NCBI RefSeq assembly: GCF_000002515.2
Contig: NC_006041.1
Span: 1,426,001 to 1,490,000, forward strand
DNA length: 64,000 bases
DNA from: Kluyveromyces lactis
Lineage: Eukaryota; Ascomycota; Saccharomycetes; Saccharomycetales; Saccharomycetaceae
Direction of reading: 5' to 3'
Shown: piece after piece, positions 1-64,000 of the stretch
Numbering within the stretch: the stretch's first letter is position 1
Layout: each line of letters begins with the position of its first letter
Position numbers and translations under genes: made by a program
The notes under the pieces: model-generated
Databases searched by the model: none
What the model was told of the DNA's origin: nothing
What the model saw: the letters and a program-made list of their open reading frames with translations, nothing else

Positions 1-552
1 ATGATGTTTCAATGCTCTTACCATACTGTATTACCTAGTGTATCTGCTTGGAGTATCCTATCCTTATATTGGCTATGAGACCACCAAATGACTTGCTGAA
101 CGCTCTTGAAACCACTTCAGCCTGCTATATCATTCAGTAATTGAGATGAGATGACGATGCGTAGGCGATGAGCTTGAAATTTTTCAAAAAGAAAGGGCAA
201 AGATCAACAAGTCACGTGATGCACAGGATAATATAAGCACAAGGTATTTACTCCTGTGTTTCGACGAAGAGCAGTCTCCACATCCCATTTCGACCCAGGA
301 GTGGCCTAGATGGTCACCAATCGAGAGTAACAGCCTAAGTATATCTTATTTAACAATCGTCAAAGCAATTAAAGTTACCCTCCCATACTATCTCACTATT
401 AAAATTTTGATTCCAAGTGAAAAATTGGTTGAAAGACGCATAGAGATGAGTGCTGGAAGAACAGATTGATATAGACGCATTTGATCTAATATACCCAGTC
501 ATATAGCGGCTGCAAAGTGGGCTAGACTATTTCCAGGATATACACAATTACC
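1..552. other. Intergenic region upstream of MRPL6
   Basis: There is no credible coding frame here. A CACGTG palindrome lies near 214. A PAC-type element GCGATGAG (165-172) is directly followed by an RRPE-like A/T-rich element (174-187; minus strand reads TGAAAAATTTC). This pair marks ribosome-biogenesis promoters in yeasts. It probably serves a leftward gene beyond the window edge, because MRPL6 is a mitochondrial protein gene. A GTTACCCT motif is at 374-381. Confidence 0.6.
165..187 (-). promoter_or_regulatory. PAC + RRPE element pair
   Basis: GCGATGAG at 165-172 matches the PAC consensus. On the minus strand TGAAAAATTTC (185-175) matches the RRPE consensus, one base away. In S. cerevisiae this adjacency is typical of genes for rRNA processing. 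The likely target lies left of base 1 and is transcribed leftward. In S. cerevisiae the gene divergent to MRPL6 is IMP3, a U3 snoRNP component, which would fit; that is inference. Confidence 0.5.
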
Positions 553-1197
553 ATGACATTTGTTTCCAGAAGACTCTTTTCTGTGTCGGCTCTTCTGCGC
601 TCACATATTGGTTCTTCTCCGGTGTATTTGACACCGGAGACCAAGTTGGTGGTGGAATCAATGAAACTGCCAAAGATCATCAGAAAGGGTAACAAATCTC
701 TTAAGTTATCTCAGAACGTAACTGTATCGGGTCCTTTGGGGAAGATTGATATGGAAATCCCAGATTTCGTGGAGATAAAGCAGGATGGATCTTCGGGAAA
801 AATCGAAGTTGCAGTGAAGGATTCTACCGACAAGACGCAAAGATCCATGTGGGGGACGGTAAGATCTCATATAAATAATCATATCACAGGCGTGAATGAG
901 AGCCATATGGCTGTTCTGAAGTTCGTTGGTACCGGTTACAGAGCTCAATTGGAGGAAAATAACACCTTTGTCAACGTCAAAGTCGGTGCGTCGGTAAGAC
1001 AAGGCCTACCTATCCCAGAGGGAATCATAGTTAAGTCTCCGGTACCCACGTCGTTGATCGTGGAAGGTGTCAACAAGCAACAAGTGCTACTCTTCGCTGC
1101 CAACTTGAGAAAATTCCATCCTCCAGAACCATATAAGGGTAAAGGTATCTACGTTAACAATGAAACTATCAAGATCAAGGATAAGAAGATCAAATGA
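553..1197 (+). CDS. MRPL6: Mitochondrial large-subunit ribosomal protein uL6m (Mrpl6)
   Basis: This 214-residue protein belongs to the uL6 (bacterial L6) family of the mitochondrial 54S subunit, where it sits near the sarcin-ricin region. The N-terminus ([20 protein letters not shown]) is basic, rich in Ser/Leu/Arg and free of acidic residues, as expected for a matrix-targeting presequence. The family core follows, with a GTGYRAQ stretch near residue 127 and the C-terminal uL6 signature [10 protein letters not shown] at about 191-200. The length equals the S. cerevisiae protein. The ATG at 553 is the first that includes the presequence. A CACGTG site lies about 340 bp upstream. MRPL9 follows on the same strand. 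Confidence 0.95.
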
Positions 1198-1539
1198 TGA
1201 CGATAGAATGATGATTATAATTATTATAATATTAAATAACATGTAAATACAGAAGCATAAACATACACTTCCAATAACCGTCAAGGGCACACTTAATTTG
1301 TGTTAAATCAGTGAGAGAACTACGTGCCGTTTTAATCACGTGATCTATAGGTAACTTTATCGATTCAAAAAATTTTCAATATCGAAACAGCTTTAACAAT
1401 TATACAGAGATGGAAACAGGTTTCAATAGAGTCTTTAAACTACATTTTAAATCCTTTACAGTTTCTCCAGCATTGCCAAGAGGTTATCTGGATTGACACA
1501 TTTGTTATCAATCGACCAGTCTTTGAAAATTGGGGAATA
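1198..1539. other. MRPL6-MRPL9 intergenic region
   Basis: No gene is visible. An A/T-rich stretch just after the MRPL6 stop (TTATAATTATTATAATATTA) could serve as its 3'-end signal. A TCACGTGA palindrome near 1335-1342 sits about 200 bp before the MRPL9 start and is a candidate Cbf1-type site. Confidence 0.5.
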
Positions 1540-2361
1540 ATGGCATTTATTGGCAGTCCTTCGTCGAAGATTTGGACAAGACTTTTCTCACAAAGTGGAG
1601 TATCGAACGGTGCCAAGTTAGTCGCACCATCCGTGGCAAGCAGCATTCATCTAGATCCTGTAGATATTAAACATTCTCCAGAAAATGCGCTAAAGAGAAG
1701 AAGATTACCTCTACGTTGTGGTGCTTTGAGTAAAAAAGTAGGGATGATGCCGTATTTCGAGAAAGAGACTGGTAAACGTATAGCAGCTACTGTACTTCAG
1801 TTGGACAATAACGAAGTTATACTACACAGAACTCCAGCTGAAAACAATTACTGGGCTTGCCAAATTGGTTATGGTAACAAGTCGCCGGAGAATGTTACCA
1901 GACAAATGTTGGGACATTTCGCTGCACATGTTGTGAATCCAAAGGAAAAAGTTACCGAGTTTAGAGTCAAGGACGAATCTGGACTACTACCAGTGGGTTC
2001 TTTAATCAAACCTTCGTGGTTCAAGCCTGGCCAATACGTTGATTTAAGATCAATCAGCAAAGGTAAGGGTTTCCAAGGTGTAATGAAACGTTATGGATTC
2101 AAAGGTTTGAAGGCATCCCACGGTGTTTCCGTATCTCACAGATCTGGTGGTTCTTACGGTCAAAATCAAACACCTGGTCGTGTGTTGCCTGGGAAAAAGA
2201 TGCCTGGTCATATGGGTGTCGACACTGTAACAATTCAAAACGTGCAAGTGCTGGACGTCAACGACGAAACAGGTACTGTCTTGGTGAAGGGCTCTGTCGC
2301 AGGTCCAAATGGTGCATTCGTTAAGATCCAAGATGCTATCAAAAAGCCAACCCCAGTATAA
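1540..2361 (+). CDS. MRPL9: Mitochondrial large-subunit ribosomal protein uL3m (Mrpl9)
   Basis: This 273-residue protein is a uL3 family member of the mitochondrial large subunit, close to the 269 residues of the S. cerevisiae protein. The first ~50 residues lack strong acidity and look like a presequence. The uL3 signature lies around residues 183-225: [11 protein letters not shown], then [17 protein letters not shown], then KKMPGHMG. That loop reaches toward the peptidyl-transferase centre. The central [20 protein letters not shown] strand is also typical. The ATG at 1540 is the first in frame. It lies in tandem with MRPL6; in S. cerevisiae MRPL9 (YGR220C) instead neighbours CRM1 (YGR218W), as it does on the other side here. 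Confidence 0.94.
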
Positions 2362-2730
2362 AAAACTGTGATTAAGAAATTGAATCTTTTCAGTCGTTTA
2401 GACACCGTCCCGAAATCATTTGGAAAGCATGCCTTTCTACGGTTATTATTAACAATCTATACCTGTATATACACCAATTATAAAATAGTAACTGCTGCAA
2501 CGTTGAGTGTCCTTTTCAACCAGATATTTAATGGCTTTCATACGTTGATACTGGATCCTGGGTATATGTCGGAGAGAATTGATTACAATTTTTTTCTCTA
2601 TGTGGGAAGATATACGGCCTGCTATGTATATATTTGCCTTGCTTGACAAGTGTTAGTTTCAGCTTTCATTGGATCCGCAGAAACTTTTTCGTTTCTTGAC
2701 CATGCTGTACATTTCTGTAAGGTGTTATCT
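2362..2730. other. MRPL9-CRM1 convergent 3' region
   Basis: This is A/T-rich sequence between the 3' ends of two convergent genes. A 92-codon frame reads through it but opens with GTG, has biased hydrophobic composition and no recognisable motif, so it is not called. Nothing else is seen. Confidence 0.5.
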
Positions 2731-5700
2731 TTACTCATCATCATCCAATTCCGATGGTTTCAATAACCCACCGATCTTGGAAGCTCTTTCTCTTTCAAGT
2801 TTATGTTGTTCCGCGAGAGCTTGTTCTTTGTCCTCTGCGAACAAATAATCGGTTGGATCTCCACCGAACTCCTTGATCTGGACCAAGAAATCTCTAATAG
2901 TACCAGTGAAATGCTTTGGATCATGATATTGTTTGAGTAGCGCTTGAATGAAGTTCATAACCTGTTCACCACTCAAATGAGGGAATGCATTGCTTAACAT
3001 GGTTGCTAGATAGTTAGCCAAGTAAGCTTGATTAGAAGTGACTGCAGGAGCTTCATCTTCCTTGTATAATGGTACAGCTATTCTATTTTCTTCTACTCTG
3101 GCAATCAAATTCATTAAAAGATGAGCTTGCTTGCTGAATCCAGATTTGTGATCTGAATCAGTGAGGACATAGAAGGTTTCGCTAAGGAATGTGAAGTAAT
3201 AGTTCTTGTAGAAATCGTTAGAGAATTCAGACGGACTAGCGGAATCAACGTTTTGAATAAGGTCTAAAGCAATTTGTAACCCATTTACCTCAACATCTCT
3301 GTTGTTGTGTTTGAACGCCCAACATATGGCATCAACGAAAAGTTTGAAAGCCGGTGGTGGTAGTTGAGATATCGCTACGAAACACTTGGAGTTGATGGCC
3401 CTCAATAATTTATAAAACTCCACACGATGTTCCGGATATTCCGTGAAATCTTTATTGATCATGTCTAATGTAGCTTCAAAGACACTCTGTAAAATCAAAA
3501 TGACACCGCTGATCATCATAGGCCCAACTTTGTTGACAAGTGTGGTCATACAACTTAAAATCTCAGCGTCACGGGCATCTGGTACGGTAATGTAGTAATC
3601 CCGTAACACAGAGTCAAACAGTGCTGATGCCAAGTCATTTACGATGTAGTCTAAATCCTTTGCACTGGAAATGTATAATTCCATTAATTTTAGAATTTCT
3701 TTCTTGATTGTTCTTAAACCTCTTACCTTTGGAGTCTTAGTAGCAATAATCCCATCGCTGGCTACTTGTGTTGAAATACATCTAGACACAGCTGAGCACA
3801 ATGACATCATTGGTGTGAAGTTACGACTCAACTGCGGAGCAAAGTCATTACCCATAGCGGAACAAACGGCAACGTTTGTCTTTAGAATATTGGTAACGAT
3901 TTTCACAGTTTCAGGGTCCGACAAAATATCCAGATGAGTAGATGATTGCTGAATTATAGCGTCCCATGCCATGTTAGGGAGTTGCATCAAATCTGCTAGT
4001 AATCTTTGTTTTTCTCCTGGGTTTCTTTCATCAGAAATAATTAAACCGCAAGCCTTGTAAAATGTGTGTACTTGCTGAGGTTGAAGATCGGAGGTGTGGT
4101 CTTGAATGTTTCTAATTATTGCCTGGATGAAAGGTTCACTTTCGTTTGGCTGTTGAACGACAAAGTGACGTTTACATCTCTGTACAATCTTGATGAAGGT
4201 GTCACAGGCCATATCTTGAACACCCTCATGGGTTTCATGCATAAATTCAAATAGTTTTAGAATGACTGTCTTCAAGAACTTCCAATGAGCTTTTAAGAAA
4301 CGTGGGTACTGACCGACAACGTACATAATGTTCGATGCAACAACAGCCTTGTTGTCCTTACCGCGCTTTTTATCAGTCAAGGCTAAAAGATCTTTAATGA
4401 TTGTAACGACAAATTTTTTCTCAGTTTCCTCGTCCATAGTACCAGAAATAGAACCAATAGCCCAACACAATGTGTTGATGTTGTGCCATGACCATTCAGA
4501 GCCATCAAGTTGCTTTGCCAATTTATTCAACATGATGTCTTCAGTATCAAGAACATCTAAATGCGTCAAGTAAACAAGTACTTCCCTTTCGGACTTATAT
4601 AACTGAATTGTGTCCGACTCCTTAACAAACTCTCTGACGATTTCACCTTCATCGTTTTCCACAATAAGAACTTCCTCTGGTCTAACCATCGATTCTATTA
4701 TAACCCATCTTAACTGAGAACAGATGTTATCGTAAATGTGTTTCTTTAACGGGAACCTTTTCAAGAATTCCGGGTGAGGAGCACCATTGCTCCCTGAGAA
4801 CATATTCGATCCTTGAGATAGTTTCAATAGGACGTTATTCTGATTTTGAGGGATTTGTTGCACCTCTTGGTACAAGGCCGAAACCAAATTATTCCAGTAG
4901 TCCAAAGTCGTTTTGAACAATTCTCTTTCGTCAATCTTCGAAAGTTCAATCAAATATTGATGCGCAGTAATTAATAGTTCCCTCAAGGATTCATCATCTT
5001 CTAATATTGAACGGTGTCTGGCCAAATAGGTAGTCAAGAACATGGCAAAATCTTGCAAAAATGATTGATCGTTGCCATTAGCAGTAGCATATGTGTTCTT
5101 CAAGTCAGCATTCACCGGTATAACGTTAACAGCAATTTGTTGCAAAGCATTTTGGAAAAACATTACAGTTAACGAAGCAATCTTTGGGTCATTTGCTGGA
5201 ATATCAAGTTGAGAAACTTCAGTCAAACATTTCAAAGTAATAGCTCTGGTGTCAGCAGAGACTAAAAATTTCGTACTCAACAATTGCAAAATATCAGTGT
5301 TGTAGATGTAACGGTATGGGATCCAATGCAAGTATCTCAAAAGAGATTGCAAAGTGGCCACCATAAGGGATGGAGAAGATGCGGTTTCCAAAATTTCGTA
5401 ACATAGATTGAAAATCTGTTCAAATTGTTGATCCATAGATTGTTTTAAATGTAGTGCTTTAGCTTGCGTCATTTGCTCTGCAGAGAAATCAAAGACTTCC
5501 TCACTTAATAACTTTAGCATTACCATGTTGTTTTCACATACGTTTACACTAGCTTGGGAACTGAGAACCAACTCCGGGATGAAGTCTGGCCAGTTTTCTG
5601 GCCAGTCCTGCTTAAGAATTTGAACCAAGGTTAAATCAGACTTATGAATCAAATTCTTCTGAGTTTGGAAAACCTGATCATCTTGACACATTGAAATAAT

Positions 5701-5991
5701 CATTCCAACGATGAAATTACGAATTCCAAGTCTATGCTCCTGAGGTAACATCTTCCATTTCGTCGTAATTAACTTATCCAAAATGGAAAGCCCAATGAAC
5801 TTCGTTTGCGGATTATTTGAATACTGCAAGATTTTATCAGCCCTTTGCCAAGCATCTGGATGGTCCTTCAATTTAGTAAGAACCTCTTGTGCCTCCTTTT
5901 GAGACGCACCAGAGCCCTTGAAAAAGGTATCCACCACTTGATCTAGGAGCTGGATGTCTAAGTCCCGAGAAAAGTCTAAAACAGCCTCCAT
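2731..5991 (-). CDS. CRM1: Exportin-1 (Crm1/Xpo1), nuclear export receptor
   Basis: This 1086-residue karyopherin exports cargo carrying leucine-rich nuclear export signals, together with Ran-GTP. The N-terminus [20 protein letters not shown] and the importin-beta N-terminal domain (about 37-103) are typical. The NES-binding groove region (about 508-580: [30 protein letters not shown]) is nearly invariant. The residue equivalent to human Cys528, the leptomycin B target, is Thr539 in LLALTDKK, as in S. cerevisiae, so the protein is predicted to be insensitive to the drug. The C-terminus is acidic (SELDDDE). The length matches the S. cerevisiae protein (1084). It lies tail to tail with MRPL9; the CCH1 3' end lies on its upstream side. 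Confidence 0.97.
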
Positions 5992-6566
5992 ATTGATTTA
6001 GAAAGAAGAACGTGTGTGTGGATCTCTTTTTACTATTTTCCTATGAGTACAGTGCAGTAGTATCCTTCTTATGAAAAGACCCTGATTAATTAAATGCAAT
6101 GTCTTGTTCCTTTAGTCTGCTGTATAAATTCCACCAAGATTCGAATTCACAGCTGCAATTTCCGAAATAAATAATAAAGAAAGAAAAAAAAATACACCGG
6201 ACTATAGTTTTCTTATTTAGCACTGAACAGTAACGGTTGAATCTAGTACGAACAAAAGTGACTCGATAGCACGCTGCCAGATCTAAAATTTATCTAACAA
6301 ATACATGTTAACATTCTGTTTACTTTAGACCCCAAACCCTATCAATTGAAGGTTTTGGCTTTAGTAAAACTGCTTCTTTCGAAAAATCAATAATGGTAGG
6401 GTAACTAAATTCGTGCCTTGTGATGGCTTTAGGCGTGGCGCCCAAACATACACGTGATCTGAAATCTTTTCCTTTAGTTAATCAAAAAAGGTACTCTTCT
6501 GTGGGTATACAAGTCTATATATGTAACAAATGATGGAACATAAATTAAGATTAGGTACTCATTGAT
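5992..6566. other. CRM1 upstream / CCH1 downstream region
   Basis: No coding frame. The CRM1 promoter must lie here. TAGGGTAAC (6397-6405) and a CACGTG palindrome (about 6452-6457) are visible at roughly -410 and -460 from the CRM1 ATG. The part next to CCH1 should hold its 3' end. A TTTCCGAAAT stretch near 6160 recalls the centromere CDEIII core but has no CDEI or A/T-rich CDEII beside it. Confidence 0.5.
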
Positions 6567-9500
6567 CTAAGATGATGATGAGGATGAGTCGGTTGTTCCT
6601 GGTTTGGTAGATGTGTCTTTGATCAGAGTTCGAGATGTATTTTCTTTTGAGCTACTTTCATCTTCTTCAAACCAGTGATTGTTGCGACGGCCTGGCGACC
6701 ACATAAACTCTGATTCCTGGGTATTTAAAACAGGTGACTTAAACTCAAGCTCGAAATCTTCAGTGGATCCGTTTGGATAAGAGGATATTGGCACCATTAT
6801 TTTAGGTAGTTGTATCTTGCCTCTACGGTTCAGTAAAAATTTCCATCTTGCGACAACCATTAGCATGGTATCGTAGTTTCTCTCGTTCCGGATCAGTTTA
6901 TCAACTTTGTTCATGTCGTATAAATTTTTCACATAATCATCGATCCCAAGACATTCAGTCTTGTTATATGTAGTGTACAATGGAACTGTTTCCATCAGCT
7001 GATTGAACTGCACGGCGTTGTATCTCTTATTTCCCAGCTGAATTTCATGGACAAATCTGTTATAATCTAGTCGTCTGGCGTTCACTTTTTGATAGTCTAT
7101 AGAGGAAAGTTCTTTGCTGAGTCCGAAGTGATCAATTTCAACATCATATGGATCGTTTGGGTTTACTTTCATGTATTTAGACACCAAACTCTTAACAGTA
7201 AGTCTTCCCTCCCAAATTTTAAACGAGAGGGGTCCATCAAACGAGTGCATGAATTTTGGTAAGTACGCGACATCAAATTGCCCTACACCATCAGGATCAA
7301 TTTCCCTCCATGCCACTTTGAATTTCCTCACTTCTTCTTGGCTTGCTGGTGAGTGCTTATTTTCCTCTCTATGATAGACGTAGCTGAACTTTTCTACGAT
7401 TAAGGAAACGAACATATTAACGAAAATGTACATGGAAATTATATTCCAGGACATTAGTAAAGCATACGCGAAAGCTTTTGAACCACAATCAGTATAGCTT
7501 CCATCAGCTTCAGAGTAACAAAATGGTTCTTCTATTGTCAAATCATTCATGATATAGTTCCAACCTTCACCGAAACTGCATCTAAACAATAAAATCAAAG
7601 ATTTCGTCACCGTTCTACAATTAATGTTCCCCGTGGTATTAGGACCTAATTTTGTTACTCCAAATACTTGATTTAAGGCAATAGCATACACAAGGAACAA
7701 AATGAACCATGTATAAACCAATGAGAAAATAGATGGTAAACTCGCAGTAGCTGTGTTCATTAATTCATTCAAAGTATCATTCTGAGGAATCACTAAAAGG
7801 AAGATTCCCAACTGGAAAACATCACGCGCATTGGAAATACCCACCACGACATGATCGACAATGAGTTCATATATATTAGTTGCAAATGCAAACATCACAA
7901 CGACACAACGAAATATATTCCAACGTTTTCTTGCATATAGCCGCATTGATTTCCCGTATATATGCATGACTTCTTGAATGAGTAAAAATGATGTGGTAAC
8001 CATAAATTGAATATTTTGATTCGTTGGCAGTTTCCCATAAGGTTGATCCTTGGACATTAAAAGTGTTAAAATATGCAAATACAACATGAACTGCATCAAG
8101 ACTGAGAAGTAGAAATTTCGCTTCTCCACTGCCCACAAGTAACAAATTCTCCTGACTGCATTCATCTTGAAAACGTTTGGCATCGGATCAGGGCACACTT
8201 GTGACAGCAATCTCTTTACTTCGAGCCATGATTTCTCTGCCAGAGTTAAATATGCCGTACCTTTCATTCTTGCATTGTTTCCTACAATAAATGAAACAAA
8301 GATATTCAAGATGAAAACCATGCTGAGGAAATTGAATAAAATCAAGAAGATTCCACTATATGGCGATGCAAATAACTCTGCGGGAGTTCCTACACCAGTG
8401 CTACTCATCATATTTTGCAATAAGTCTGTCCAACCTTCAAGAGATACAATTTCGTACATCGATCTAAAAGCACTTGAGAACGAATTGAGGTGCAATATGG
8501 GATCAGCATATGTACGGGGCATTAAAATGTCCCAGTGGAACACTTGATTTGTGAATTCATTGTAGCATTCTCCATAGGACAAATCACCATCATTGCAGAC
8601 CCCAAGTCTACCACGGAATACATTAAGACCCCATACTGTATATGGAAACAAAATACTAAACGCAACTGCGCAGGCACCAAAAATATACGTCAGGCCATCA
8701 AACATGACCTGTTTGAAGGTCATTCTTGCCATACTACTAATTGTCAAAAATCTAAGTGCTCTTAAAGCACTGACAGCTTTGATAATTCTTGCCAATTCCC
8801 CGTTTCCTAATAACCACGCAAAAAAATCGATCCATAGTGCAATTAATACGACTAAATCTATCCTGTTCCAAGGATTCAGGCAATAAGCGTTAGGTGTGTA
8901 AATGAACCCATCTGCAATAGTTTTTACCAAAAATTCTATTGTGAACAATGGAACAAAGACCGGTTCAAAATAAGTAGTCCAATTCCATTTTTTGTTGTGA
9001 TTCATGCGATATAACGGTGTAACATAGCATGAATAAATAACCATCAACAAGGTAGCAACAAACGTCACAAACACAAAAATGTCTTTCTCAATATTATAGA
9101 AGAATCTCTTTTGACCGACTTTATTGGTAGTATCATCAAAAAAAACTCTATTGTTAGTCCTCTTCCCGTAACTAGGAGGTACAAGTCTTTGGCAAAATCG
9201 TCTAAGAGCATGATTTGGTGGAAATATGAAGTACGTGTTATTGAAGTTCGGATGCTGCTTCAAAAATCTAAGCTTTTCCTCTTCCCAATCGTTCAGTTTC
9301 AATGTGTATTTCCTGTTCGATGGGGTTGTATCATCAGACTGAACAAAAACCACCTTCGGATCTTTAAAAAAAGGATTCGTTTTGTAAAAGTTAAGTGCCT
9401 TTAATCTCCATAGAATTCTGTTCCAAAATGACGATTTGACGTTCCTATCGGCAAACTGATGATCCTTATCTTCTGAAAGATCCATATTGAATCCTTCGTA

Positions 9501-12476
9501 ATTCTGAGCAATACTCAGAATAGCAGTACCTCTGAATAAAAATTGCCTGAAGTCCTCAGAATCATCAATTTGCGGTTTACGCAAAAATTTTCTTCTGATA
9601 CGCTCAAGCAAAGGTACCACGGAAAACTCTCTGATTCTTTCCGGATAAGTGACCTTTAAGTAATGTTTAATTTGCAGCAAACGTTTATCCTCTTCTTCAA
9701 TATCAAAACTTGCCGCTATTACAGCAACGAATACGTTAAGAACAACAAAATTTGAGAGAATGAACCATAGAATAAGTAGAACTGAACCAAACAATGCCGA
9801 AAATAAAGTAGGAGAATCTCTTTGGAGTGCGTAAAGTGAATCTGTCCAATTTTCAGTTGATGCGATTTTAATAAGGGTCAGAAAGGCGTTAGGTAAAGAG
9901 TAGAATCCAAATGGAGTGTCTTCCATATCATCGGCATCTAGAGTTCCATCGAAGTATAGCAACACGATTAATGATGCCAAGAACACGAATAGGAAGTAAA
10001 AGGCAGATAAATTCCATATAACTATTGCGTTTTTCAATACCTTTTTCCATAAATTTCTCGTCACACTGAACAGTATGACAACTCTATAGAATCTTGAAAT
10101 TGGGAAGAACAATAGCCATGCAGAAGTCTGTCCCAAAGATATACGCAAGCTATTGAACGAAAGAACAGCGCAAATGATTGAAATAATAAAATCATAAACA
10201 TAATTAGGCTTCGCTAAAAATTTCCATGGAGTTTTACAGTATAAAATTAGCCGTAATATTGTTTCAACCACAAGAATACAAGAAACGATTTGGTTAACGC
10301 TGAATATATCCTGAGCTGATTGATCGGAACTGTGACTCTTCATTGAAGCAAGTGCACAAATACTGGTAAAAATTGCAAGAACAAAAAACCATTCCAATTT
10401 TTCGTAAAGCCTAATTCCTCGTTCTGCCCATGCAGGTGATTTTGTTGTGTCTGATTTACTTTTGATTAGATGTGCCAATCTTTTCACATTAAACACAAGG
10501 TAATTATCTTGAGTGGAAAATTTATCTATGGTATACTTCTCATGAACAACTTCAAAGGACGAATAAAGGACAGCAATTAAAAGGTTGACCATCCAGACCG
10601 TGAGACATAGTATGCTAACAATAAAAAATAAGCAGGCTGCCATATTATCTGTATCCATCGTGAAGTACATTAGATCAGTAAAGGTATTAGCACTCATTAT
10701 CACGAAAACTAATTCCATAGAATTAACAATATTGTCAAAGCTGATTCTTCCATTGTACGGATTTGCATTCGAAATGCACTTGGAGTTGGCTGGACACAAG
10801 AATCCCTTAGCTAATGGTCCTTCACTATTATCCGCAAACACATACTTCATTGGCTCAAGTGTTTCCGCATTTAAATATCCTCCACAAAACTGCATGTCAT
10901 ACTGATAATAATCAGATGGATCATTTGGATTGAACCACACGCACTGCCTCTTCAAAGATCCTTTGAATGTTTGCACACCTAGAATTCCAAAGAAAACCCA
11001 GAAATATAGAAGCATAAAACCGACATTTAGAAGTTCTGGTATTCCGTATTTCAAGGCTCTTAAGATAGAAACTAAACCAGAGTCCAAATCCACAAGTTTG
11101 AGAATTCTGAATGCCATTAAAGACCTGAATAATCTCAACCCGTGTACATCATCATAATCGTTAATACTTAAGCCATATGCAAGCCAAGCAGAAATCGTCG
11201 ACAACAATTCAAGTCTTCCCCAACTACTTCTAGTAAATGCTCTAGGTATATCGACGGGAGATTTAACATTTCTAAAGTCTGCAACAGTGACAGAACTTTT
11301 GAGAGCCGCTGACTTTTTTTCGTCTATGGTTTCTTGGAATAGTGCTCTGATTGGTATAATGCTGTGAATAAATTTTGAAGAGTAATGAGTCTCCAAGAAT
11401 CTATAAAATTTCCTTATTCCAGTTACATCCCAAAATGAAACATAGTTCTTTCCTATTGCATTCATTAAATCAGAATCGTTCCAGAATCCAAAAGCAATGA
11501 CCTTGGCAATGAGTTCAAAAGTGAAGAAGCTGTTGAATATCAAAGTGGCAACGTAAGAAAAAACTGACGATGGAGCACTGAAATCCTTTTCGCCTGATGC
11601 TGTGCTGCCGAAAAATACACTATGGGCTAGAAATATAGTATAGAGAGTTAGGACAAGCATAGAGAAAGCTTTGTACCATGTTTTCAGAAGAATTGAGGCA
11701 CATTTCAATCTCCAACGGTTGTCTGGTGAAATAAACCCTAAGGATTTCCCGTACAATTGAAGATGCCTCTCTATAGTTCTATCTATTCCGGGATCGTCAT
11801 CTTCTTCATCATTAATAGTATTGTCATACGTATCTGTCGGAGCAGAACCTACGTCGTCATGATTTCGAGTGTGATTTGAATGAATCGAACCAGTCGATGT
11901 CTGATAGGATGAATGATAACCGAAAGCATTCACTGAGGGTGTATCAGTTCCAATAGGAATACTTTGAAGTTCATAATCATCAGTAAATAGATCAGAGCTA
12001 TGATCCCTGGCAACAGGAGCGGTTTCGTGGATGGATGACCTTCTTGATCCACGTGTGCTTCGACTTCTTTCTGAGTGGCCGTCTGATGTAGGTTTCCGTA
12101 ACCATTGGGAAGTGTCCCCACCTAGAATGTTCTTCACATCGTCTTGTAAATGTTTGAAATCTTGTAAATCATCGTCAGTAATAGATAGCATGTTTGAACC
12201 ACCACTTATCGAATTAGCATTTAATAAGCTATCAGTTGATGGATCTTGGTTAAATGATCGTAACGATTCTTCTTCTATTATAAGCCCTTTTTTGTCATCG
12301 TCGTCATCTGCAGCGGAAAATGTCATAACCGGCGGTTGCAAACGCGATATTCGATCTAAATTCGGTGCATTAGCCTCATCAGATGCAGTATCTGAGTTTA
12401 TTGGTAGGTCAAGGAAGGATGCACCAACAGAATTCCTTCTGGACCTCGATCGAGAACGAGAACTTCCCCCCTCCAT
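6567..12476 (-). CDS. CCH1: Plasma-membrane voltage-gated calcium channel alpha subunit (Cch1)
   Basis: This 1969-residue protein has four homologous six-helix repeats, like animal Cav alpha-1 subunits; S. cerevisiae Cch1 has 2039 residues. Cch1 works with Mid1 in high-affinity Ca2+ uptake after pheromone or ER stress. The first ~250 residues are polar, Ser/Asp-rich and probably cytosolic. The four pore loops read SANTFTD, STENWTD, SLEGWTD and SFGEGWN. This gives an Asn-Glu-Glu-Glu filter instead of four glutamates, as I recall for fungal Cch1. The cytosolic C-tail after repeat IV has an EF-hand-like REIDPDGVGQFD segment and ends in a serine run. It is divergent from GPI1 across 325 bp. Confidence 0.96.
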   Translation of the reverse strand: MEGGSSRSRSRSRRNSVGASFLDLPINSDTASDEANAPNLDRISRLQPPVMTFSAADDDDDKKGLIIEEESLRSFNQDPSTDSLLNANSISGGSNMLSITDDDLQDFKHLQDDVKNILGGDTSQWLRKPTSDGHSERSRSTRGSRRSSIHETAPVARDHSSDLFTDDYELQSIPIGTDTPSVNAFGYHSSYQTSTGSIHSNHTRNHDDVGSAPTDTYDNTINDEEDDDPGIDRTIERHLQLYGKSLGFISPDNRWRLKCASILLKTWYKAFSMLVLTLYTIFLAHSVFFGSTASGEKDFSAPSSVFSYVATLIFNSFFTFELIAKVIAFGFWNDSDLMNAIGKNYVSFWDVTGIRKFYRFLETHYSSKFIHSIIPIRALFQETIDEKKSAALKSSVTVADFRNVKSPVDIPRAFTRSSWGRLELLSTISAWLAYGLSINDYDDVHGLRLFRSLMAFRILKLVDLDSGLVSILRALKYGIPELLNVGFMLLYFWVFFGILGVQTFKGSLKRQCVWFNPNDPSDYYQYDMQFCGGYLNAETLEPMKYVFADNSEGPLAKGFLCPANSKCISNANPYNGRISFDNIVNSMELVFVIMSANTFTDLMYFTMDTDNMAACLFFIVSILCLTVWMVNLLIAVLYSSFEVVHEKYTIDKFSTQDNYLVFNVKRLAHLIKSKSDTTKSPAWAERGIRLYEKLEWFFVLAIFTSICALASMKSHSSDQSAQDIFSVNQIVSCILVVETILRLILYCKTPWKFLAKPNYVYDFIISIICAVLSFNSLRISLGQTSAWLLFFPISRFYRVVILFSVTRNLWKKVLKNAIVIWNLSAFYFLFVFLASLIVLLYFDGTLDADDMEDTPFGFYSLPNAFLTLIKIASTENWTDSLYALQRDSPTLFSALFGSVLLILWFILSNFVVLNVFVAVIAASFDIEEEDKRLLQIKHYLKVTYPERIREFSVVPLLERIRRKFLRKPQIDDSEDFRQFLFRGTAILSIAQNYEGFNMDLSEDKDHQFADRNVKSSFWNRILWRLKALNFYKTNPFFKDPKVVFVQSDDTTPSNRKYTLKLNDWEEEKLRFLKQHPNFNNTYFIFPPNHALRRFCQRLVPPSYGKRTNNRVFFDDTTNKVGQKRFFYNIEKDIFVFVTFVATLLMVIYSCYVTPLYRMNHNKKWNWTTYFEPVFVPLFTIEFLVKTIADGFIYTPNAYCLNPWNRIDLVVLIALWIDFFAWLLGNGELARIIKAVSALRALRFLTISSMARMTFKQVMFDGLTYIFGACAVAFSILFPYTVWGLNVFRGRLGVCNDGDLSYGECYNEFTNQVFHWDILMPRTYADPILHLNSFSSAFRSMYEIVSLEGWTDLLQNMMSSTGVGTPAELFASPYSGIFLILFNFLSMVFILNIFVSFIVGNNARMKGTAYLTLAEKSWLEVKRLLSQVCPDPMPNVFKMNAVRRICYLWAVEKRNFYFSVLMQFMLYLHILTLLMSKDQPYGKLPTNQNIQFMVTTSFLLIQEVMHIYGKSMRLYARKRWNIFRCVVVMFAFATNIYELIVDHVVVGISNARDVFQLGIFLLVIPQNDTLNELMNTATASLPSIFSLVYTWFILFLVYAIALNQVFGVTKLGPNTTGNINCRTVTKSLILLFRCSFGEGWNYIMNDLTIEEPFCYSEADGSYTDCGSKAFAYALLMSWNIISMYIFVNMFVSLIVEKFSYVYHREENKHSPASQEEVRKFKVAWREIDPDGVGQFDVAYLPKFMHSFDGPLSFKIWEGRLTVKSLVSKYMKVNPNDPYDVEIDHFGLSKELSSIDYQKVNARRLDYNRFVHEIQLGNKRYNAVQFNQLMETVPLYTTYNKTECLGIDDYVKNLYDMNKVDKLIRNERNYDTMLMVVARWKFLLNRRGKIQLPKIMVPISSYPNGSTEDFELEFKSPVLNTQESEFMWSPGRRNNHWFEEDESSSKENTSRTLIKDTSTKPGTTDSSSSSS

Positions 12477-12801
12477 TAAAATAAAATTAATACAACCGTC
12501 GAGTAATGAAGAAAGCTACAGGATGAACTTACGTTTATAACCAACGTGATACTCGAACTTGAGGCTATATCAGGAATTCAAGACTGGCGTTGGGCACTCT
12601 GTGTTTCTTCTTTTGTAATCATCTCTCGTGATACCAGCTTCAGAATATCATTAAAGTTTAAATATCCATGTCAATAATTAGAAACAAACTAGATCAAAGC
12701 TTTCAGCTGAAATAGCAAGCTGTGGAATGAATTACGAAGTACGGTAATCACATACCTTAAAATAGTTATATAGCAGGTGCAGTGAAACTGCAAGGACGTT
12801 C
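12477..12801. other. Divergent CCH1-GPI1 promoter region
   Basis: These 325 bp separate the start codons of CCH1 (minus) and GPI1 (plus), so both promoters must share them. A/T-rich tracts are present. No clear known binding site is seen. Confidence 0.5.
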
Positions 12802-14682
12802 ATGGATCGACGGACTTATGTATATTGGCCTGCAGGACTCTTACGGCAATGCAAATCGGCCGATGAGCCCTTAGTGGTGATAGTTTTGAAGACCTCAAGT
12901 TCAGATCCTTTAGTCATCGCTGTCATAGAGGCGTCAAAGTACAGGCCTGTGGAAAAGCCTTATAGCGAGTTTGGGAGGATTTACTCGGGAAATGTCAACT
13001 CAATTGAAACAGCTGAGCAATGGAGAGCTGAATATACAACTATTTGTTTCGATCCACCTAAGGTAAAAATGATGCAATTTTACTCGTTAGAGCCGATATC
13101 ACTAATATTACAGAACCCATTCGAAGATTTCGGTGTAGAAACAACAGATAATAGCGCTATTCATGATGGTACATCGGTTTTTAACATCAGAAAGAAGTGG
13201 GAATCGAGATTGCGGGAGAATATCGATCATCTCAATTTATACTATCAACATCTCGAAGTGTTCTATAAGAGATATGCAATATACAAGAACAAATCAACGT
13301 TGAATATTTCGATAACAGATTTGAAATTGCGGATGCGTGCAACTTCTGTTTACAGAGGTATTAGATGTTTAGCTTTTTATGGTGCCGCCTTGATAAGAAT
13401 TGTTGCAGGATTTGTGTCGTATGTTTTAAATTGGAGGGTATTGCCATTGGTAAAGTTATTCGCAACTGCTCAGCAGATTGACCTTAGATGCCAGCAACTT
13501 TGTTATATTCCAGTACAATATCTAAGGATTAATAAAAATGTCAAATTGACTGATCTAGACCTTCGAACAGATGAAAATGGTAGCATAGATGAAAATGATA
13601 AGAGTTCGGGTTTCACTAAACGTCGTAAAAGCCACCTTGTGCTACCGAAAGCACTTCCCTGCGAAACCTATCCTGATTATATTCGACTTTACAATACTCT
13701 TTGGCTCATCATAAACGATGTTTCGTTTGGTGCCACACTAGGAACTGTGTTATATGAAAACCGTATTACATTGGCCCAAAATATCAGTACAACTTTAAAG
13801 TATTTACTTTATGAGCTTCCCATGCAGGTGACGTTGATTTTAGAACAAAACCCACTGGGTATCAAACTTAATGATGAGCTTTCCAGGTTTTTAAGCTCTC
13901 TTTTTTTGTTAATCATCGAATTCACTTATACCGGATGGATTCGCTCGTGCATTGAACCAGAAACTATACGACAGGGAATAACAGTAATGTCTCATATCAG
14001 TGCTGTCATAGGGTTCACTTTCACTTTGGCCCTGGCTGTTGACTTCCTGTGGATCATGACGCTGCATATCTCATTATTTTACATGATTAGTGTCAAACTT
14101 TATCATGTTCATATCTATGTGTTGAAGAGTTTATTCTACCTGTTTTATGGGAAGAAGCAAAATGTGTTACGTAGAAGAGTTGATGATATGTACTTCGAAT
14201 TAGATCAGCTATTGATGGGAACTTTAATATTCACGGTGTTAATCTTCTTGTTGCCAACGTTATTTTCATTCTATTTGGTATACACAGTGTTCAGATTTGT
14301 TGACCTTACAGTGAAAGTGTTGCTTGAACTAAGTTTGGCCCTTATCAACCATTTCCCTTTATTTGCATTGCTTTTACGGATAAAAGATGCTAAAAGGTTA
14401 CCTGGTGGTATCAAGTTCAAAGTATATGATGATCACTTATTAATATCGAATAATCCAATCAGCTTTTTCATGACCTTTGAACCATTCACAAACGTCATGA
14501 AATCCATTCAAAGACAGATGTTCTCGGTTGAGACTTTGAAGATGGTGAGTCAGGGATCAGTTCTTAATGTACGAAGAGATGAACTCTATCGTGTTTTGTA
14601 CCATAATCTACCGAGACATCCAATTGATATCGATTTACTATGGAAAAAGTTAAAGATGGTAATGGAACAAGATACGATATAA
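12802..14682 (+). CDS. GPI1: GPI-GlcNAc transferase subunit Gpi1 (PIG-Q family)
   Basis: This 626-residue membrane protein (S. cerevisiae Gpi1 has 609) is a subunit of the ER complex that adds GlcNAc to phosphatidylinositol, the first step of GPI-anchor synthesis. The N-terminal ~190 residues are soluble and include MDRRTYVYWPAGLL. The C-terminal two thirds hold several hydrophobic helices (about 193-215, 365-385, 395-440, 470-500, 510-530). The family signature is in the LFATAQQIDLRCQQLCYIPVQ segment and in RLYNTLWLIINDVSFGATLG. The tail LLWKKLKMV is typical. Synteny with YGR216C beside CCH1 (YGR217W) supports the call. Confidence 0.92.
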   Translation: MDRRTYVYWPAGLLRQCKSADEPLVVIVLKTSSSDPLVIAVIEASKYRPVEKPYSEFGRIYSGNVNSIETAEQWRAEYTTICFDPPKVKMMQFYSLEPISLILQNPFEDFGVETTDNSAIHDGTSVFNIRKKWESRLRENIDHLNLYYQHLEVFYKRYAIYKNKSTLNISITDLKLRMRATSVYRGIRCLAFYGAALIRIVAGFVSYVLNWRVLPLVKLFATAQQIDLRCQQLCYIPVQYLRINKNVKLTDLDLRTDENGSIDENDKSSGFTKRRKSHLVLPKALPCETYPDYIRLYNTLWLIINDVSFGATLGTVLYENRITLAQNISTTLKYLLYELPMQVTLILEQNPLGIKLNDELSRFLSSLFLLIIEFTYTGWIRSCIEPETIRQGITVMSHISAVIGFTFTLALAVDFLWIMTLHISLFYMISVKLYHVHIYVLKSLFYLFYGKKQNVLRRRVDDMYFELDQLLMGTLIFTVLIFLLPTLFSFYLVYTVFRFVDLTVKVLLELSLALINHFPLFALLLRIKDAKRLPGGIKFKVYDDHLLISNNPISFFMTFEPFTNVMKSIQRQMFSVETLKMVSQGSVLNVRRDELYRVLYHNLPRHPIDIDLLWKKLKMVMEQDTI

Positions 14683-14896
14683 ACCCCTCTCACAACCACA
14701 ATTAATGGCACAGATTGCATAGTTTGAATCTTACTTGAATATTCGTATTTAATAAAAACATAGTTGAAATTCGTTAAATTCTTGGGTCTATTTGAACTGA
14801 CTGATATAATTTATATACAAGGTATTTTTATATGATGGAAATGTTAATTGCAAGTCCCTTTAAGTGGGATAAAAGGATAGGCTGGGCTCATTTTGA

Positions 14897-15223
14897 TCAC
14901 TTTCTCTTCTTGGTCTTTTTACCGTCACCAGAGGCCTCTCTCTTCTTAGTTGGAGCACCCTTACCTCTACGCTTTCTTAGTTCAAGCATAGTCAATCTAT
15001 ATTGTTCTTCTTCATCAACGAAGTTCATGCCTGGATATAGTTTCTTCAATTGCTTGAATCTGATAAAATCTGGGTTACCATAATAATTCGCAATAGCAGG
15101 TCCTTTAAGCCTCTGTGCTAGGATCTTAGACCCAGTTCTGGCATTTGTTGGATTGAAATTTTGATCAAAAACTTTGGCTGATATCTCAGCAAGCTTCAGT
15201 AGCCTAGATTTGGGTACAGACAT
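14897..15223 (-). CDS. RSM27: Mitochondrial small-subunit ribosomal protein mS33 (Rsm27)
   Basis: This 108-residue protein is close to the 110 residues of S. cerevisiae Rsm27. It has the mS33 pattern: [24 protein letters not shown] near the N-terminus, then [20 protein letters not shown], and a very basic tail ([16 protein letters not shown]) for rRNA contact. The ATG at 15223 starts directly on the conserved helix, so any targeting signal must be internal, as in the yeast homologue. It is convergent with GPI1 (214 bp apart) and in tandem with RPS0 upstream. A PAC-like GCGATGAGAG sequence lies about 210 bp upstream. Confidence 0.92.
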
Positions 15224-15783
15224 TTCTCAAAATATGAAAATATGAGTGATAACTGATGGAACAACCCGCAAACTAGTTCGCTGAGAGTTAAAGCACACCT
15301 AAGACCTATTTATTGGTACTTTCACTTACTACTTCTGCAGCAGGTTTCTATTTTATGCAAGCTCAGTTTTTTTTCGAATGTTCCAATGTTCAAATTTTCA
15401 TTATCAGGAAATTATCACCATGATGAGGATAAGAGCGATGAGAGATGCGAGAAGGGTCACATTGCCATACTGGGTACTGAAGCACCATTGAAGGGGAAAT
15501 ATTCAGTTGGCACGTTCAATCAATTAAATAATATTCAATTCTTTGTATAATTATCGGGTACTAGCCTGGATCAATAATGATATTAAAATTATACACGATG
15601 TGGAGTTTTAAAAACTAGTAAAAATAGTTAAAAATATGAGCGGATGGTTGAGAGTTGTTGCATGAAGCTATAATAATAACAATGATAGTATGCTAAGCAT
15701 TGAATCTATATTATAGAATGATGAATTAAACAAAAAAAAAGGTGGAATAACTTCCAGGAATTCAGTTAAAGAATTCTTGAAGT
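15224..15783. other. RPS0 downstream / RSM27 upstream region
   Basis: 560 bp without a gene, holding the RPS0 3' end and the RSM27 promoter. A PAC-like GCGATGAGAG is near 15432. An ATGATGA near 15419 is followed about 50 bases later by CTGA, which resembles C/D snoRNA boxes, but no closing stem is present. Confidence 0.45.
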
Positions 15784-17244
15784 TTAGTTCCATTCTTCTT
15801 CTTGAGCTTGACCTTCTTCAGCCCATTCAGCAGCTTCGGTTTGTTCTTCAGTAGCGTCAACGGCTTCTTCAGTTTGTTCACCGGAAGCAACAGCTTCTTC
15901 TTCAGCAGTTTGTTGTTCGATTTCTTCTGGGTTTCTGTAGAAGTACAAATCTGGCATGATAGCCCATGGTTGAGTTCTGTCTGGTAGAGCACCTCTCAAT
16001 CTTAGGACTTCTCTAGCCAACAAGTACCAGATCAAACCGATGGAGTGCTTACCTCTGTTGTTACATGGGATAGCAACATCAACGTATTCGGATGGGGAGT
16101 CCAAATCGGTCAAAGCGATGACTGGGATGTTAACGTAAGAAGATTCCTTGATAGCTTGAGCATCGGATCTTGGGTCAGTAACGATAACCAATCTTGGTTC
16201 CTTGAAAGATCTGGTGATGTAGTTAGTGAAAGAACCTGGGGTAAATCTACCAGCAATTGGAGTAGCACCGGTGTGAGCAGCGTACTTCAAGACAGCTCTT
16301 TGACCATAAGTTCTGGAAGAGATAGCAACAACATCTTCTGGGTTTGGAATGGCAGCAATGATTCTGGCAGCCAAAACAATCTTTTCCCAGGTCTTACCAA
16401 CGTTGATAACGTTGACACCATCTGGTCTAGCCTTGTAGACGTATGGTTCTTGGTGAACCTGTTAATAATTAAAAAATAACCATGCAAACGTTTCGTTCGC
16501 AAAAGTTAAAAATATATTGTTAGTAAAGAGAGAGCTTTTTCCCAACCGCAACATGCGACAGGATACACTTTTCGAAGTGCAGATATTACCATATGATAGA
16601 GGAGATGTTCGTGTACTTTTTTATTATTATTTTAGTTCCCTAGAAATGGCAGGCCATTTCAATTGTTGTTCTTTTAACAGATTCAGTTAAAACCATATCC
16701 TCTCGTACTTCAGTCTGATATCCTTGTTCGAAGGGAATCAGAATTGAAATAACGAGGGGAAATAGAATGTTTAACGTACGTATATCCTCTATGCTGTTAG
16801 GTAAAGAGCAACAAATATAAATATTTGCATATTCTTTCTTGTGAGTGAAGCCATTATCCTTGACATCAGCACTCATTTAGTTAGTAGCACCGTGCCAAAT
16901 ATTCAACATCCATGATTAACCTGCGGAGAGGCCTAACCAATGTTATTGATTTAAAACACGAGCAAAAACAAGGTACAAGCATAAGTACAGAAGTATCATG
17001 ACAGCTAATCTTGCTGTGATACAATATTCTCTTTTTTGTAACAGTTCTTTCTAATTGATGCATTTCTGGTATTGAACAAACACCACTCCTCTTATCGAAT
17101 ACGTATTATCCAAACCGAAGTTCGTATCCATATTTCGTAAATTTCTCAACATACTTGGACGTTCTTAGCACCCAAGTGGACTCTGGCAGCCAACAACAAT
17201 TGGGCGTCTTCTGAGGTCAAGTCGAAGGTAGATGGCAAAGACAT
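15784..17244 (-). CDS. RPS0: Small-subunit ribosomal protein uS2 (Rps0), two exons
   Basis: Coding is split. Exon 1 is 17155-17244 (30 codons, [20 protein letters not shown] to NVQ) and exon 2 is 15784-16458 (VHQEPYV to the stop), giving 254 residues, close to the 252 of S. cerevisiae Rps0. The intron lies after NVQ, the same place as in the S. cerevisiae RPS0 genes. The uS2/laminin-receptor core is clear: [22 protein letters not shown] and [12 protein letters not shown], then [11 protein letters not shown]. The C-terminus is acidic (EEEWN), typical of eukaryotic Rps0, which is needed for 18S maturation. Codon use is strongly biased, as in highly expressed genes. A Rap1-type site lies upstream. 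One gene here corresponds to the RPS0A/RPS0B pair of S. cerevisiae. Confidence 0.97.
16459..17154 (-). other. RPS0 intron (696 nt)
   Basis: On the minus strand the intron opens with GTATGT (17154-17149) and ends TTAACAG (16459 last base). A perfect TACTAAC branch point is at 16519-16525, about 60 nt before the 3' splice site, with a T-rich tract and no AG between. A second perfect TACTAAC sits at 16880-16886 in mid-intron. The phase is 0. No coding content or box C/D snoRNA is seen inside. Confidence 0.93.
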
Positions 17245-17657
17245 TGTTTGATATATTCTTGTTCTCTTGGAGCTATCAATTGTGAATCGTAACCTGTCCT
17301 ATCTAACGTATTATTGTTGATGAGATGAACAAGTATATAATGATGCATGAAATATTAAAGTGAGATATTGTCCAATGTTCCGATCTTCCAATGCATCAAG
17401 CAAGTGAAATTTCAGAGGAGCGGTTCGAGTTAGAAAGGACTGAACCTGCCCCATCCCTGCCTAGGAAAACACTCGACTAAGCCTAGCTCCTGCGCGGACT
17501 CCGCCCTTGCTGTGCGTCCGTCCAGCCAATCTCCGTTAGCATCCATCTCGTTTAAAAAATCTGGCTCGTGAAAGGGAAAAGACATCGATTTTATACCACG
17601 TGCTATTTCCTAATGTGGAAAATATACATTTCATCCAGTGTTAAACTTAATATAACT

Positions 17658-17670
17658 GGTGTATGGGTGT
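17658..17670 (-). promoter_or_regulatory. Candidate Rap1 site of RPS0
   Basis: The minus strand reads ACACCCATACACC, a full match to the yeast Rap1 consensus ACACCCRYACAYM. It lies about 415-425 bp upstream of the RPS0 ATG on the promoter side. Ribosomal-protein genes of Saccharomycetaceae are commonly driven by Rap1. Binding here is inferred. Confidence 0.6.
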
Positions 17671-17926
17671 CTGTGCCACAGTCCTGTGCACGTGATTATA
17701 TACCATCCTTTTCATCTCATTTCATTTGATATGTTACCCTACCAGAGCTTCCTGTCGGCCGGAATTCAAAATTCCGTTACAGCCGATCCTTGGCACTGCC
17801 AGTTATTGTATGCCTAATGGCCATCACTTCGACCAAGACAATGCACAGCCCGAATGCTTGGTTCGTTGATCCGATAAAAATCTGATTAGTGGCTGCTGTC
17901 AGTTGCTTGCCGTTTTAGGGCACTAT

Positions 17927-18105
17927 CACACCCTGAAATCTGATACTAAAGTGTATCGAAATATTACGTAAAACAGACATTGCAAAAAGGCATCGCATGC
18001 GATACCTTTACGCAGTGTCCTTCCATGATTCAAATACACCCATAATATATTATCTTATTGCCACCACGCTAATCACACGTTCGTAACCACGTTGGTGCTG
18101 CACCC
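17927..18105 (+). promoter_or_regulatory. Cluster of Aft-type iron-response sites
   Basis: Three YRCACCC matches occur on one strand: CACACCC at 17927-17933, TACACCC at 18035-18041 and TGCACCC at 18099-18105. The last is the classic Aft1 core. They lie 340-520 bp before the FRE8-like frame. Iron-regulon genes, including reductases, carry such sites in yeasts. The middle copy could also be part of a Rap1-like site. Confidence 0.45.
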
Positions 18106-18445
18106 CTCGTGCCTTGAATCAGTGTGTGTGTGCATATTTGGTAAGCTTAAATAAGATTTTGACCTTCCGAATCTTCACCTTCGCCATATATAATAATCTT
18201 TATAACAAATGCATTTGAAAATACTGGAAAATCACAGCCTTATTAGAGAACAGAATTGTACTAAGAGAAGAAGGATATTGAACCACTGATTCTTTGGTGC
18301 ATCTATATGGTTGTGAAGGTGCCCTCATATCTATGGAATAAGTCCAATTGAAGTTGTTGTTCCGTTGTTTTTTTTGTACGTGAGAATGAGAAGCTGGTTG
18401 TTTGAATTCTGACACTGGCTTGAATCTCATTCCCCTAGTTTTGAC

Positions 18446-20443
18446 GTGGGAACAGAAAAACCAATAAGGTTGCGGTTGGTACGACGGTCGGGGCTTGCTG
18501 TGTTGATAATATCGATAGTTATTATCTTGTTGTTCATACCGTTGATTAACTATTTGAAACTTAGGCCATTTTTCTTTAAATTGGAGCATAGGTTAAGGCA
18601 TCATACTTTTAAGAGAGTTTCATGGATCCATAGATCCAGAATATACCATAACGAAGCATTGCAAATCACTGCCTTTTGGGGTGTGATAACGTTTGCGTTT
18701 GTGTTATACGATTGCAACAATGATCTTGTACTTATTACGAAACGTTTGGGTAGGATTCCTGTATCGTTGATGCCAGCGCTTTTGTTTTTAACGACAAGGC
18801 CTTCACCTTTGCCGCATGTTTTATATCTCGCATTGCTACCCTTGCATAAATGGATTTCAAGAATTGTTGTCTTCCAGTCGCTTCTGCATACTATACTTTA
18901 TACGGTTTATTACGCCAGGATTGGTGCACTTGCCAAGTTGAAGAAATTGGCTAACATTTGGGGCATCTTGGCTATGCTTCTTTTCATTATGATTGCTGTA
19001 ACTTCGTTACCTAGGATTAGAAGAGTGAATTTCCAATTATTCTATTTTGTACATTATGCAGCTACTTGGCTCTCTGTTGTGATGTTGCAATACCATGCTA
19101 GGCCTAATATGAATATGATTTCCACTTTTAATATTATCCTACTCCTAGGACAAATCATTTATCGATTATGGAACACTAGGTTATCAACTATTTCAGTGAT
19201 TCCAGTGTCACCTGCCATTAGTGTGGTTGAGTTCCCATTAGCAGATCTTTCTAAGAAACCCATATTGCCCTCCGGCCATGTCCGTATGAATAACTATCAT
19301 AATTTTTGGTTGAAACGTTGGTTTTATCACCTAATACCACTCCAACACCCTTTCACAATTGCATCGTTACCGAACGAATCGATGGTCAGGTTAATTGTAA
19401 GAACTGGGAAGTTCCCGTTGAAAACCAACTCAAAATACTACATCACTGGTGCGTTAGAACCCAAGGTGGATTTCATGTCGAAAAGTGGTTCAAGGGATAA
19501 TAATAGGCTACTTCCGTTCCAAAGTGCAACTCCAATGTTGTTACTCTCGCCACTTTCTTTCAACATTAATGCAAAAAGAGTGTTTATGGTTGTCGGGGGG
19601 AGTGCTATCTCCTTTGGATTGCCCATGTTACGTATCTTAAACTTTAACGGTGTTACTGTTAAACTTATTTGGGTCACAAGAGATCATCGAGATATGAAGA
19701 TTTTAAACGTTTTTAAGAATAATTATAATGGCCTTGAGATCTTCGTCACTGGTACATTGGGAGCTGAACAGGATTTGCAGATCGATTATGTAGATTATGG
19801 ACCGGATCCATTAGGCCTTCCACATCCTGAACTGCAAGAACCAGTACCGCAGGCACTTCCTTCTTCTTCAGATTATAACCCAGAAACGACTTTGACAAGC
19901 TCCAGCTATCCCAAATACGGTTCCATTTCTACAGATAAGTCCGCATTCTCATCTGATTTAGACCATTCCCAGAAGCACAATGAGGATGAGTTTGATTTTA
20001 CCAACGTTTACAGTGCTACGAACACTTTGAAGAGAAAGAAATCTGAGCCCAAGTTATTTGGTCCACCTTCACCATTCCATAAAGATGAGGCATTCCGTAA
20101 ACCAAAGGTTATTATCCCACCCAACGATGAGAATTATAAAAGTGATGTAGAAAGTCTAGAGGATGATGATATGAAACTGACAATCCCAGCAGGAGTTAAA
20201 TTAGTGTTTGGAAGACCCCAACTTTCAAATTTGGACTATCAGTGGTGCTTACAGAAAGAATGTTCCCTTCCATCGGAAGTCGACGACTGTTGTGTTATGA
20301 ACTCGGATGTTAACATAACTCATGTTGATGACCTTGCTAATGTGTGGGTTGTCGCTGCTGGTCCCAAGGGTTTAGTCGAAAGTACAAAGAGATGGGCTAC
20401 CGATGGAGGTTTGCATTTCCATGAAGAAAGTTTCAGTGTTTGA
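18446..20443 (+). CDS. FRE8: FRE8-like ferric reductase family membrane protein; 5' end unclear
   Basis: The open frame encodes about 665 residues of the ferric reductase/NADPH oxidase family. A heme-binding membrane domain holds histidines in LPLHKWISRIV and HTILYTVYY on one helix, and FVHYAATW and YHARP on the next. An FAD motif HPFTIASLP (about 300) and NAD-binding VVGGSAISFGLP (about 384) and WVVAAGPKG follow. A long polar insert (about 450-590) splits the NAD domain. FRE8 is favoured over AIM14 by length and by its place beside RPS0, as YLR047C/YLR048W. The 18446 codon is GTG. The first in-frame ATG is residue 109, inside conserved sequence. An ATG at 18386 is in frame but is followed by TGA at 18410-18412. 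The gene may use a non-AUG start or readthrough, or carry a nonsense change. Confidence 0.75.
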   Translation: MGTEKPIRLRLVRRSGLAVLIISIVIILLFIPLINYLKLRPFFFKLEHRLRHHTFKRVSWIHRSRIYHNEALQITAFWGVITFAFVLYDCNNDLVLITKRLGRIPVSLMPALLFLTTRPSPLPHVLYLALLPLHKWISRIVVFQSLLHTILYTVYYARIGALAKLKKLANIWGILAMLLFIMIAVTSLPRIRRVNFQLFYFVHYAATWLSVVMLQYHARPNMNMISTFNIILLLGQIIYRLWNTRLSTISVIPVSPAISVVEFPLADLSKKPILPSGHVRMNNYHNFWLKRWFYHLIPLQHPFTIASLPNESMVRLIVRTGKFPLKTNSKYYITGALEPKVDFMSKSGSRDNNRLLPFQSATPMLLLSPLSFNINAKRVFMVVGGSAISFGLPMLRILNFNGVTVKLIWVTRDHRDMKILNVFKNNYNGLEIFVTGTLGAEQDLQIDYVDYGPDPLGLPHPELQEPVPQALPSSSDYNPETTLTSSSYPKYGSISTDKSAFSSDLDHSQKHNEDEFDFTNVYSATNTLKRKKSEPKLFGPPSPFHKDEAFRKPKVIIPPNDENYKSDVESLEDDDMKLTIPAGVKLVFGRPQLSNLDYQWCLQKECSLPSEVDDCCVMNSDVNITHVDDLANVWVVAAGPKGLVESTKRWATDGGLHFHEESFSV

Positions 20444-20698
20444 TGGAATTTTGAGGTTAGTTAAGTTATTAATGGATGTGATGCAGTAAAATTATATATT
20501 AATGTTTAAGAAGGTAAACTAATGATGGAAGCCTTTCAGCCTATGATGTGTGTATACATACTATTACATATAGTTCATATCATCAGAACCAAAATGCATA
20601 AAATGAGTTGATGAATATGATGCGAGTGAAACGCCAAAAAATATGGAAAGCGTGAGAAGAAATGAAATCATGATAGATGATTGTTTGAAAACGGTTTT

Positions 20699-22177
20699 TT
20701 AATCAACCTTCATTTCGGTTAGACCTAACTCTTCGTTCTGTTCTGGAGTTCTTTCATAATCTTCGATAGTCATATTTGGATCTGGATCTGGCGCATAAAC
20801 GTTTTGGATATATGAACCAGCCAATGGATCTTCCATGTGTACGGTAAATTTGACCTTACCAGCTAAAGCATCTTGAAGTCTTCCGAAGAACGAAACCCAA
20901 CGTTGCTTGGTAGGTTCATCCATAGAATCAGAGGTTTGAGTAAAGACACGAGATTCCAATTCTTCGTACACCTGTCTTAACAAACCTTCCAAAGTGGTAA
21001 ATCTACCACCCAAAGTACCTTCTTGGATATCTAGACTTAATTCGGGGATGCTCATCTTACAGTTTTCACCCTTCAAGATATCTCTTGATAAATCATCTGG
21101 TTCATCACAGTATAAAGTAATTTTTCTACCCTTTTCTGGAATAGCACCACCCGTCTTAACTTCGTTCGATTTGTAACCACAATGGTCGCAGATGGATGAC
21201 ATGATGATAACTTCTTTGAAATGAGGAATATTCACACGTTTCATATGAGTATCGCATTGTTGCAAACAGTTTGGACAAGAAGCTCTGAAAGTCTGAACTT
21301 CGTTAGAGAAATTCTCGATATCAGTAGCGTCTGATAGGAATCCCTGGGCGGCAGCTCCTTCCTTTTTGGCTACAGAAGGGTTTCTTTCACGTTCTGCTTC
21401 TATTCTCTCACGTTCTTCCTTACGTCTTTCTTCTAGTTGATCCCTAGTAATCAACCCGATCTGAACATTTTGTTCATCGGATCTCGTATATTCAGCATGA
21501 GACCACTTATGAGCAGCTTCCCCAGGCTTATATTCGATCCATGAGTTCCCTGTTGGATCATCTATAACGAAAGTTATGGGCAAAGTACCATCTTTGCATG
21601 CGATTGTGTCCTTTACTTTGTCAATAAATGCCTGGATCTGGTCGTATAATGGCTTGTCGATCTTCTCTCTTAAAGGCTGATCACTTTCCAAATCATCCAC
21701 CATTTCACTTAGTAGACCTTCTACAGTAGTGAGCTGTCCACGTTTCCCTGGGATTTCAAGATCTAATTCCACGAACTTACAGCTAGCAGTCTCAGACTTG
21801 ATGACTTGTCTGTTGAAATCGTCCTTCTCTTCCACTTTCAACATGTATTTAGAACCCTTCTCTTGGATCTCAGAAGCAGGCTGGATCTCACAATTCTTGA
21901 AACCACAGTGTTCACAGGCGAAAGACATAAGAACTACTTCTCTAAAGTAAGGAATCCTCGTCAACAATAATCTGGTAGTACCCATTTTATGACAGTTCAT
22001 ACATAAGGATGGAATTTCCTGTACTGGATGACCCATAGCATCAAAGGCACCGGTTTGAACTAACCCAGTATCATCTGCCTGGTTTTCTCCGTTTTGAGTT
22101 GTACCCTGTTGCCCCTCATTGGCATGTTCAGCGTCTTCTACAATCTCACCAACTGGTTTAAATAAGTCTTCTGGCAT
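20699..22177 (-). CDS. ZPR1: Zinc-finger protein Zpr1 (eEF1A chaperone)
   Basis: The protein is 492 residues from the ATG at 22177. The frame extends upstream to 22279, but MPEDLFKPVGE matches the S. cerevisiae start, so the internal Met is chosen. Two tandem ZPR1 modules each carry a C4 zinc finger: CMNCHKMG with CEHCGFKN, and CPNCLQQC with CDHCGYKS. Each is followed by an alpha-beta domain containing GRFTTLEGLL-like or KRGQLTTVEGLL segments. Zpr1 assists eEF1A folding and moves to the nucleus with growth signals. It ends with the conserved YAPDPDPNMTIEDYERT. It is divergent from the YGR210C-type gene, as YGR211W and YGR210C are in S. cerevisiae. Confidence 0.96.
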   Translation of the reverse strand: MPEDLFKPVGEIVEDAEHANEGQQGTTQNGENQADDTGLVQTGAFDAMGHPVQEIPSLCMNCHKMGTTRLLLTRIPYFREVVLMSFACEHCGFKNCEIQPASEIQEKGSKYMLKVEEKDDFNRQVIKSETASCKFVELDLEIPGKRGQLTTVEGLLSEMVDDLESDQPLREKIDKPLYDQIQAFIDKVKDTIACKDGTLPITFVIDDPTGNSWIEYKPGEAAHKWSHAEYTRSDEQNVQIGLITRDQLEERRKEERERIEAERERNPSVAKKEGAAAQGFLSDATDIENFSNEVQTFRASCPNCLQQCDTHMKRVNIPHFKEVIIMSSICDHCGYKSNEVKTGGAIPEKGRKITLYCDEPDDLSRDILKGENCKMSIPELSLDIQEGTLGGRFTTLEGLLRQVYEELESRVFTQTSDSMDEPTKQRWVSFFGRLQDALAGKVKFTVHMEDPLAGSYIQNVYAPDPDPNMTIEDYERTPEQNEELGLTEMKVD

Positions 22178-22682
22178 GTTGTTCAAAAAGCGTGAATTAT
22201 TAAATTTAGTCTCCAATATGGGCAATTTATTGATTCTCACACTCAAACCTAACAAATGATAAAATGTGACACTTTCCACTAGTAAAGCAACAAATGCAAC
22301 AACGTGAATTGACCTTAAATGTACGATTTCACACCGAAGTTGTGAGATGAGGCAAGTTTATATGCTTTAAAACTGGAAAATTTTCCAAAACGTCTAGCTT
22401 AGTATAGAAAAAGAAAGCTTTTAGCCTGAAATCTTGACAAAAAATCAGTTTTCACTGTAAAAGAAGAGATGAGATAGGATTTAAGGAACGTTTCGTTCCG
22501 TTGTATGGTGGAAGAAGGTACTGGATGGTGCTAGCCTTCGTGCGGTTTGGGTCTGAGTTGAAACCGGAAAGATATTTGCCTTTTGTCCCGTTGAATTTTG
22601 ATTCGTGGAACGGTTTTTCACTGGTTAATTCGAGATTGCACTGGAACATTGAGGAAGGAACCTAAAACTGAACTGATACAAT
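22178..22682. other. Divergent ZPR1-YGR210C promoter region
   Basis: 505 bp between the two divergent starts. A 14-bp palindrome TGGAAAATTTTCCA is at 22374-22387 and GAGATGAGAT, one base off the PAC consensus, is near 22466. GGAACG and CGTTCC form a short dyad near 22489. No gene is seen. Confidence 0.45.
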
Positions 22683-23912
22683 ATGCCTCGTGATCCGTTG
22701 ATCGGTATTGTTGGAAAGCCATCTAGTGGTAAATCTACCACTCTCAATTCTTTGACTGATGCTTCTGCGCAAGTCGGAGCATTCCCCTTTACTACAATTG
22801 AACCGAATAGAGCTACTGGATACTTGCAAGTGAACTGTGCCTGCAGTAGGGTAGGGTTGCAAAAGTTGTGTAAACCGAATTATGGATGGTGTGAGAACGG
22901 TCTTAGACACATTCCTATCATGCTCTTGGATGTGGCAGGGCTTGTGCCAGGTGCGCATAGTGGTCGAGGTTTAGGAAATAAGTTTTTAGATGATTTGAGA
23001 CATGCAGATGCTTTGATTCATGTTGTCGACGTGAGTGGAACGACTGACGCGGAGGGGAAGAACACCCGAGGGTACGATCCATTGCAGGACATTGTGTGGT
23101 TACAGGATGAAATTAGGTTGTGGATTGAGGGGAATTTGCATAAGAGATGGGGGTCCATCGTCCGAAAACATACTGCGACCAAGTCCAGTGCTGTAGATAC
23201 GTTGCAGCAGCAGTTCGGTGGGTACGGTTCACATGCGCCAATGATTCAAAGAGCTTTAGGTAGAATTCCTGGCTTACCACCTTTGGAACAATGGGATAAT
23301 GAATGGATCACTGAAGTTGTTAAGTCGTTCATGCAAGAGAAGTTCCCCACTGTGTTGGCTTTGAACAAGATGGATCATCCAGATGCGGATAAAAACGTTA
23401 GTAAGATTATGTTGAAATACCCTGACGTTAAATGTGTCCTAACAAGTGCCATCACCGAAGTTTTCCTCCGTAAATTGAAGAAACAAGGGTTCATACGTTA
23501 CGAAGAAGGCACAGAATTTGTTGATACGTTTGAAGATGACGATACGTTAAAACCGTTAGATGAGAAACTGATACAGAGAATTGAAGTTATACGAGACCTT
23601 GTACTATACAGATTCGGTTCTACAGGTGTCGTTCAAGTATTACAGGCAGCTGCAAGTACTTTAAATTTGATCCCGGTGTACACGGTACGCAACATCCATA
23701 CCTTCGCTGGTGGGAACGGTGAAAATGTGTTCCGCGATTGTTTTCTGGTCAAGAAGGGGACTACGGTAGGGAAAGTTGCTACTTACATTATGGGTGACGT
23801 CACTGTAGCTGCTATTGAAACTGTTGGTGGTATCAGGGTCAGTGAAGATGATAAGGTGGACGAAGGTGTTAACGATATCTTGACATTCAAACTTGCACCA
23901 AAGAGTAAGTAA
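22683..23912 (+). CDS. Obg/YchF-related GTP-binding protein (YGR210C type)
   Basis: This 409-residue P-loop NTPase (S. cerevisiae YGR210C has 411) is of the Obg/DRG superfamily. G1 is GKPSSGKS at residues 11-18; G3 is [16 protein letters not shown] near 81-96; G4 is NKMD near 229; the C-terminal ~80 residues form a TGS-like domain ([21 protein letters not shown]). Relatives bind ribosomes or act in translation stress, but the function of this subfamily is not established. The ATG at 22683 starts 8 residues before the beta strand of G1, leaving no room for an alternative. It is convergent with the JEN-type transporter 633 bp away. Confidence 0.9.
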
Positions 23913-24545
23913 GTACAGGAAAACCAAAAAAAATAGTAATAGAAACAATAATAAATAGATACAATCTATTACGGATTACAGCAGCCCAGTATTCTTCTGG
24001 GATATAGACCTAAAACGTTTAACAATAGCTAAAAATAATAATGAAAGAATTGCATACTAGTAGTTATATTAGAATTGTAATAAACTCGAACTAAATTAAG
24101 GTTAATTTTTGAGGCCTGACCTCAAAACTACTACTGGACTTTACCGAGTCGTTCGTAGCTGTTATAATGTTGGCTTTGATTTTTTTTCATTTTACAAGCT
24201 TATTAGTCGAAGTTAAACCATACTTAGTCATTCTTCGTCGTAATCATCATAATCATCGTAAAAGCATCATTTCAAATGTTGTGGAATATTAATTGTGAAA
24301 TGGGGAGAGGGGATGGGTAGTCAAATAATAAAGGTTTTAAAAGGAAACAAAAATTAAAGTTTTTCGTATGAGTTTAGGGGAGGGATGGTACATCTTGTTT
24401 GTTTGTCTCTATCTCACTCTATAAAGTGCACATGAGTGTGGGTGTAGTCATTTAATTTAATGTTTTCCTTTTTTCCTTTTTATAATGCTATGGTGCGTGT
24501 GTGGGCATGAAATTGTATAAAGGTTTAGTTTCTGTTAATCATTAA
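23913..24545. other. Convergent 3' region between YGR210C-type gene and JEN transporter
   Basis: 633 bp of A/T-rich sequence between two 3' ends. It contains short repeats of AATCATC near 24240-24262 and T-rich tracts. No gene or stable hairpin was recognised. Confidence 0.45.
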
Positions 24546-26348
24546 TCAAACTGAAACCTTTTCCAATTGATCATCACTTGGCTTAGAAGAAATAGAATTG
24601 GCCGTGGAACCTGTCATAGCAGCAACTTCTTCCGTTTGGTCAACTCTTTCGATATAAGATTTCAAATGAGGAGAGGATAAATCTCTGTGGAACTTCTCGT
24701 GACCGACAAATACCAAGACAAAAGTGAAGATGACACTGGAACCAGTCAAGATAGCCATAACTTTAGAGTAATCCTTGTTTGTTACTTCACCTGCGGAGTT
24801 CCATTCGATTGGGTACAAATCAGCCAAATCGTTTTCGATAACGACCGAAGCGGCAGAAGCCAAGTTACCTAATTGATAGGCAAGACCAGAGACCAAAGCT
24901 CTAGCTTCTGGAGGAGATAATTCGGAAAGATGGATTGGAAGAACACCCCAGACACCAAGAATGGAGAACCAAAGCATGAACCCTGCACCCAACACAGCAG
25001 AACTTGTCTTCAACATGAAAGCTGGATAAGTGAAACAACCGGCCATGATAAGGGCCAAGAGCAAACCTACTCTTCTACCGGTGATTTCCATTAGTTGACC
25101 AAAGAACATACCACCAGCGATGGAACCCAAACATACAACAACAATGGCAACGGTAACAGCGTCTTCAGAGAAACGCAATTGAGCACGTAACATGGTTGGG
25201 AACAAATCTTGAGAGGCATGGGTCAAGTAGTTTGGACCAACAAGCAAGAGAATCAAGTAACCGAACAATAACCAGTATTTAGAAACAGTTTTCTTAACGT
25301 TAGCGAATTTTTGTTTGAAAGACAATTTTGGCAATGGTTGACCACCGTTCTTGGCAATGGCATCGTCTCTCATCAATTGTCTAGCCTTTAACACCTTAGT
25401 GAAATATTTAGTCTCAGGCCAAACCAATCTCCATAAGATCAACACAGCTGGTAACCAGATAGAGAACCAGAATTGAACCTTCCAGTAGTTTTCACCGTTA
25501 ACGTTCAAGAAAGCTCTGTAAAAGATGATGGCAAAGATGAAACCCATAGCATATGCGGTAAAGAAAAGACCTGATAGGAAGGATCTTGCCTTCACTGGGG
25601 CATCTTCAATGGCAGTGGCAGAGGCACAAGCGTAGATACCACCCATAGCGATACCAGAAATCCATCTAACACCCAAGAACTGAGTGTAAGTCTTGGCCCA
25701 TGGGGTACAAAGTTGACAGATTAAGAATAAACCCAAACAAGTGATGTAAGGCCATTTTCTCGAATAGTTATCGGTCCAGATACCGAAGATGATGGCACCA
25801 GCAGATCTAACGAAAAGAACCAACGAAAGACCCCAAGAGATATCCTTAGTTTCTTTGCCGTACAAAGTAGCCAATGGAGCCGTAGAAACGGACACTGCAA
25901 AGAACGCCCAAGCGGCACATAACCAAGCCGCATACCCCATAAAGAAATAGTTCCAGTTGTGTAAAGTCATCTTTCTCAACTCTGGGATCGGATTGATATT
26001 TTCCATCGATACCCTATGAAGCTCGGTCAAAGTGGTAAATCTAGTGATCGCATAGTGACGAATGTTTTTCCAAGTGAAATCTGGGGTTTCGTCTTCCTCC
26101 ATAAGAATCGACACTTCATCGTCCTGCCACACCTCGTTACCGTTTTCATCGACATATCTGTCCTTTCTTGACACATACGATGCAACACGTGACAAAACTG
26201 AACCAGGATGGGAAATGGCTCTAGCAATCTCATTGGTATTGGTTTGCGTATGGTCGAAATCCGCTACATCCGGCATATAATCGTTTGTTTGATCATTATC
26301 ATTAGATTTCATAGAGTCAGACTCTGGTGTAATATTGTTGTTATTCAT
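24546..26348 (-). CDS. JEN1: JEN-family carboxylate/proton symporter
   Basis: This 600-residue major-facilitator protein has about 12 membrane helices between residues 130 and 560 and polar ends. The JEN-family signature N-x-x-[ST]-H-x-[ST]-Q-D is present as NYLTHASQD in the seventh-helix region, on the substrate path. The loop motif with RRVGLLLAL is also typical. JEN proteins import lactate/pyruvate or, in a second subgroup, dicarboxylates. The long N-terminal tail (~130 residues) and total length resemble S. cerevisiae Jen1 (616), so the monocarboxylate type is favoured, but the split between JEN1 and JEN2 cannot be settled by eye. A TATA-like element lies about 132 bp upstream. Confidence 0.85.
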   Translation of the reverse strand: MNNNNITPESDSMKSNDNDQTNDYMPDVADFDHTQTNTNEIARAISHPGSVLSRVASYVSRKDRYVDENGNEVWQDDEVSILMEEDETPDFTWKNIRHYAITRFTTLTELHRVSMENINPIPELRKMTLHNWNYFFMGYAAWLCAAWAFFAVSVSTAPLATLYGKETKDISWGLSLVLFVRSAGAIIFGIWTDNYSRKWPYITCLGLFLICQLCTPWAKTYTQFLGVRWISGIAMGGIYACASATAIEDAPVKARSFLSGLFFTAYAMGFIFAIIFYRAFLNVNGENYWKVQFWFSIWLPAVLILWRLVWPETKYFTKVLKARQLMRDDAIAKNGGQPLPKLSFKQKFANVKKTVSKYWLLFGYLILLLVGPNYLTHASQDLFPTMLRAQLRFSEDAVTVAIVVVCLGSIAGGMFFGQLMEITGRRVGLLLALIMAGCFTYPAFMLKTSSAVLGAGFMLWFSILGVWGVLPIHLSELSPPEARALVSGLAYQLGNLASAASVVIENDLADLYPIEWNSAGEVTNKDYSKVMAILTGSSVIFTFVLVFVGHEKFHRDLSSPHLKSYIERVDQTEEVAAMTGSTANSISSKPSDDQLEKVSV

Positions 26349-27911
26349 GGTTGAAATCTGTTTTGGTTTTGGTTACTCCAGATCATACAAGACATACATT
26401 ACAATAATAATAAGACACAACCACAACAAGATTGGAAGAACGTTGATTGTCGAAAAAAAGACGCCAAACCAGTTACTTTTATATATCAAGAAACGCAGGT
26501 GTGGTACATCCAGCGGGCTCATACTGAATTAGAGTTATTTTAGTGAGAGATAGTAAAAAGGTACCGGAGATGAGGTTAGTGAAAAAAAAAAAAAAAAGTT
26601 TCACAGATCATCACAATAACTAAATCAAAACCACTACCTGGATAACCGGAACACTGGAAAATACTCGCCCCTCGTCACTCAACAGAGAAGAACTGGAGAG
26701 CGTTTCAGGAAGGAAGGAAAGAAGGAAAGAAACCAGATGGAATAGCCAAAGTAACCGGCACAGAAGCATGACGTTTAAGGTAAGTGTTTGAGAGAGTATC
26801 ATCATCTCAGTTACGGAATTTGGATATATCCGCCTATCCAGTCGCCAATTCGCAGGGACAATAAGCAAATGCCCCATATCTAAAAGTAGCTTAAAAGTCG
26901 CATAGAGGAGGCAAAAGGGCATGAAGAACCCTTCGTAAGGTTGGCGGATGCAGCATGTGGTAGAAGCAAACGGGTATTGCCATTATCCTATCTCCGGAAA
27001 TTCGCTGTAATTAGGCAAGTCCGTTGCTCCAGAGGAGGAAACACACCCCAGACTCCGAGAATCGCAGGATGTGTGGTTTATCGAGTTGTTTGATGGTCAG
27101 AAGTACTGGAGAGAAGAGAAGAGAGATTGTTGTTCCACGCTTCGAGGAGGGAAAATCTTTTCTTTTCCTTCCAGGGTTCTGCGGGCAGTGTGTGGAGAAC
27201 GGCTAATATTTAGCCGTTTCGGCACGTATAGTGTAGGTTGTTGGAGCGTGGGGGTGGTGGAAAAGCCACTGCGAAACGCTTCACTCCACGCTTCACCGGA
27301 TAATATATGTGGTGTTCGTTTCCCGGGACAACAGGTTTGCCAATCAGTTTCTGCTGTTTTTGCACTCTGCATGAGGGAAAAAATAACTCCGGAGCGTGGG
27401 TTAGTACCGGGAAGTGGGGTTAGATTCGACAGTATGGGCGATCGCAATGGTGGGGGGCGTAACTATTCACCTACTCTTTTTCCCACTCTCTTCCCAACCT
27501 CCAACCCCCCACGCTTCATTCCCTGAAAATCCAGAGAGGAGGGCGGTTTTGACCAGGGTAACGCCCCTGGTGGATCTGTGGTGTTACCCTAACTCACTGT
27601 GTATGTTTTTCCTCTAAACTCTCAAAAAAAGAACACTGTGCTGCGTCGCTGTAACGTGCATTCTTGCAGTACTAACAGCATAACGAGGCGACAACGGTGC
27701 GACAACGACGGAATACAACGTTTTGGGGCCCACCTGGAAGTATATGGGTCGGTCATCCCTGATTTCAGCCATTCCATCTCCTCTTTTACCCCAATGGCCG
27801 AAGCATCTGTGATCCCCTTTTATATGAGGGCCGACGTATTGTTTCAGCTCATCAGGCAATTCATGGTTCGACGTTTACCGTTACTTGCATAGATGGGTAT
27901 ACCAACAAGAG

Positions 27912-27944
27912 AACCCACGGTATGCAATCTGCATACCGTGGGTT
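27912..27944. repeat. Perfect inverted repeat, 15-bp arms, 3-bp centre
   Basis: The left arm AACCCACGGTATGCA (27912-27926) and right arm TGCATACCGTGGGTT (27930-27944) are exact reverse complements around ATC. It contains CGG (27918-27920) and CCG (27936-27938) with 15 bases between, an arrangement like Zn2Cys6 dimer sites with wide spacing. It lies about 1.33 kb from the permease start and 1.56 kb from the JEN start. A transcribed copy would fold into a strong hairpin. Confidence 0.9.
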
Positions 27945-28189
27945 GCCCACTCCCACAAATATAACCACCAAAAAAATCTGATCAGTGCCACGTGATGCAT
28001 ATATATTTCCCGAGTAGGGTAACCTAAAGCGAGAAATGATGCTCAGTCACGTGATGAGTGCCCTGAAAGCAGCATTATATCAGAGCACTAACCAAATTAT
28101 AGATTCACGCCGCCATAGTATCAGAATACTACCAACGACATCGAACAACTGTGTACGATAATAAGATCTACACTGCCTGCTTCCAAAAT

Positions 28190-28877
28190 CTTATCTCCTC
28201 TTCTCTGCACATCTTATCAGTATGAGTAGTATAAACAGTATAAACATTCTTCAGACAGAAACTACATGAACGGCTGAGCACATGGATCCTGATCTCATCG
28301 TAATCAGAAACCTTTCCTGGATAAGAATTTCTTTATCTATCTCCCATCTGTCTTCTAGCAGATTCGTCAAAGGGTCATTTCTACAGGCAGTAGAAGTAAA
28401 CCCAGCTTTATCTCTGTTTTGTATATTAAATCGATCGCTATTTGATAAGAAAGGCTTTTTAGTCCAGTGACGTTCTACGAAAATATGGTCGCTAGTCATC
28501 ATTGAAAGACTCAAATGGTACCTATTACCCGGATTCTCGCGTGGAAAACGTGTTGCGTTCGAAAGTGCCGTATGTTTTCCCGAAGTGCCATTCTCGAGGC
28601 ATCGCCGGTTCCTGAATATAGAATATTCCCTACAGCCCTTTCTTTGTTGCGCCGCATAAGTAATTTTTCCGGTGCAAAGGTTTGGAAGTAAATTCTAGTC
28701 TTTGCTTTTTTCCATTTAGTACCCGTTTCTTTTCGAAGTGTTTTGGCTTTTCTTATCCATCCTTTCGCTGTTTGTCTTTCGCCTCGTGATATCAGGTTCT
28801 TCCCAGGGCCTGACTGCTGTTCATTATGTTATAGTCATACCCTCAATCGTTTCAGATTGATGACCCTTGCTGATAAG
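28190..28877. promoter_or_regulatory. Cluster of six GATAAG sites
   Basis: CTTATC occurs at 28190, 28213 and 28752; GATAAG at 28320, 28444 and 28872. Fewer than one would be expected by chance in 690 bp. All lie 0.4-1.1 kb upstream of the permease start. GATAAG is the core of GATA factors (Gln3, Gat1, Dal80) that control nitrogen-catabolite-repressed permeases. Regulation of this permease by nitrogen is inferred. Confidence 0.55.
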
Positions 28878-29270
28878 CCTTTCAACCGTGAAGTTTTCCC
28901 TGGTATATCAGTCCCCGCTCTGTTTACATATTGGTTTTAGTTCTTTTTTTTTTTTTATTACTTTTAGCATTATCGTCTAATCTCTCCAACCAACATCTAT
29001 GCATCGCCCAGTATTCATTTGATAACCATACACAATTACTGCGTACGTCGGAATCTCAACCTTCAATTCGTTCCCGTCAAAAGCCAGGTGATGGCGGAGA
29101 GTTTAGTTTAGGTGAGGAAAAAGTTGGTTGGTCGCAGATCCTCTCTGTATTTAAACAACAGGGTCTTTCGATTCATTCTTTCCTTTCTATTAATGTTCTT
29201 CTTACAATTGTAGTATTAGTAGTGATAATAGCATCAGCAACCAGTAAATCTCACATAGATTAAATCAATT

Positions 29271-31088
29271 ATGGCTGAAAAGGTTTACTTGGACGCACAG
29301 TTGTCCAGAGTTGACACAGACGAAGATATCGAAAAGCAACAATTGTTTGGTGATGATAACATAGTAATCGAGAGATCTTCGCAATTATTTTACGATGGTC
29401 AATCTGATAGCAAGGTTCATGGTATAACTTCTGGTCATGGTTCGGATGTTAAGAACGTTGTTACTCATACGTCAGAATTCGATGGTAAACATGATGGTAT
29501 CAGATTGAAGAAAGCTCTAGAGGCTAGACATGTTTCTATGATTGCTATTGGTGGTTCCCTTGGTACTGGTCTTCTTATCGGTACAGGGTCTTCTCTTGCA
29601 CTTGCAGGACCAGCTGCCATCCTTATCGCTTATGCGTTTGTCGGATTGTTGGTGTTTTTCGTTATGTCTTGTCTTGGTGAAATGGCAGCTTATATCCCTC
29701 TAGATGGGTTTACCTCATATTCTACTAGATACGCAGACCCTGCCTTGGGTTTCGCAGTCGGTTACGCATACTTGTTCAAATACTGGATTATCGTTCCTAA
29801 CCAATTGACCGCTGGTGCTCTTGTCATTCAGTACTGGGTCGATCGTGACAAGGTGAACCCCGGTGTATGGATCACTATTTTATTGGTCGCTATCATTACA
29901 ATCAATTTCTTGGGTGTTAGATTCTTTGGTGAAATCGAATACTATATCTCTGCAGTGAAGATTACCGTCATGCTGGGTCTTATCATTTTGTTGTTGGTTC
30001 TTGCATGTGGTGGTGGTCCAAACCATGAGGTGTTGGGTTTCAAATATTGGAAAAATCCAGGTGCATTCAAAGAATACTCTACTGCCATCACTGGTGCTAA
30101 GGGTAGATTCGTGTCGTTCGCTTCGGTTTTCGTGCTAGCCCTTTTCGCTTATTTGGGTACTGAACTATGTGGTATCGTTGTCTCTGAATGTAAGAACCCA
30201 AGAAAAGCGGTTCCAAAGGCTATCAAATTGACCATGTACCGTATTATCGTTTTCTACTTGATTTCCATCTTCTTGCTTGGTATGTGCGTGCCATTCAATG
30301 ATCCATTGTTAATTAGCGCTAAGAGTGCCAAGACATCTGCATCTGCATCGCCATTTGTCGTTGCCATTGTTAACGCAGGTATCCCAGTTTTGCCCCACAT
30401 CATGAATGCTTGTATTTTGATCTTTGTGTTTTCTGCTGCCAACTCTGATCTTTACGTGGCTTCTAGATCCCTTTACGGTTTGGCAATTGATAACAAGGCT
30501 CCAAGAATCTTTGCTAAGACAAACAAACAAGGTGTGCCATACTGGTCATTACTGGTAGGTGTCTTATTTGCATTATTAGCATACATGAACGTTTCTTCCG
30601 GTAGTTCTGAAGTTTTCACATATTTCGTCAATTGTGTGTCTATCTTTGGTCTACTAAGTTGGATCTCAATCTTGATCACATATATCAGATTCGACAAAGC
30701 TTTCAGGGTTCAAGGTATCGATAAATCAACCTTGGCTTACCAATCGCCTTTGCAACCATATGGAGCTTGGTTCTCCTTATTCTTTTGCATTTTGATCGGT
30801 TTGATCAAAAACTTCCCTGCATTCTTAGGTGACACCTTCGACTACAAGTCATTCATCACTGGTTACATTGGTATCCCAACTTACATCATCTCATACATCG
30901 GTTACAAATTGTGGTACAAGACCAAGATCATCCCATCCGAAGAAGTTGATCTCGTCTCATTCAAAGAAGCAGTCGATTTGGAAGAAGAAGAAGGTAAAAT
31001 GTTAGATGAGGAAAGAGCTGCACATCTTGCAGCACACGGAAAGGATCTCAAATGGTGCTACGAAAAGATCTTCGGCTGGGTCATGTGA
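29271..31088 (+). CDS. DIP5: Dicarboxylic amino-acid permease, Dip5 type
   Basis: This 605-residue member of the yeast amino-acid transporter (YAT/APC) family is close to S. cerevisiae Dip5 (608), which imports glutamate and aspartate. Twelve helices span about 88-560. The helix-1 signature GGSLGTGLLIGTG (about 93-105) and the consensus EMAAYIPLDGFTSYSTRY mark the family. The DPALGFAVGYAYLFKYWI stretch and C-terminal KIFGWVM are Dip5-like. Both tails are hydrophilic; the N-tail has several lysines that could be ubiquitinated. The frame starts at the ATG at 29271; an open frame just upstream has no ATG and is not a uORF. A GATAAG cluster lies upstream. Confidence 0.88.
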   Translation: MAEKVYLDAQLSRVDTDEDIEKQQLFGDDNIVIERSSQLFYDGQSDSKVHGITSGHGSDVKNVVTHTSEFDGKHDGIRLKKALEARHVSMIAIGGSLGTGLLIGTGSSLALAGPAAILIAYAFVGLLVFFVMSCLGEMAAYIPLDGFTSYSTRYADPALGFAVGYAYLFKYWIIVPNQLTAGALVIQYWVDRDKVNPGVWITILLVAIITINFLGVRFFGEIEYYISAVKITVMLGLIILLLVLACGGGPNHEVLGFKYWKNPGAFKEYSTAITGAKGRFVSFASVFVLALFAYLGTELCGIVVSECKNPRKAVPKAIKLTMYRIIVFYLISIFLLGMCVPFNDPLLISAKSAKTSASASPFVVAIVNAGIPVLPHIMNACILIFVFSAANSDLYVASRSLYGLAIDNKAPRIFAKTNKQGVPYWSLLVGVLFALLAYMNVSSGSSEVFTYFVNCVSIFGLLSWISILITYIRFDKAFRVQGIDKSTLAYQSPLQPYGAWFSLFFCILIGLIKNFPAFLGDTFDYKSFITGYIGIPTYIISYIGYKLWYKTKIIPSEEVDLVSFKEAVDLEEEEGKMLDEERAAHLAAHGKDLKWCYEKIFGWVM

Positions 31089-31902
31089 GGCGGTTCCTGT
31101 TTCCTCCCCCCATAAGTATCAGGTAATACAAATCAAATTTGCATATACATTAATAAAAAGAAGCGAATAAAGACTCCTTAATCATATCCGGTTGATACAG
31201 GTTCGGCTGTATTCTCCTCGTGTCGCTTAGTTTACATTTCTTTCCCAAGTTTAATTCAATTTCTTCAACAAAGATTTAGAGAGTATACTTGCGCCGTCAT
31301 CATACTGGCTGCCTTTCCGTTTCATCAATAAATATATGTATTCTCTAATTAATTTTATGCTCATAATATATCGGTTGCACGAGATGGTCATTCCGATGGT
31401 TTCAGACTCTAGTTAAAAGAAGAAGCTAGATGCTGATAATATTGATTTCGGATGTTACTGATTGAATATTTTGAGCTATTATAATAATATCAACAAAGAA
31501 AATTTTAACGTGGGTTGATTCTTAGGTTTAAAAAGACCCATCGTATATCTCACCAAATATCGGTACCGTATTCGAAGGATAAGGACTAACGACTTAATCT
31601 CTAACTTGTGGTAACTAAATTTAGTCCTTTATCTACAATTTCTCTATAGAGCATTCAACAAAGATTGTGGTTTTTATCTATCAAGTATTATTCCATTACT
31701 ATTAATGTACTTATAAAATTCTGTATATGAAGAGTATCAAGAAAACTGTGACTTCTCCACATCAGTATAGTAAAGCCAACAAAGGGGATACCTTTGCAGT
31801 TGTAGCAACTATTGGCGTAAACGTTTCAAATGGGGTAAAAGAAAGAAATAAAGAGTATATCGTTCATATATATCATTTAGAAATCAAATCACTAAAATTC
31901 GA
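31089..31902. other. Convergent 3' region between DIP5 and PDC1
   Basis: 814 bp of A/T-rich sequence holding the 3' ends of both genes. TATATA-rich tracts typical of yeast polyadenylation sites occur near 31140-31170 and 31855-31875. No coding frame or structured element is recognised. Confidence 0.5.
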
Positions 31903-33594
31903 TTAGTTCTTAGCGTTGGTAGCAGCAGTCAATTGAGCTTGCTTAACCAAGTTAGATGGAGCATCCATAGTTGGCAACATAACTTCGATCAATCTGATTC
32001 TGGTGTTGTCTTGGAACTTTTCGTCAGTGGTCAACTTGTTCCATTCACCAGTGGTGGAAACTCTGACAGCTTCGTAGTCCTTGGCACCGAAAGTTGGCAA
32101 TAATTCCAAGTGTTGCCAGTTTTGGATACAGTTGTATTGAGCGGTTTCACCGTGAATCAATCTTTCAATGGTGTAACCGTCGTTGTTCAATACGAACAAG
32201 TATGGCTTCAAGCCCCATCTGATCATGGTGGAGATTTCTTGAACAGTCAATTGCAAAGAACCGTCACCAATGAATAAGATAACTCTCTTCTTTGGATCAA
32301 TTTCTTCGGCAGCGAAGGCAGCACCCAAGGTAGCACCAGTGGTGAAACCAATGGAACCCCATAAAACTTGAGAGATACCGTATGTGTTGTTTGGGAAATG
32401 AGTTTGGTTGATACCGAAGGCAGAGGTACCGGTTTCAGTGATAACAACATCACCTTCTCTCAAGAATTCACCGACTTGAGTCCAGACCCATTCTTGCTTC
32501 AATGGAGTGGAGTCAGCGACAGCTTCGTTGTGTTCTGGTTCAGATGGAACTGGAACTGGCTTGTAACCCTTAGCAGCATCGGCAACCTTAGTCAACAATT
32601 TTTGTAAAGCGAACTTCATTTGGACACCTGGGAAGGTAGCGCTTCTGATCTTGGTGTAGTCAGAGTGGAATTCGACAATGTTCTTGGTCTTGTAAGAGTA
32701 AGAGAAAGAACCAGTGTTGAAATCGGACAATAGAGCACCGACCGATAGAACCAAGTCAGCAGATTCAACGGCTTCCTTGACAGCTGGAGAAGATAGGGTA
32801 CCGACGTAGACACCACCGAATCTTGGGTGCTTTTCGTCAATGGAACCCTTACCCATTGGGGTAACGAAGGCTGGGAATTGAGTCAAGTCGATCAACTTCT
32901 TGGTCTCAGCCTTGGCATCGTGTCTGGAACAACAAGCATCAGCCAAGATAACTGGGTTCTTAGCTTCCTTGATCAGTTGCAAGACGTTTTCGATGACTTC
33001 TTCTTCGGCTTCTGGGTCATTTGGCTTCAAGCTCAAATCAATTGGAGTGTCCAACAAAGAAGCTGGGACAGTCAAGTCGACCAAGTTAGCTGGCAAACCC
33101 AAGTAGACTGGTCTTTGGGAAACGTAAGTGGTTCTGATACATCTGTCGATTTCAGCTGGGGCAGTGTTGATATCGGTGATCATAGCAGTGGTTTCAGAAA
33201 TGTTGGAGGACATTCTGTGGAAAACAGTGAAGTCACCGTTACCCAAGGTGTGGTGCAACAACAATTGCTTAGCTTGAGAAGAGACGGATGGAACACCGAC
33301 AACGTGCAAGACACCAACGTGTTCAGCGTAAGAACCGGCAATACCGTTCAAAGCAGACAATTCACCGACACCGAAGGTGGTGATGATACAGGACATACCC
33401 TTTAATCTGGCGTAACCATCAGCAGCGTAAGCAGCGTTCAATTCGTTGGCATTACCAGCCCATCTCATACCTGGGACTTCGTAGATATTGTCCAATAGGG
33501 ACAAGTTGAAATCACCTGGTAGACCAAAGATGGTTTGAACTTCGACTTGCTTTAATCTTTCGAACAAGTAACGACCTAATGTAATTTCAGACAT
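31903..33594 (-). CDS. PDC1: Pyruvate decarboxylase
   Basis: This 563-residue thiamine-diphosphate enzyme converts pyruvate to acetaldehyde and CO2, the entry to ethanol fermentation. It has the same length as S. cerevisiae Pdc1. The catalytic Glu is in NANELNAAYAADGYAR (about 51), the His-His pair in LLLHHTLG (about 114-115), and the TPP-binding motif runs from GDGSLQLT (about 444) to NNDGYT about 25 residues later. Codon bias is extreme, with few codons per amino acid, as in highly expressed glycolytic genes. TATATA at 33697-33702 is about 105 bp upstream. Autoregulation by enzyme level is known for such genes but cannot be read here. Confidence 0.97.
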   Translation of the reverse strand: MSEITLGRYLFERLKQVEVQTIFGLPGDFNLSLLDNIYEVPGMRWAGNANELNAAYAADGYARLKGMSCIITTFGVGELSALNGIAGSYAEHVGVLHVVGVPSVSSQAKQLLLHHTLGNGDFTVFHRMSSNISETTAMITDINTAPAEIDRCIRTTYVSQRPVYLGLPANLVDLTVPASLLDTPIDLSLKPNDPEAEEEVIENVLQLIKEAKNPVILADACCSRHDAKAETKKLIDLTQFPAFVTPMGKGSIDEKHPRFGGVYVGTLSSPAVKEAVESADLVLSVGALLSDFNTGSFSYSYKTKNIVEFHSDYTKIRSATFPGVQMKFALQKLLTKVADAAKGYKPVPVPSEPEHNEAVADSTPLKQEWVWTQVGEFLREGDVVITETGTSAFGINQTHFPNNTYGISQVLWGSIGFTTGATLGAAFAAEEIDPKKRVILFIGDGSLQLTVQEISTMIRWGLKPYLFVLNNDGYTIERLIHGETAQYNCIQNWQHLELLPTFGAKDYEAVRVSTTGEWNKLTTDEKFQDNTRIRLIEVMLPTMDAPSNLVKQAQLTAATNAKN

Positions 33595-33696
33595 TGTAAT
33601 TTAAGTTGGTTTTGAGTTGTAGTTTTATCCTTAATATTAATAGTTAATACTATAATATGTTTGGCTTTAGTGGATGGTTTTTGAGGTAATCAAAAG

Positions 33697-33702
33697 TATA
33701 TA
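33697..33702 (-). promoter_or_regulatory. PDC1 TATA box
   Basis: TATATA about 105 bp upstream of the PDC1 ATG, the usual distance in yeast, in an otherwise A/T-rich core promoter with pyrimidine-poor flanks. Confidence 0.5.
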
Positions 33703-34298
33703 ATTAAGATTATGATTAAGACATGATGGGAAACTCTAGCCATTACAGATAATCATGCCCATGTATTTATACTTTATCTGAGTTAACTAAAAAAAATAGA
33801 AAGGTCATATTCACCACCCAGCCAGCCCTGCCTCTCACCTCACTCTCCCCCCTTAATGGATAATTGACACAAGTGGTACTACTATTCCAACCTTAAGATA
33901 TTCATGGGCCAATACTACGTATACACCTTAAAAGGTTGAATCTTTTCACAAATATTGCATAATCTATCCCATGGTTCTACATAGCAAATACAGAATATGC
34001 AAAATACAGGACACGCACAAGGGCCAGCAATGGTTAGCTAATTTGAATAATTTCCAATACCATGAAATTATCCCACCTTTTACCTTGGTTGACTCTCATT
34101 TCCGATTTTCTATACCACAGAAACCGCACCACACGCCCATTTCCCATTTCATCTATTCACTTTCACTACATCTAAAATCTTCCTCTTCCTCTCCCCATGA
34201 CACTCGTTGTATGGGTACCAAAAGGTAAAAAGAGCTCACATTAGGAAAGGAATAGGACGATGTAGAAGAGACTTACTTACTCGTTGCCCATGGAATTG

Positions 34299-34319
34299 GG
34301 CATTGGCATCGCCAATGCC
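34299..34319. repeat. Hairpin, 9-bp perfect arms
   Basis: GGCATTGGC (34299-34307) and GCCAATGCC (34311-34319) are exact reverse complements with ATC between. TGCCCA/TGGGCA just upstream forms a second, overlapping 6-bp dyad. It lies about 700 bp upstream of the PDC1 start. Confidence 0.8.
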
Positions 34320-34563
34320 ATTCAACAAGTCGCAATGGAACAGACCGAATTTACTGGAAGCGCAATCCTGTAAAAAGAAATACCTCAGCTGAATTCCAGT
34401 TTACACGAATCCCTCACAGAGATAGAGTTGTATTTGTCTGGGATACGGCTTGGAGGATGTCTGCTTTGGCTGTTGTTAAAAATCGCATCAACTGATCCGA
34501 GGAATCATCAGTGGGAACGACGTGCATGGAAAAGAAACGTGCTGAGAGTGATGGGCTTAGTTG

Positions 34564-34595
34564 CCGTTATTTGCATTTTGAAATGCATATAACGG
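34564..34595. repeat. Dyad, 15-bp arms with one mismatch
   Basis: The left arm CCGTTATTTGCATTT (34564-34578) pairs with AAATGCATATAACGG (34581-34595) at 14 of 15 positions around a 2-base centre. It lies about 255 bp past the STU2 stop codon and 970 bp upstream of PDC1. It could act as a terminator hairpin or a dimer-binding site. Confidence 0.8.
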
Positions 34596-34848
34596 TGTAT
34601 CTTCCCTCTAGTTGCATATCTGGAATATCTGACGATTTTCGGAGAATTTTGGAGAAAAAGAAACTTTTCGGAAAAACTAGGAGGCTGCACCAGAGATAAG
34701 CAGAGAGAAGACGTTGCTATATATTACCCGGGACAATATATGCATTCTAGGTCATGTGACTGGAAGCTTCCCTCTCTGGTTGTCATGTCGGAGTTTGCGC
34801 TCAATTCGTCGTTTATACAGGAATCTATTTTGTACATAGTGGATTCTC

Positions 34849-37347
34849 TTAATCTACGCCGAGATTGTTGAAACCGGACCTGGATTTGGCCCTCATTCTT
34901 TCTATACGTGCCTTTAATTGGTTCGTAACTTCTGCAGCTCGTTTCCACGATTCCTCTTGCAACATATGGTTGTTCAAGTTTAGGGAATTGACACGTCTAG
35001 GTAGATCGTCGCTACTTTCACTAGGCGATCTGACCCTTTGAGGAGTCGTAGCATTTTTAGTAGATCTCAGAGGTGATAAGGTAGTTGCTGTTAATCTTCC
35101 TCTGCTAATGGACGAGGATATGGGTGAATCTGTTGACATGGTATCGGAAGTACCGCCCGTCAGTTTACTCTCTAACTCCTTGATCTTTAAATTCTTAGCG
35201 TTCAATTGATCCTTCGAATCCTGCAATTGCCTTTGTAAATTGGAAACGTATGTCTCAGACTCGTTCAAGAGTTTATTTACTTTGGAAAGTTGTAAATTGG
35301 ATTGATTTAAGTTGGATAAGAGATCGTTGCGCTCCCTTAGCCATTCTTGTCTCTCTTGTCTTAATTTGTTCACTTCATCGTTTAAATGTGACATTCTGTT
35401 GGATATGTTTGTCTGTGGTGTGAAATTGCCAGAGAGGCTTGTGTTGGAACTGGTATTAGATTTGGGTTGTGTTGAGGAAGGCAGATCCGTATGGTTCATC
35501 ATTTGATGAGTAGTTAGAGACCTTGAAGTCAACCTGGACGACTTCGTGTTGCCATTCAAGGCAGAGTTACGTGCCGGTTTCAATGGAGAAGTGGCCAGTC
35601 GTTTTGAAGGGATCGTTGAAGACAAGGGTTGGGATCGTACTACTGGTGCCGCTGATCTTAATTGGGTTTGCGGTTGGGTTTGGTGTGGAGGTGGAACCGT
35701 TGCCGCCTTGATCTCCACTTTATCAACAAGTTCAAGGATCTTCTTCCTTTTCAAGTTATCGAGCTTGTCCAAATATGTTGATAGTTCTCTTTCATCGAAT
35801 ATCTTAATTAAGATAGCAATACACTTGAAACCCTCATTTCTTGTTGCCTGTTGATTGTCGTTTACAATGGGCTGCAAAGAATTGAGTATCGCTGGCAAAT
35901 TGGAGAATACCGACGTTCTATGAAGAGTTTCAGTCGGTGTCCAATTGGATAGCAACTCGAAAAGAAATTTCGAGCATACAATTTTTACCTGTGGTACTTT
36001 GTTCTTCATGTGTTGTAACACAGACTCGAGACATAGCTCTAATTTATAGTACTTTGAAAGGTTCAGGAGAGCATTGAAAATAGAATCTGCGACGTTTGGT
36101 TTTTTCTCCTTTGATCTAGTTAGGAGAGCGTTTAAAGTTTCCAATGCGAATGGGTTATATTCTGATCTTAATGCGGATATTAGTATATCTAAACTGCTGG
36201 TAGATATTTGTACTGCTTGTAGGTTTGCATCGGAAGTGATAGTCGAGCAAAATTTGTGAATGATTTCAGAATGATCTTCATTTGATGCTGACAATTTTTT
36301 AACCTTGGTTAAAGTCTGATCGTGGAACTCTTCTAAAGCTTCCACTCTATCCTTCCATTTGCTAGACGCCAAACTCTGATAGAAATTATTCGGTAGCTTA
36401 TCTAATATAGTTTGTACGGGGAACATATCATATGGATCGATTGATTGGTTATCCAGAGCAGCGGCAGACTGGCCGTTATTACCTGCCATTGCTAGATCTC
36501 CGTCATGATCCAAGGGTAAATCAGTTGAATTGTTATCACTCTGAGCCGGGACTGCCCATATAAACTGAGACGGTGTTGAAGAAGGCGGTATAGTGCCCTG
36601 GTACGATTCAAACAGTTTATCCAGGTCCTTCTGTTGTATGGGCTTCAACTTCCCCAATAGAAGCTCTTGAAGTACAGGTTTATTAAACCATGTATATAGT
36701 TGTAAAATCAACTGCATTGACTCATTCCTCACAGATTTATCCGCATGTGAGCAAAGTTTAGGTAAAACTTCCACTAGACCCTGTAACGATTGCATCTTCT
36801 CCTGTTGAGAAACGTTCACGAACCCAAACTGCTCTATCAACTTTACATGAACCATTAACGCTGCAGTCAACAGCTTCGGTAATTTTTTGGTCCAAATCGG
36901 CGTCAGACAATTGATTGCATTTACGATATTATCATCCAATGACACGACAAGCGAAACGCAGGCCAATGAAGCCTCTTTCGTCGCTGATTTCGAGGAAGTC
37001 ATACCTTTCTCCACCAGAGCTGGAACCCAGCCCTGAACCAATTGACCCGGCTGACACAAATCTCTGATCTGGGGTACGTCGATCATAAATTTCAACAAAC
37101 TGTACAAGGCCTTAACGGCAGATTCTTGTGCAACAACATTGGAATCCAATACGTACCCCGTGAAAATCTCAGGTTTCTTCCAATACTTATTAACGCCACT
37201 CTCTGCAACTCTAGCAACGGACAGTTTATTGAATGTGCTTTCTAGCTCATTATATCCATGCTGTCTTGCCTTCCAAAGCTTATGAACAAGTCTCTCATCT
37301 AGTGACAGAGTCTGAAAAGACGCCGAATCATCCGTAGCGTTATCCAT
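34849..37347 (-). CDS. STU2: Microtubule polymerase Stu2 (XMAP215/TOG family)
   Basis: 832 residues from the ATG at 37347. An open frame runs 15 bases further, but that codon is GTG, and S. cerevisiae Stu2 also starts about 12 residues before LSLDERL-like sequence. The N-terminal TOG1 domain (about 5-240) and TOG2 (about 310-550) are built of HEAT repeats. A Ser/Pro/Arg-rich basic linker (about 555-660) binds microtubules, and a coiled coil (about 665-740, NKLRQERQEWLRERNDLLSN) dimerises the protein. The C-terminal segment (about 790-832) binds partners. Stu2 catalyses tubulin addition at plus ends and at kinetochores. It neighbours PDC1, as in S. cerevisiae, with the pair inverted. Confidence 0.95.
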   Translation of the reverse strand: MDNATDDSASFQTLSLDERLVHKLWKARQHGYNELESTFNKLSVARVAESGVNKYWKKPEIFTGYVLDSNVVAQESAVKALYSLLKFMIDVPQIRDLCQPGQLVQGWVPALVEKGMTSSKSATKEASLACVSLVVSLDDNIVNAINCLTPIWTKKLPKLLTAALMVHVKLIEQFGFVNVSQQEKMQSLQGLVEVLPKLCSHADKSVRNESMQLILQLYTWFNKPVLQELLLGKLKPIQQKDLDKLFESYQGTIPPSSTPSQFIWAVPAQSDNNSTDLPLDHDGDLAMAGNNGQSAAALDNQSIDPYDMFPVQTILDKLPNNFYQSLASSKWKDRVEALEEFHDQTLTKVKKLSASNEDHSEIIHKFCSTITSDANLQAVQISTSSLDILISALRSEYNPFALETLNALLTRSKEKKPNVADSIFNALLNLSKYYKLELCLESVLQHMKNKVPQVKIVCSKFLFELLSNWTPTETLHRTSVFSNLPAILNSLQPIVNDNQQATRNEGFKCIAILIKIFDERELSTYLDKLDNLKRKKILELVDKVEIKAATVPPPHQTQPQTQLRSAAPVVRSQPLSSTIPSKRLATSPLKPARNSALNGNTKSSRLTSRSLTTHQMMNHTDLPSSTQPKSNTSSNTSLSGNFTPQTNISNRMSHLNDEVNKLRQERQEWLRERNDLLSNLNQSNLQLSKVNKLLNESETYVSNLQRQLQDSKDQLNAKNLKIKELESKLTGGTSDTMSTDSPISSSISRGRLTATTLSPLRSTKNATTPQRVRSPSESSDDLPRRVNSLNLNNHMLQEESWKRAAEVTNQLKARIERMRAKSRSGFNNLGVD

Positions 37348-37916
37348 GGGAGATATACACACGCGATACAGCTGGCAGCACCCTGTGTTGACTCACTGAC
37401 CGTCTATTTTATTCATGTTGTCTCGTCTGTTTGTTTGTTTACTGGTTGATTTTGATTGTTTTTGTTTACAGAAACGATTGATTTCAAGTCATGTGATATA
37501 TCACGTGACTTTGTTGATATGCTTTGGATCGGGTTTGCAGAAACCTGAATAATGGGAGGGTAGGATCTATTATACACGTACACGCCCCTCCAATCACTCA
37601 ATCGGCGCTGATGCGTGTTGGTTGAACATTATACAGTCAATTCAAGCCATTCAAAACACCGTTACACGAGTGTTGGCGCTTCCACCTGCTTACAAATGGA
37701 CGGGTTCTAGCTGATTCCAGCTCTCGATTCCTGATTAGCAAGCAAAAATTTGTCAAAAACTCGATATTTAACCAACATTATTATATAAAGGAAGTAAGAT
37801 ACATTTAAAGGTTATTTAGTTGTCTCTTCGATTGATTATCGGATAATCTGATAACTTTCTATCCTCATCAAATAAGGTACAATTTATCTTTACTATCCCC
37901 TCCAATTTCATATATA
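37348..37916. other. Divergent STU2-thioredoxin promoter region
   Basis: 569 bp between divergent starts. A TATATCACGTGAC stretch with a CACGTG core is near 37502. TATATAA at 37782-37788 is a likely TATA box about 135 bp before the thioredoxin ATG. No coding frame. Confidence 0.5.
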
Positions 37917-38231
37917 ATGGTCGCTCAACTTACTTCCGCATCCGAATTCGAAAAGGCTTTGACTGACGACAAGTTGGTCGTCGTCGACTTCTTTGCCACC
38001 TGGTGTGGTCCATGCAAGATGATTGCCCCAATGTTGGAAAAGTTCGCTAAGGAATACGAGGGTAAAGCTACCTTCTTGAAGGTTGACGTTGATGAGTTGC
38101 CAGATGTTGCAAAGAACAACGATGTCAGTGCTATGCCAACCCTAGTTTTCTTCAAGTCCGGTAAGGAAATTTCTAGAGTCCTAGGTGCTAACTTGGCTGC
38201 TATCAAGCAAACCATTGCTGCTAACGTGTAA
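37917..38231 (+). CDS. TRX1: Cytosolic thioredoxin
   Basis: This 104-residue thioredoxin has the active site WCGPCK with redox cysteines at 30 and 33, preceded by the conserved VVVDFFATWC. The cis-proline is in AMPTLVFFKSG (about 73-75). It has no targeting signal, so it is cytosolic like S. cerevisiae Trx1/Trx2. It reduces ribonucleotide reductase, PAPS reductase and peroxiredoxins. In S. cerevisiae TRX1 lies by PDC1 and TRX2 by SER2; here a single gene sits between STU2/PDC1 and SER2, so it represents the ancestor of both. It is tightly convergent with SER2 (67 bp). Confidence 0.96.
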   Translation: MVAQLTSASEFEKALTDDKLVVVDFFATWCGPCKMIAPMLEKFAKEYEGKATFLKVDVDELPDVAKNNDVSAMPTLVFFKSGKEISRVLGANLAAIKQTIAANV

Positions 38232-38298
38232 AATTTTTTGTACACTGCTTATAATATACATTTTACTATATATATATCAGAATAAATTCTTTACATTT

Positions 38299-39279
38299 CT
38301 ATTCTTTGATCATGGTTTCTATCTCCTTCTCAGTGTGCCCCAGGATGTATAGGACGTCTATCATTGTATCACTGTTTAACTTACATGGGGCTTGTTCTTG
38401 GACCTTTGGCTTGGCGTTCCATGCGATTCCGAACCCAGCTGCGGCCATTGCGTTCAAATCATTACCACCATCTCCGACCATGACGGTGGATTCGATCGGA
38501 GAATTGTACTGTTCTGCAAGAGCCACCAACGTCTTGGCCTTGCGCACTCCGTCAACTATATCGCCGAGTGCTTCACCGTTCAATTGTTCAGTACCGTCAT
38601 CCGACACTTCCACACCCAGAGTATTAGCCAATGCAAAATCGAAGTTTAACTTTTCCTTAATGTAGTTAGCAAACGGGATGAACCCACCACTTAACACTGC
38701 CAATTTACAACCTTGGGACTTCAACGCCCTCGATAGCTCTGGGACACCCTTGGTGACTCTTAATCTAGGTTTAATTTCATCGTATAAGTGTCTCGTTTGA
38801 ATTCCCTTCAATAATTTCACACGTTCTCTCAAAGATTGACAGAAATCGATCTCATTATTCATGGCACGGTCCGTGATCAATTTCACTTGAGGTTCCACAT
38901 CCGCGTATGCGGCAATCATCTCGATGACTTCTTGGTAAATCAAGGTTGAATCCATGTCAAAAACAAACAATTGCTTGTTCTTTCTGAACTCATTGTCCAA
39001 TTGCACGATGAGGTCTACACCAGAGAACAACGGTTCCACTGTGGAAACGGCACGTTTCAACTCATCTAACCCACCGTCCGCAACTTTCACATAAATATCA
39101 ACACTCTTGCCTTTGCATAGCCATCTGATACCCTGAGTACCTTTCTCGCTGTTTAATTCGACTTCCTTGCTCGAGGCCTTCAGCTGTTGAATCAGCTCTT
39201 GTTCGACTTTCGTCACAGAGATGTTCTCGCAATCAGCACGGTGCGCTATACAAGTAACCACACAGTCAACAACTGACAT
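38299..39279 (-). CDS. SER2: Phosphoserine phosphatase
   Basis: This 326-residue HAD-family enzyme makes serine from phosphoserine, the last step of the phosphorylated pathway. Motif I is FDMDSTL, with nucleophile D108 and general acid D110. Motif II is LSGGF (about 195), and motif III runs from the K in DGVRKAKTL to MVGDGGNDLNAM (about 268). The N-terminal ~95 residues form an ACT-like region. S. cerevisiae Ser2 has 309 residues. It is divergent from CIR1 and convergent with thioredoxin, the same arrangement as YGR207C-YGR209C. Confidence 0.95.
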   Translation of the reverse strand: MSVVDCVVTCIAHRADCENISVTKVEQELIQQLKASSKEVELNSEKGTQGIRWLCKGKSVDIYVKVADGGLDELKRAVSTVEPLFSGVDLIVQLDNEFRKNKQLFVFDMDSTLIYQEVIEMIAAYADVEPQVKLITDRAMNNEIDFCQSLRERVKLLKGIQTRHLYDEIKPRLRVTKGVPELSRALKSQGCKLAVLSGGFIPFANYIKEKLNFDFALANTLGVEVSDDGTEQLNGEALGDIVDGVRKAKTLVALAEQYNSPIESTVMVGDGGNDLNAMAAAGFGIAWNAKPKVQEQAPCKLNSDTMIDVLYILGHTEKEIETMIKE

Positions 39280-39647
39280 ATTCGTTATTTCTGATTTACC
39301 CAGCAGCCCCTAGTAGATACCAAATAAGACACAGAACCCTATTTCAATTCAAATCGTTCTCATTGGCACTTACTTCCATCGATGATTCATTTCGAAAGTT
39401 CAAAAAGTTCGCTCGAAAGCTTTTACTTGAACAAACATCGAAATTTTTCACCTGGAAACACACATTTCCCACACACAGAGGGCATTAACGTTGATCATTA
39501 GCATCTACCTGTAGACTCTTGAGTTGCTTGAATCACCGCTAGACATATTTTCTGTTAAATCTGTTCTAGCTTCCGTTATTCGTCGCTCCTGAATCGAGAC
39601 TTATTGACATATTATTCAATTCAAAGAAATAAAGTCACCTCCAAGTC
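39280..39647. other. Divergent SER2-CIR1 promoter region
   Basis: 368 bp separating the two divergent starts. It shows A/T-rich sequence and GAAAG/CTTTC tracts near 39400-39425. No known site is clear and no gene is present. Confidence 0.45.
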
Positions 39648-40427
39648 ATGTCGTCCAAGCTAAGAATTTTGGTGCCAGTGAAGCGTGTTGTGGATCATGC
39701 CATCAGACCTCGTGTCAACAAGCAGTTTACCAACGTTGAGACCAAGAACTTGAAGTTCTCTATCAATCCGTTTGACGATATTGCAGTGGAAGAATCTGTG
39801 AAATTGAAGGAAACTCATCCTGATGCCGTCGAATCAATCCATGCCGTTTCCGTTGGCCCACTGAAGGCCCAAGATGTGTTGAGGACAGCTTTAGCCAAAG
39901 GTTGTGATTCTTCAACTTTGGTTGAGCATGATTCTACCGAATTGGAGCCATTGGTGATCAGCAAGGTGTTGAAGAAAATTGTTGAAGACAAGAATGCTAA
40001 CTTGGTTGTGCTCGGAAAGCAAGCCATCGATGATGATAGCAACAACACTGGTCAAATGCTCGCTGGTTTGTTGAACTGGCCACAAGCTACCAACGCTTGT
40101 AAAGTAGAATTGTTAGAAGACGGCGCCAGTGTCAGAGTCACCAAGGAAATCGACGGTGGTGAAGAAATCGTGGTCGCAAAATTACCTATGATCATCACCA
40201 CTGATCTACGTTTGAATACGCCAAGATACGCTACGTTACCAAATTTGATGAAAGCCAAGAAGAAGCCTTTGGAGAAGTTGAAGTTGAAGAAAGATTTTGA
40301 AGGGATCAATTTGGACCCCCAATTGAAACTGCTAAAGGTCGAAGAACCTCCAGTCAAGAGTGCTGGTATCAAGGTTTCCTCTGTCGATGAATTGGTCTCA
40401 AAGCTAAAGGAAGCCAAACTGGTTTGA
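39648..40427 (+). CDS. CIR1: Electron-transfer flavoprotein beta subunit (Cir1)
   Basis: This 259-residue ETF-beta protein (S. cerevisiae Cir1 has 261) is a mitochondrial flavoprotein that pairs with Aim45 (ETF-alpha). The start RILVPVKRVVDHAIRPRVN and the block FSINPFDDIAVEESVKLKE are diagnostic. VLGKQAIDDDSNNTGQM (about 121-137) is the adenine/AMP-binding segment. DLRLNTPRYATLPNLMKAKKK (about 184-204) is the ETF-beta signature plus recognition-loop region. There is no strong cleavable presequence, as in other ETF-beta proteins. It is convergent with MVB12. Confidence 0.95.
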   Translation: MSSKLRILVPVKRVVDHAIRPRVNKQFTNVETKNLKFSINPFDDIAVEESVKLKETHPDAVESIHAVSVGPLKAQDVLRTALAKGCDSSTLVEHDSTELEPLVISKVLKKIVEDKNANLVVLGKQAIDDDSNNTGQMLAGLLNWPQATNACKVELLEDGASVRVTKEIDGGEEIVVAKLPMIITTDLRLNTPRYATLPNLMKAKKKPLEKLKLKKDFEGINLDPQLKLLKVEEPPVKSAGIKVSSVDELVSKLKEAKLV

Positions 40428-40544
40428 ACACTACTTCTGGCTTGATTTGAAACATTCGACTTATATAATATTATGAATGATATGTGGTTATTGTATAAAA
40501 TGTTAACACGTTGTATAAGTTAATATAAGAGTACGAACAATTTC

Positions 40545-40865
40545 TCAGTTTGCATTATCCTTGTCAGGGGTCCCAAGTTTCCTCATGTCTCGTCTCTTTG
40601 GTGCCAAATGTTCGAGTAGTCCCTTTGGTTTCGATGCAAGATACGTCTCCTGGTACCATTTATCGAACGTCTCTTTGCTCTCTTGTCGTTGCCGTATCAA
40701 TTCCTCGATATCGCTATTAAACTGTATTACTTGCTGCAATTCAGCAGTGTCTGTATCCGGCAGCAACTGAAGGCTGGGCAAAGTTAGCTTCTTCCTCCCC
40801 TTGGGCCATTTCTCCGACGATTCAACTCCATGGTATAATACCACTTTCCTTAACTTTGAATCCAT
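40545..40865 (-). CDS. MVB12: ESCRT-I subunit Mvb12
   Basis: This short protein (106 residues; S. cerevisiae Mvb12 has 101) is poorly conserved. The most diagnostic part is FDKWYQETYLASKPKGLLE (about 69-87), which matches the S. cerevisiae Mvb12 C-terminal half, followed by a charged tail. Mvb12 completes the ESCRT-I heterotetramer with Stp22, Vps28 and Srn2 and binds ubiquitinated cargo on endosomes. Its place next to CIR1 in opposite orientation equals YGR206W beside YGR207C and raises confidence. Confidence 0.85.
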   Translation of the reverse strand: MDSKLRKVVLYHGVESSEKWPKGRKKLTLPSLQLLPDTDTAELQQVIQFNSDIEELIRQRQESKETFDKWYQETYLASKPKGLLEHLAPKRRDMRKLGTPDKDNAN

Positions 40866-41101
40866 TACTTATGATTTGCCTGGTGATGGTGGCGAATAAT
40901 CTCCAACTATACAATCTGATCTCACCGAAGGCTACTCAACCTGCTATGATACTATTGAAGTCGTCTGATATACTCTCTCTGTACCCTCTGTTCATCAGTT
41001 TGTTGCAAACAATATTTAAAACTTGATTCATTCATTTAACTTCATTCTATGGTTGATATTAATTTCAATTAGACACATAATGCCACATGTAGCGACACAC
41101 A

Positions 41102-41719
41102 ATGAGCGATACCAGTGAAACAATATGTTCCATGTGTCAATTGTTCTACGTGAACAAATGGGTGCTCGGTACAGGTGGTGGTATCGGCATTAAACAGGAC
41201 AACATCGCATACATATCACCAAGTGGCATTGAGAAAGAACTGTTGGAACCTGAACAAATTGTTAAATACAATATACAGGACGATACTTATCAATGTGGTG
41301 CGCCTGGATTGAAACCCTCTGCGTGCACACCGTTATTCCTGGAGCTATTCAAGACGCTGGGTGCCTCGTGCGTCATACACACGCACTCTATCAATGCGGT
41401 GCTTTGTTCAATGATATATGAGAAGGAGTTTACCATCAAGGACATTGAACAAATCAAGGCGATACCCAAAGGTGACGGTACCAATTTGAGGAACGTTGAT
41501 ACCCTACGTATTCCAATCATCGATAACGCTCCAGAAGAACAGGATCTCATGCCAGCGTTGAAGCAAATGATTAAGGATTATCCAAATGCATGTGCGGTAC
41601 TGGTGAAAAGACATGGACTCTTCGTTTGGGGCCCCACGCCAAAGAAAGCCAAGATATACATCGAGTCCATCGATTACCTCTTTGAAGTAGCTCTCAAAAT
41701 GAAAGAACTCGGTCAATGA
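41102..41719 (+). CDS. MDE1: Methylthioribulose-1-phosphate dehydratase
   Basis: This 205-residue class-II aldolase-fold enzyme of the methionine salvage pathway is shorter than S. cerevisiae Mde1 (244). Zinc ligands are the HTH pair H93 and H95 in CVIHTHSINAV, and H171 in VKRHGLFVWGP. GTGGGIGIK near residue 23 and KPSACTPLFLELFK at about 71 are the family substrate-binding elements. The N-terminus lacks the ~15-residue extension of the S. cerevisiae protein and the C-terminal tail is shorter. The ATG at 41102 is the only reasonable start. It is convergent with LSM8, 38 bp away. Confidence 0.94.
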   Translation: MSDTSETICSMCQLFYVNKWVLGTGGGIGIKQDNIAYISPSGIEKELLEPEQIVKYNIQDDTYQCGAPGLKPSACTPLFLELFKTLGASCVIHTHSINAVLCSMIYEKEFTIKDIEQIKAIPKGDGTNLRNVDTLRIPIIDNAPEEQDLMPALKQMIKDYPNACAVLVKRHGLFVWGPTPKKAKIYIESIDYLFEVALKMKELGQ

Positions 41720-41757
41720 AAGGGAGACCAGCAGCTGTGTATAACATTATTTATATT

Positions 41758-42048
41758 TCATCTGTTAGCCCATCGCTCACTCCAAATGTCTATTTCTTCT
41801 TTAAACGGTAACTTATTCTTACACGCTGGGAACTTCTGAAGTTTTGCCAGTTCTTTTTCTTCTGGTATATCATCTATCAGCCCACATAATACCACTTCAC
41901 TACTCCGTATAATGCATATCTTGCTGTCCTTTAAAAGAATCATGTTTCCCGCATGATCAAACCCTTTCATTTCACCATAGTATGTGTCTCCATCGACATT
42001 GACCAACATCACCTTCTTGTCCAAATAATCTTTCAATAGAGCACTCAT
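41758..42048 (-). CDS. LSM8: U6 snRNA-associated Sm-like protein Lsm8
   Basis: This 96-residue Lsm protein has Sm1 in LLKDYLDKKVMLVNVDGDTY and GFDHAGNMILL, and Sm2 in VVLCGLIDDI, where the usual RG pair is replaced, as in other Lsm8 proteins. Lsm8 defines the nuclear Lsm2-8 ring that binds the U6 3' end. S. cerevisiae Lsm8 has 109 residues. Identity is supported by its place between MDE1 and REC107, as YJR022W. It is divergent from REC107 over 254 bp. Confidence 0.92.
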   Translation of the reverse strand: MSALLKDYLDKKVMLVNVDGDTYYGEMKGFDHAGNMILLKDSKICIIRSSEVVLCGLIDDIPEEKELAKLQKFPACKNKLPFKEEIDIWSERWANR

Positions 42049-42302
42049 TGTCCATTCACTGTTCTAGCAAACAAGGGGGCAGTTATGTGGATATCTTCGC
42101 TCCGATGGATCGTTATCTTTTCTTCGTTACTATTATAATTTGAAAGTAATGTTTTCTATTTGAAGATTCTCTATTATCAATAACAACAACATCTTCAACA
42201 AAGAAGAATCACACATCATAACAGAAGTATACAGGCTTCTACAGCAGTTATCTAGAGTTGTGTTGTGGCTAATATTGTTAGAAGCTCCGAATCACGGTTG
42301 AA

Positions 42303-43108
42303 ATGGCGGAAGAGAATGAAAGTGAGACCGATTACGGGTCTTCTCCCTTTAAAAAGATTCCAGACGCCGACAAACAGATCTTAGAATGGACTAGTCGTCT
42401 AGAGTTGGAGACTGTGCAGTTGCGGGACACGTCTGAGAGTCTATTCAAGATTATCAAGGAGAACGTGGATGAATTGAGCCATTCGCGAAAGTTATTCCAA
42501 GCAGAACTTGACAGTAGAAAAGGTATGGTTTCTATGCACAATGAAAGGAATATCTACTTAGTATAAGGGCATTTACTTAGTTCTATCTACGTGGATTGGT
42601 CGTTGATTGATACCCTTTAGGAATGATTCTTTGTAAGAGTCACTACGGTCAGTTTTTACTAACTAGGAAAATAACGGATGAGACTCCGAGAAGTCGCCGT
42701 TATTTCTGTGTGTATTTAGATGGTAATCAAGAAACGGGAACGGAGATTGTCTCTGAAGTAAAGTCTCGTTTGGATCAATTAAAGGCATCAAGCGGTGAAA
42801 GTTTGCAACTTTTAGCGGATAATATTACGAAGCAGATGGATAAACGACATCGAGAATGGATGGACAGATTTACCATGAATGAAAATGTCATGTTCAATGT
42901 CGTGCAACAAATGCAAGACCTCACGGATGCCATCCAGACGTTGCATGAAGATATGAGGTTAGCTAGCAAGAGGCAGGCGTTGCTTGAGAAAAGATTGAGA
43001 CATGAATCTATCGCTACGCCTGAATCTCAACACCTAAATCAAAACCAGACACAACGACTCAGGGTATTAATCCCCTGGGAAGAAGTTCAAGAGTGCGAAA
43101 TGAAATGA
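42303..43108 (+). CDS. REC107: Meiotic recombination protein Rec107/Mer2, two exons
   Basis: Splicing 42303-42522 to 42720-43108 gives 202 residues (S. cerevisiae Mer2 has 314). Exon 1 carries the conserved core DKQILEWTSRLELETVQLRD. Exon 2 has a coiled coil with MFNVVQQMQDL and ASKRQALLEKRLR, and near the C-terminus LIPWEEV, which matches IIPWEEL of the S. cerevisiae protein. Mer2 binds chromosome axes and, once phosphorylated by CDK and DDK, recruits Rec114-Mei4 for double-strand breaks. Without splicing, translation stops at 42564-42566 after 87 residues. The last 22 bases overlap the 3' end of TDA10 on the other strand. The order MDE1-LSM8-REC107-TES1 is as on S. cerevisiae chromosome X. 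Confidence 0.92.
42523..42719 (+). other. REC107/MER2 intron (197 nt), weak 5' splice site
   Basis: The 5' site is GTATGG (42523-42528) instead of GTATGT. The branch point is a perfect TACTAAC (42657-42663), and the 3' site is TTTAG ending at 42719. The branch A to 3' site distance is 57 nt. The joined codon GAT (Asp) keeps the frame. A TAG immediately after the branch point is too close to be used. A Mer1-enhancer match lies inside at 42610-42617. Confidence 0.88.
42610..42617 (+). promoter_or_regulatory. Mer1 intronic splicing enhancer match
   Basis: ATACCCTT fits the S. cerevisiae Mer1 enhancer consensus AYACCCUY exactly. It sits 88 nt into the intron of the Mer2 homologue, one of the known Mer1 targets in S. 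cerevisiae. Function here is inferred from this match and the weak 5' splice site. Confidence 0.65.
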
Positions 43109-43959
43109 TTGACCACATTTCTGTCGGCATCGATGGCAATGGTAAGATTTGTTTTGCCGAACGCGGTGTTCGGGTCAATGAAGTTTTTATAATATAGTTC
43201 ATAACAAGGCATATATCTATCAACAAACGCCTTCACTTGCGCATCAGTCATTCCTTCGCCCTGAGATGCTAGCATAGCATGCTCTTGTTGTAACCTCCAC
43301 CTATATACATTGTTGGTGTCGTCAGTTGCGAACTTGATACCGACAGTATCCAATGACTCATTATTCCATAGCAATTGTCCGTACTCTTTCAACGAACGGT
43401 TCACTTGTTTCAGATGTAACAACTGGTGGTTCAACAGTATAGGTGACGAATTTTTCCTTTCCAATTCTGTTTCTGTAATGGCTTGGAACCCAAGGAACCA
43501 TCCCTCGATGATCACACAGTCCAATGGCAATTCAATATCAATACTGCCAATCCTGTCTCCTTCTCCGTTAAATCTAGACTTGTCATATACGGGCAACTGG
43601 ATCTTTTTACCATCATGCACTTTGTCTTCATCATTTGCAAGCTCTTTCAATGTCTCTTGCAATGCTTTCAAGTCATGAGTGCCCGGTAACCCCCTTCCAT
43701 GTAGTAATTTATTCTCTGGGAATGCTGACTGTAACTTCAATTGGTCCTCATGGGTCAGATAAAAATCGTCAATGGATGTCAATGCTGCTCTCACGCCCTT
43801 CTTCTTCAACGAACGAAACAATATCTCACTATTATACGACTTACCAGACCCTTGTGGCCCGGAAACCAACACAAACAAAGGACCTTTCCTGTCACCTTGA
43901 ACTTTCCGTTGTTCCAATTTCTGTTCAACAAACTCCACGCTTAACTCTGCAACGTTCAT
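43087..43959 (-). CDS. TDA10: Putative P-loop kinase Tda10 (glycerate/uridine kinase-like)
   Basis: This 290-residue protein has the same length as S. cerevisiae Tda10 (YGR205W), an ATP-binding protein of known structure but uncertain substrate, related to plant glycerate kinase. Walker A is GPQGSGKS (34-41). SIDDFYLTHEDQ (about 61-72) and RGLPGTHDL (about 88-96) form the substrate-site loops typical of this group, and VIIEGWFLGFQ is the Walker B-like strand. The 3' end overlaps the convergent REC107 coding end by 22 bases. Confidence 0.92.
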   Translation of the reverse strand: MNVAELSVEFVEQKLEQRKVQGDRKGPLFVLVSGPQGSGKSYNSEILFRSLKKKGVRAALTSIDDFYLTHEDQLKLQSAFPENKLLHGRGLPGTHDLKALQETLKELANDEDKVHDGKKIQLPVYDKSRFNGEGDRIGSIDIELPLDCVIIEGWFLGFQAITETELERKNSSPILLNHQLLHLKQVNRSLKEYGQLLWNNESLDTVGIKFATDDTNNVYRWRLQQEHAMLASQGEGMTDAQVKAFVDRYMPCYELYYKNFIDPNTAFGKTNLTIAIDADRNVVNHFISHS

Positions 43960-44355
43960 TTCTATTGCAATCTCTCTTCAAACCCAGCAATCCAATACCA
44001 TACGGTGGTTTCAGTCTCCAATGGTTGCAGATCTTGCCGGTAGCTGTGTTTGCCTTTAAAGGTTTCGTCTTCAAATTGTTCTCTTAGGCAAGAATTTCGG
44101 CGATAATCAATTCATACCTTTAAAGGTTTGATGACTCTCATGAACAAAGCCTTTGAACACACCAAAAAAAGAAGAGAAAAGATACCATACTCCACACCGT
44201 TGTGACTTCAAAGAGGGGTATACTGGATTGGTATATATACGGGTAGATACTTAGACCAGTTACCAGTGCTACTTAGGTGTTAAGTAGAGAGAACAAGACA
44301 GTTGAAATATCCTACACGACACTGGAGATTTGGAGAAATAAAGTACTAGCTCAGA
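43960..44355. other. Divergent TDA10-TES1 promoter region
   Basis: 396 bp. Two nearby copies of ACCTTTAAAGG-like sequence are seen (about 44053 and 44119). A TATATA stretch near 44233 is about 120 bp before the TES1 ATG. No gene is seen. Confidence 0.45.
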
Positions 44356-45360
44356 ATGAACAAGCTTCACTCTTTGTTACGGTTACAGCAGGTTAGTCTG
44401 ACCAGGTATAGAACTGTTAGCAAACCTAAGGCTCCTCCTGGTGGTAGAGGGACGTTTGGCGGGATATTGGTTTCACAATCGCTTTTAGCTTCTTTGCAGA
44501 CAATTCCGGTAGATTTCAACCCGAGTTCGTTGCATTGTTATTTCCTTATCGGAGGTAACCCAGACCATGATATCGATTACGATGTAGAATCATTACGTTC
44601 TGGTAAGAATTTCATTCATAAACAGGTAAAGGCGTACCAGTTTGACAAACTGATATTCATTTCGACGATCTTGTTCTACAGACAACCGGACCCTGATAAG
44701 CTACATGCGTTGAATAGACTTGGCAAGTTGCCCAAGTTACCAGATTTCAAGAAATTCCGTGAATCGACACAGTTGTTCGAGAACCAGGTGATGGGCAAGC
44801 TGCCCAATTTCAAACGTGTATCAACAGTATTTCAAGGCTCTGATGCCGAGACCAAGAAGCTCCGTGATCGATTCGAAACAGGTACCGTTGATTACCGGTT
44901 CCCGGACAACTTCTTTGTTAATGAGTCAGATTCAGATGAGTTGGATTATTACTTACGTGTGCGTGAGAATATACCTGCAAGTGGAGTTCCTGGTTTCTCC
45001 CCAAACGCAGATATAAGCCCGGAGAATGATGTTCGTTTTAACTATGTCGCATTTGCGTATCTTTCTGACTCGTACGTTCTATTATCATTGCCATTTTTCC
45101 ATAATCTTCCAATGTATTCACACAAGTTCAGTGTGTCTTTGGATCATACTATCCATTTCCATCAACTCCCCAAGGTAAACGACTGGATGTTTGCCAAATT
45201 GTTCAATCCCAGGTCTCATCATGATAAGCATCTGATCTTAGGGCATTATTACGAGAGAAAGTCCAGGGAATTGGTTGCCACTATCTCACAGGAAGGTTTG
45301 GTTGCGTACCCAGAGAAACAGACGATATTGGCCTTATTTAAAGGTGAATCTAAATTATGA
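44356..45360 (+). CDS. TES1: Peroxisomal acyl-CoA thioesterase Tes1
   Basis: This 334-residue double hot-dog thioesterase (TesB type; S. cerevisiae Tes1 has 349) hydrolyses fatty acyl-CoA in peroxisomes. RGTFGGILVSQSLLA near residue 33 is the first hot-dog motif. HCYFLIGGNPD follows, and SLDHTIHFHQLPKVNDWM (about 260-277) holds the catalytic Asp of the second domain. The last three residues are SKL, a canonical PTS1 signal for Pex5 import. S. cerevisiae Tes1 ends in a variant signal. It is convergent with ADE3 (117 bp). YJR019C occupies the matching place on chromosome X. Confidence 0.94.
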   Translation: MNKLHSLLRLQQVSLTRYRTVSKPKAPPGGRGTFGGILVSQSLLASLQTIPVDFNPSSLHCYFLIGGNPDHDIDYDVESLRSGKNFIHKQVKAYQFDKLIFISTILFYRQPDPDKLHALNRLGKLPKLPDFKKFRESTQLFENQVMGKLPNFKRVSTVFQGSDAETKKLRDRFETGTVDYRFPDNFFVNESDSDELDYYLRVRENIPASGVPGFSPNADISPENDVRFNYVAFAYLSDSYVLLSLPFFHNLPMYSHKFSVSLDHTIHFHQLPKVNDWMFAKLFNPRSHHDKHLILGHYYERKSRELVATISQEGLVAYPEKQTILALFKGESKL

Positions 45361-45477
45361 ATCCGTCTATTACTGTTCATTTTTATTTGTCATTAGAACC
45401 GTACGTATTGTTGCTTGTATATTTATTATATATATAGGAAGGTAGGGGCGAACAGAATTAACTTGAACTTTTCCGAC

Positions 45478-48321
45478 TTAGAACATACCGTCAATTTCAC
45501 CGTCTTCGTTGACTTCAACGTTCATGAAACCACAATGGGTTGGTAGACCTGGAATAGTTTGGATTTCAGCAGCCAAAGCGTATAGATAACCAGCACCGAT
45601 AGAAGCTCTAACGTCTCTAATTGGGAACTTGAATCCAGTTGGAACACCCTTCAAATTTGCATCGTGAGACAATGAGTATTGAGTCTTGGCAATACAGATC
45701 GGTAAGTTGTTGAAGCCTTGTTTAGTGTATAGATCAATCTTGGCTTGAGCTTCTGGTAAAAATTCAACTTCACCTGCACCGTACATTTCTTTAGCAATGG
45801 CAGAGATCTTATCTTCCACGGATTGACCTTCCACTTCATACAAGAATTTGAAGTCCTCGTTAGATTGATTGTTAGCCGTGTTGATGATACCTTCGGCCAA
45901 GTCAACTGCACCCTTACCACCTTCTTCCCAGTGGTTGGATACAATAGCATCAACAGCACCGGCTTTAATTGATTCTTCTCTGATGACTTCATGTTCGTTG
46001 TCAGTGTCTGAGGACATCTTGTTGATGGCAACAACAACTGGTAAATTGTACGCTCTTGCGTTAGAGATATGCTTAGCCAAATTAGCGCAACCCTTTCTCA
46101 ATAATTCTACATCTTCATTCAAGTATTCTGATGGCAATGGGGCACCAGCCTTAACTTCTGGACCACCACCGTGAACCTTTAAAGCTCTTACAGTGGCCAC
46201 GATGACCACAACATCAGGCACCAATCCACTGGATCTACACTTAATGTTAATAAATCTTTCACCACCCATGGTGAAATCGAAACCTGCCTCGGTAACGACA
46301 TAACCCTTTTGAGTTTTCTTCACGTCTTCTGGTAAGTCAGTTGGAACACCAGCCAACTTCAATGCCATTTTATCCGCTAAGACTGAGTTAGCACCGATGG
46401 AAATGTTGGCGAATGGACCAGCGTGTACAAACACTGGGGTACCTTCCAAAGTTTGCATAATATTTGGCTTTATAGCATCCTTTAATAGAGCTGTCATGGC
46501 ACCAGCACATCCAATATCTTCACAAGTGATTGGTTCACCGGATTTGGAAGCAGCAATGACTATTCTACCTAGCCTTTCTCTCATATCTTCCAAAGAGTTG
46601 GCAAGGGCAAGAACAGCCATACATTCTGATGCAACTGAGATATCGAAACCGGTATATCTGGTGTGGCCACGTTCTGTTGGGGCTTGGCCGACAGTAATTC
46701 CTCTCAAGAATCTGTCATTACAGTCCACAACACGTCGCCAGGTGATAGTTTCAGGGTCTATATCTAATCTTGCAAATCTGGCACTTTCCTCTGCAGACAA
46801 TTCGTTTGGATCTGTCTTGTTGATTCCAAGCTTCTTTAGTCTTCTTAACATGGTTGGAGTGAACTTTCTGACACCCTTCTTTGCTGGCACCAATCTCTTA
46901 TACAAAGCTGCATTTGATTGAGTAGATTCATGGAACATTCTGGTATCAATAGCTGCTGCCAACAAATTGTTAGCCATTGAAATAGCATGAATATCACCAG
47001 TGACATGCAAGTTGAATTCATCCATTGGAATTACTTGTGAGTAACCACCACCAGCGGCACCACCTTTGATACCGAAAGTTGGACCCATAGACGGTTGACG
47101 AACATTAGCGAAAACTTTCTTCTTCAAATGAGCACCTAGAGCTTGAGCCAAACCAACTGTCGTAGTAGATTTACCTTCACCCAATGGAGTAGGTGTGATA
47201 CCTGTGACAAGAATGTATTTACCGTTTTCCCTGTTTTTCAATCTGTTTAGTAGATCTAACTTGACCTTCGCCTTTGTATCACCGTAAGGTTCCAATTCTG
47301 AGGGTAGAATACCAGATTCTGCAGCAATTTGTGTGATTGGTTTTGGTACTTGAGCTCTAGAAATTTCGAAATCAGATGGGACTGGTTTCAAAAGATTTAA
47401 CTTCAATGGTTCGAAATCGTTACCAGAGTTCAACTGTTTGTCCAAATATCTCTTGGCACTTTCAAAAGTGTTTTGCATCAACATAGCCACAGTCATTGGA
47501 CCAACACCACCTGGAACAGGGGTGATCAACTTAACGTATGGTTCCGCAGCAGCAAATTCGACATCACCGACATTCCTATAACCGGATTTCCTGGTTTCAT
47601 CTTTCACGAAATTGGTTCCAACGTCGATTACCACTGCTCCACGCTTGTTATTAGCGAACCATTCACCTCTGATGAATTCAGGTTGTCCAATGGCCACTAC
47701 AACAATATCTGCTCTACTGATAAACTCTCTCAAATCCTTAGATTTAGAGTGTAGAATAGTCACAGTAGCATCTAAAGAGGTTAGCAAAGTAGCCACTGGA
47801 GAACCAACGATATCGGATCTACCAATGACAACTGCTTCAGAGCCAGCAATAGTAACTCCAGATCTTTTCAACAGTTCAATGATACCTCTTGGAGTACAAG
47901 GTTGGAAATAAGGAGTACCATTACGCTTGTTCAATTCACCGATATTGACGGGACCGAATCCATCCACGTCTTTACAAGCGGAGACACGTGACGTGATTTT
48001 ATCCTCGTTTAAATGTGCAGGAAGAGGTAGCTGAACCAAGATCCCGTGCACTGAATCATCGCTATTTTCATCGTCGATCTGACCGAGCAATTCCACTTCG
48101 GTGACAGTTTCATCCAAATGGATAAATTTAACATCGATTCCAGCATCTTTAGCAGCCTTTAACTTCATCTTAACATAAGTGTTCGAATCAGGTCTGTTTC
48201 CAACTTGGAAAATGGTCAAAGTGGGACGGAAAACTGCATATTTCTCCTTTAAACTAGAGATTTCATCCTTAATCTCATCGCGAATGCCATTGGCAATAGC
48301 TTTACCGTCGATGATAGCCAT
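45478..48321 (-). CDS. ADE3: Trifunctional C1-tetrahydrofolate synthase, cytosolic
   Basis: This 947-residue protein (S. cerevisiae Ade3 has 946) interconverts one-carbon folates for purine, thymidylate and methionine synthesis. Residues 1-300 are the methylene-THF dehydrogenase/cyclohydrolase: the Tyr-x-x-x-Lys catalytic motif is YVKMK near 49-53, and VIGRSDIVGSP and PVPGGVGPMTVAM are NADP-site elements. Residues ~320-947 are formate-THF ligase with P-loop TPLGEGKST and the FTLS signatures (MGPTFGIKGGAAGGGYSQV; VHVTGDIHAI-like). It starts directly at MAIIDGKAIANGI with no presequence, so this is the cytosolic ADE3, not mitochondrial MIS1. TGACTC dyads lie upstream. Confidence 0.96.
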   Translation of the reverse strand: MAIIDGKAIANGIRDEIKDEISSLKEKYAVFRPTLTIFQVGNRPDSNTYVKMKLKAAKDAGIDVKFIHLDETVTEVELLGQIDDENSDDSVHGILVQLPLPAHLNEDKITSRVSACKDVDGFGPVNIGELNKRNGTPYFQPCTPRGIIELLKRSGVTIAGSEAVVIGRSDIVGSPVATLLTSLDATVTILHSKSKDLREFISRADIVVVAIGQPEFIRGEWFANNKRGAVVIDVGTNFVKDETRKSGYRNVGDVEFAAAEPYVKLITPVPGGVGPMTVAMLMQNTFESAKRYLDKQLNSGNDFEPLKLNLLKPVPSDFEISRAQVPKPITQIAAESGILPSELEPYGDTKAKVKLDLLNRLKNRENGKYILVTGITPTPLGEGKSTTTVGLAQALGAHLKKKVFANVRQPSMGPTFGIKGGAAGGGYSQVIPMDEFNLHVTGDIHAISMANNLLAAAIDTRMFHESTQSNAALYKRLVPAKKGVRKFTPTMLRRLKKLGINKTDPNELSAEESARFARLDIDPETITWRRVVDCNDRFLRGITVGQAPTERGHTRYTGFDISVASECMAVLALANSLEDMRERLGRIVIAASKSGEPITCEDIGCAGAMTALLKDAIKPNIMQTLEGTPVFVHAGPFANISIGANSVLADKMALKLAGVPTDLPEDVKKTQKGYVVTEAGFDFTMGGERFINIKCRSSGLVPDVVVIVATVRALKVHGGGPEVKAGAPLPSEYLNEDVELLRKGCANLAKHISNARAYNLPVVVAINKMSSDTDNEHEVIREESIKAGAVDAIVSNHWEEGGKGAVDLAEGIINTANNQSNEDFKFLYEVEGQSVEDKISAIAKEMYGAGEVEFLPEAQAKIDLYTKQGFNNLPICIAKTQYSLSHDANLKGVPTGFKFPIRDVRASIGAGYLYALAAEIQTIPGLPTHCGFMNVEVNEDGEIDGMF

Positions 48322-48624
48322 AATTTCCGAATAATGTATGGGTATAGAACCTTGCGTGATGATGCTTCTCGAAAACTTTAAACTGGATTAGAGTTGGATT
48401 CTCGAAACAAAAATAGATCACCTCTTGCTGTATATATATATATAGTCAGCCCAGCGATGAATATAACCCCGACACTGACCAATTGAGCTATCAAGCAATT
48501 GATGAACACGATAAAGAGACCTGAATGTGAAAGGTAGGGCCATTCCAATGGTTTCTGCATCGTTTAGGTACCATTTGATTCCATTTTCATTTTTCACAGT
48601 TCAACAAGTCAAAAAAGGATATTC

Positions 48625-48949
48625 ATGTCACGTGACATGCATGAGAGATACGTTCCAACACCTTGGAACGGTAAGGACGAGCAGTATATGGCTTGTATGT
48701 CACTTGAATGCAAGCAAAATACAAGTTACGTATCAAGGGTCTTCTTGTTCACTAGCGGAATGTTTGTATAAGTACCTATGAATCAACTCATATGTATGGC
48801 TTCATGTATCTGACTCTGACGCGCGTCACGCGTCAGAGTCAAATCTTCTCTTTCGGACCAAATGATTCCCTCAGAAATTGCTGTACGATACCGGCATTCG
48901 GCATTGTTTTTTTGACTGGGAAAACGTATCACGTGAATATCACGTGAAT
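48625..48949. promoter_or_regulatory. CACGTG (Cbf1/Pho4-type) site group
   Basis: A 16-bp palindrome centred on CACGTG lies at 48625-48640, and a perfect tandem pair of the 11-mer ATCACGTGAAT at 48928-48938 and 48939-48949. TCACGTGA is the CDEI/Cbf1 site in budding yeasts. The tandem lies about 400 bp from the ESS1 start and 610 bp from the ADE3 start. Confidence 0.5.
48811..48841. repeat. Perfect dyad of TGACTC sites, 13-bp arms
   Basis: TGACTCTGACGCG (48811-48823) and CGCGTCAGAGTCA (48829-48841) are exact reverse complements around a 5-base centre. The outer ends are TGACTC/GAGTCA, the core of Gcn4 and of Bas1, which in S. cerevisiae activates ADE and one-carbon genes. An ACGCGT (48828-48833) inside matches the MBF site. 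It lies about 500 bp upstream of ADE3. Confidence 0.85.
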
Positions 48950-49342
48950 AAAGGCTGTTTCCTGAATTCTGAGTCTCTGTAGTTAAGACACTTGTGATAG
49001 AATGATTACTTTCAGGTTGGAAAGATGAAAGAGTGATAGAATGGTTCATTCAAATGCTACATACTCCGATGTACCACCAATACAGTTAGTGATATATTAT
49101 ATGGGACAGTGTTTTCAAAGCGCACAACTGAGTCTTTTACCCAATAACAGCACATTTCCAGACTCACATCACGTGACTGAATTGTCACATTCACTCATTT
49201 ATATATAACGGGAAAATGAATTGAATGGGAATTGAACTGAACAGTAACAGCAGGTGACAATTTAACTACACTGTACATATTATGTCTCCATTATTGTGAT
49301 ATATAACCCAATCTTATAATTTATCTACCCCACAATTTCGTC

Positions 49343-49831
49343 ATGGCAGGTACAGGACTTCCAGAACCCTGGGTTATCAAGTTTAGTAGATCGAAGAAAC
49401 GTGAATACTTCTTCAACCCGGAGACTAAGGAATCGGTTTGGGAGGCACCGTCAGGTACAGATGAGGACCAATCAAAGAAATACTTAGAGGAGAACCCATT
49501 GAGGGTCAGAGCTTTGCATCTCTTGATTAAGCACAAGGATTCTAGAAGACCAGCGTCTCATAGAAATGAAAATATTACCATTACTAAGGATGAGGCTAAA
49601 GAAGAATTAGAAACTTATATCAAGAGATTGAATGGTGGTGAACCATTCGAATCATTGGCTAAAGAGAGAAGTGATTGTTCATCAGCGAAAAGAGGTGGTG
49701 ATTTGGGGTTCTTCGGTCATGGAGAAATGCAACCTTCTTTCGAGAAGGCTGCGTTTGCTTTGAAAATCGATCAAGTCAGTGATATTGTAGAATCTGACAG
49801 TGGTCTTCATATCATCAAAAGAGTTGCCTGA
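49343..49831 (+). CDS. ESS1: Peptidyl-prolyl isomerase Ess1 (Pin1 family)
   Basis: This 162-residue parvulin (S. cerevisiae Ess1 has 170) isomerises phospho-Ser/Thr-Pro bonds in the RNA polymerase II tail. The WW domain spans about 6-36 (EPWVIKFSRSKKREYFFN to SVWEAP), both Trp present. The PPIase domain spans about 50-162: RALHLLIKH, then the basic loop KDSRRPASHR that reads phosphate, then ERSDCSSAKRGGDLGFFGHGEMQPSFE, and IVESDSGLHIIKR at the end. Its 3' end stops 10 bp from that of YCH1. Confidence 0.97.
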   Translation: MAGTGLPEPWVIKFSRSKKREYFFNPETKESVWEAPSGTDEDQSKKYLEENPLRVRALHLLIKHKDSRRPASHRNENITITKDEAKEELETYIKRLNGGEPFESLAKERSDCSSAKRGGDLGFFGHGEMQPSFEKAAFALKIDQVSDIVESDSGLHIIKRVA

Positions 49832-49841
49832 ACAGGACTCT

Positions 49842-50294
49842 TCACCATAAATCGGGTTTATAGTTTTCTGTAACAGCTTCATCTAACCCATAATTCGATT
49901 GCCAGTAGTTAAACCCGCCTTTCAATACCCATATTTGGAACCTGTTCAACTGAGATTCTGGTATCGACCGTAAAAATAGCATAGCAGAGCTAGGACCTCT
50001 CTGTTGTGATTGTGCGCAATGGAAAACGCAGTTAATAATTTCTGATGCACCATCAGCTCCGATTTCAGCTTTATCAAGTAATTCTTGTCTCAATGTATCT
50101 ACGTAATTCAGATCCGATTTAAGCCTTCTGTAAGGGTAGTTCCAGGATCCCTTGATATGTCCACCTATATGGTCTGAACCTCGAACATCAATGACTTGGA
50201 ATGGTTGTCCTAGAGATGTGTGTCCTTGTTTAATCCACTGGTATAGGTCTATTGCGTCTAGATATTTCAATGAAGATATGGAATGCGATTGCAT
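49842..50294 (-). CDS. YCH1: Cdc25/rhodanese-like phosphatase Ych1
   Basis: 150 residues from the ATG at 50294 (S. cerevisiae Ych1 has 148). The frame extends 30 bases upstream but opens with TTG, and homology begins at MQSHSISSLKYLD. The rhodanese/Cdc25 fold shows VIDVRGSDHIGGHIKGSWNYPY and an active loop HCAQSQQRG with the CX5R pattern of Cdc25-type phosphatases. WVLKGGFNYWQ closes the domain. Substrate and role are not settled in yeast. It is tightly convergent with ESS1. A GTAAGT just upstream resembles a 5' splice site but no exon fits. Confidence 0.93.
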   Translation of the reverse strand: MQSHSISSLKYLDAIDLYQWIKQGHTSLGQPFQVIDVRGSDHIGGHIKGSWNYPYRRLKSDLNYVDTLRQELLDKAEIGADGASEIINCVFHCAQSQQRGPSSAMLFLRSIPESQLNRFQIWVLKGGFNYWQSNYGLDEAVTENYKPDLW

Positions 50295-50591
50295 GATGAA
50301 CTTACGTTGCAAAAAAAGCTTCAATCAACTGAGGATCCAGTAAAAAAGTGTCTATTTCGAGGACCGTGATTCGCTGCTATTTGAATTAACCTTTCTATTC
50401 TCCTTCTTTTCTTTGATCGTTCACTTAGTTAAATGAGTGGTTAAAGTTAAAATGTCAACGAAATAGGGCATATAAAAGAGAGAGAGAGAGAAATGTATGT
50501 AAGTATACAACGGGTACAGGATACATATATGCGAACGAAGTAGAAATGATATCAAATAATAAAAAGTAAAACAACAAGTATATGAGGCGTT

Positions 50592-51821
50592 TCAATCGGT
50601 AGTTGGTGACCTTTCCCTGTCCCCTTCCTCTTCGTCGTCATCTTCATCTGAAAACAAATGATTCGGCGATTCAGAACTACCTCTATGCAGTTCAGGATCA
50701 CTATCACTAGTTGGAGATTCAACCTCTTCACCAGTGTAGTCTTTCGCGAATTGAGTTACTGGGGATCTACCCGAAATCCTTTTACTTCTTCTAACGCTTT
50801 CATGACCCATGGGTCCAATAAGTTTTGAATACAACTTCTTTCCAAGTGTCTTTTTAAGAAGCATTTCTCTAACTTCGAAATACAAGTCCTTTGATGCGAC
50901 GTTGACAGATTCTTGGTTCTTCTTGAAATACGATCTGAAATCTTGAATATGTTTCTTGAATTCCAATTCGTTCTTCTTCAACCAAGATACGTTCAACTCC
51001 TGTCTCGTGGCACCTCTTGCGAAATTTCTCATCAAGTACTTGTCATAGTCTCTGATGATCTTGGTGATAATATCACTGGTAGAAACACCTTCGGTACGTT
51101 GGGTAGTTAAAAACTTACCCATTGCTTTAATTGGTCTGTAGATATCGTCATTATCAGCACTAGCGTATGGTAGATCGTCATGTGCCACATAATCGATCTT
51201 GTGTTCTTCTAAAAATTTCGGCGTCACAGTCCATGGGGCATCCGGTATCACTTCATCAACCCATCTACAATGTGTCAACGTCTCGCATCTCTGCTTATCG
51301 GTAAGGACAGTCAACCCTTTCAACTTGTGCGTCACTTTATCGCTTGGAACACCACAAATCAACGTCACGTTGGGGAACGACTTCTTACACTGTTCCAATT
51401 GTTTCATATGACCCAAATGGAAAAGATCAAACACACCATCCGCATATATACGAATCGGACGATCTGTTGGTGGTAAATTGAACTTGAAGCCCTTAGGTCT
51501 AAACTTTCTATACTCAACAGGTAGCTCTTCATCCAACTCCTTTTCCCTGGCCTTGAAATCATTTGTTTCAGAGTGTGGTCTTTTCCGCAAAGGACCTTCC
51601 GATTCCTCAGTCTCTGCATCTTCGCTGGTTGTTGTTGTTGTTTCAGATACAATCGATGCTGCTGCATCTGGTGCAGTATCGTTACTTTCTACTCGTTCAT
51701 CGTCACTTACTGTCATCTCATCGTGGGACCTTTTCTTTCCCAATTTGAACAGGTTAGTGAAAGAAGCACCTGTACTAGAAAGACGTTCTTTCAAGGAAGG
51801 AGCACGAGTAAGCGGAGCCAT
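50592..51821 (-). CDS. PCT1: Choline-phosphate cytidylyltransferase
   Basis: This 409-residue protein (S. cerevisiae Pct1 has 424) catalyses CDP-choline formation, rate-limiting in the Kennedy pathway. The catalytic domain spans about 120-270: [20 protein letters not shown] with the HxGH motif at 134-137, and [19 protein letters not shown], the cytidylyltransferase signature. It is flanked by an acidic/Ser-rich N-terminal 100 residues and a basic amphipathic stretch (about 275-350) expected to bind membranes. The C-tail is acidic. In S. cerevisiae PCT1 is divergent from YCH1; here the two are in tandem. Paired CACGTG sites lie upstream. Confidence 0.95.
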
Positions 51822-52513
51822 TGTGTGATATTAGTCTAGTATGCTAAAGAAAATGTCTGTTAGAAGGTTACCAGTGCGTGCTTGCTATTCTCATTGAACG
51901 AAAGGTGTCTAAATTCAATAAACCCTAACACTAAAAACACTCAATTATAAATTCAATTGTTTCAAAGTTACCAAATTACAATTCAAAACCGTGTTACCAC
52001 TACCAATTCAACCATAATCAACCATCAGTCAAACCGTGAGCATGTCAAAACTCTGAGTTGAAGACCTAAACTTATGTCTATTCGATGCTTAATTTCTGTG
52101 AAACTTTTTTGTTCTTTGGACGCATTGTGGTAGGTCAAGTGGGACCATTATTTTTCACATGGGAGAAGTATAAACATACCACGTGATATAAACAAAGGCC
52201 GGGTAAATAATATTATTTATTCACAGTAACAAATATATAAACAGCTAATGGGCGGTTAAACGGTGGTTAAAACTCTGGCAGTAACATGTGACAAAGCAGA
52301 GTGCGGCAACCACCTCTACAAGTCAAAGTGTATTTCAGCTGATGTGGGACGCCAAGTATGAGTAGTATTTGCACCAGATGAATTATGTGGGATTTACTGG
52401 GGAGAAGAAGAAGGTTGGTTCATAAGTTGGAGTCACGTGACGTATACAGTCACGTGACATAAATATTCATTTAACCACAGAAGTTAGATGAACTGCCATC
52501 AGGCGCCTGGCAA
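51822..52513. other. PCT1 upstream / GEP4 downstream region
   Basis: 692 bp with no gene. CACGTG sites occur near 52181 and as two copies of the 11-mer AGTCACGTGAC at 52431-52441 and 52448-52458, 17 bp apart. The sites fall 360-640 bp upstream of the PCT1 ATG. A region of imperfect A/T repeats lies near 51910-52010. Confidence 0.5.
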
Positions 52514-53083
52514 TCACCTTTGCAACCAATTATACACCTGCTGCTCGAGCAACACAAACGGATTAGAGCTCTTGATGACTCCTTCATGTAACCACACAGA
52601 GTATGCACCCATTGTGTTAGCCATTACCACATCGGTGAATAACCTGTCACCCACCACTGCGACCTCGGATGGATCTTCACATACCTTGCTTTTCTTGAAG
52701 TAGGCCATGATTTCGACATGGCATCCTGGTTTCTTAATCGAATGCAAGAGCACTGGTACGCCAGTGCTCTTCTCCAGTGTCTTCGCCTGAATGTGTCCAA
52801 TATCATCGTTCGTGCCTGCACTGTTACTGACGATTAGCAACTTTTTCCCCGGGTACAACTGTTTCAATTTATCCCATTGTTCTTGATATTCAGGCCATAC
52901 TTTGTCGTCATGTGGTTTTGCGAAACAGTTGTCCTTATCAAGGACTATGGCTTTGATGTGACTCGGTAAAGGTAATTGTATCTCATTGAAATTCGCATAC
53001 TTTATACTGGGAATGCATAGTTTAGGATCTTTGAACAATCTGGCTACGTTCAAAGTAGCGCTTAAATTGAACCCTACAACCAT
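52514..53083 (-). CDS. GEP4: Mitochondrial phosphatidylglycerophosphatase Gep4
   Basis: This 189-residue HAD phosphatase (S. cerevisiae Gep4 has 185) dephosphorylates PGP to PG for cardiolipin synthesis on the inner mitochondrial membrane. The HAD nucleophile motif is AIVLDKDNC, with D49 and D51. Motif II is LLIVSNSAG, the Lys motif is in KKPGCH, and motif III is VVGDRLFTDVVMANTMGAYS. The N-terminus VVGFNLSATLNVARLFKDP is the family hallmark and is amphipathic. It is divergent from HEL2. In S. cerevisiae this gene is on chromosome VIII, so a synteny break lies between it and PCT1. Confidence 0.94.
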   Translation of the reverse strand: MVVGFNLSATLNVARLFKDPKLCIPSIKYANFNEIQLPLPSHIKAIVLDKDNCFAKPHDDKVWPEYQEQWDKLKQLYPGKKLLIVSNSAGTNDDIGHIQAKTLEKSTGVPVLLHSIKKPGCHVEIMAYFKKSKVCEDPSEVAVVGDRLFTDVVMANTMGAYSVWLHEGVIKSSNPFVLLEQQVYNWLQR

Positions 53084-53321
53084 TTCCCAAGGGCTGATGC
53101 AACAGAATGGTATGAGGTCGGTCAGTTAGCCTTATTACAGCAGAATTGAACCACCATCCATCGCTAACGCCTATAAATGCCTTGAAAAAAAATTTGTATA
53201 ATATCAAAAAAGTTGCGAAATGAAGTTTCCACTTCCGAAAGAGTTAACATTAGTAAGTTTACAGATGGGCCTGAGCACTCAATCAGACCAAATAAAGGAT
53301 CTCTTTTATTGTAGAGCATAG

Positions 53322-55292
53322 ATGTCTTCTAACCAGGGAATTTCTACGGCGTCTGCGCCAATTCGGAGAGCGCAGGGCCCGTCTACATCAAATCGTGGAA
53401 GGAAAAGAGGAAATGGCAACCAGAATCATCATGCCACCACCAGCGGTAGCACTGGAAATAGCAGTTCGGTGCATCCAGATTGGAATCCTGTAACTGGCAG
53501 CTCAAATAAATGGGCTGGCATTAACGGCAATGAGAAATCTATGGGGACTGGCAATGGGACAGATGATGATGACTCAAGCAACGTGTGTCTGATATGTGCC
53601 GAAAAATTGCATATCATTGCCCTATCACCGTGCAACCATCCTACTTGTCACAAGTGTTGTTTAAGACAAAGAGCGTTGTACGAAAAGAAACAGTGTTTGT
53701 TCTGTAGAAGTGAAGTTGAGGATATCATCTTCACGGATAAGATAAAAGAAACTTATGAGCATTTGGATAAGAAGGCCAAATTGGAATTCAAGAACGAGAA
53801 ATTGGGGATACGGTTTACCAGCAAAAATGTTATGAATGATGCTATGAATCTTTTGAAATACGTCTCACCGTTTGGAGATGCCAATAAAGATTTTGGATCG
53901 TTTAAGAAGTTGAACGAATTCTTGAGACAAGAACATAATAAGACAATATGTATGATTTGTGCTGGGCATAAAAAAGCGTTCCCCGGCGAGTTAAAAGTTA
54001 TGACTGTTAAGCAATTAAAGATACACGAAAGTCGTGGCGACCCTAAGGATGGATTTAAAGGCCATCCTATGTGTGGATTTTGCTCTGGTAAAAGGTTCTA
54101 CTCTGACGATGAGCTTTATAAGCACATGAAACTTTCCCATGAAAGATGTCATATCTGTGATCAACTAGACCCATCACAACCGCAATATTTCAAAAACTAT
54201 GAGGACTTATTCGAACATTTCAAATCAGCCCATTACGTATGCACGGTACCGTCCTGCCTCGATGCCAAATTTGTCGTCTTCAGTGATGAGTTGGACTTAA
54301 GAGCACATATCATCAAAGAACATCCTCATCTTGCAGGTGATAGCAGAAGAGCTATGACGTTGATAGATAATACCTCAAAGAAGTTCAGATCACAAATTAC
54401 TACGTTCTCCAATCCAACAAGAATTATAGATGCACAGAATGAGGAATCAAATTCTGCAAACTCAAGAGATGTCAAAAGGAGGAGAATGGAACAAAGAGCA
54501 AGACATTACCTTGGGAACTCTGAACCAGACTTCCAGTCCTTCTTAATCATCAATGACCTATTTAACAAAAACGAAATTTCTGCTCAAGAGCTTCAATCCA
54601 AATATGAAGACTTGTTTAAGCAACACGCGGATGATATACAATTACTAATTTACGATTTATCGGAGTTATATCATTCAACTTCGGATAAACACAAAAGATT
54701 GCGTGCTATATACGAAGGCATTATGAAGAAGAAAGAGAATGCAGGGAAATTCAAACCTCTCGTCGCCGATTCATCATCTTCGGTTAACGTAGTTTATGGT
54801 AAATGGGGTAAAAAGAGTTCTTCTGGTGTTGGCGGGTCGAACGTGAAGTTCACGTCTCTACCAGCTGTATCCGAACCTATATTCTCCTCCAAAGCCTCGT
54901 ATACTAATTTGCGGAAAAATGGCTCTTCTTCACCGTCCTCTCCAGTTATTAGGAGCGGTTTGACTTCCAATTCATCGTCATCAACTTCTTTAAACTATGC
55001 GAAGAAGAATCAATCACCGCCAGGTTCTTCAACCGTTGTAGTGAATTCACAACCGAATGTGACAGCTATCAAATCACCTAATCCAACCAGCTTCCCCAAG
55101 TTACAAGCTACTAAGAAAAAATTTGTTGCACCTCCAGTGAAACAGACTACCATACCAAACCCATCCACTTGGGGTAAGCCTCAAAACGACAACGATTCTA
55201 TCAACTTGGATTCGTTAGACAATGCATTACCAGCTAGTGGTAGTAAGAAAAAGAGCAAACAAAAACAACTACTGTTCCATATTGGCATATAG
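53322..55292 (+). CDS. HEL2: RING E3 ubiquitin ligase Hel2 (ZNF598 family)
   Basis: This 656-residue protein (S. cerevisiae Hel2 has 639) marks collided ribosomes with ubiquitin in ribosome quality control. The C3HC4 RING is at about 89-128 (CLICAEKL to CLFC). C2H2 zinc-finger-like segments follow (about 208-340: CMICAGHK, CGFCSGKRFYSDDELYKHMKLSH, CHICDQL, CTVPSCLDAKF). The C-terminal third is low in complexity, Ser/Pro/Asn-rich and ends KKKSKQKQLLFHIGI. The first ~80 residues are also disordered and basic. It is convergent with PEX10 over 79 bp, as YDR266C/YDR265W. Confidence 0.95.
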   Translation: MSSNQGISTASAPIRRAQGPSTSNRGRKRGNGNQNHHATTSGSTGNSSSVHPDWNPVTGSSNKWAGINGNEKSMGTGNGTDDDDSSNVCLICAEKLHIIALSPCNHPTCHKCCLRQRALYEKKQCLFCRSEVEDIIFTDKIKETYEHLDKKAKLEFKNEKLGIRFTSKNVMNDAMNLLKYVSPFGDANKDFGSFKKLNEFLRQEHNKTICMICAGHKKAFPGELKVMTVKQLKIHESRGDPKDGFKGHPMCGFCSGKRFYSDDELYKHMKLSHERCHICDQLDPSQPQYFKNYEDLFEHFKSAHYVCTVPSCLDAKFVVFSDELDLRAHIIKEHPHLAGDSRRAMTLIDNTSKKFRSQITTFSNPTRIIDAQNEESNSANSRDVKRRRMEQRARHYLGNSEPDFQSFLIINDLFNKNEISAQELQSKYEDLFKQHADDIQLLIYDLSELYHSTSDKHKRLRAIYEGIMKKKENAGKFKPLVADSSSSVNVVYGKWGKKSSSGVGGSNVKFTSLPAVSEPIFSSKASYTNLRKNGSSSPSSPVIRSGLTSNSSSSTSLNYAKKNQSPPGSSTVVVNSQPNVTAIKSPNPTSFPKLQATKKKFVAPPVKQTTIPNPSTWGKPQNDNDSINLDSLDNALPASGSKKKSKQKQLLFHIGI

Positions 55293-55371
55293 ATTTAACC
55301 CCGTTATATACAGCAGATTGTTTTAATAATACAAGAAAGCTCGCTGAAACATTTAGATATTCTTCTAAGCT

Positions 55372-56289
55372 TTATCTAACAGGTATCGTCAGCTGTCTCG
55401 GACACCTTTGCCTGCATAATGGACACTCCTGTCTTTCTAACGTCCATTCCATGATACAATCCCAGCAGAAAAGGTGACCACACGGAGTCGCGCTGGGATC
55501 CAGCATATAGTTAAGACATAAAACACACTTACGTGAATCCTCTTTGATGAAAGGTAGGACTTCTAGATCGCTAAGATCTTTTGAGGTGTGTTTTTTAGCT
55601 AATGCACTTAAACTCTTGTGGCTCTTCCCATCATCTGTTCCAATTCTGTCAGCGATGTATTCTGCAATCTGCGGTAAAAGCTTAGAAGCTAATTGCATAC
55701 CAAGTATAAAACCAAGAATCTTGTAGTTTTGCGATGACTTCTTCTTGAATTCTACCTCATTCTTGTTCATTTCATGGCCAACCACATATCTCATTCCAAA
55801 TATTCTCTTTGAGATATCATAATACTGTCCGCTCAAGTAGAATATAATTAAGTGCAAATTCAAAGTGGAATCCAAGATGTCCCTGAAACTCTTGCCATTG
55901 AATACTTTCAAGAAACCAGATCCCCTCTCATTGAGCTTATACTTGTAGAATACTTTCGATAATATCCACGGTACCCCACAATAACTGATAGCGAAACCAA
56001 TCCTTCGCAGGAGTCTCGCAACACCTTTTCCTCGCCTATCAACATACGCCAAATCAACGTACTCTTCTCCAAGCGTTCTCCTATACCTTAGTGTTGTAAT
56101 TGACAAGTATATCAACTTGCTGAGGATCATTATCTCACTAACATACCTGTTAGTGAACTGTTGTCCCTTAACTTTCCGTAGTACATCCTGGATCTTTTGT
56201 AACAGCAAGTTTTCCACAGTATCATCCTTTTGATGCGCCTGAACTATACTAGGTGCATCAGCAAATGGGAACTTCATGTCTGGTGCCAT
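55372..56289 (-). CDS. PEX10: Peroxisomal RING E3 ligase Pex10
   Basis: This 305-residue peroxin (S. cerevisiae Pex10 has 337) works with Pex2 and Pex12 to ubiquitinate and recycle the import receptor Pex5. The N-terminal FPFADAPSIVQAHQKD and RTLGEEYVDLAYVDR are diagnostic. Hydrophobic helices (about 92-115, 140-160, 190-212) embed it in the membrane. The C-terminal C3HC4 RING begins at CVLCLNYM and ends CPLCRQ (about 256-294), with the His-Cys centre in CGHLFCWDC. It is divergent from SHE4. Confidence 0.96.
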   Translation of the reverse strand: MAPDMKFPFADAPSIVQAHQKDDTVENLLLQKIQDVLRKVKGQQFTNRYVSEIMILSKLIYLSITTLRYRRTLGEEYVDLAYVDRRGKGVARLLRRIGFAISYCGVPWILSKVFYKYKLNERGSGFLKVFNGKSFRDILDSTLNLHLIIFYLSGQYYDISKRIFGMRYVVGHEMNKNEVEFKKKSSQNYKILGFILGMQLASKLLPQIAEYIADRIGTDDGKSHKSLSALAKKHTSKDLSDLEVLPFIKEDSRKCVLCLNYMLDPSATPCGHLFCWDCIMEWTLERQECPLCRQRCPRQLTIPVR

Positions 56290-56504
56290 TGCTTGTCTCT
56301 CGTCAGTTTGTGTTCTTATTCGTTTTTGAAGATGTTAGATGGTTGAAATTGATCAATTGGAGAAATGAAGTTTTATTTGATTAATCATAGGGTTCGAAAC
56401 CAGAGATAACTAAACCCGATCTAACATACAGTTGTTTGGGCTGGTACCGATAGTTCAATTCTGTGAATTTATTCTTTTTGTAATTCAATAAAGATATCAA
56501 CGCT

Positions 56505-58490
56505 ATGAATAAAGTTTGGGATAGAATTGTTGGCAGTGATAGTGCCGATGCTCAAAGTGTATTGAAAGAAAGATGTTCATCTCCGAAGGACGTGACGGAT
56601 TTGTTGCACGTTATTCAAAACTGGACCTCAGAGATACATAACAATGGCGAGGAAACACGATGCTGGAAGTGTGTGCCGATGCTTGCCGGTTATGTGAAGG
56701 ATTGGGGTCAATTGGAGTTTCTTTGCAGAAGAATACTTTTAAGAAGTAGCATACAAGAGATACGGCCATTACTTCTTGTAACGATGAAATCGTTGATGTC
56801 CAACCATTCAGATAATACGGAGCAGAAGTGTGGGAATATACTACAACAATTGTTAATTGAAGCCGAGGAAGATTCTGGCAATGTTTCTTTACGTTTGCTT
56901 GTAGATGCTATGTCTTTGGTGTTCCCTATCTGCCTTGGCGTTTGTAGAGACATGTTTCTTTCGACAGATTTCCAGGACATATTGACTAGGAATTTGAATT
57001 CTTCAGCGGATGATGAACATCTTGTAAACGGGGCTCTTCGTCTCTTGGCTGTTTCCTGTATTGACGAAGCAGTCAGAAGATTCATTGCAGAGCATTACCT
57101 TAAGACGTTACAACAATCATTTAAGGTCGAGAAGTATAAAGTACTGACTGCGTTGGTTTTGATCAAGATCTGGTCATTCACTAAGATAGAAAAGGAAACT
57201 CTTAACTCTTGCATCAACCTTTTCATCGACTCGCTTTCGAATGGCGAAAATATCGAGATTAATACTGAAGCTTTAGCTTACTTGACATTGAAGCCCTCTG
57301 TCAGAGTCTTGCTACGAGGTAACGGTGATGTATGTTTGAAAATAATCGAGCTGATCAAGTCACAGGACACTACACCGACTGATCTATACGGACTCTTGAT
57401 TATATTAGCAAACGTAAGTGAGCACCCGTCACAGAATGAGGATACAGTCGATAAATTAAAAGCTTCATTGAAAACCAACCAAGAAAAGAATGACGAGCCG
57501 ACATTGGAAAATGTTAAGGACATAGAAGAGTTTAACCGTGATTATATTATCGATTTAGACTTGATCGGTTCTTTAAAATCGATAAAACTATCCACCTCAT
57601 CTTACAATCAAGCCATAAGAATCATATATAATGTGACAAGAGATAAAACACAGATATCAGAATGTGTGAAACAGGGTGCTGGATTGATGCTCTTGGTATT
57701 TTTAGCACAAAAAAGGAACCTTTCTAAAGATGAATGGTATCTTCTATCGATAAGAGCACTATCGAAAACACTCATCTATGTGAATCCAGAGACTGCGTTC
57801 AGCAAATATTCACCGTTGAGCGCAGCACCGTTCTTATTTGAAAATTTACCTTTACCAAATGACAACGCTTTATCGGAACTTCAATTCACACAATTAGATA
57901 CTTACGAAGCATTATTAGCGTTGACAAATTTGGCTACTATAAACCAGGGAGTAGATCTCGGCAAAATCATCTTGAGTAATGCTCAGTATTGGGATAGTAT
58001 AGAGAATCTCTTATTGGATTCATCGGTCAGAATTCAAAGATCGACATTAGAACTTATTTCCAATTTAATGTCCAATCCAATGGCTATCTCTGCAAAGTTC
58101 TTCTGCTTTGAAAACCCTAAGAGTGCACAGAATTTCGAAATACTGGTCAAGCTTCTCGAACTTCACGATATACAATCTCAGAGAGCCGTTGCTGCCATAT
58201 TTGCCAATATTGCAAGCACCGTTCCGTTCATTTGCAAAGAACTATCTGAGAAGCGAAACCTTATCGAAACAGCAATAAGAGTCTTTAAAACACAAAACAC
58301 GGATACAGACCTCAGGATAAGATTACTCGTACTCTTGTCATCTATCTTCAACGCCAATGCGCATGCTGTCGCATGTGTCAAGAATGATGAAGAATTTGTA
58401 AAAGAATTGCAAAAATATCGTAATACTCCATCTCAAAAAGATCCATTAACACCAGAATTATCGAAAGAAATACTTTCTCTAATCAATTGA
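56505..58490 (+). CDS. SHE4: UCS-domain myosin chaperone She4
   Basis: This 661-residue protein is made almost wholly of armadillo-like helices, shorter than S. cerevisiae She4 (789). She4 folds and stabilises myosins such as Myo4 and Myo3/5 and is needed for mRNA localisation and endocytosis. UCS-type segments are visible in the C-terminal ~350 residues, for example AIRIIYNVTRDKTQISECVKQGAG and YEALLALTNLATINQGVD, then QRAVAAIFANIAS. The N-terminal half diverges. The name rests on these segments and on its place next to AKR1 (YOR035C beside YOR034C). Confidence 0.85.
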   Translation: MNKVWDRIVGSDSADAQSVLKERCSSPKDVTDLLHVIQNWTSEIHNNGEETRCWKCVPMLAGYVKDWGQLEFLCRRILLRSSIQEIRPLLLVTMKSLMSNHSDNTEQKCGNILQQLLIEAEEDSGNVSLRLLVDAMSLVFPICLGVCRDMFLSTDFQDILTRNLNSSADDEHLVNGALRLLAVSCIDEAVRRFIAEHYLKTLQQSFKVEKYKVLTALVLIKIWSFTKIEKETLNSCINLFIDSLSNGENIEINTEALAYLTLKPSVRVLLRGNGDVCLKIIELIKSQDTTPTDLYGLLIILANVSEHPSQNEDTVDKLKASLKTNQEKNDEPTLENVKDIEEFNRDYIIDLDLIGSLKSIKLSTSSYNQAIRIIYNVTRDKTQISECVKQGAGLMLLVFLAQKRNLSKDEWYLLSIRALSKTLIYVNPETAFSKYSPLSAAPFLFENLPLPNDNALSELQFTQLDTYEALLALTNLATINQGVDLGKIILSNAQYWDSIENLLLDSSVRIQRSTLELISNLMSNPMAISAKFFCFENPKSAQNFEILVKLLELHDIQSQRAVAAIFANIASTVPFICKELSEKRNLIETAIRVFKTQNTDTDLRIRLLVLLSSIFNANAHAVACVKNDEEFVKELQKYRNTPSQKDPLTPELSKEILSLIN

Positions 58491-58751
58491 TATATAGAAC
58501 AATCAACAAGGTATAGCAGTATGCGATTTGTACATCCTTTTATATCTCATCTCAGCCTATATTTGTCAACGGGAATGAGGCTGGATAGACTGCTCAAAAT
58601 GTAAAAAAAGCCTATAGCCCGATTTAACCAAACACTTTTAAATACTTAAACCAACGATCAAAGAAAAAGCTACATAAAGGACCTGAGCTAACCATACTGT
58701 CTATAACCATCAACTTGCTTAAATACTAAACCGAAAGACAGCTTACATATT

Positions 58752-61010
58752 ATGACAGCTGAAGAGGTCGATAAGGAATCAGATCCTGCAATAGAAGATG
58801 TTAAATCGGATTATGACGCAATTGAACTTGGGAATGAGAATGAGAATGAGAATGAGGTTGTATCATTGGATTCAATGAAGGCAGTTATATCCAGGGCTTC
58901 TAGCGAGCTTAAGCACGAAAATGATCAAGGTGAGGAGCGTGATTTGGGTAGTGTTGAGAAAGATCCGATTCTTGAGAGGTATCATGCAGCGTGCAAACAA
59001 GGTGATATGAAAACTCTACGCGAAATGGTGGAATCGAAAGTGATTGATTTATCGAATGATTATGACCCCAAGGAACGTGTATCTGGACTACATTGGGCAT
59101 GTATTAACAACAGATTGTCTGCAGTTAAGTATCTAGCTGGTGCAGGTGCAGAAGTAAATTTTAAAGGCGGCGAACTTGACGCGACGCCTCTACATTGGGC
59201 ATCCAAGTCCGGTTTAGTGTACATTGTGGATGAGCTCTTGAAAGCCGGTGCAGATCCTAATATTACCGATAGCCAGGGCTACAATTTACTTCATACAAGC
59301 GTTTTCTCATCCAATATCATGTTAGTGATATATGTCCTTTTTTTCGTCGTTGATGGGAAAGAGGATGTGGATCAACCAGATCCGCACCAAAGAACTGCAT
59401 TGCAGTGGGCCACTTACCAGGCAGATGCGTTGACTGTGGAAAATCTACTTAAGTTTAACGCAGATGTCAAGAACGCAGATGATGCTGGTTTTACTGCTTT
59501 ACATTGGGGTACTGTGAAGGGAAGTATTCCTGTTATGGATCTCTTGATTAAACATGGATCAGATTTCTTCCAGACTACCAACGATGGTAAAAACTGCTTC
59601 ACAATAGGGAAAGAATTGTATTCTATTGGCAGCCTTGAAGCATCTTTGTACAAGAATGGATTCGATAAAAATGGATTCCCTTTGCCCCAATATTTTTCTG
59701 CTAGTACTGGGAAAATGCTAACATTCTTCTTGCCATGGGTTTTGATTCCATTAGTGTTTTACATCTTTTCTAAAATAACTTTCTTCATTGCGCTCTTGAT
59801 CAATACAATAGTATTGGTTATTTCTGGCTTAGTTCTATCAAGACTCGTTGTTCCATCGTACCTTCTTTCCAAGAGACACCCTATACTTAACTCACCTTTA
59901 CTAGCGGGTATCTTGTCTGGTACAATAGCTATAGCCTTCTTCATTTGGTTTACGAAAATATCGATATTGACATTTACGGAGAAACCTGTCGGTAACATTA
60001 TCATGCTAGGCTTCTTCATCGGGTTAATCACTCTATTTATTGGTCTTATGAAGTCAGATCCTGGGTACATTCCTGGAACTGTAGACCATGACAAAGTTAG
60101 AGAGACCATTAAAGAGCTATTATCATTGGGAAAATTTGATGCCAAACACTTCTGTGTTCATACTTGGATCAGAATCCCTCTTAGATCGAAATATGACAGA
60201 GATTCTGCCTGTCTAATATCGGCATTTGATCATTTTTGTCCATGGGTTTACAACCAAATTGGTTTATTGAATCACAAGTTGTTTTACATGTTTGTAGTGC
60301 TGTTGGAAATATCAGTATGGTGGTTCTTACCTCTCATGATGGAATATTTTGATGAATTGGAAGACTATTTAGAGAATAGAAAGGGTAAACATTTTGGAGA
60401 TTGCCATTTTCTAGGAGACGAAGATCTATGTTTCGGGTTACATCATGATACATTCAATTTTCTTTTACTGTGTTGGGTTATATTCCAAGCCTTTTGGGTA
60501 CTGTGTTTGATAGCAGTTCAAACTGTACAGATGTTGAAGGGCGTTACGGATTACGAATTTGTTCAAATAAATAAGAAGCTAAAATCTAACGGAACTACCA
60601 CGGAAGATATCTTCAGCTCAACCCCACCAGAACTTATGAGTGAAGAATTGATTGCTGAGCTAGATGCTCCCGCATTGGATCCAAGACAAGTACCTCAAAG
60701 GACGTGCTTCACAGTTTGCTGTACTTTGCTAGGTCTTGACAAATTGGTGACAATGATAAAATCAGTACTCCGTCTGAAGTCAGATGAACCTTCTTCTCGT
60801 TCATCCCACCTCAGTGCACTAGCACGTATCCCTACCGATTACGGGTGGAAGCAGAATTTGAAAGATTTCTGGCTACTACCTGATACTTCATCACCATTAT
60901 GGAGGAGAATATTGCTACCTCCAAAGGACAGTCATGCACTATTAAATGGAATGGAAGTGGACTATTACACTCTATATACATTACCAAATGCTACCGAAGA
61001 GCTTGTATGA
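58752..61010 (+). CDS. AKR1: Ankyrin-repeat palmitoyltransferase Akr1
   Basis: This 752-residue protein (S. cerevisiae Akr1 has 764) is a Golgi/endosomal S-acyltransferase for Yck1/2 and other proteins. Five or six ankyrin repeats span about 75-300 (GLHWACINNRLSAVKYLAGAGAEVN, TPLHWASKSG, ALQWATYQAD, TALHWGTVKG). Membrane helices follow at about 320-350, 357-380, 395-415 and 420-440, with two more after the DHHC region. The catalytic motif is DHFC (493-496) rather than DHHC, and the zinc ligands of the Cys-rich domain are largely lost, as in S. cerevisiae Akr1 (DHYC). This gene corresponds to both AKR1 and AKR2. An N-terminal NENENEN tract comes from a repeated 6-mer. Confidence 0.95.
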   Translation: MTAEEVDKESDPAIEDVKSDYDAIELGNENENENEVVSLDSMKAVISRASSELKHENDQGEERDLGSVEKDPILERYHAACKQGDMKTLREMVESKVIDLSNDYDPKERVSGLHWACINNRLSAVKYLAGAGAEVNFKGGELDATPLHWASKSGLVYIVDELLKAGADPNITDSQGYNLLHTSVFSSNIMLVIYVLFFVVDGKEDVDQPDPHQRTALQWATYQADALTVENLLKFNADVKNADDAGFTALHWGTVKGSIPVMDLLIKHGSDFFQTTNDGKNCFTIGKELYSIGSLEASLYKNGFDKNGFPLPQYFSASTGKMLTFFLPWVLIPLVFYIFSKITFFIALLINTIVLVISGLVLSRLVVPSYLLSKRHPILNSPLLAGILSGTIAIAFFIWFTKISILTFTEKPVGNIIMLGFFIGLITLFIGLMKSDPGYIPGTVDHDKVRETIKELLSLGKFDAKHFCVHTWIRIPLRSKYDRDSACLISAFDHFCPWVYNQIGLLNHKLFYMFVVLLEISVWWFLPLMMEYFDELEDYLENRKGKHFGDCHFLGDEDLCFGLHHDTFNFLLLCWVIFQAFWVLCLIAVQTVQMLKGVTDYEFVQINKKLKSNGTTTEDIFSSTPPELMSEELIAELDAPALDPRQVPQRTCFTVCCTLLGLDKLVTMIKSVLRLKSDEPSSRSSHLSALARIPTDYGWKQNLKDFWLLPDTSSPLWRRILLPPKDSHALLNGMEVDYYTLYTLPNATEELV

Positions 61011-61220
61011 ATGAAGACAATCCATTACCGTATATATTGTACATATTTGTATCCTCATCCATGCCTTGTAAGTAGTTGTCAGAATGTTGAATTTGCTATT
61101 ACCCGGAAATCGCGTTAACATCTCTTCGAGAGATCCACAAAGTATATTTACATATCATGCGAAGCTCTTAACATTTGAAGAGAGGAAGCAATTGAAGGAG
61201 TCCTCATTGATACCACTCAC

Positions 61221-61228
61221 TGACGTCA
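61221..61228. promoter_or_regulatory. CRE/ATF palindrome TGACGTCA upstream of EXO1
   Basis: A perfect 8-bp TGACGTCA lies 73-80 bp before the EXO1 ATG in the 290 bp AKR1-EXO1 gap. Yeast ATF/CREB-type bZIP proteins such as Sko1 and Aca1 bind this sequence. Use here is inferred from position only. Confidence 0.4.
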
Positions 61229-61300
61229 GCGCTATTAGAAACAAGGATACAAAGCCTATAAGCAATATCTGCTTCACAACTCTATCTAAACTTAGAGATT

Positions 61301-63316
61301 ATGGGTGTTTCTGGACTACTTCCGCAGTTAAAGCCGATACAGAATCCCGTGAGCTTGGCTCGTTATCAAGGCGAGACGTTGGCAATTGACGGGTATGCAT
61401 GGTTACATAGGTCAGCACACTCATGCGCTATGGAACTTGCCATGGACCAGCCTACTGACAAATATTTACAATTTTTCATCAAGAGAATTTCAATGTTAAG
61501 GCATTTCAAGATTACTCCATTCTTTGTATTCGATGGTGATTCTATTCAAGTGAAGAAAGAGACTGAGCTGAAGAGGGCAGAGAAACGGAAAGAGAATAGG
61601 GAGAAAGCACATGCATTGTTCGAAGCTGGAGATAGGAGGTTGGCTTACGATTATTTCCAAAAATGCGTTAGCATCACCCCGGATATGGCTAAATGTGTCA
61701 TTGAGTATCTGCAAATGAATTCGATACCGTATGTCGTTGCACCTTATGAAGCAGATGCCCAGATGGTGTATTTGGAAAAACAGGGGTTAGTCCAGGGGAT
61801 CATTTCGGAGGACTCTGATTTATTAGTTTTTGGATGCACAAGATTAATTACGAAGTTAAATGATAATGCTGAGTGCATAGAGATTGATAGACGTAACTTT
61901 GAGAGGTTGAATGAGGGCAAATTCCCATTAAGCAAATTGACCGAAGATCAATTGAGATCCTTGGTATGTCTAAGTGGATGTGATTATACATCTGGAATCC
62001 CAAAAGTAGGTCTTGTCACAGCAATGAAATATGTGGTGAAGAACCGAACCATGGAGCAAATGATCATGGCAATTAAGAGGGAGGGGAAGCTTAGTGTACC
62101 ACACACCTTTTGGGAAGAGTATCAATATGCGAATTTTGCATTTCAATTCCAACGGGTTTGGTGTCCACTGAACGAAAGACTAGTGACATTGAATGCTATA
62201 CCAAACGAACTACTGAATAACGAAAAGTTATTCAATTGCATAGGCCATGCGATCCATAAGGAATGGAAGATCAAAGATGTGATTTTTGATTTTGAAGACG
62301 TAGACCACCATTTGCATAAACGGATCAGTCTTGGAGAACTGAATCCGTACGATTTCAATAAACCTTTAGTTAACAGAGAGCATAAATTACGTTTGAAGTC
62401 ACAATCTGTCGTAATGACAATTGATAAGTTTTGTACCGCAAAGACCACAGCAGGTAGTAGTGCGAACAGCAAATCTATGAATGCGTTCATAGCACGTAAG
62501 AGCCAATCACTAAACAACGGATCAGGCATCATGAGTAAATTGGAGACAGCACTAAAGAGGAGAAAACTTAGCGGTCCTGCCAACGAACACTCGACGAAGA
62601 AAGTTGTAAATAGTCAATTCTTCGCTGCTAAGCGGGAACCAAAAGCGGTGCCTAAAGTGGAGCCAAAGCCTGAACCAGGCCTTGCATATTCTGCAGCTTT
62701 CCACTCTGACACATTTTCTGATGTGATGTTGTTAGACTCGGATGAAGAGTCGGAGACTCAGACTGGAGAGCAGCAGAAAAAAGAGCCGTCTCAGAAACTG
62801 AGTCAGGAAGACGTCGAGACAGAAGTACCCAGCAGTCTGGTACCCAGCTCTGAACCAGACTCATCGTTCAATGAAAAGGAGAAGAAGGACGCTCTGTCAA
62901 TGGCAGAAGAAGAATCTGAAGTCTTGAGCGAAGTTGAAGAAAAGGAGAAAACAGAGGAAGAAGACTTACAAAAGAAACAGGACAATCAAATACTAGCAGC
63001 ATTGAGAAACAAATTCTTGCATACCGGAGGGTTAACAGAGAATATCGAGACCTCGAAGAACAGACCAAAGGAAAGAGTTCCATTGAAAAACGTAACTAAC
63101 ATTATGAGAGTTACTTCTACCAAGACAAAAATACCCGAAATATCTTCCCAACCAATACCCAAGCCAATACCCACACCAAGACCTGCACGTAGAACCATGT
63201 CTGGAGCCATGACTGCGATGCAATCATCAGTAGCTAGGAGTGAATCCAGTGGATTCAGTTCCGGATCCACTTCTAGCACAATATCGTTATCCCAATTTGC
63301 ATACTCGAGGAAATAG
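61301..63316 (+). CDS. EXO1: 5'-3' exonuclease Exo1
   Basis: This 671-residue XPG/Rad2-family nuclease (S. cerevisiae Exo1 has 702) acts in mismatch repair, end resection and meiotic crossing over. The start MGVSGLLPQLKPIQ is invariant. Active-site acids are at the expected positions: D30, D78 in FDGD, E150 and D152 in YEADAQMVY, D171 and D173 in EDSDLLVFG, and D228 in GCDYTSGIPKVG with the helix-hairpin-helix. Residues beyond ~370 are disordered and rich in Ser, Glu and Lys, with KPIPTPRPARR near 630. The single gene stands for the EXO1/DIN7 pair. A 101-codon frame overlaps its first 89 bases in another frame. Confidence 0.97.
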   Translation: MGVSGLLPQLKPIQNPVSLARYQGETLAIDGYAWLHRSAHSCAMELAMDQPTDKYLQFFIKRISMLRHFKITPFFVFDGDSIQVKKETELKRAEKRKENREKAHALFEAGDRRLAYDYFQKCVSITPDMAKCVIEYLQMNSIPYVVAPYEADAQMVYLEKQGLVQGIISEDSDLLVFGCTRLITKLNDNAECIEIDRRNFERLNEGKFPLSKLTEDQLRSLVCLSGCDYTSGIPKVGLVTAMKYVVKNRTMEQMIMAIKREGKLSVPHTFWEEYQYANFAFQFQRVWCPLNERLVTLNAIPNELLNNEKLFNCIGHAIHKEWKIKDVIFDFEDVDHHLHKRISLGELNPYDFNKPLVNREHKLRLKSQSVVMTIDKFCTAKTTAGSSANSKSMNAFIARKSQSLNNGSGIMSKLETALKRRKLSGPANEHSTKKVVNSQFFAAKREPKAVPKVEPKPEPGLAYSAAFHSDTFSDVMLLDSDEESETQTGEQQKKEPSQKLSQEDVETEVPSSLVPSSEPDSSFNEKEKKDALSMAEEESEVLSEVEEKEKTEEEDLQKKQDNQILAALRNKFLHTGGLTENIETSKNRPKERVPLKNVTNIMRVTSTKTKIPEISSQPIPKPIPTPRPARRTMSGAMTAMQSSVARSESSGFSSGSTSSTISLSQFAYSRK

Positions 63317-63863
63317 AAAATGGGAAATAAGAAAATAGGAAATAGTAACGCTCCACCGGTTTCCCTAACGCCTACATACTGTTGATACGGTTAATACTGT
63401 AAGTAGCTCTATGTTACAACGGCTTCCATTTAATGAAAGAGAACTTCCGATACATGGAGGAAGCCACTATCTAGTAGCCTGCTTATGTCATCCGGAAACT
63501 TCCCCCCAAATAGTTTTTCCGGATACCTCCAGAAAAATTTGGGCGCCCAAAATCCTCTGGAATCACACCATTTTTATAAAATAGAAATTTACCCAGAAAA
63601 CACCGCACAATCACCGTGACATGTCGTCCCAGGCACTAACGATACAACAAAAAACGATCAAGATACCAAGAATAAAGAAAGGATCTTTCCATAAACAAGG
63701 ATTACTTGTGAACTTTTATCATCCTTTCCATCTATATATATGTATCTGAGAGTGTATTTCTTTCGGATAATTGTTTAAACATTCGCAGTTAGTCACTTTT
63801 TGGTTGTTGCTTCGACAGCTATAACGATTTCGGTGCAGAATAAACGAATATAACAAACGCAAT
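63317..63863. other. Region upstream of the right-edge gene
   Basis: 547 bp without a gene. Two TCCGGA cores (near 63491 and 63519), a 14-bp palindrome TTTGGGCGCCCAAA (63538-63551), and TATATATATG near 63732 about 130 bp before the next ATG are the visible features. Confidence 0.5.
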
Positions 63864-64000
63864 ATGCCGTTCACTCATAGTGTTAATTTAGGAGCTCCCA
63901 GCTCATTTTCCGAGGTAGATATGTTTTTGCAGTCGTTGACTAGCGAGGAAAGTAGTGATGCTGACAGTTATGACTTCTTTTCTCCTGAATCGCAACAGAT
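63864..64000 (+). CDS. 5' end of an unidentified gene, cut by the window edge
   Basis: The frame opens with ATG at 63864 and stays open for 45 codons plus two bases to the window edge. The visible residues start MPFTHSVNLGAPSSFSEVDM and continue with an acidic Ser/Asp-rich stretch, as in activation domains of transcription factors. I do not recognise the sequence itself. In S. cerevisiae the gene beside EXO1 (YOR033C) is HMS1 (YOR032C), a bHLH protein, in the same relative direction. HMS1 is therefore the best guess, by synteny only. A TATA-like run lies about 130 bp upstream. Confidence 0.6.
   Translation, partial: MPFTHSVNLGAPSSFSEVDMFLQSLTSEESSDADSYDFFSPESQQ

Follow-up and report, generated by a model that had tools for sequence, protein, structure and literature searches.

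A candidate Mer1-dependent splicing switch in the REC107/MER2 intron of Kluyveromyces lactis

The REC107/MER2 gene of Kluyveromyces lactis lies in a 64,000 nt stretch of contig NC_006041.1 (G000:C5:1426001-1490000, referred to here as the window) and raises the question of whether its intron is a meiotic splicing switch like that of Saccharomyces cerevisiae. In the latter species, the available text of PMC6380292 describes binding of Mer1 to AUACCCUU in the introns of MER2, MER3/HFM1, SPO22 and AMA1, and the primary transcripts can already be detected ahead of meiosis (PMC10550323, in part). K. lactis is a non-WGD species for which a REC107 orthologue has been reported, according to the part of PMC3161974 that was available. 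Judged from its sequence, the MER2 intron is a candidate member of the Mer1-regulated class, and the reading we favor, at a probability of about 0.73, is that it acts as a Mer1-dependent splicing gate of the S. cerevisiae kind.

The features of the locus are given in Table 1. The initial annotation had proposed an intron in REC107/MER2 that begins GTATGG instead of GTATGT and contains an exact AYACCCUY match and a perfect TACTAAC, and direct reading of the sequence bore out each of these signals and their positions, as well as the prediction that unspliced RNA would specify a stub, since the open frame gives 87 residues and then TAA. When joined, the two exons specify 202 residues and match the Pfam Mer2 family (PF09074) with 72.7 bits against a curated cut-off of 27.7 bits, the best stretch running over residues 13-96 on profile positions 15-96. 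Scored separately, the unspliced exon-1 frame reaches 56.6 bits and the exon-2 frame 24.5 bits, below the cut-off. Because the exon-1 frame alone matches the profile up to residue 82, which is nine residues beyond the junction, the Mer2 profile by itself does not fix the junction. The relatives found were limited to proteins P0001 and P0002; the first follows the window frame from position 42623 on, a start 5 nt beyond the element, and differs from that frame at one of 161 residues, and the second, judged by eye, covers exon 2 only. The TACTAAC heptamer alone is not rare, with six copies in the window against 6.3 expected.

Table 1. Coordinates of REC107/MER2 features in the window (position 1 is its first nucleotide).
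Feature	Position	Strand	Basis or remark
REC107/MER2 exon 1	42303..42522	+	220 nt; Pfam Mer2 match of spliced product
MER2 intron	42523..42719	+	197 nt; splice signals, frame, Pfam score rise on splicing
5' splice site GTATGG, non-consensus at +6	42523..42528	+	Read directly
In-frame TAA inside intron, end of 87-residue stub of unspliced RNA	42564..42566	+	
Mer1 enhancer match ATACCCTT, intron position +88	42610..42617	+	Exact AYACCCUY match
Branch site TACTAAC	42657..42663	+	Read directly
5' arm of 9-bp perfect stem, branch site to 3' splice site	42669..42677	+	Shuffle test
3' arm of 9-bp perfect stem	42697..42705	+	Loop with three AGs
3' splice site TAG	42717..42719	+	Read directly
REC107/MER2 exon 2	42720..43108	+	389 nt, stop included

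The 5' splice site had been described as poor, and this part of the earlier reading did not hold. GTATGG is a non-consensus hexamer that deviates at +6 only, while GTATGT stands at the 5' sites of SPO22, REC114 and RPS0 in K. lactis. The last of these, presumably RPS0 from its peptides, had been noted in the same window, and its GTATGT is at 17154 on the minus strand. GTATGT is also given as the consensus in the available text of PMC4202332. The U1 RNA is present in the genome (5' end ATACTTACCT), and in a crude duplex computation that used unmodified bases, ignored U6 and allowed a bulge (in MER2), the MER2 site was the strongest of the five compared (-6.6 kcal/mol), followed by HFM1 and REC114 (both -6.2), SPO22 (-5.5) and RPS0 (-4.0). 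A change to T at +6 would bring the computed MER2 duplex to -6.9 kcal/mol. With U1 aligned in the usual register, the MER2 site is paired at -3 to +3 and at +5, and the GTAAGT of HFM1 pairs at all of +1 to +6. With the strongest pairing at MER2 and full pairing at HFM1, these two introns lack the weak 5' site that makes up half of the known mechanism. Reduced U1 pairing belongs to the proposed mechanism and not to the published definition, as far as the accessible texts go. Poor U1 pairing was thus not borne out as the cause of low splicing, and does not explain it.

Low basal splicing could instead come from loss of a U6 pair, as U6 pairs with the 5' splice site at +6, or from the length and structure of the intron. 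The S. cerevisiae MER2 intron is about 80 nt, and differs in this from the 197 nt intron of K. lactis with its element at +88. Between the branch site and the TAG is a perfect 9-bp stem; when the 56 nt that follow the MER2 branch site were shuffled 3000 times, four of the shuffles had a stem of 9 bp or more. The 9-bp stem would be expected to shorten the path from the branch A to the 3' splice site from 57 to about 20 nt. Intron hairpins are known that draw the branch site close to the 3' splice site, and the K. lactis stem, with AGs in its loop, resembles them; a similar function for it is putative. The whole MER2 intron folds no better than shuffles (z 0.05).

Orthologues of the S. cerevisiae Mer1 targets were found by family searches. 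Of three Sec63-family frames, two have a pair of Sec63 matches each; the third, with a single match, was taken as HFM1/MER3, and its 159 nt intron carries GTAAGT, ATACCCTT at +31, TTCTAAC and AAG. The octamer lies within a 10-mer, GATACCCTTT, that is common to the MER2 and HFM1 introns, and the respective positions of +88 and +31 mean that spacing from the 5' site is not conserved. The SPO22 intron (105 nt, GTATGT, TACTAAC) is without the element. Of the CDC20-family frames, one matches Cdh1 best and one Cdc20/Slp1, and the third was taken as AMA1; it is open through the WD40 domain with no intron needed. The exact octamer is therefore present in two of the three introns found among orthologues of the four S. 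cerevisiae targets, and SPO22 and AMA1 depart from the pattern. REC114, which is meiotic and not one of those four, also has an intron, of 102 nt, that begins GTATGT and is without the element. This intron (locus L060, in the region of G000:C6:1575394) is close to the 3' end of the gene and also has TACTAAC and CAG. A profile search for Mei4 (PF13971), run without a positive control, gave no match.

A MER1 homologue had been suggested as something to look for in the same genome, and is present at G000:C4:1603523-1604338 (minus strand). Among 17 Pfam KH matches in the genome, several of them in the same genes, is one at C4:1603574-1603789 within the 271-residue MER1 frame. This KH domain is C-terminal (residues 185-255), scores 34.6 bits against a cut-off of 21.5, and has an intact GxxG loop, GHEG. 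The full length of the protein aligns at 92% identity with a record named Mer1 [Kluyveromyces lactis]; the Mer1 protein searches returned one cluster only and are uninformative on distribution. Frames of the RIO2, HSP70 (613 aa, SSB-like) and tyrosine phosphatase families lie nearby, in what we take to be the gene order around MER1 in S. cerevisiae. The tyrosine phosphatase frame beside MER1 (L047:6748-7811, minus strand) is split over two overlapping reading frames, which cover Pfam positions 1-65 and then 69-232. NAM8 was assigned to locus L055 (G000:C6:1375042-1376811), with an E value of 8.4e-116 to the S. cerevisiae Nam8 chain. Two other loci were considered for this gene: L054 was dropped as unlike Nam8 by eye, and L056, a poorer match than L055 (E value 4.5e-44), was taken as a paralogue, presumably NGR1-like.

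How far chance accounts for the element depends on whether MER2 is considered alone. With both strands counted, 286968 nt contained AYACCCTY 23 times (8.0e-5 per nt), and the motif appeared in 0.66% of 20000 dinucleotide shuffles of the MER2 intron, while the exact ATACCCTT appeared in 0.32%. When the MER2, HFM1 and SPO22 introns were shuffled together (20000 dinucleotide shuffles), at least two of the three carried AYACCCTY in two shuffles, and at least two carried the exact octamer in none. The octamer in the MER2 intron alone is modest evidence, and combined with HFM1 it is strong. Across the genome (10,729,447 bases, 7 contigs), there was no enrichment of AYACCCTY at 4-64 nt before TACTAAC, with four places against eight for a reversed control, and the motif on its own is insufficient evidence for Mer1 control. 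Three of the four places are in likely introns (MER2, a short-chain dehydrogenase gene and an RPL21-like gene), and the fourth is antisense to a long open frame. Loosening the pattern raised the count to 307 places, with 507 in the control, and this version was left unused.

The short-chain dehydrogenase gene (locus L058, G000:C5:726286-726354, minus strand) has a likely 133 nt intron that starts GTATGTATACCCTT, with the octamer at +7, abutting the 5' splice site; it is possibly an unexpected Mer1 target, or else a chance occurrence. At locus L059 (G000:C5:2102147-2102195, minus strand), ACACCCTC starts 42 nt before TACTAAC in a likely intron of a gene that we take to be RPL21-like. The RPL21-like intron is presumably constitutive, a caution against motif-only calls, and the octamer in two introns with no reason to be meiotic counts against the Mer1 reading. 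These two introns, the 0.3-0.7% of shuffled MER2 introns that contain the motif, and a computed U1 pairing at MER2 that is at least as strong as at the four other sites are what would be expected if the intron were spliced constitutively, with ATACCCTT present by chance and GTATGG a variant of no consequence. We consider this unlikely because the same octamer recurs in the HFM1 intron with a joint shuffle chance of 2 in 20000 or less, and because MER1 is kept with its KH loop intact.

A different explanation would have MER2 regulated in meiosis mainly by relieved spliceosome competition or by Nam8 alone, with Mer1 now acting chiefly on HFM1. Consistent with this are the distance of the MER2 element from the 5' site, the statement in the available part of PMC6726248 that meiotic introns may need repressed ribosomal protein genes or Mer1, and the Nam8 requirement of PCH2 splicing in S. 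cerevisiae (PMC6380292, in part). The retention of an exact octamer in MER2, inside the 10-mer common to HFM1, makes it a very improbable account of this intron.

The upstream regions of the meiotic genes were also read for URS1, whose consensus was taken to be TAGCCGCCGA. An exact copy, a putative Ume6-type site, lies at -63 of the MER1 ATG, another is at -101 of SPO22, and a copy with one mismatch is at -28 of the REC114 ATG. No copy with up to two mismatches occurs in the 800 nt upstream of MER2 or of HFM1, none was found upstream of AMA1 or of its mitotic relatives CDC20 and CDH1, and a search of the 64-kb window that tolerated up to one mismatch gave none. The whole genome (10.7 Mb) contains 20 exact copies, against eight for the reversed pattern; the MER1 and SPO22 copies were matched to genes, and 18 others remain. 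Of the six meiotic promoters read, three have URS1 and three do not, and two of the latter belong to the genes with Mer1-element introns, MER2 and HFM1. The URS1 genes with an intron that was read (SPO22 and REC114) have consensus 5' sites and no Mer1 element. This distribution suggests that genes may be gated either at transcription or at splicing, a rule that AMA1, with neither URS1 nor element, does not fit, and which is put forward as a hypothesis because six promoters are too few for a test.

Taken further, a single meiotic input might act through two gates, in which MER1, SPO22 and REC114 would be controlled at transcription, and MER2 and HFM1 would be on and switched at splicing by Mer1, whose enhancer would have lost its need for a 5' site that pairs poorly. 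In that case SPO22 would have exchanged gates relative to S. cerevisiae and AMA1 would be controlled in a third way. We offer this extension tentatively, as a possibility that may well prove wrong.

The Mer1-dependent gate itself may be pictured as follows. In growing cells MER2, with no URS1 found upstream, would be transcribed and its intron spliced poorly, so that unspliced RNA would yield the stub. At the onset of meiosis MER1 would be turned on through its perfect URS1, the Mer1 KH domain would bind the enhancer in the MER2 intron, and Mer1 together with the U1 protein Nam8 would commit U1 to the 5' site. Mer2 protein could then be made and Spo11 breaks could form, and HFM1/MER3 would be gated likewise. 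The parts, at defined positions and in a combination beyond chance, are present in the genome; from them we infer the low basal splicing, the binding, the dependence on Mer1 and the meiotic timing.

Of the switch as originally proposed, the enhancer match has been joined by the MER1 and NAM8 genes and a second target, HFM1, and the poor 5' site has fallen away. The likeness to the S. cerevisiae regulon is in the octamer and branch site of MER2, the presence of both factors and the HFM1 element, while the differences are a MER2 5' site that is off only at +6 and not weak in computed U1 pairing, a SPO22 intron with a consensus 5' site and no element, and an intronless AMA1. Given the same octamer in HFM1 in addition to the enhancer match, MER1 and NAM8, a pre-duplication origin is the simplest reading, and Mer1 control of MER2 and HFM1 probably predates the genome duplication in yeasts. 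Separate gains of ATACCCTT in MER2 and HFM1 within the Kluyveromyces lineage, which would be compatible with the same mechanism, could account for the differing element positions and for a SPO22 intron without the element. Such convergence seems quite improbable, since the same two genes are S. cerevisiae targets, which makes retention simpler, and MER1 is itself old, an ancestral gene whose homologues in distant families are syntenic according to the available text of PMC8567612.

According to the same partial source, Saccharomycodes ludwigii has lost MER1, which K. lactis keeps, and no REC107, HFM1 or AMA1 introns were detected there, whereas K. lactis keeps two element-bearing introns; the SPO22 intron is kept in both, and the regulon varies between lineages. 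The age of MER1 (PMC8567612) and the K. lactis REC107 gene (PMC3161974) are already in print, as seen in parts of these papers. A literature search returned no study of Mer1 control of splicing in K. lactis, and the supplement of PMC4202332 holds intron alignments of 20 species that may include the MER2 intron. The HFM1 element, the SPO22 intron without it, the intronless AMA1, the good U1 pairing and the URS1 pattern go beyond the initial annotation. If the Mer1 reading is correct, a classic example of regulated splicing, studied until now in S. cerevisiae, would be ancestral to the family, and its target lists could be compared across species. SPO22 would have moved between splicing and transcription control while staying meiotic, and K. 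lactis would serve as a laboratory yeast for studying how Mer1 works at an intron with a well-pairing 5' site.

Elsewhere in the window, the plus strand at 27601-27676 has a GTATGT with TACTAAC 69 nt later, outside the listed plus-strand frames, and this is possibly an intron of a short gene or of a leader.
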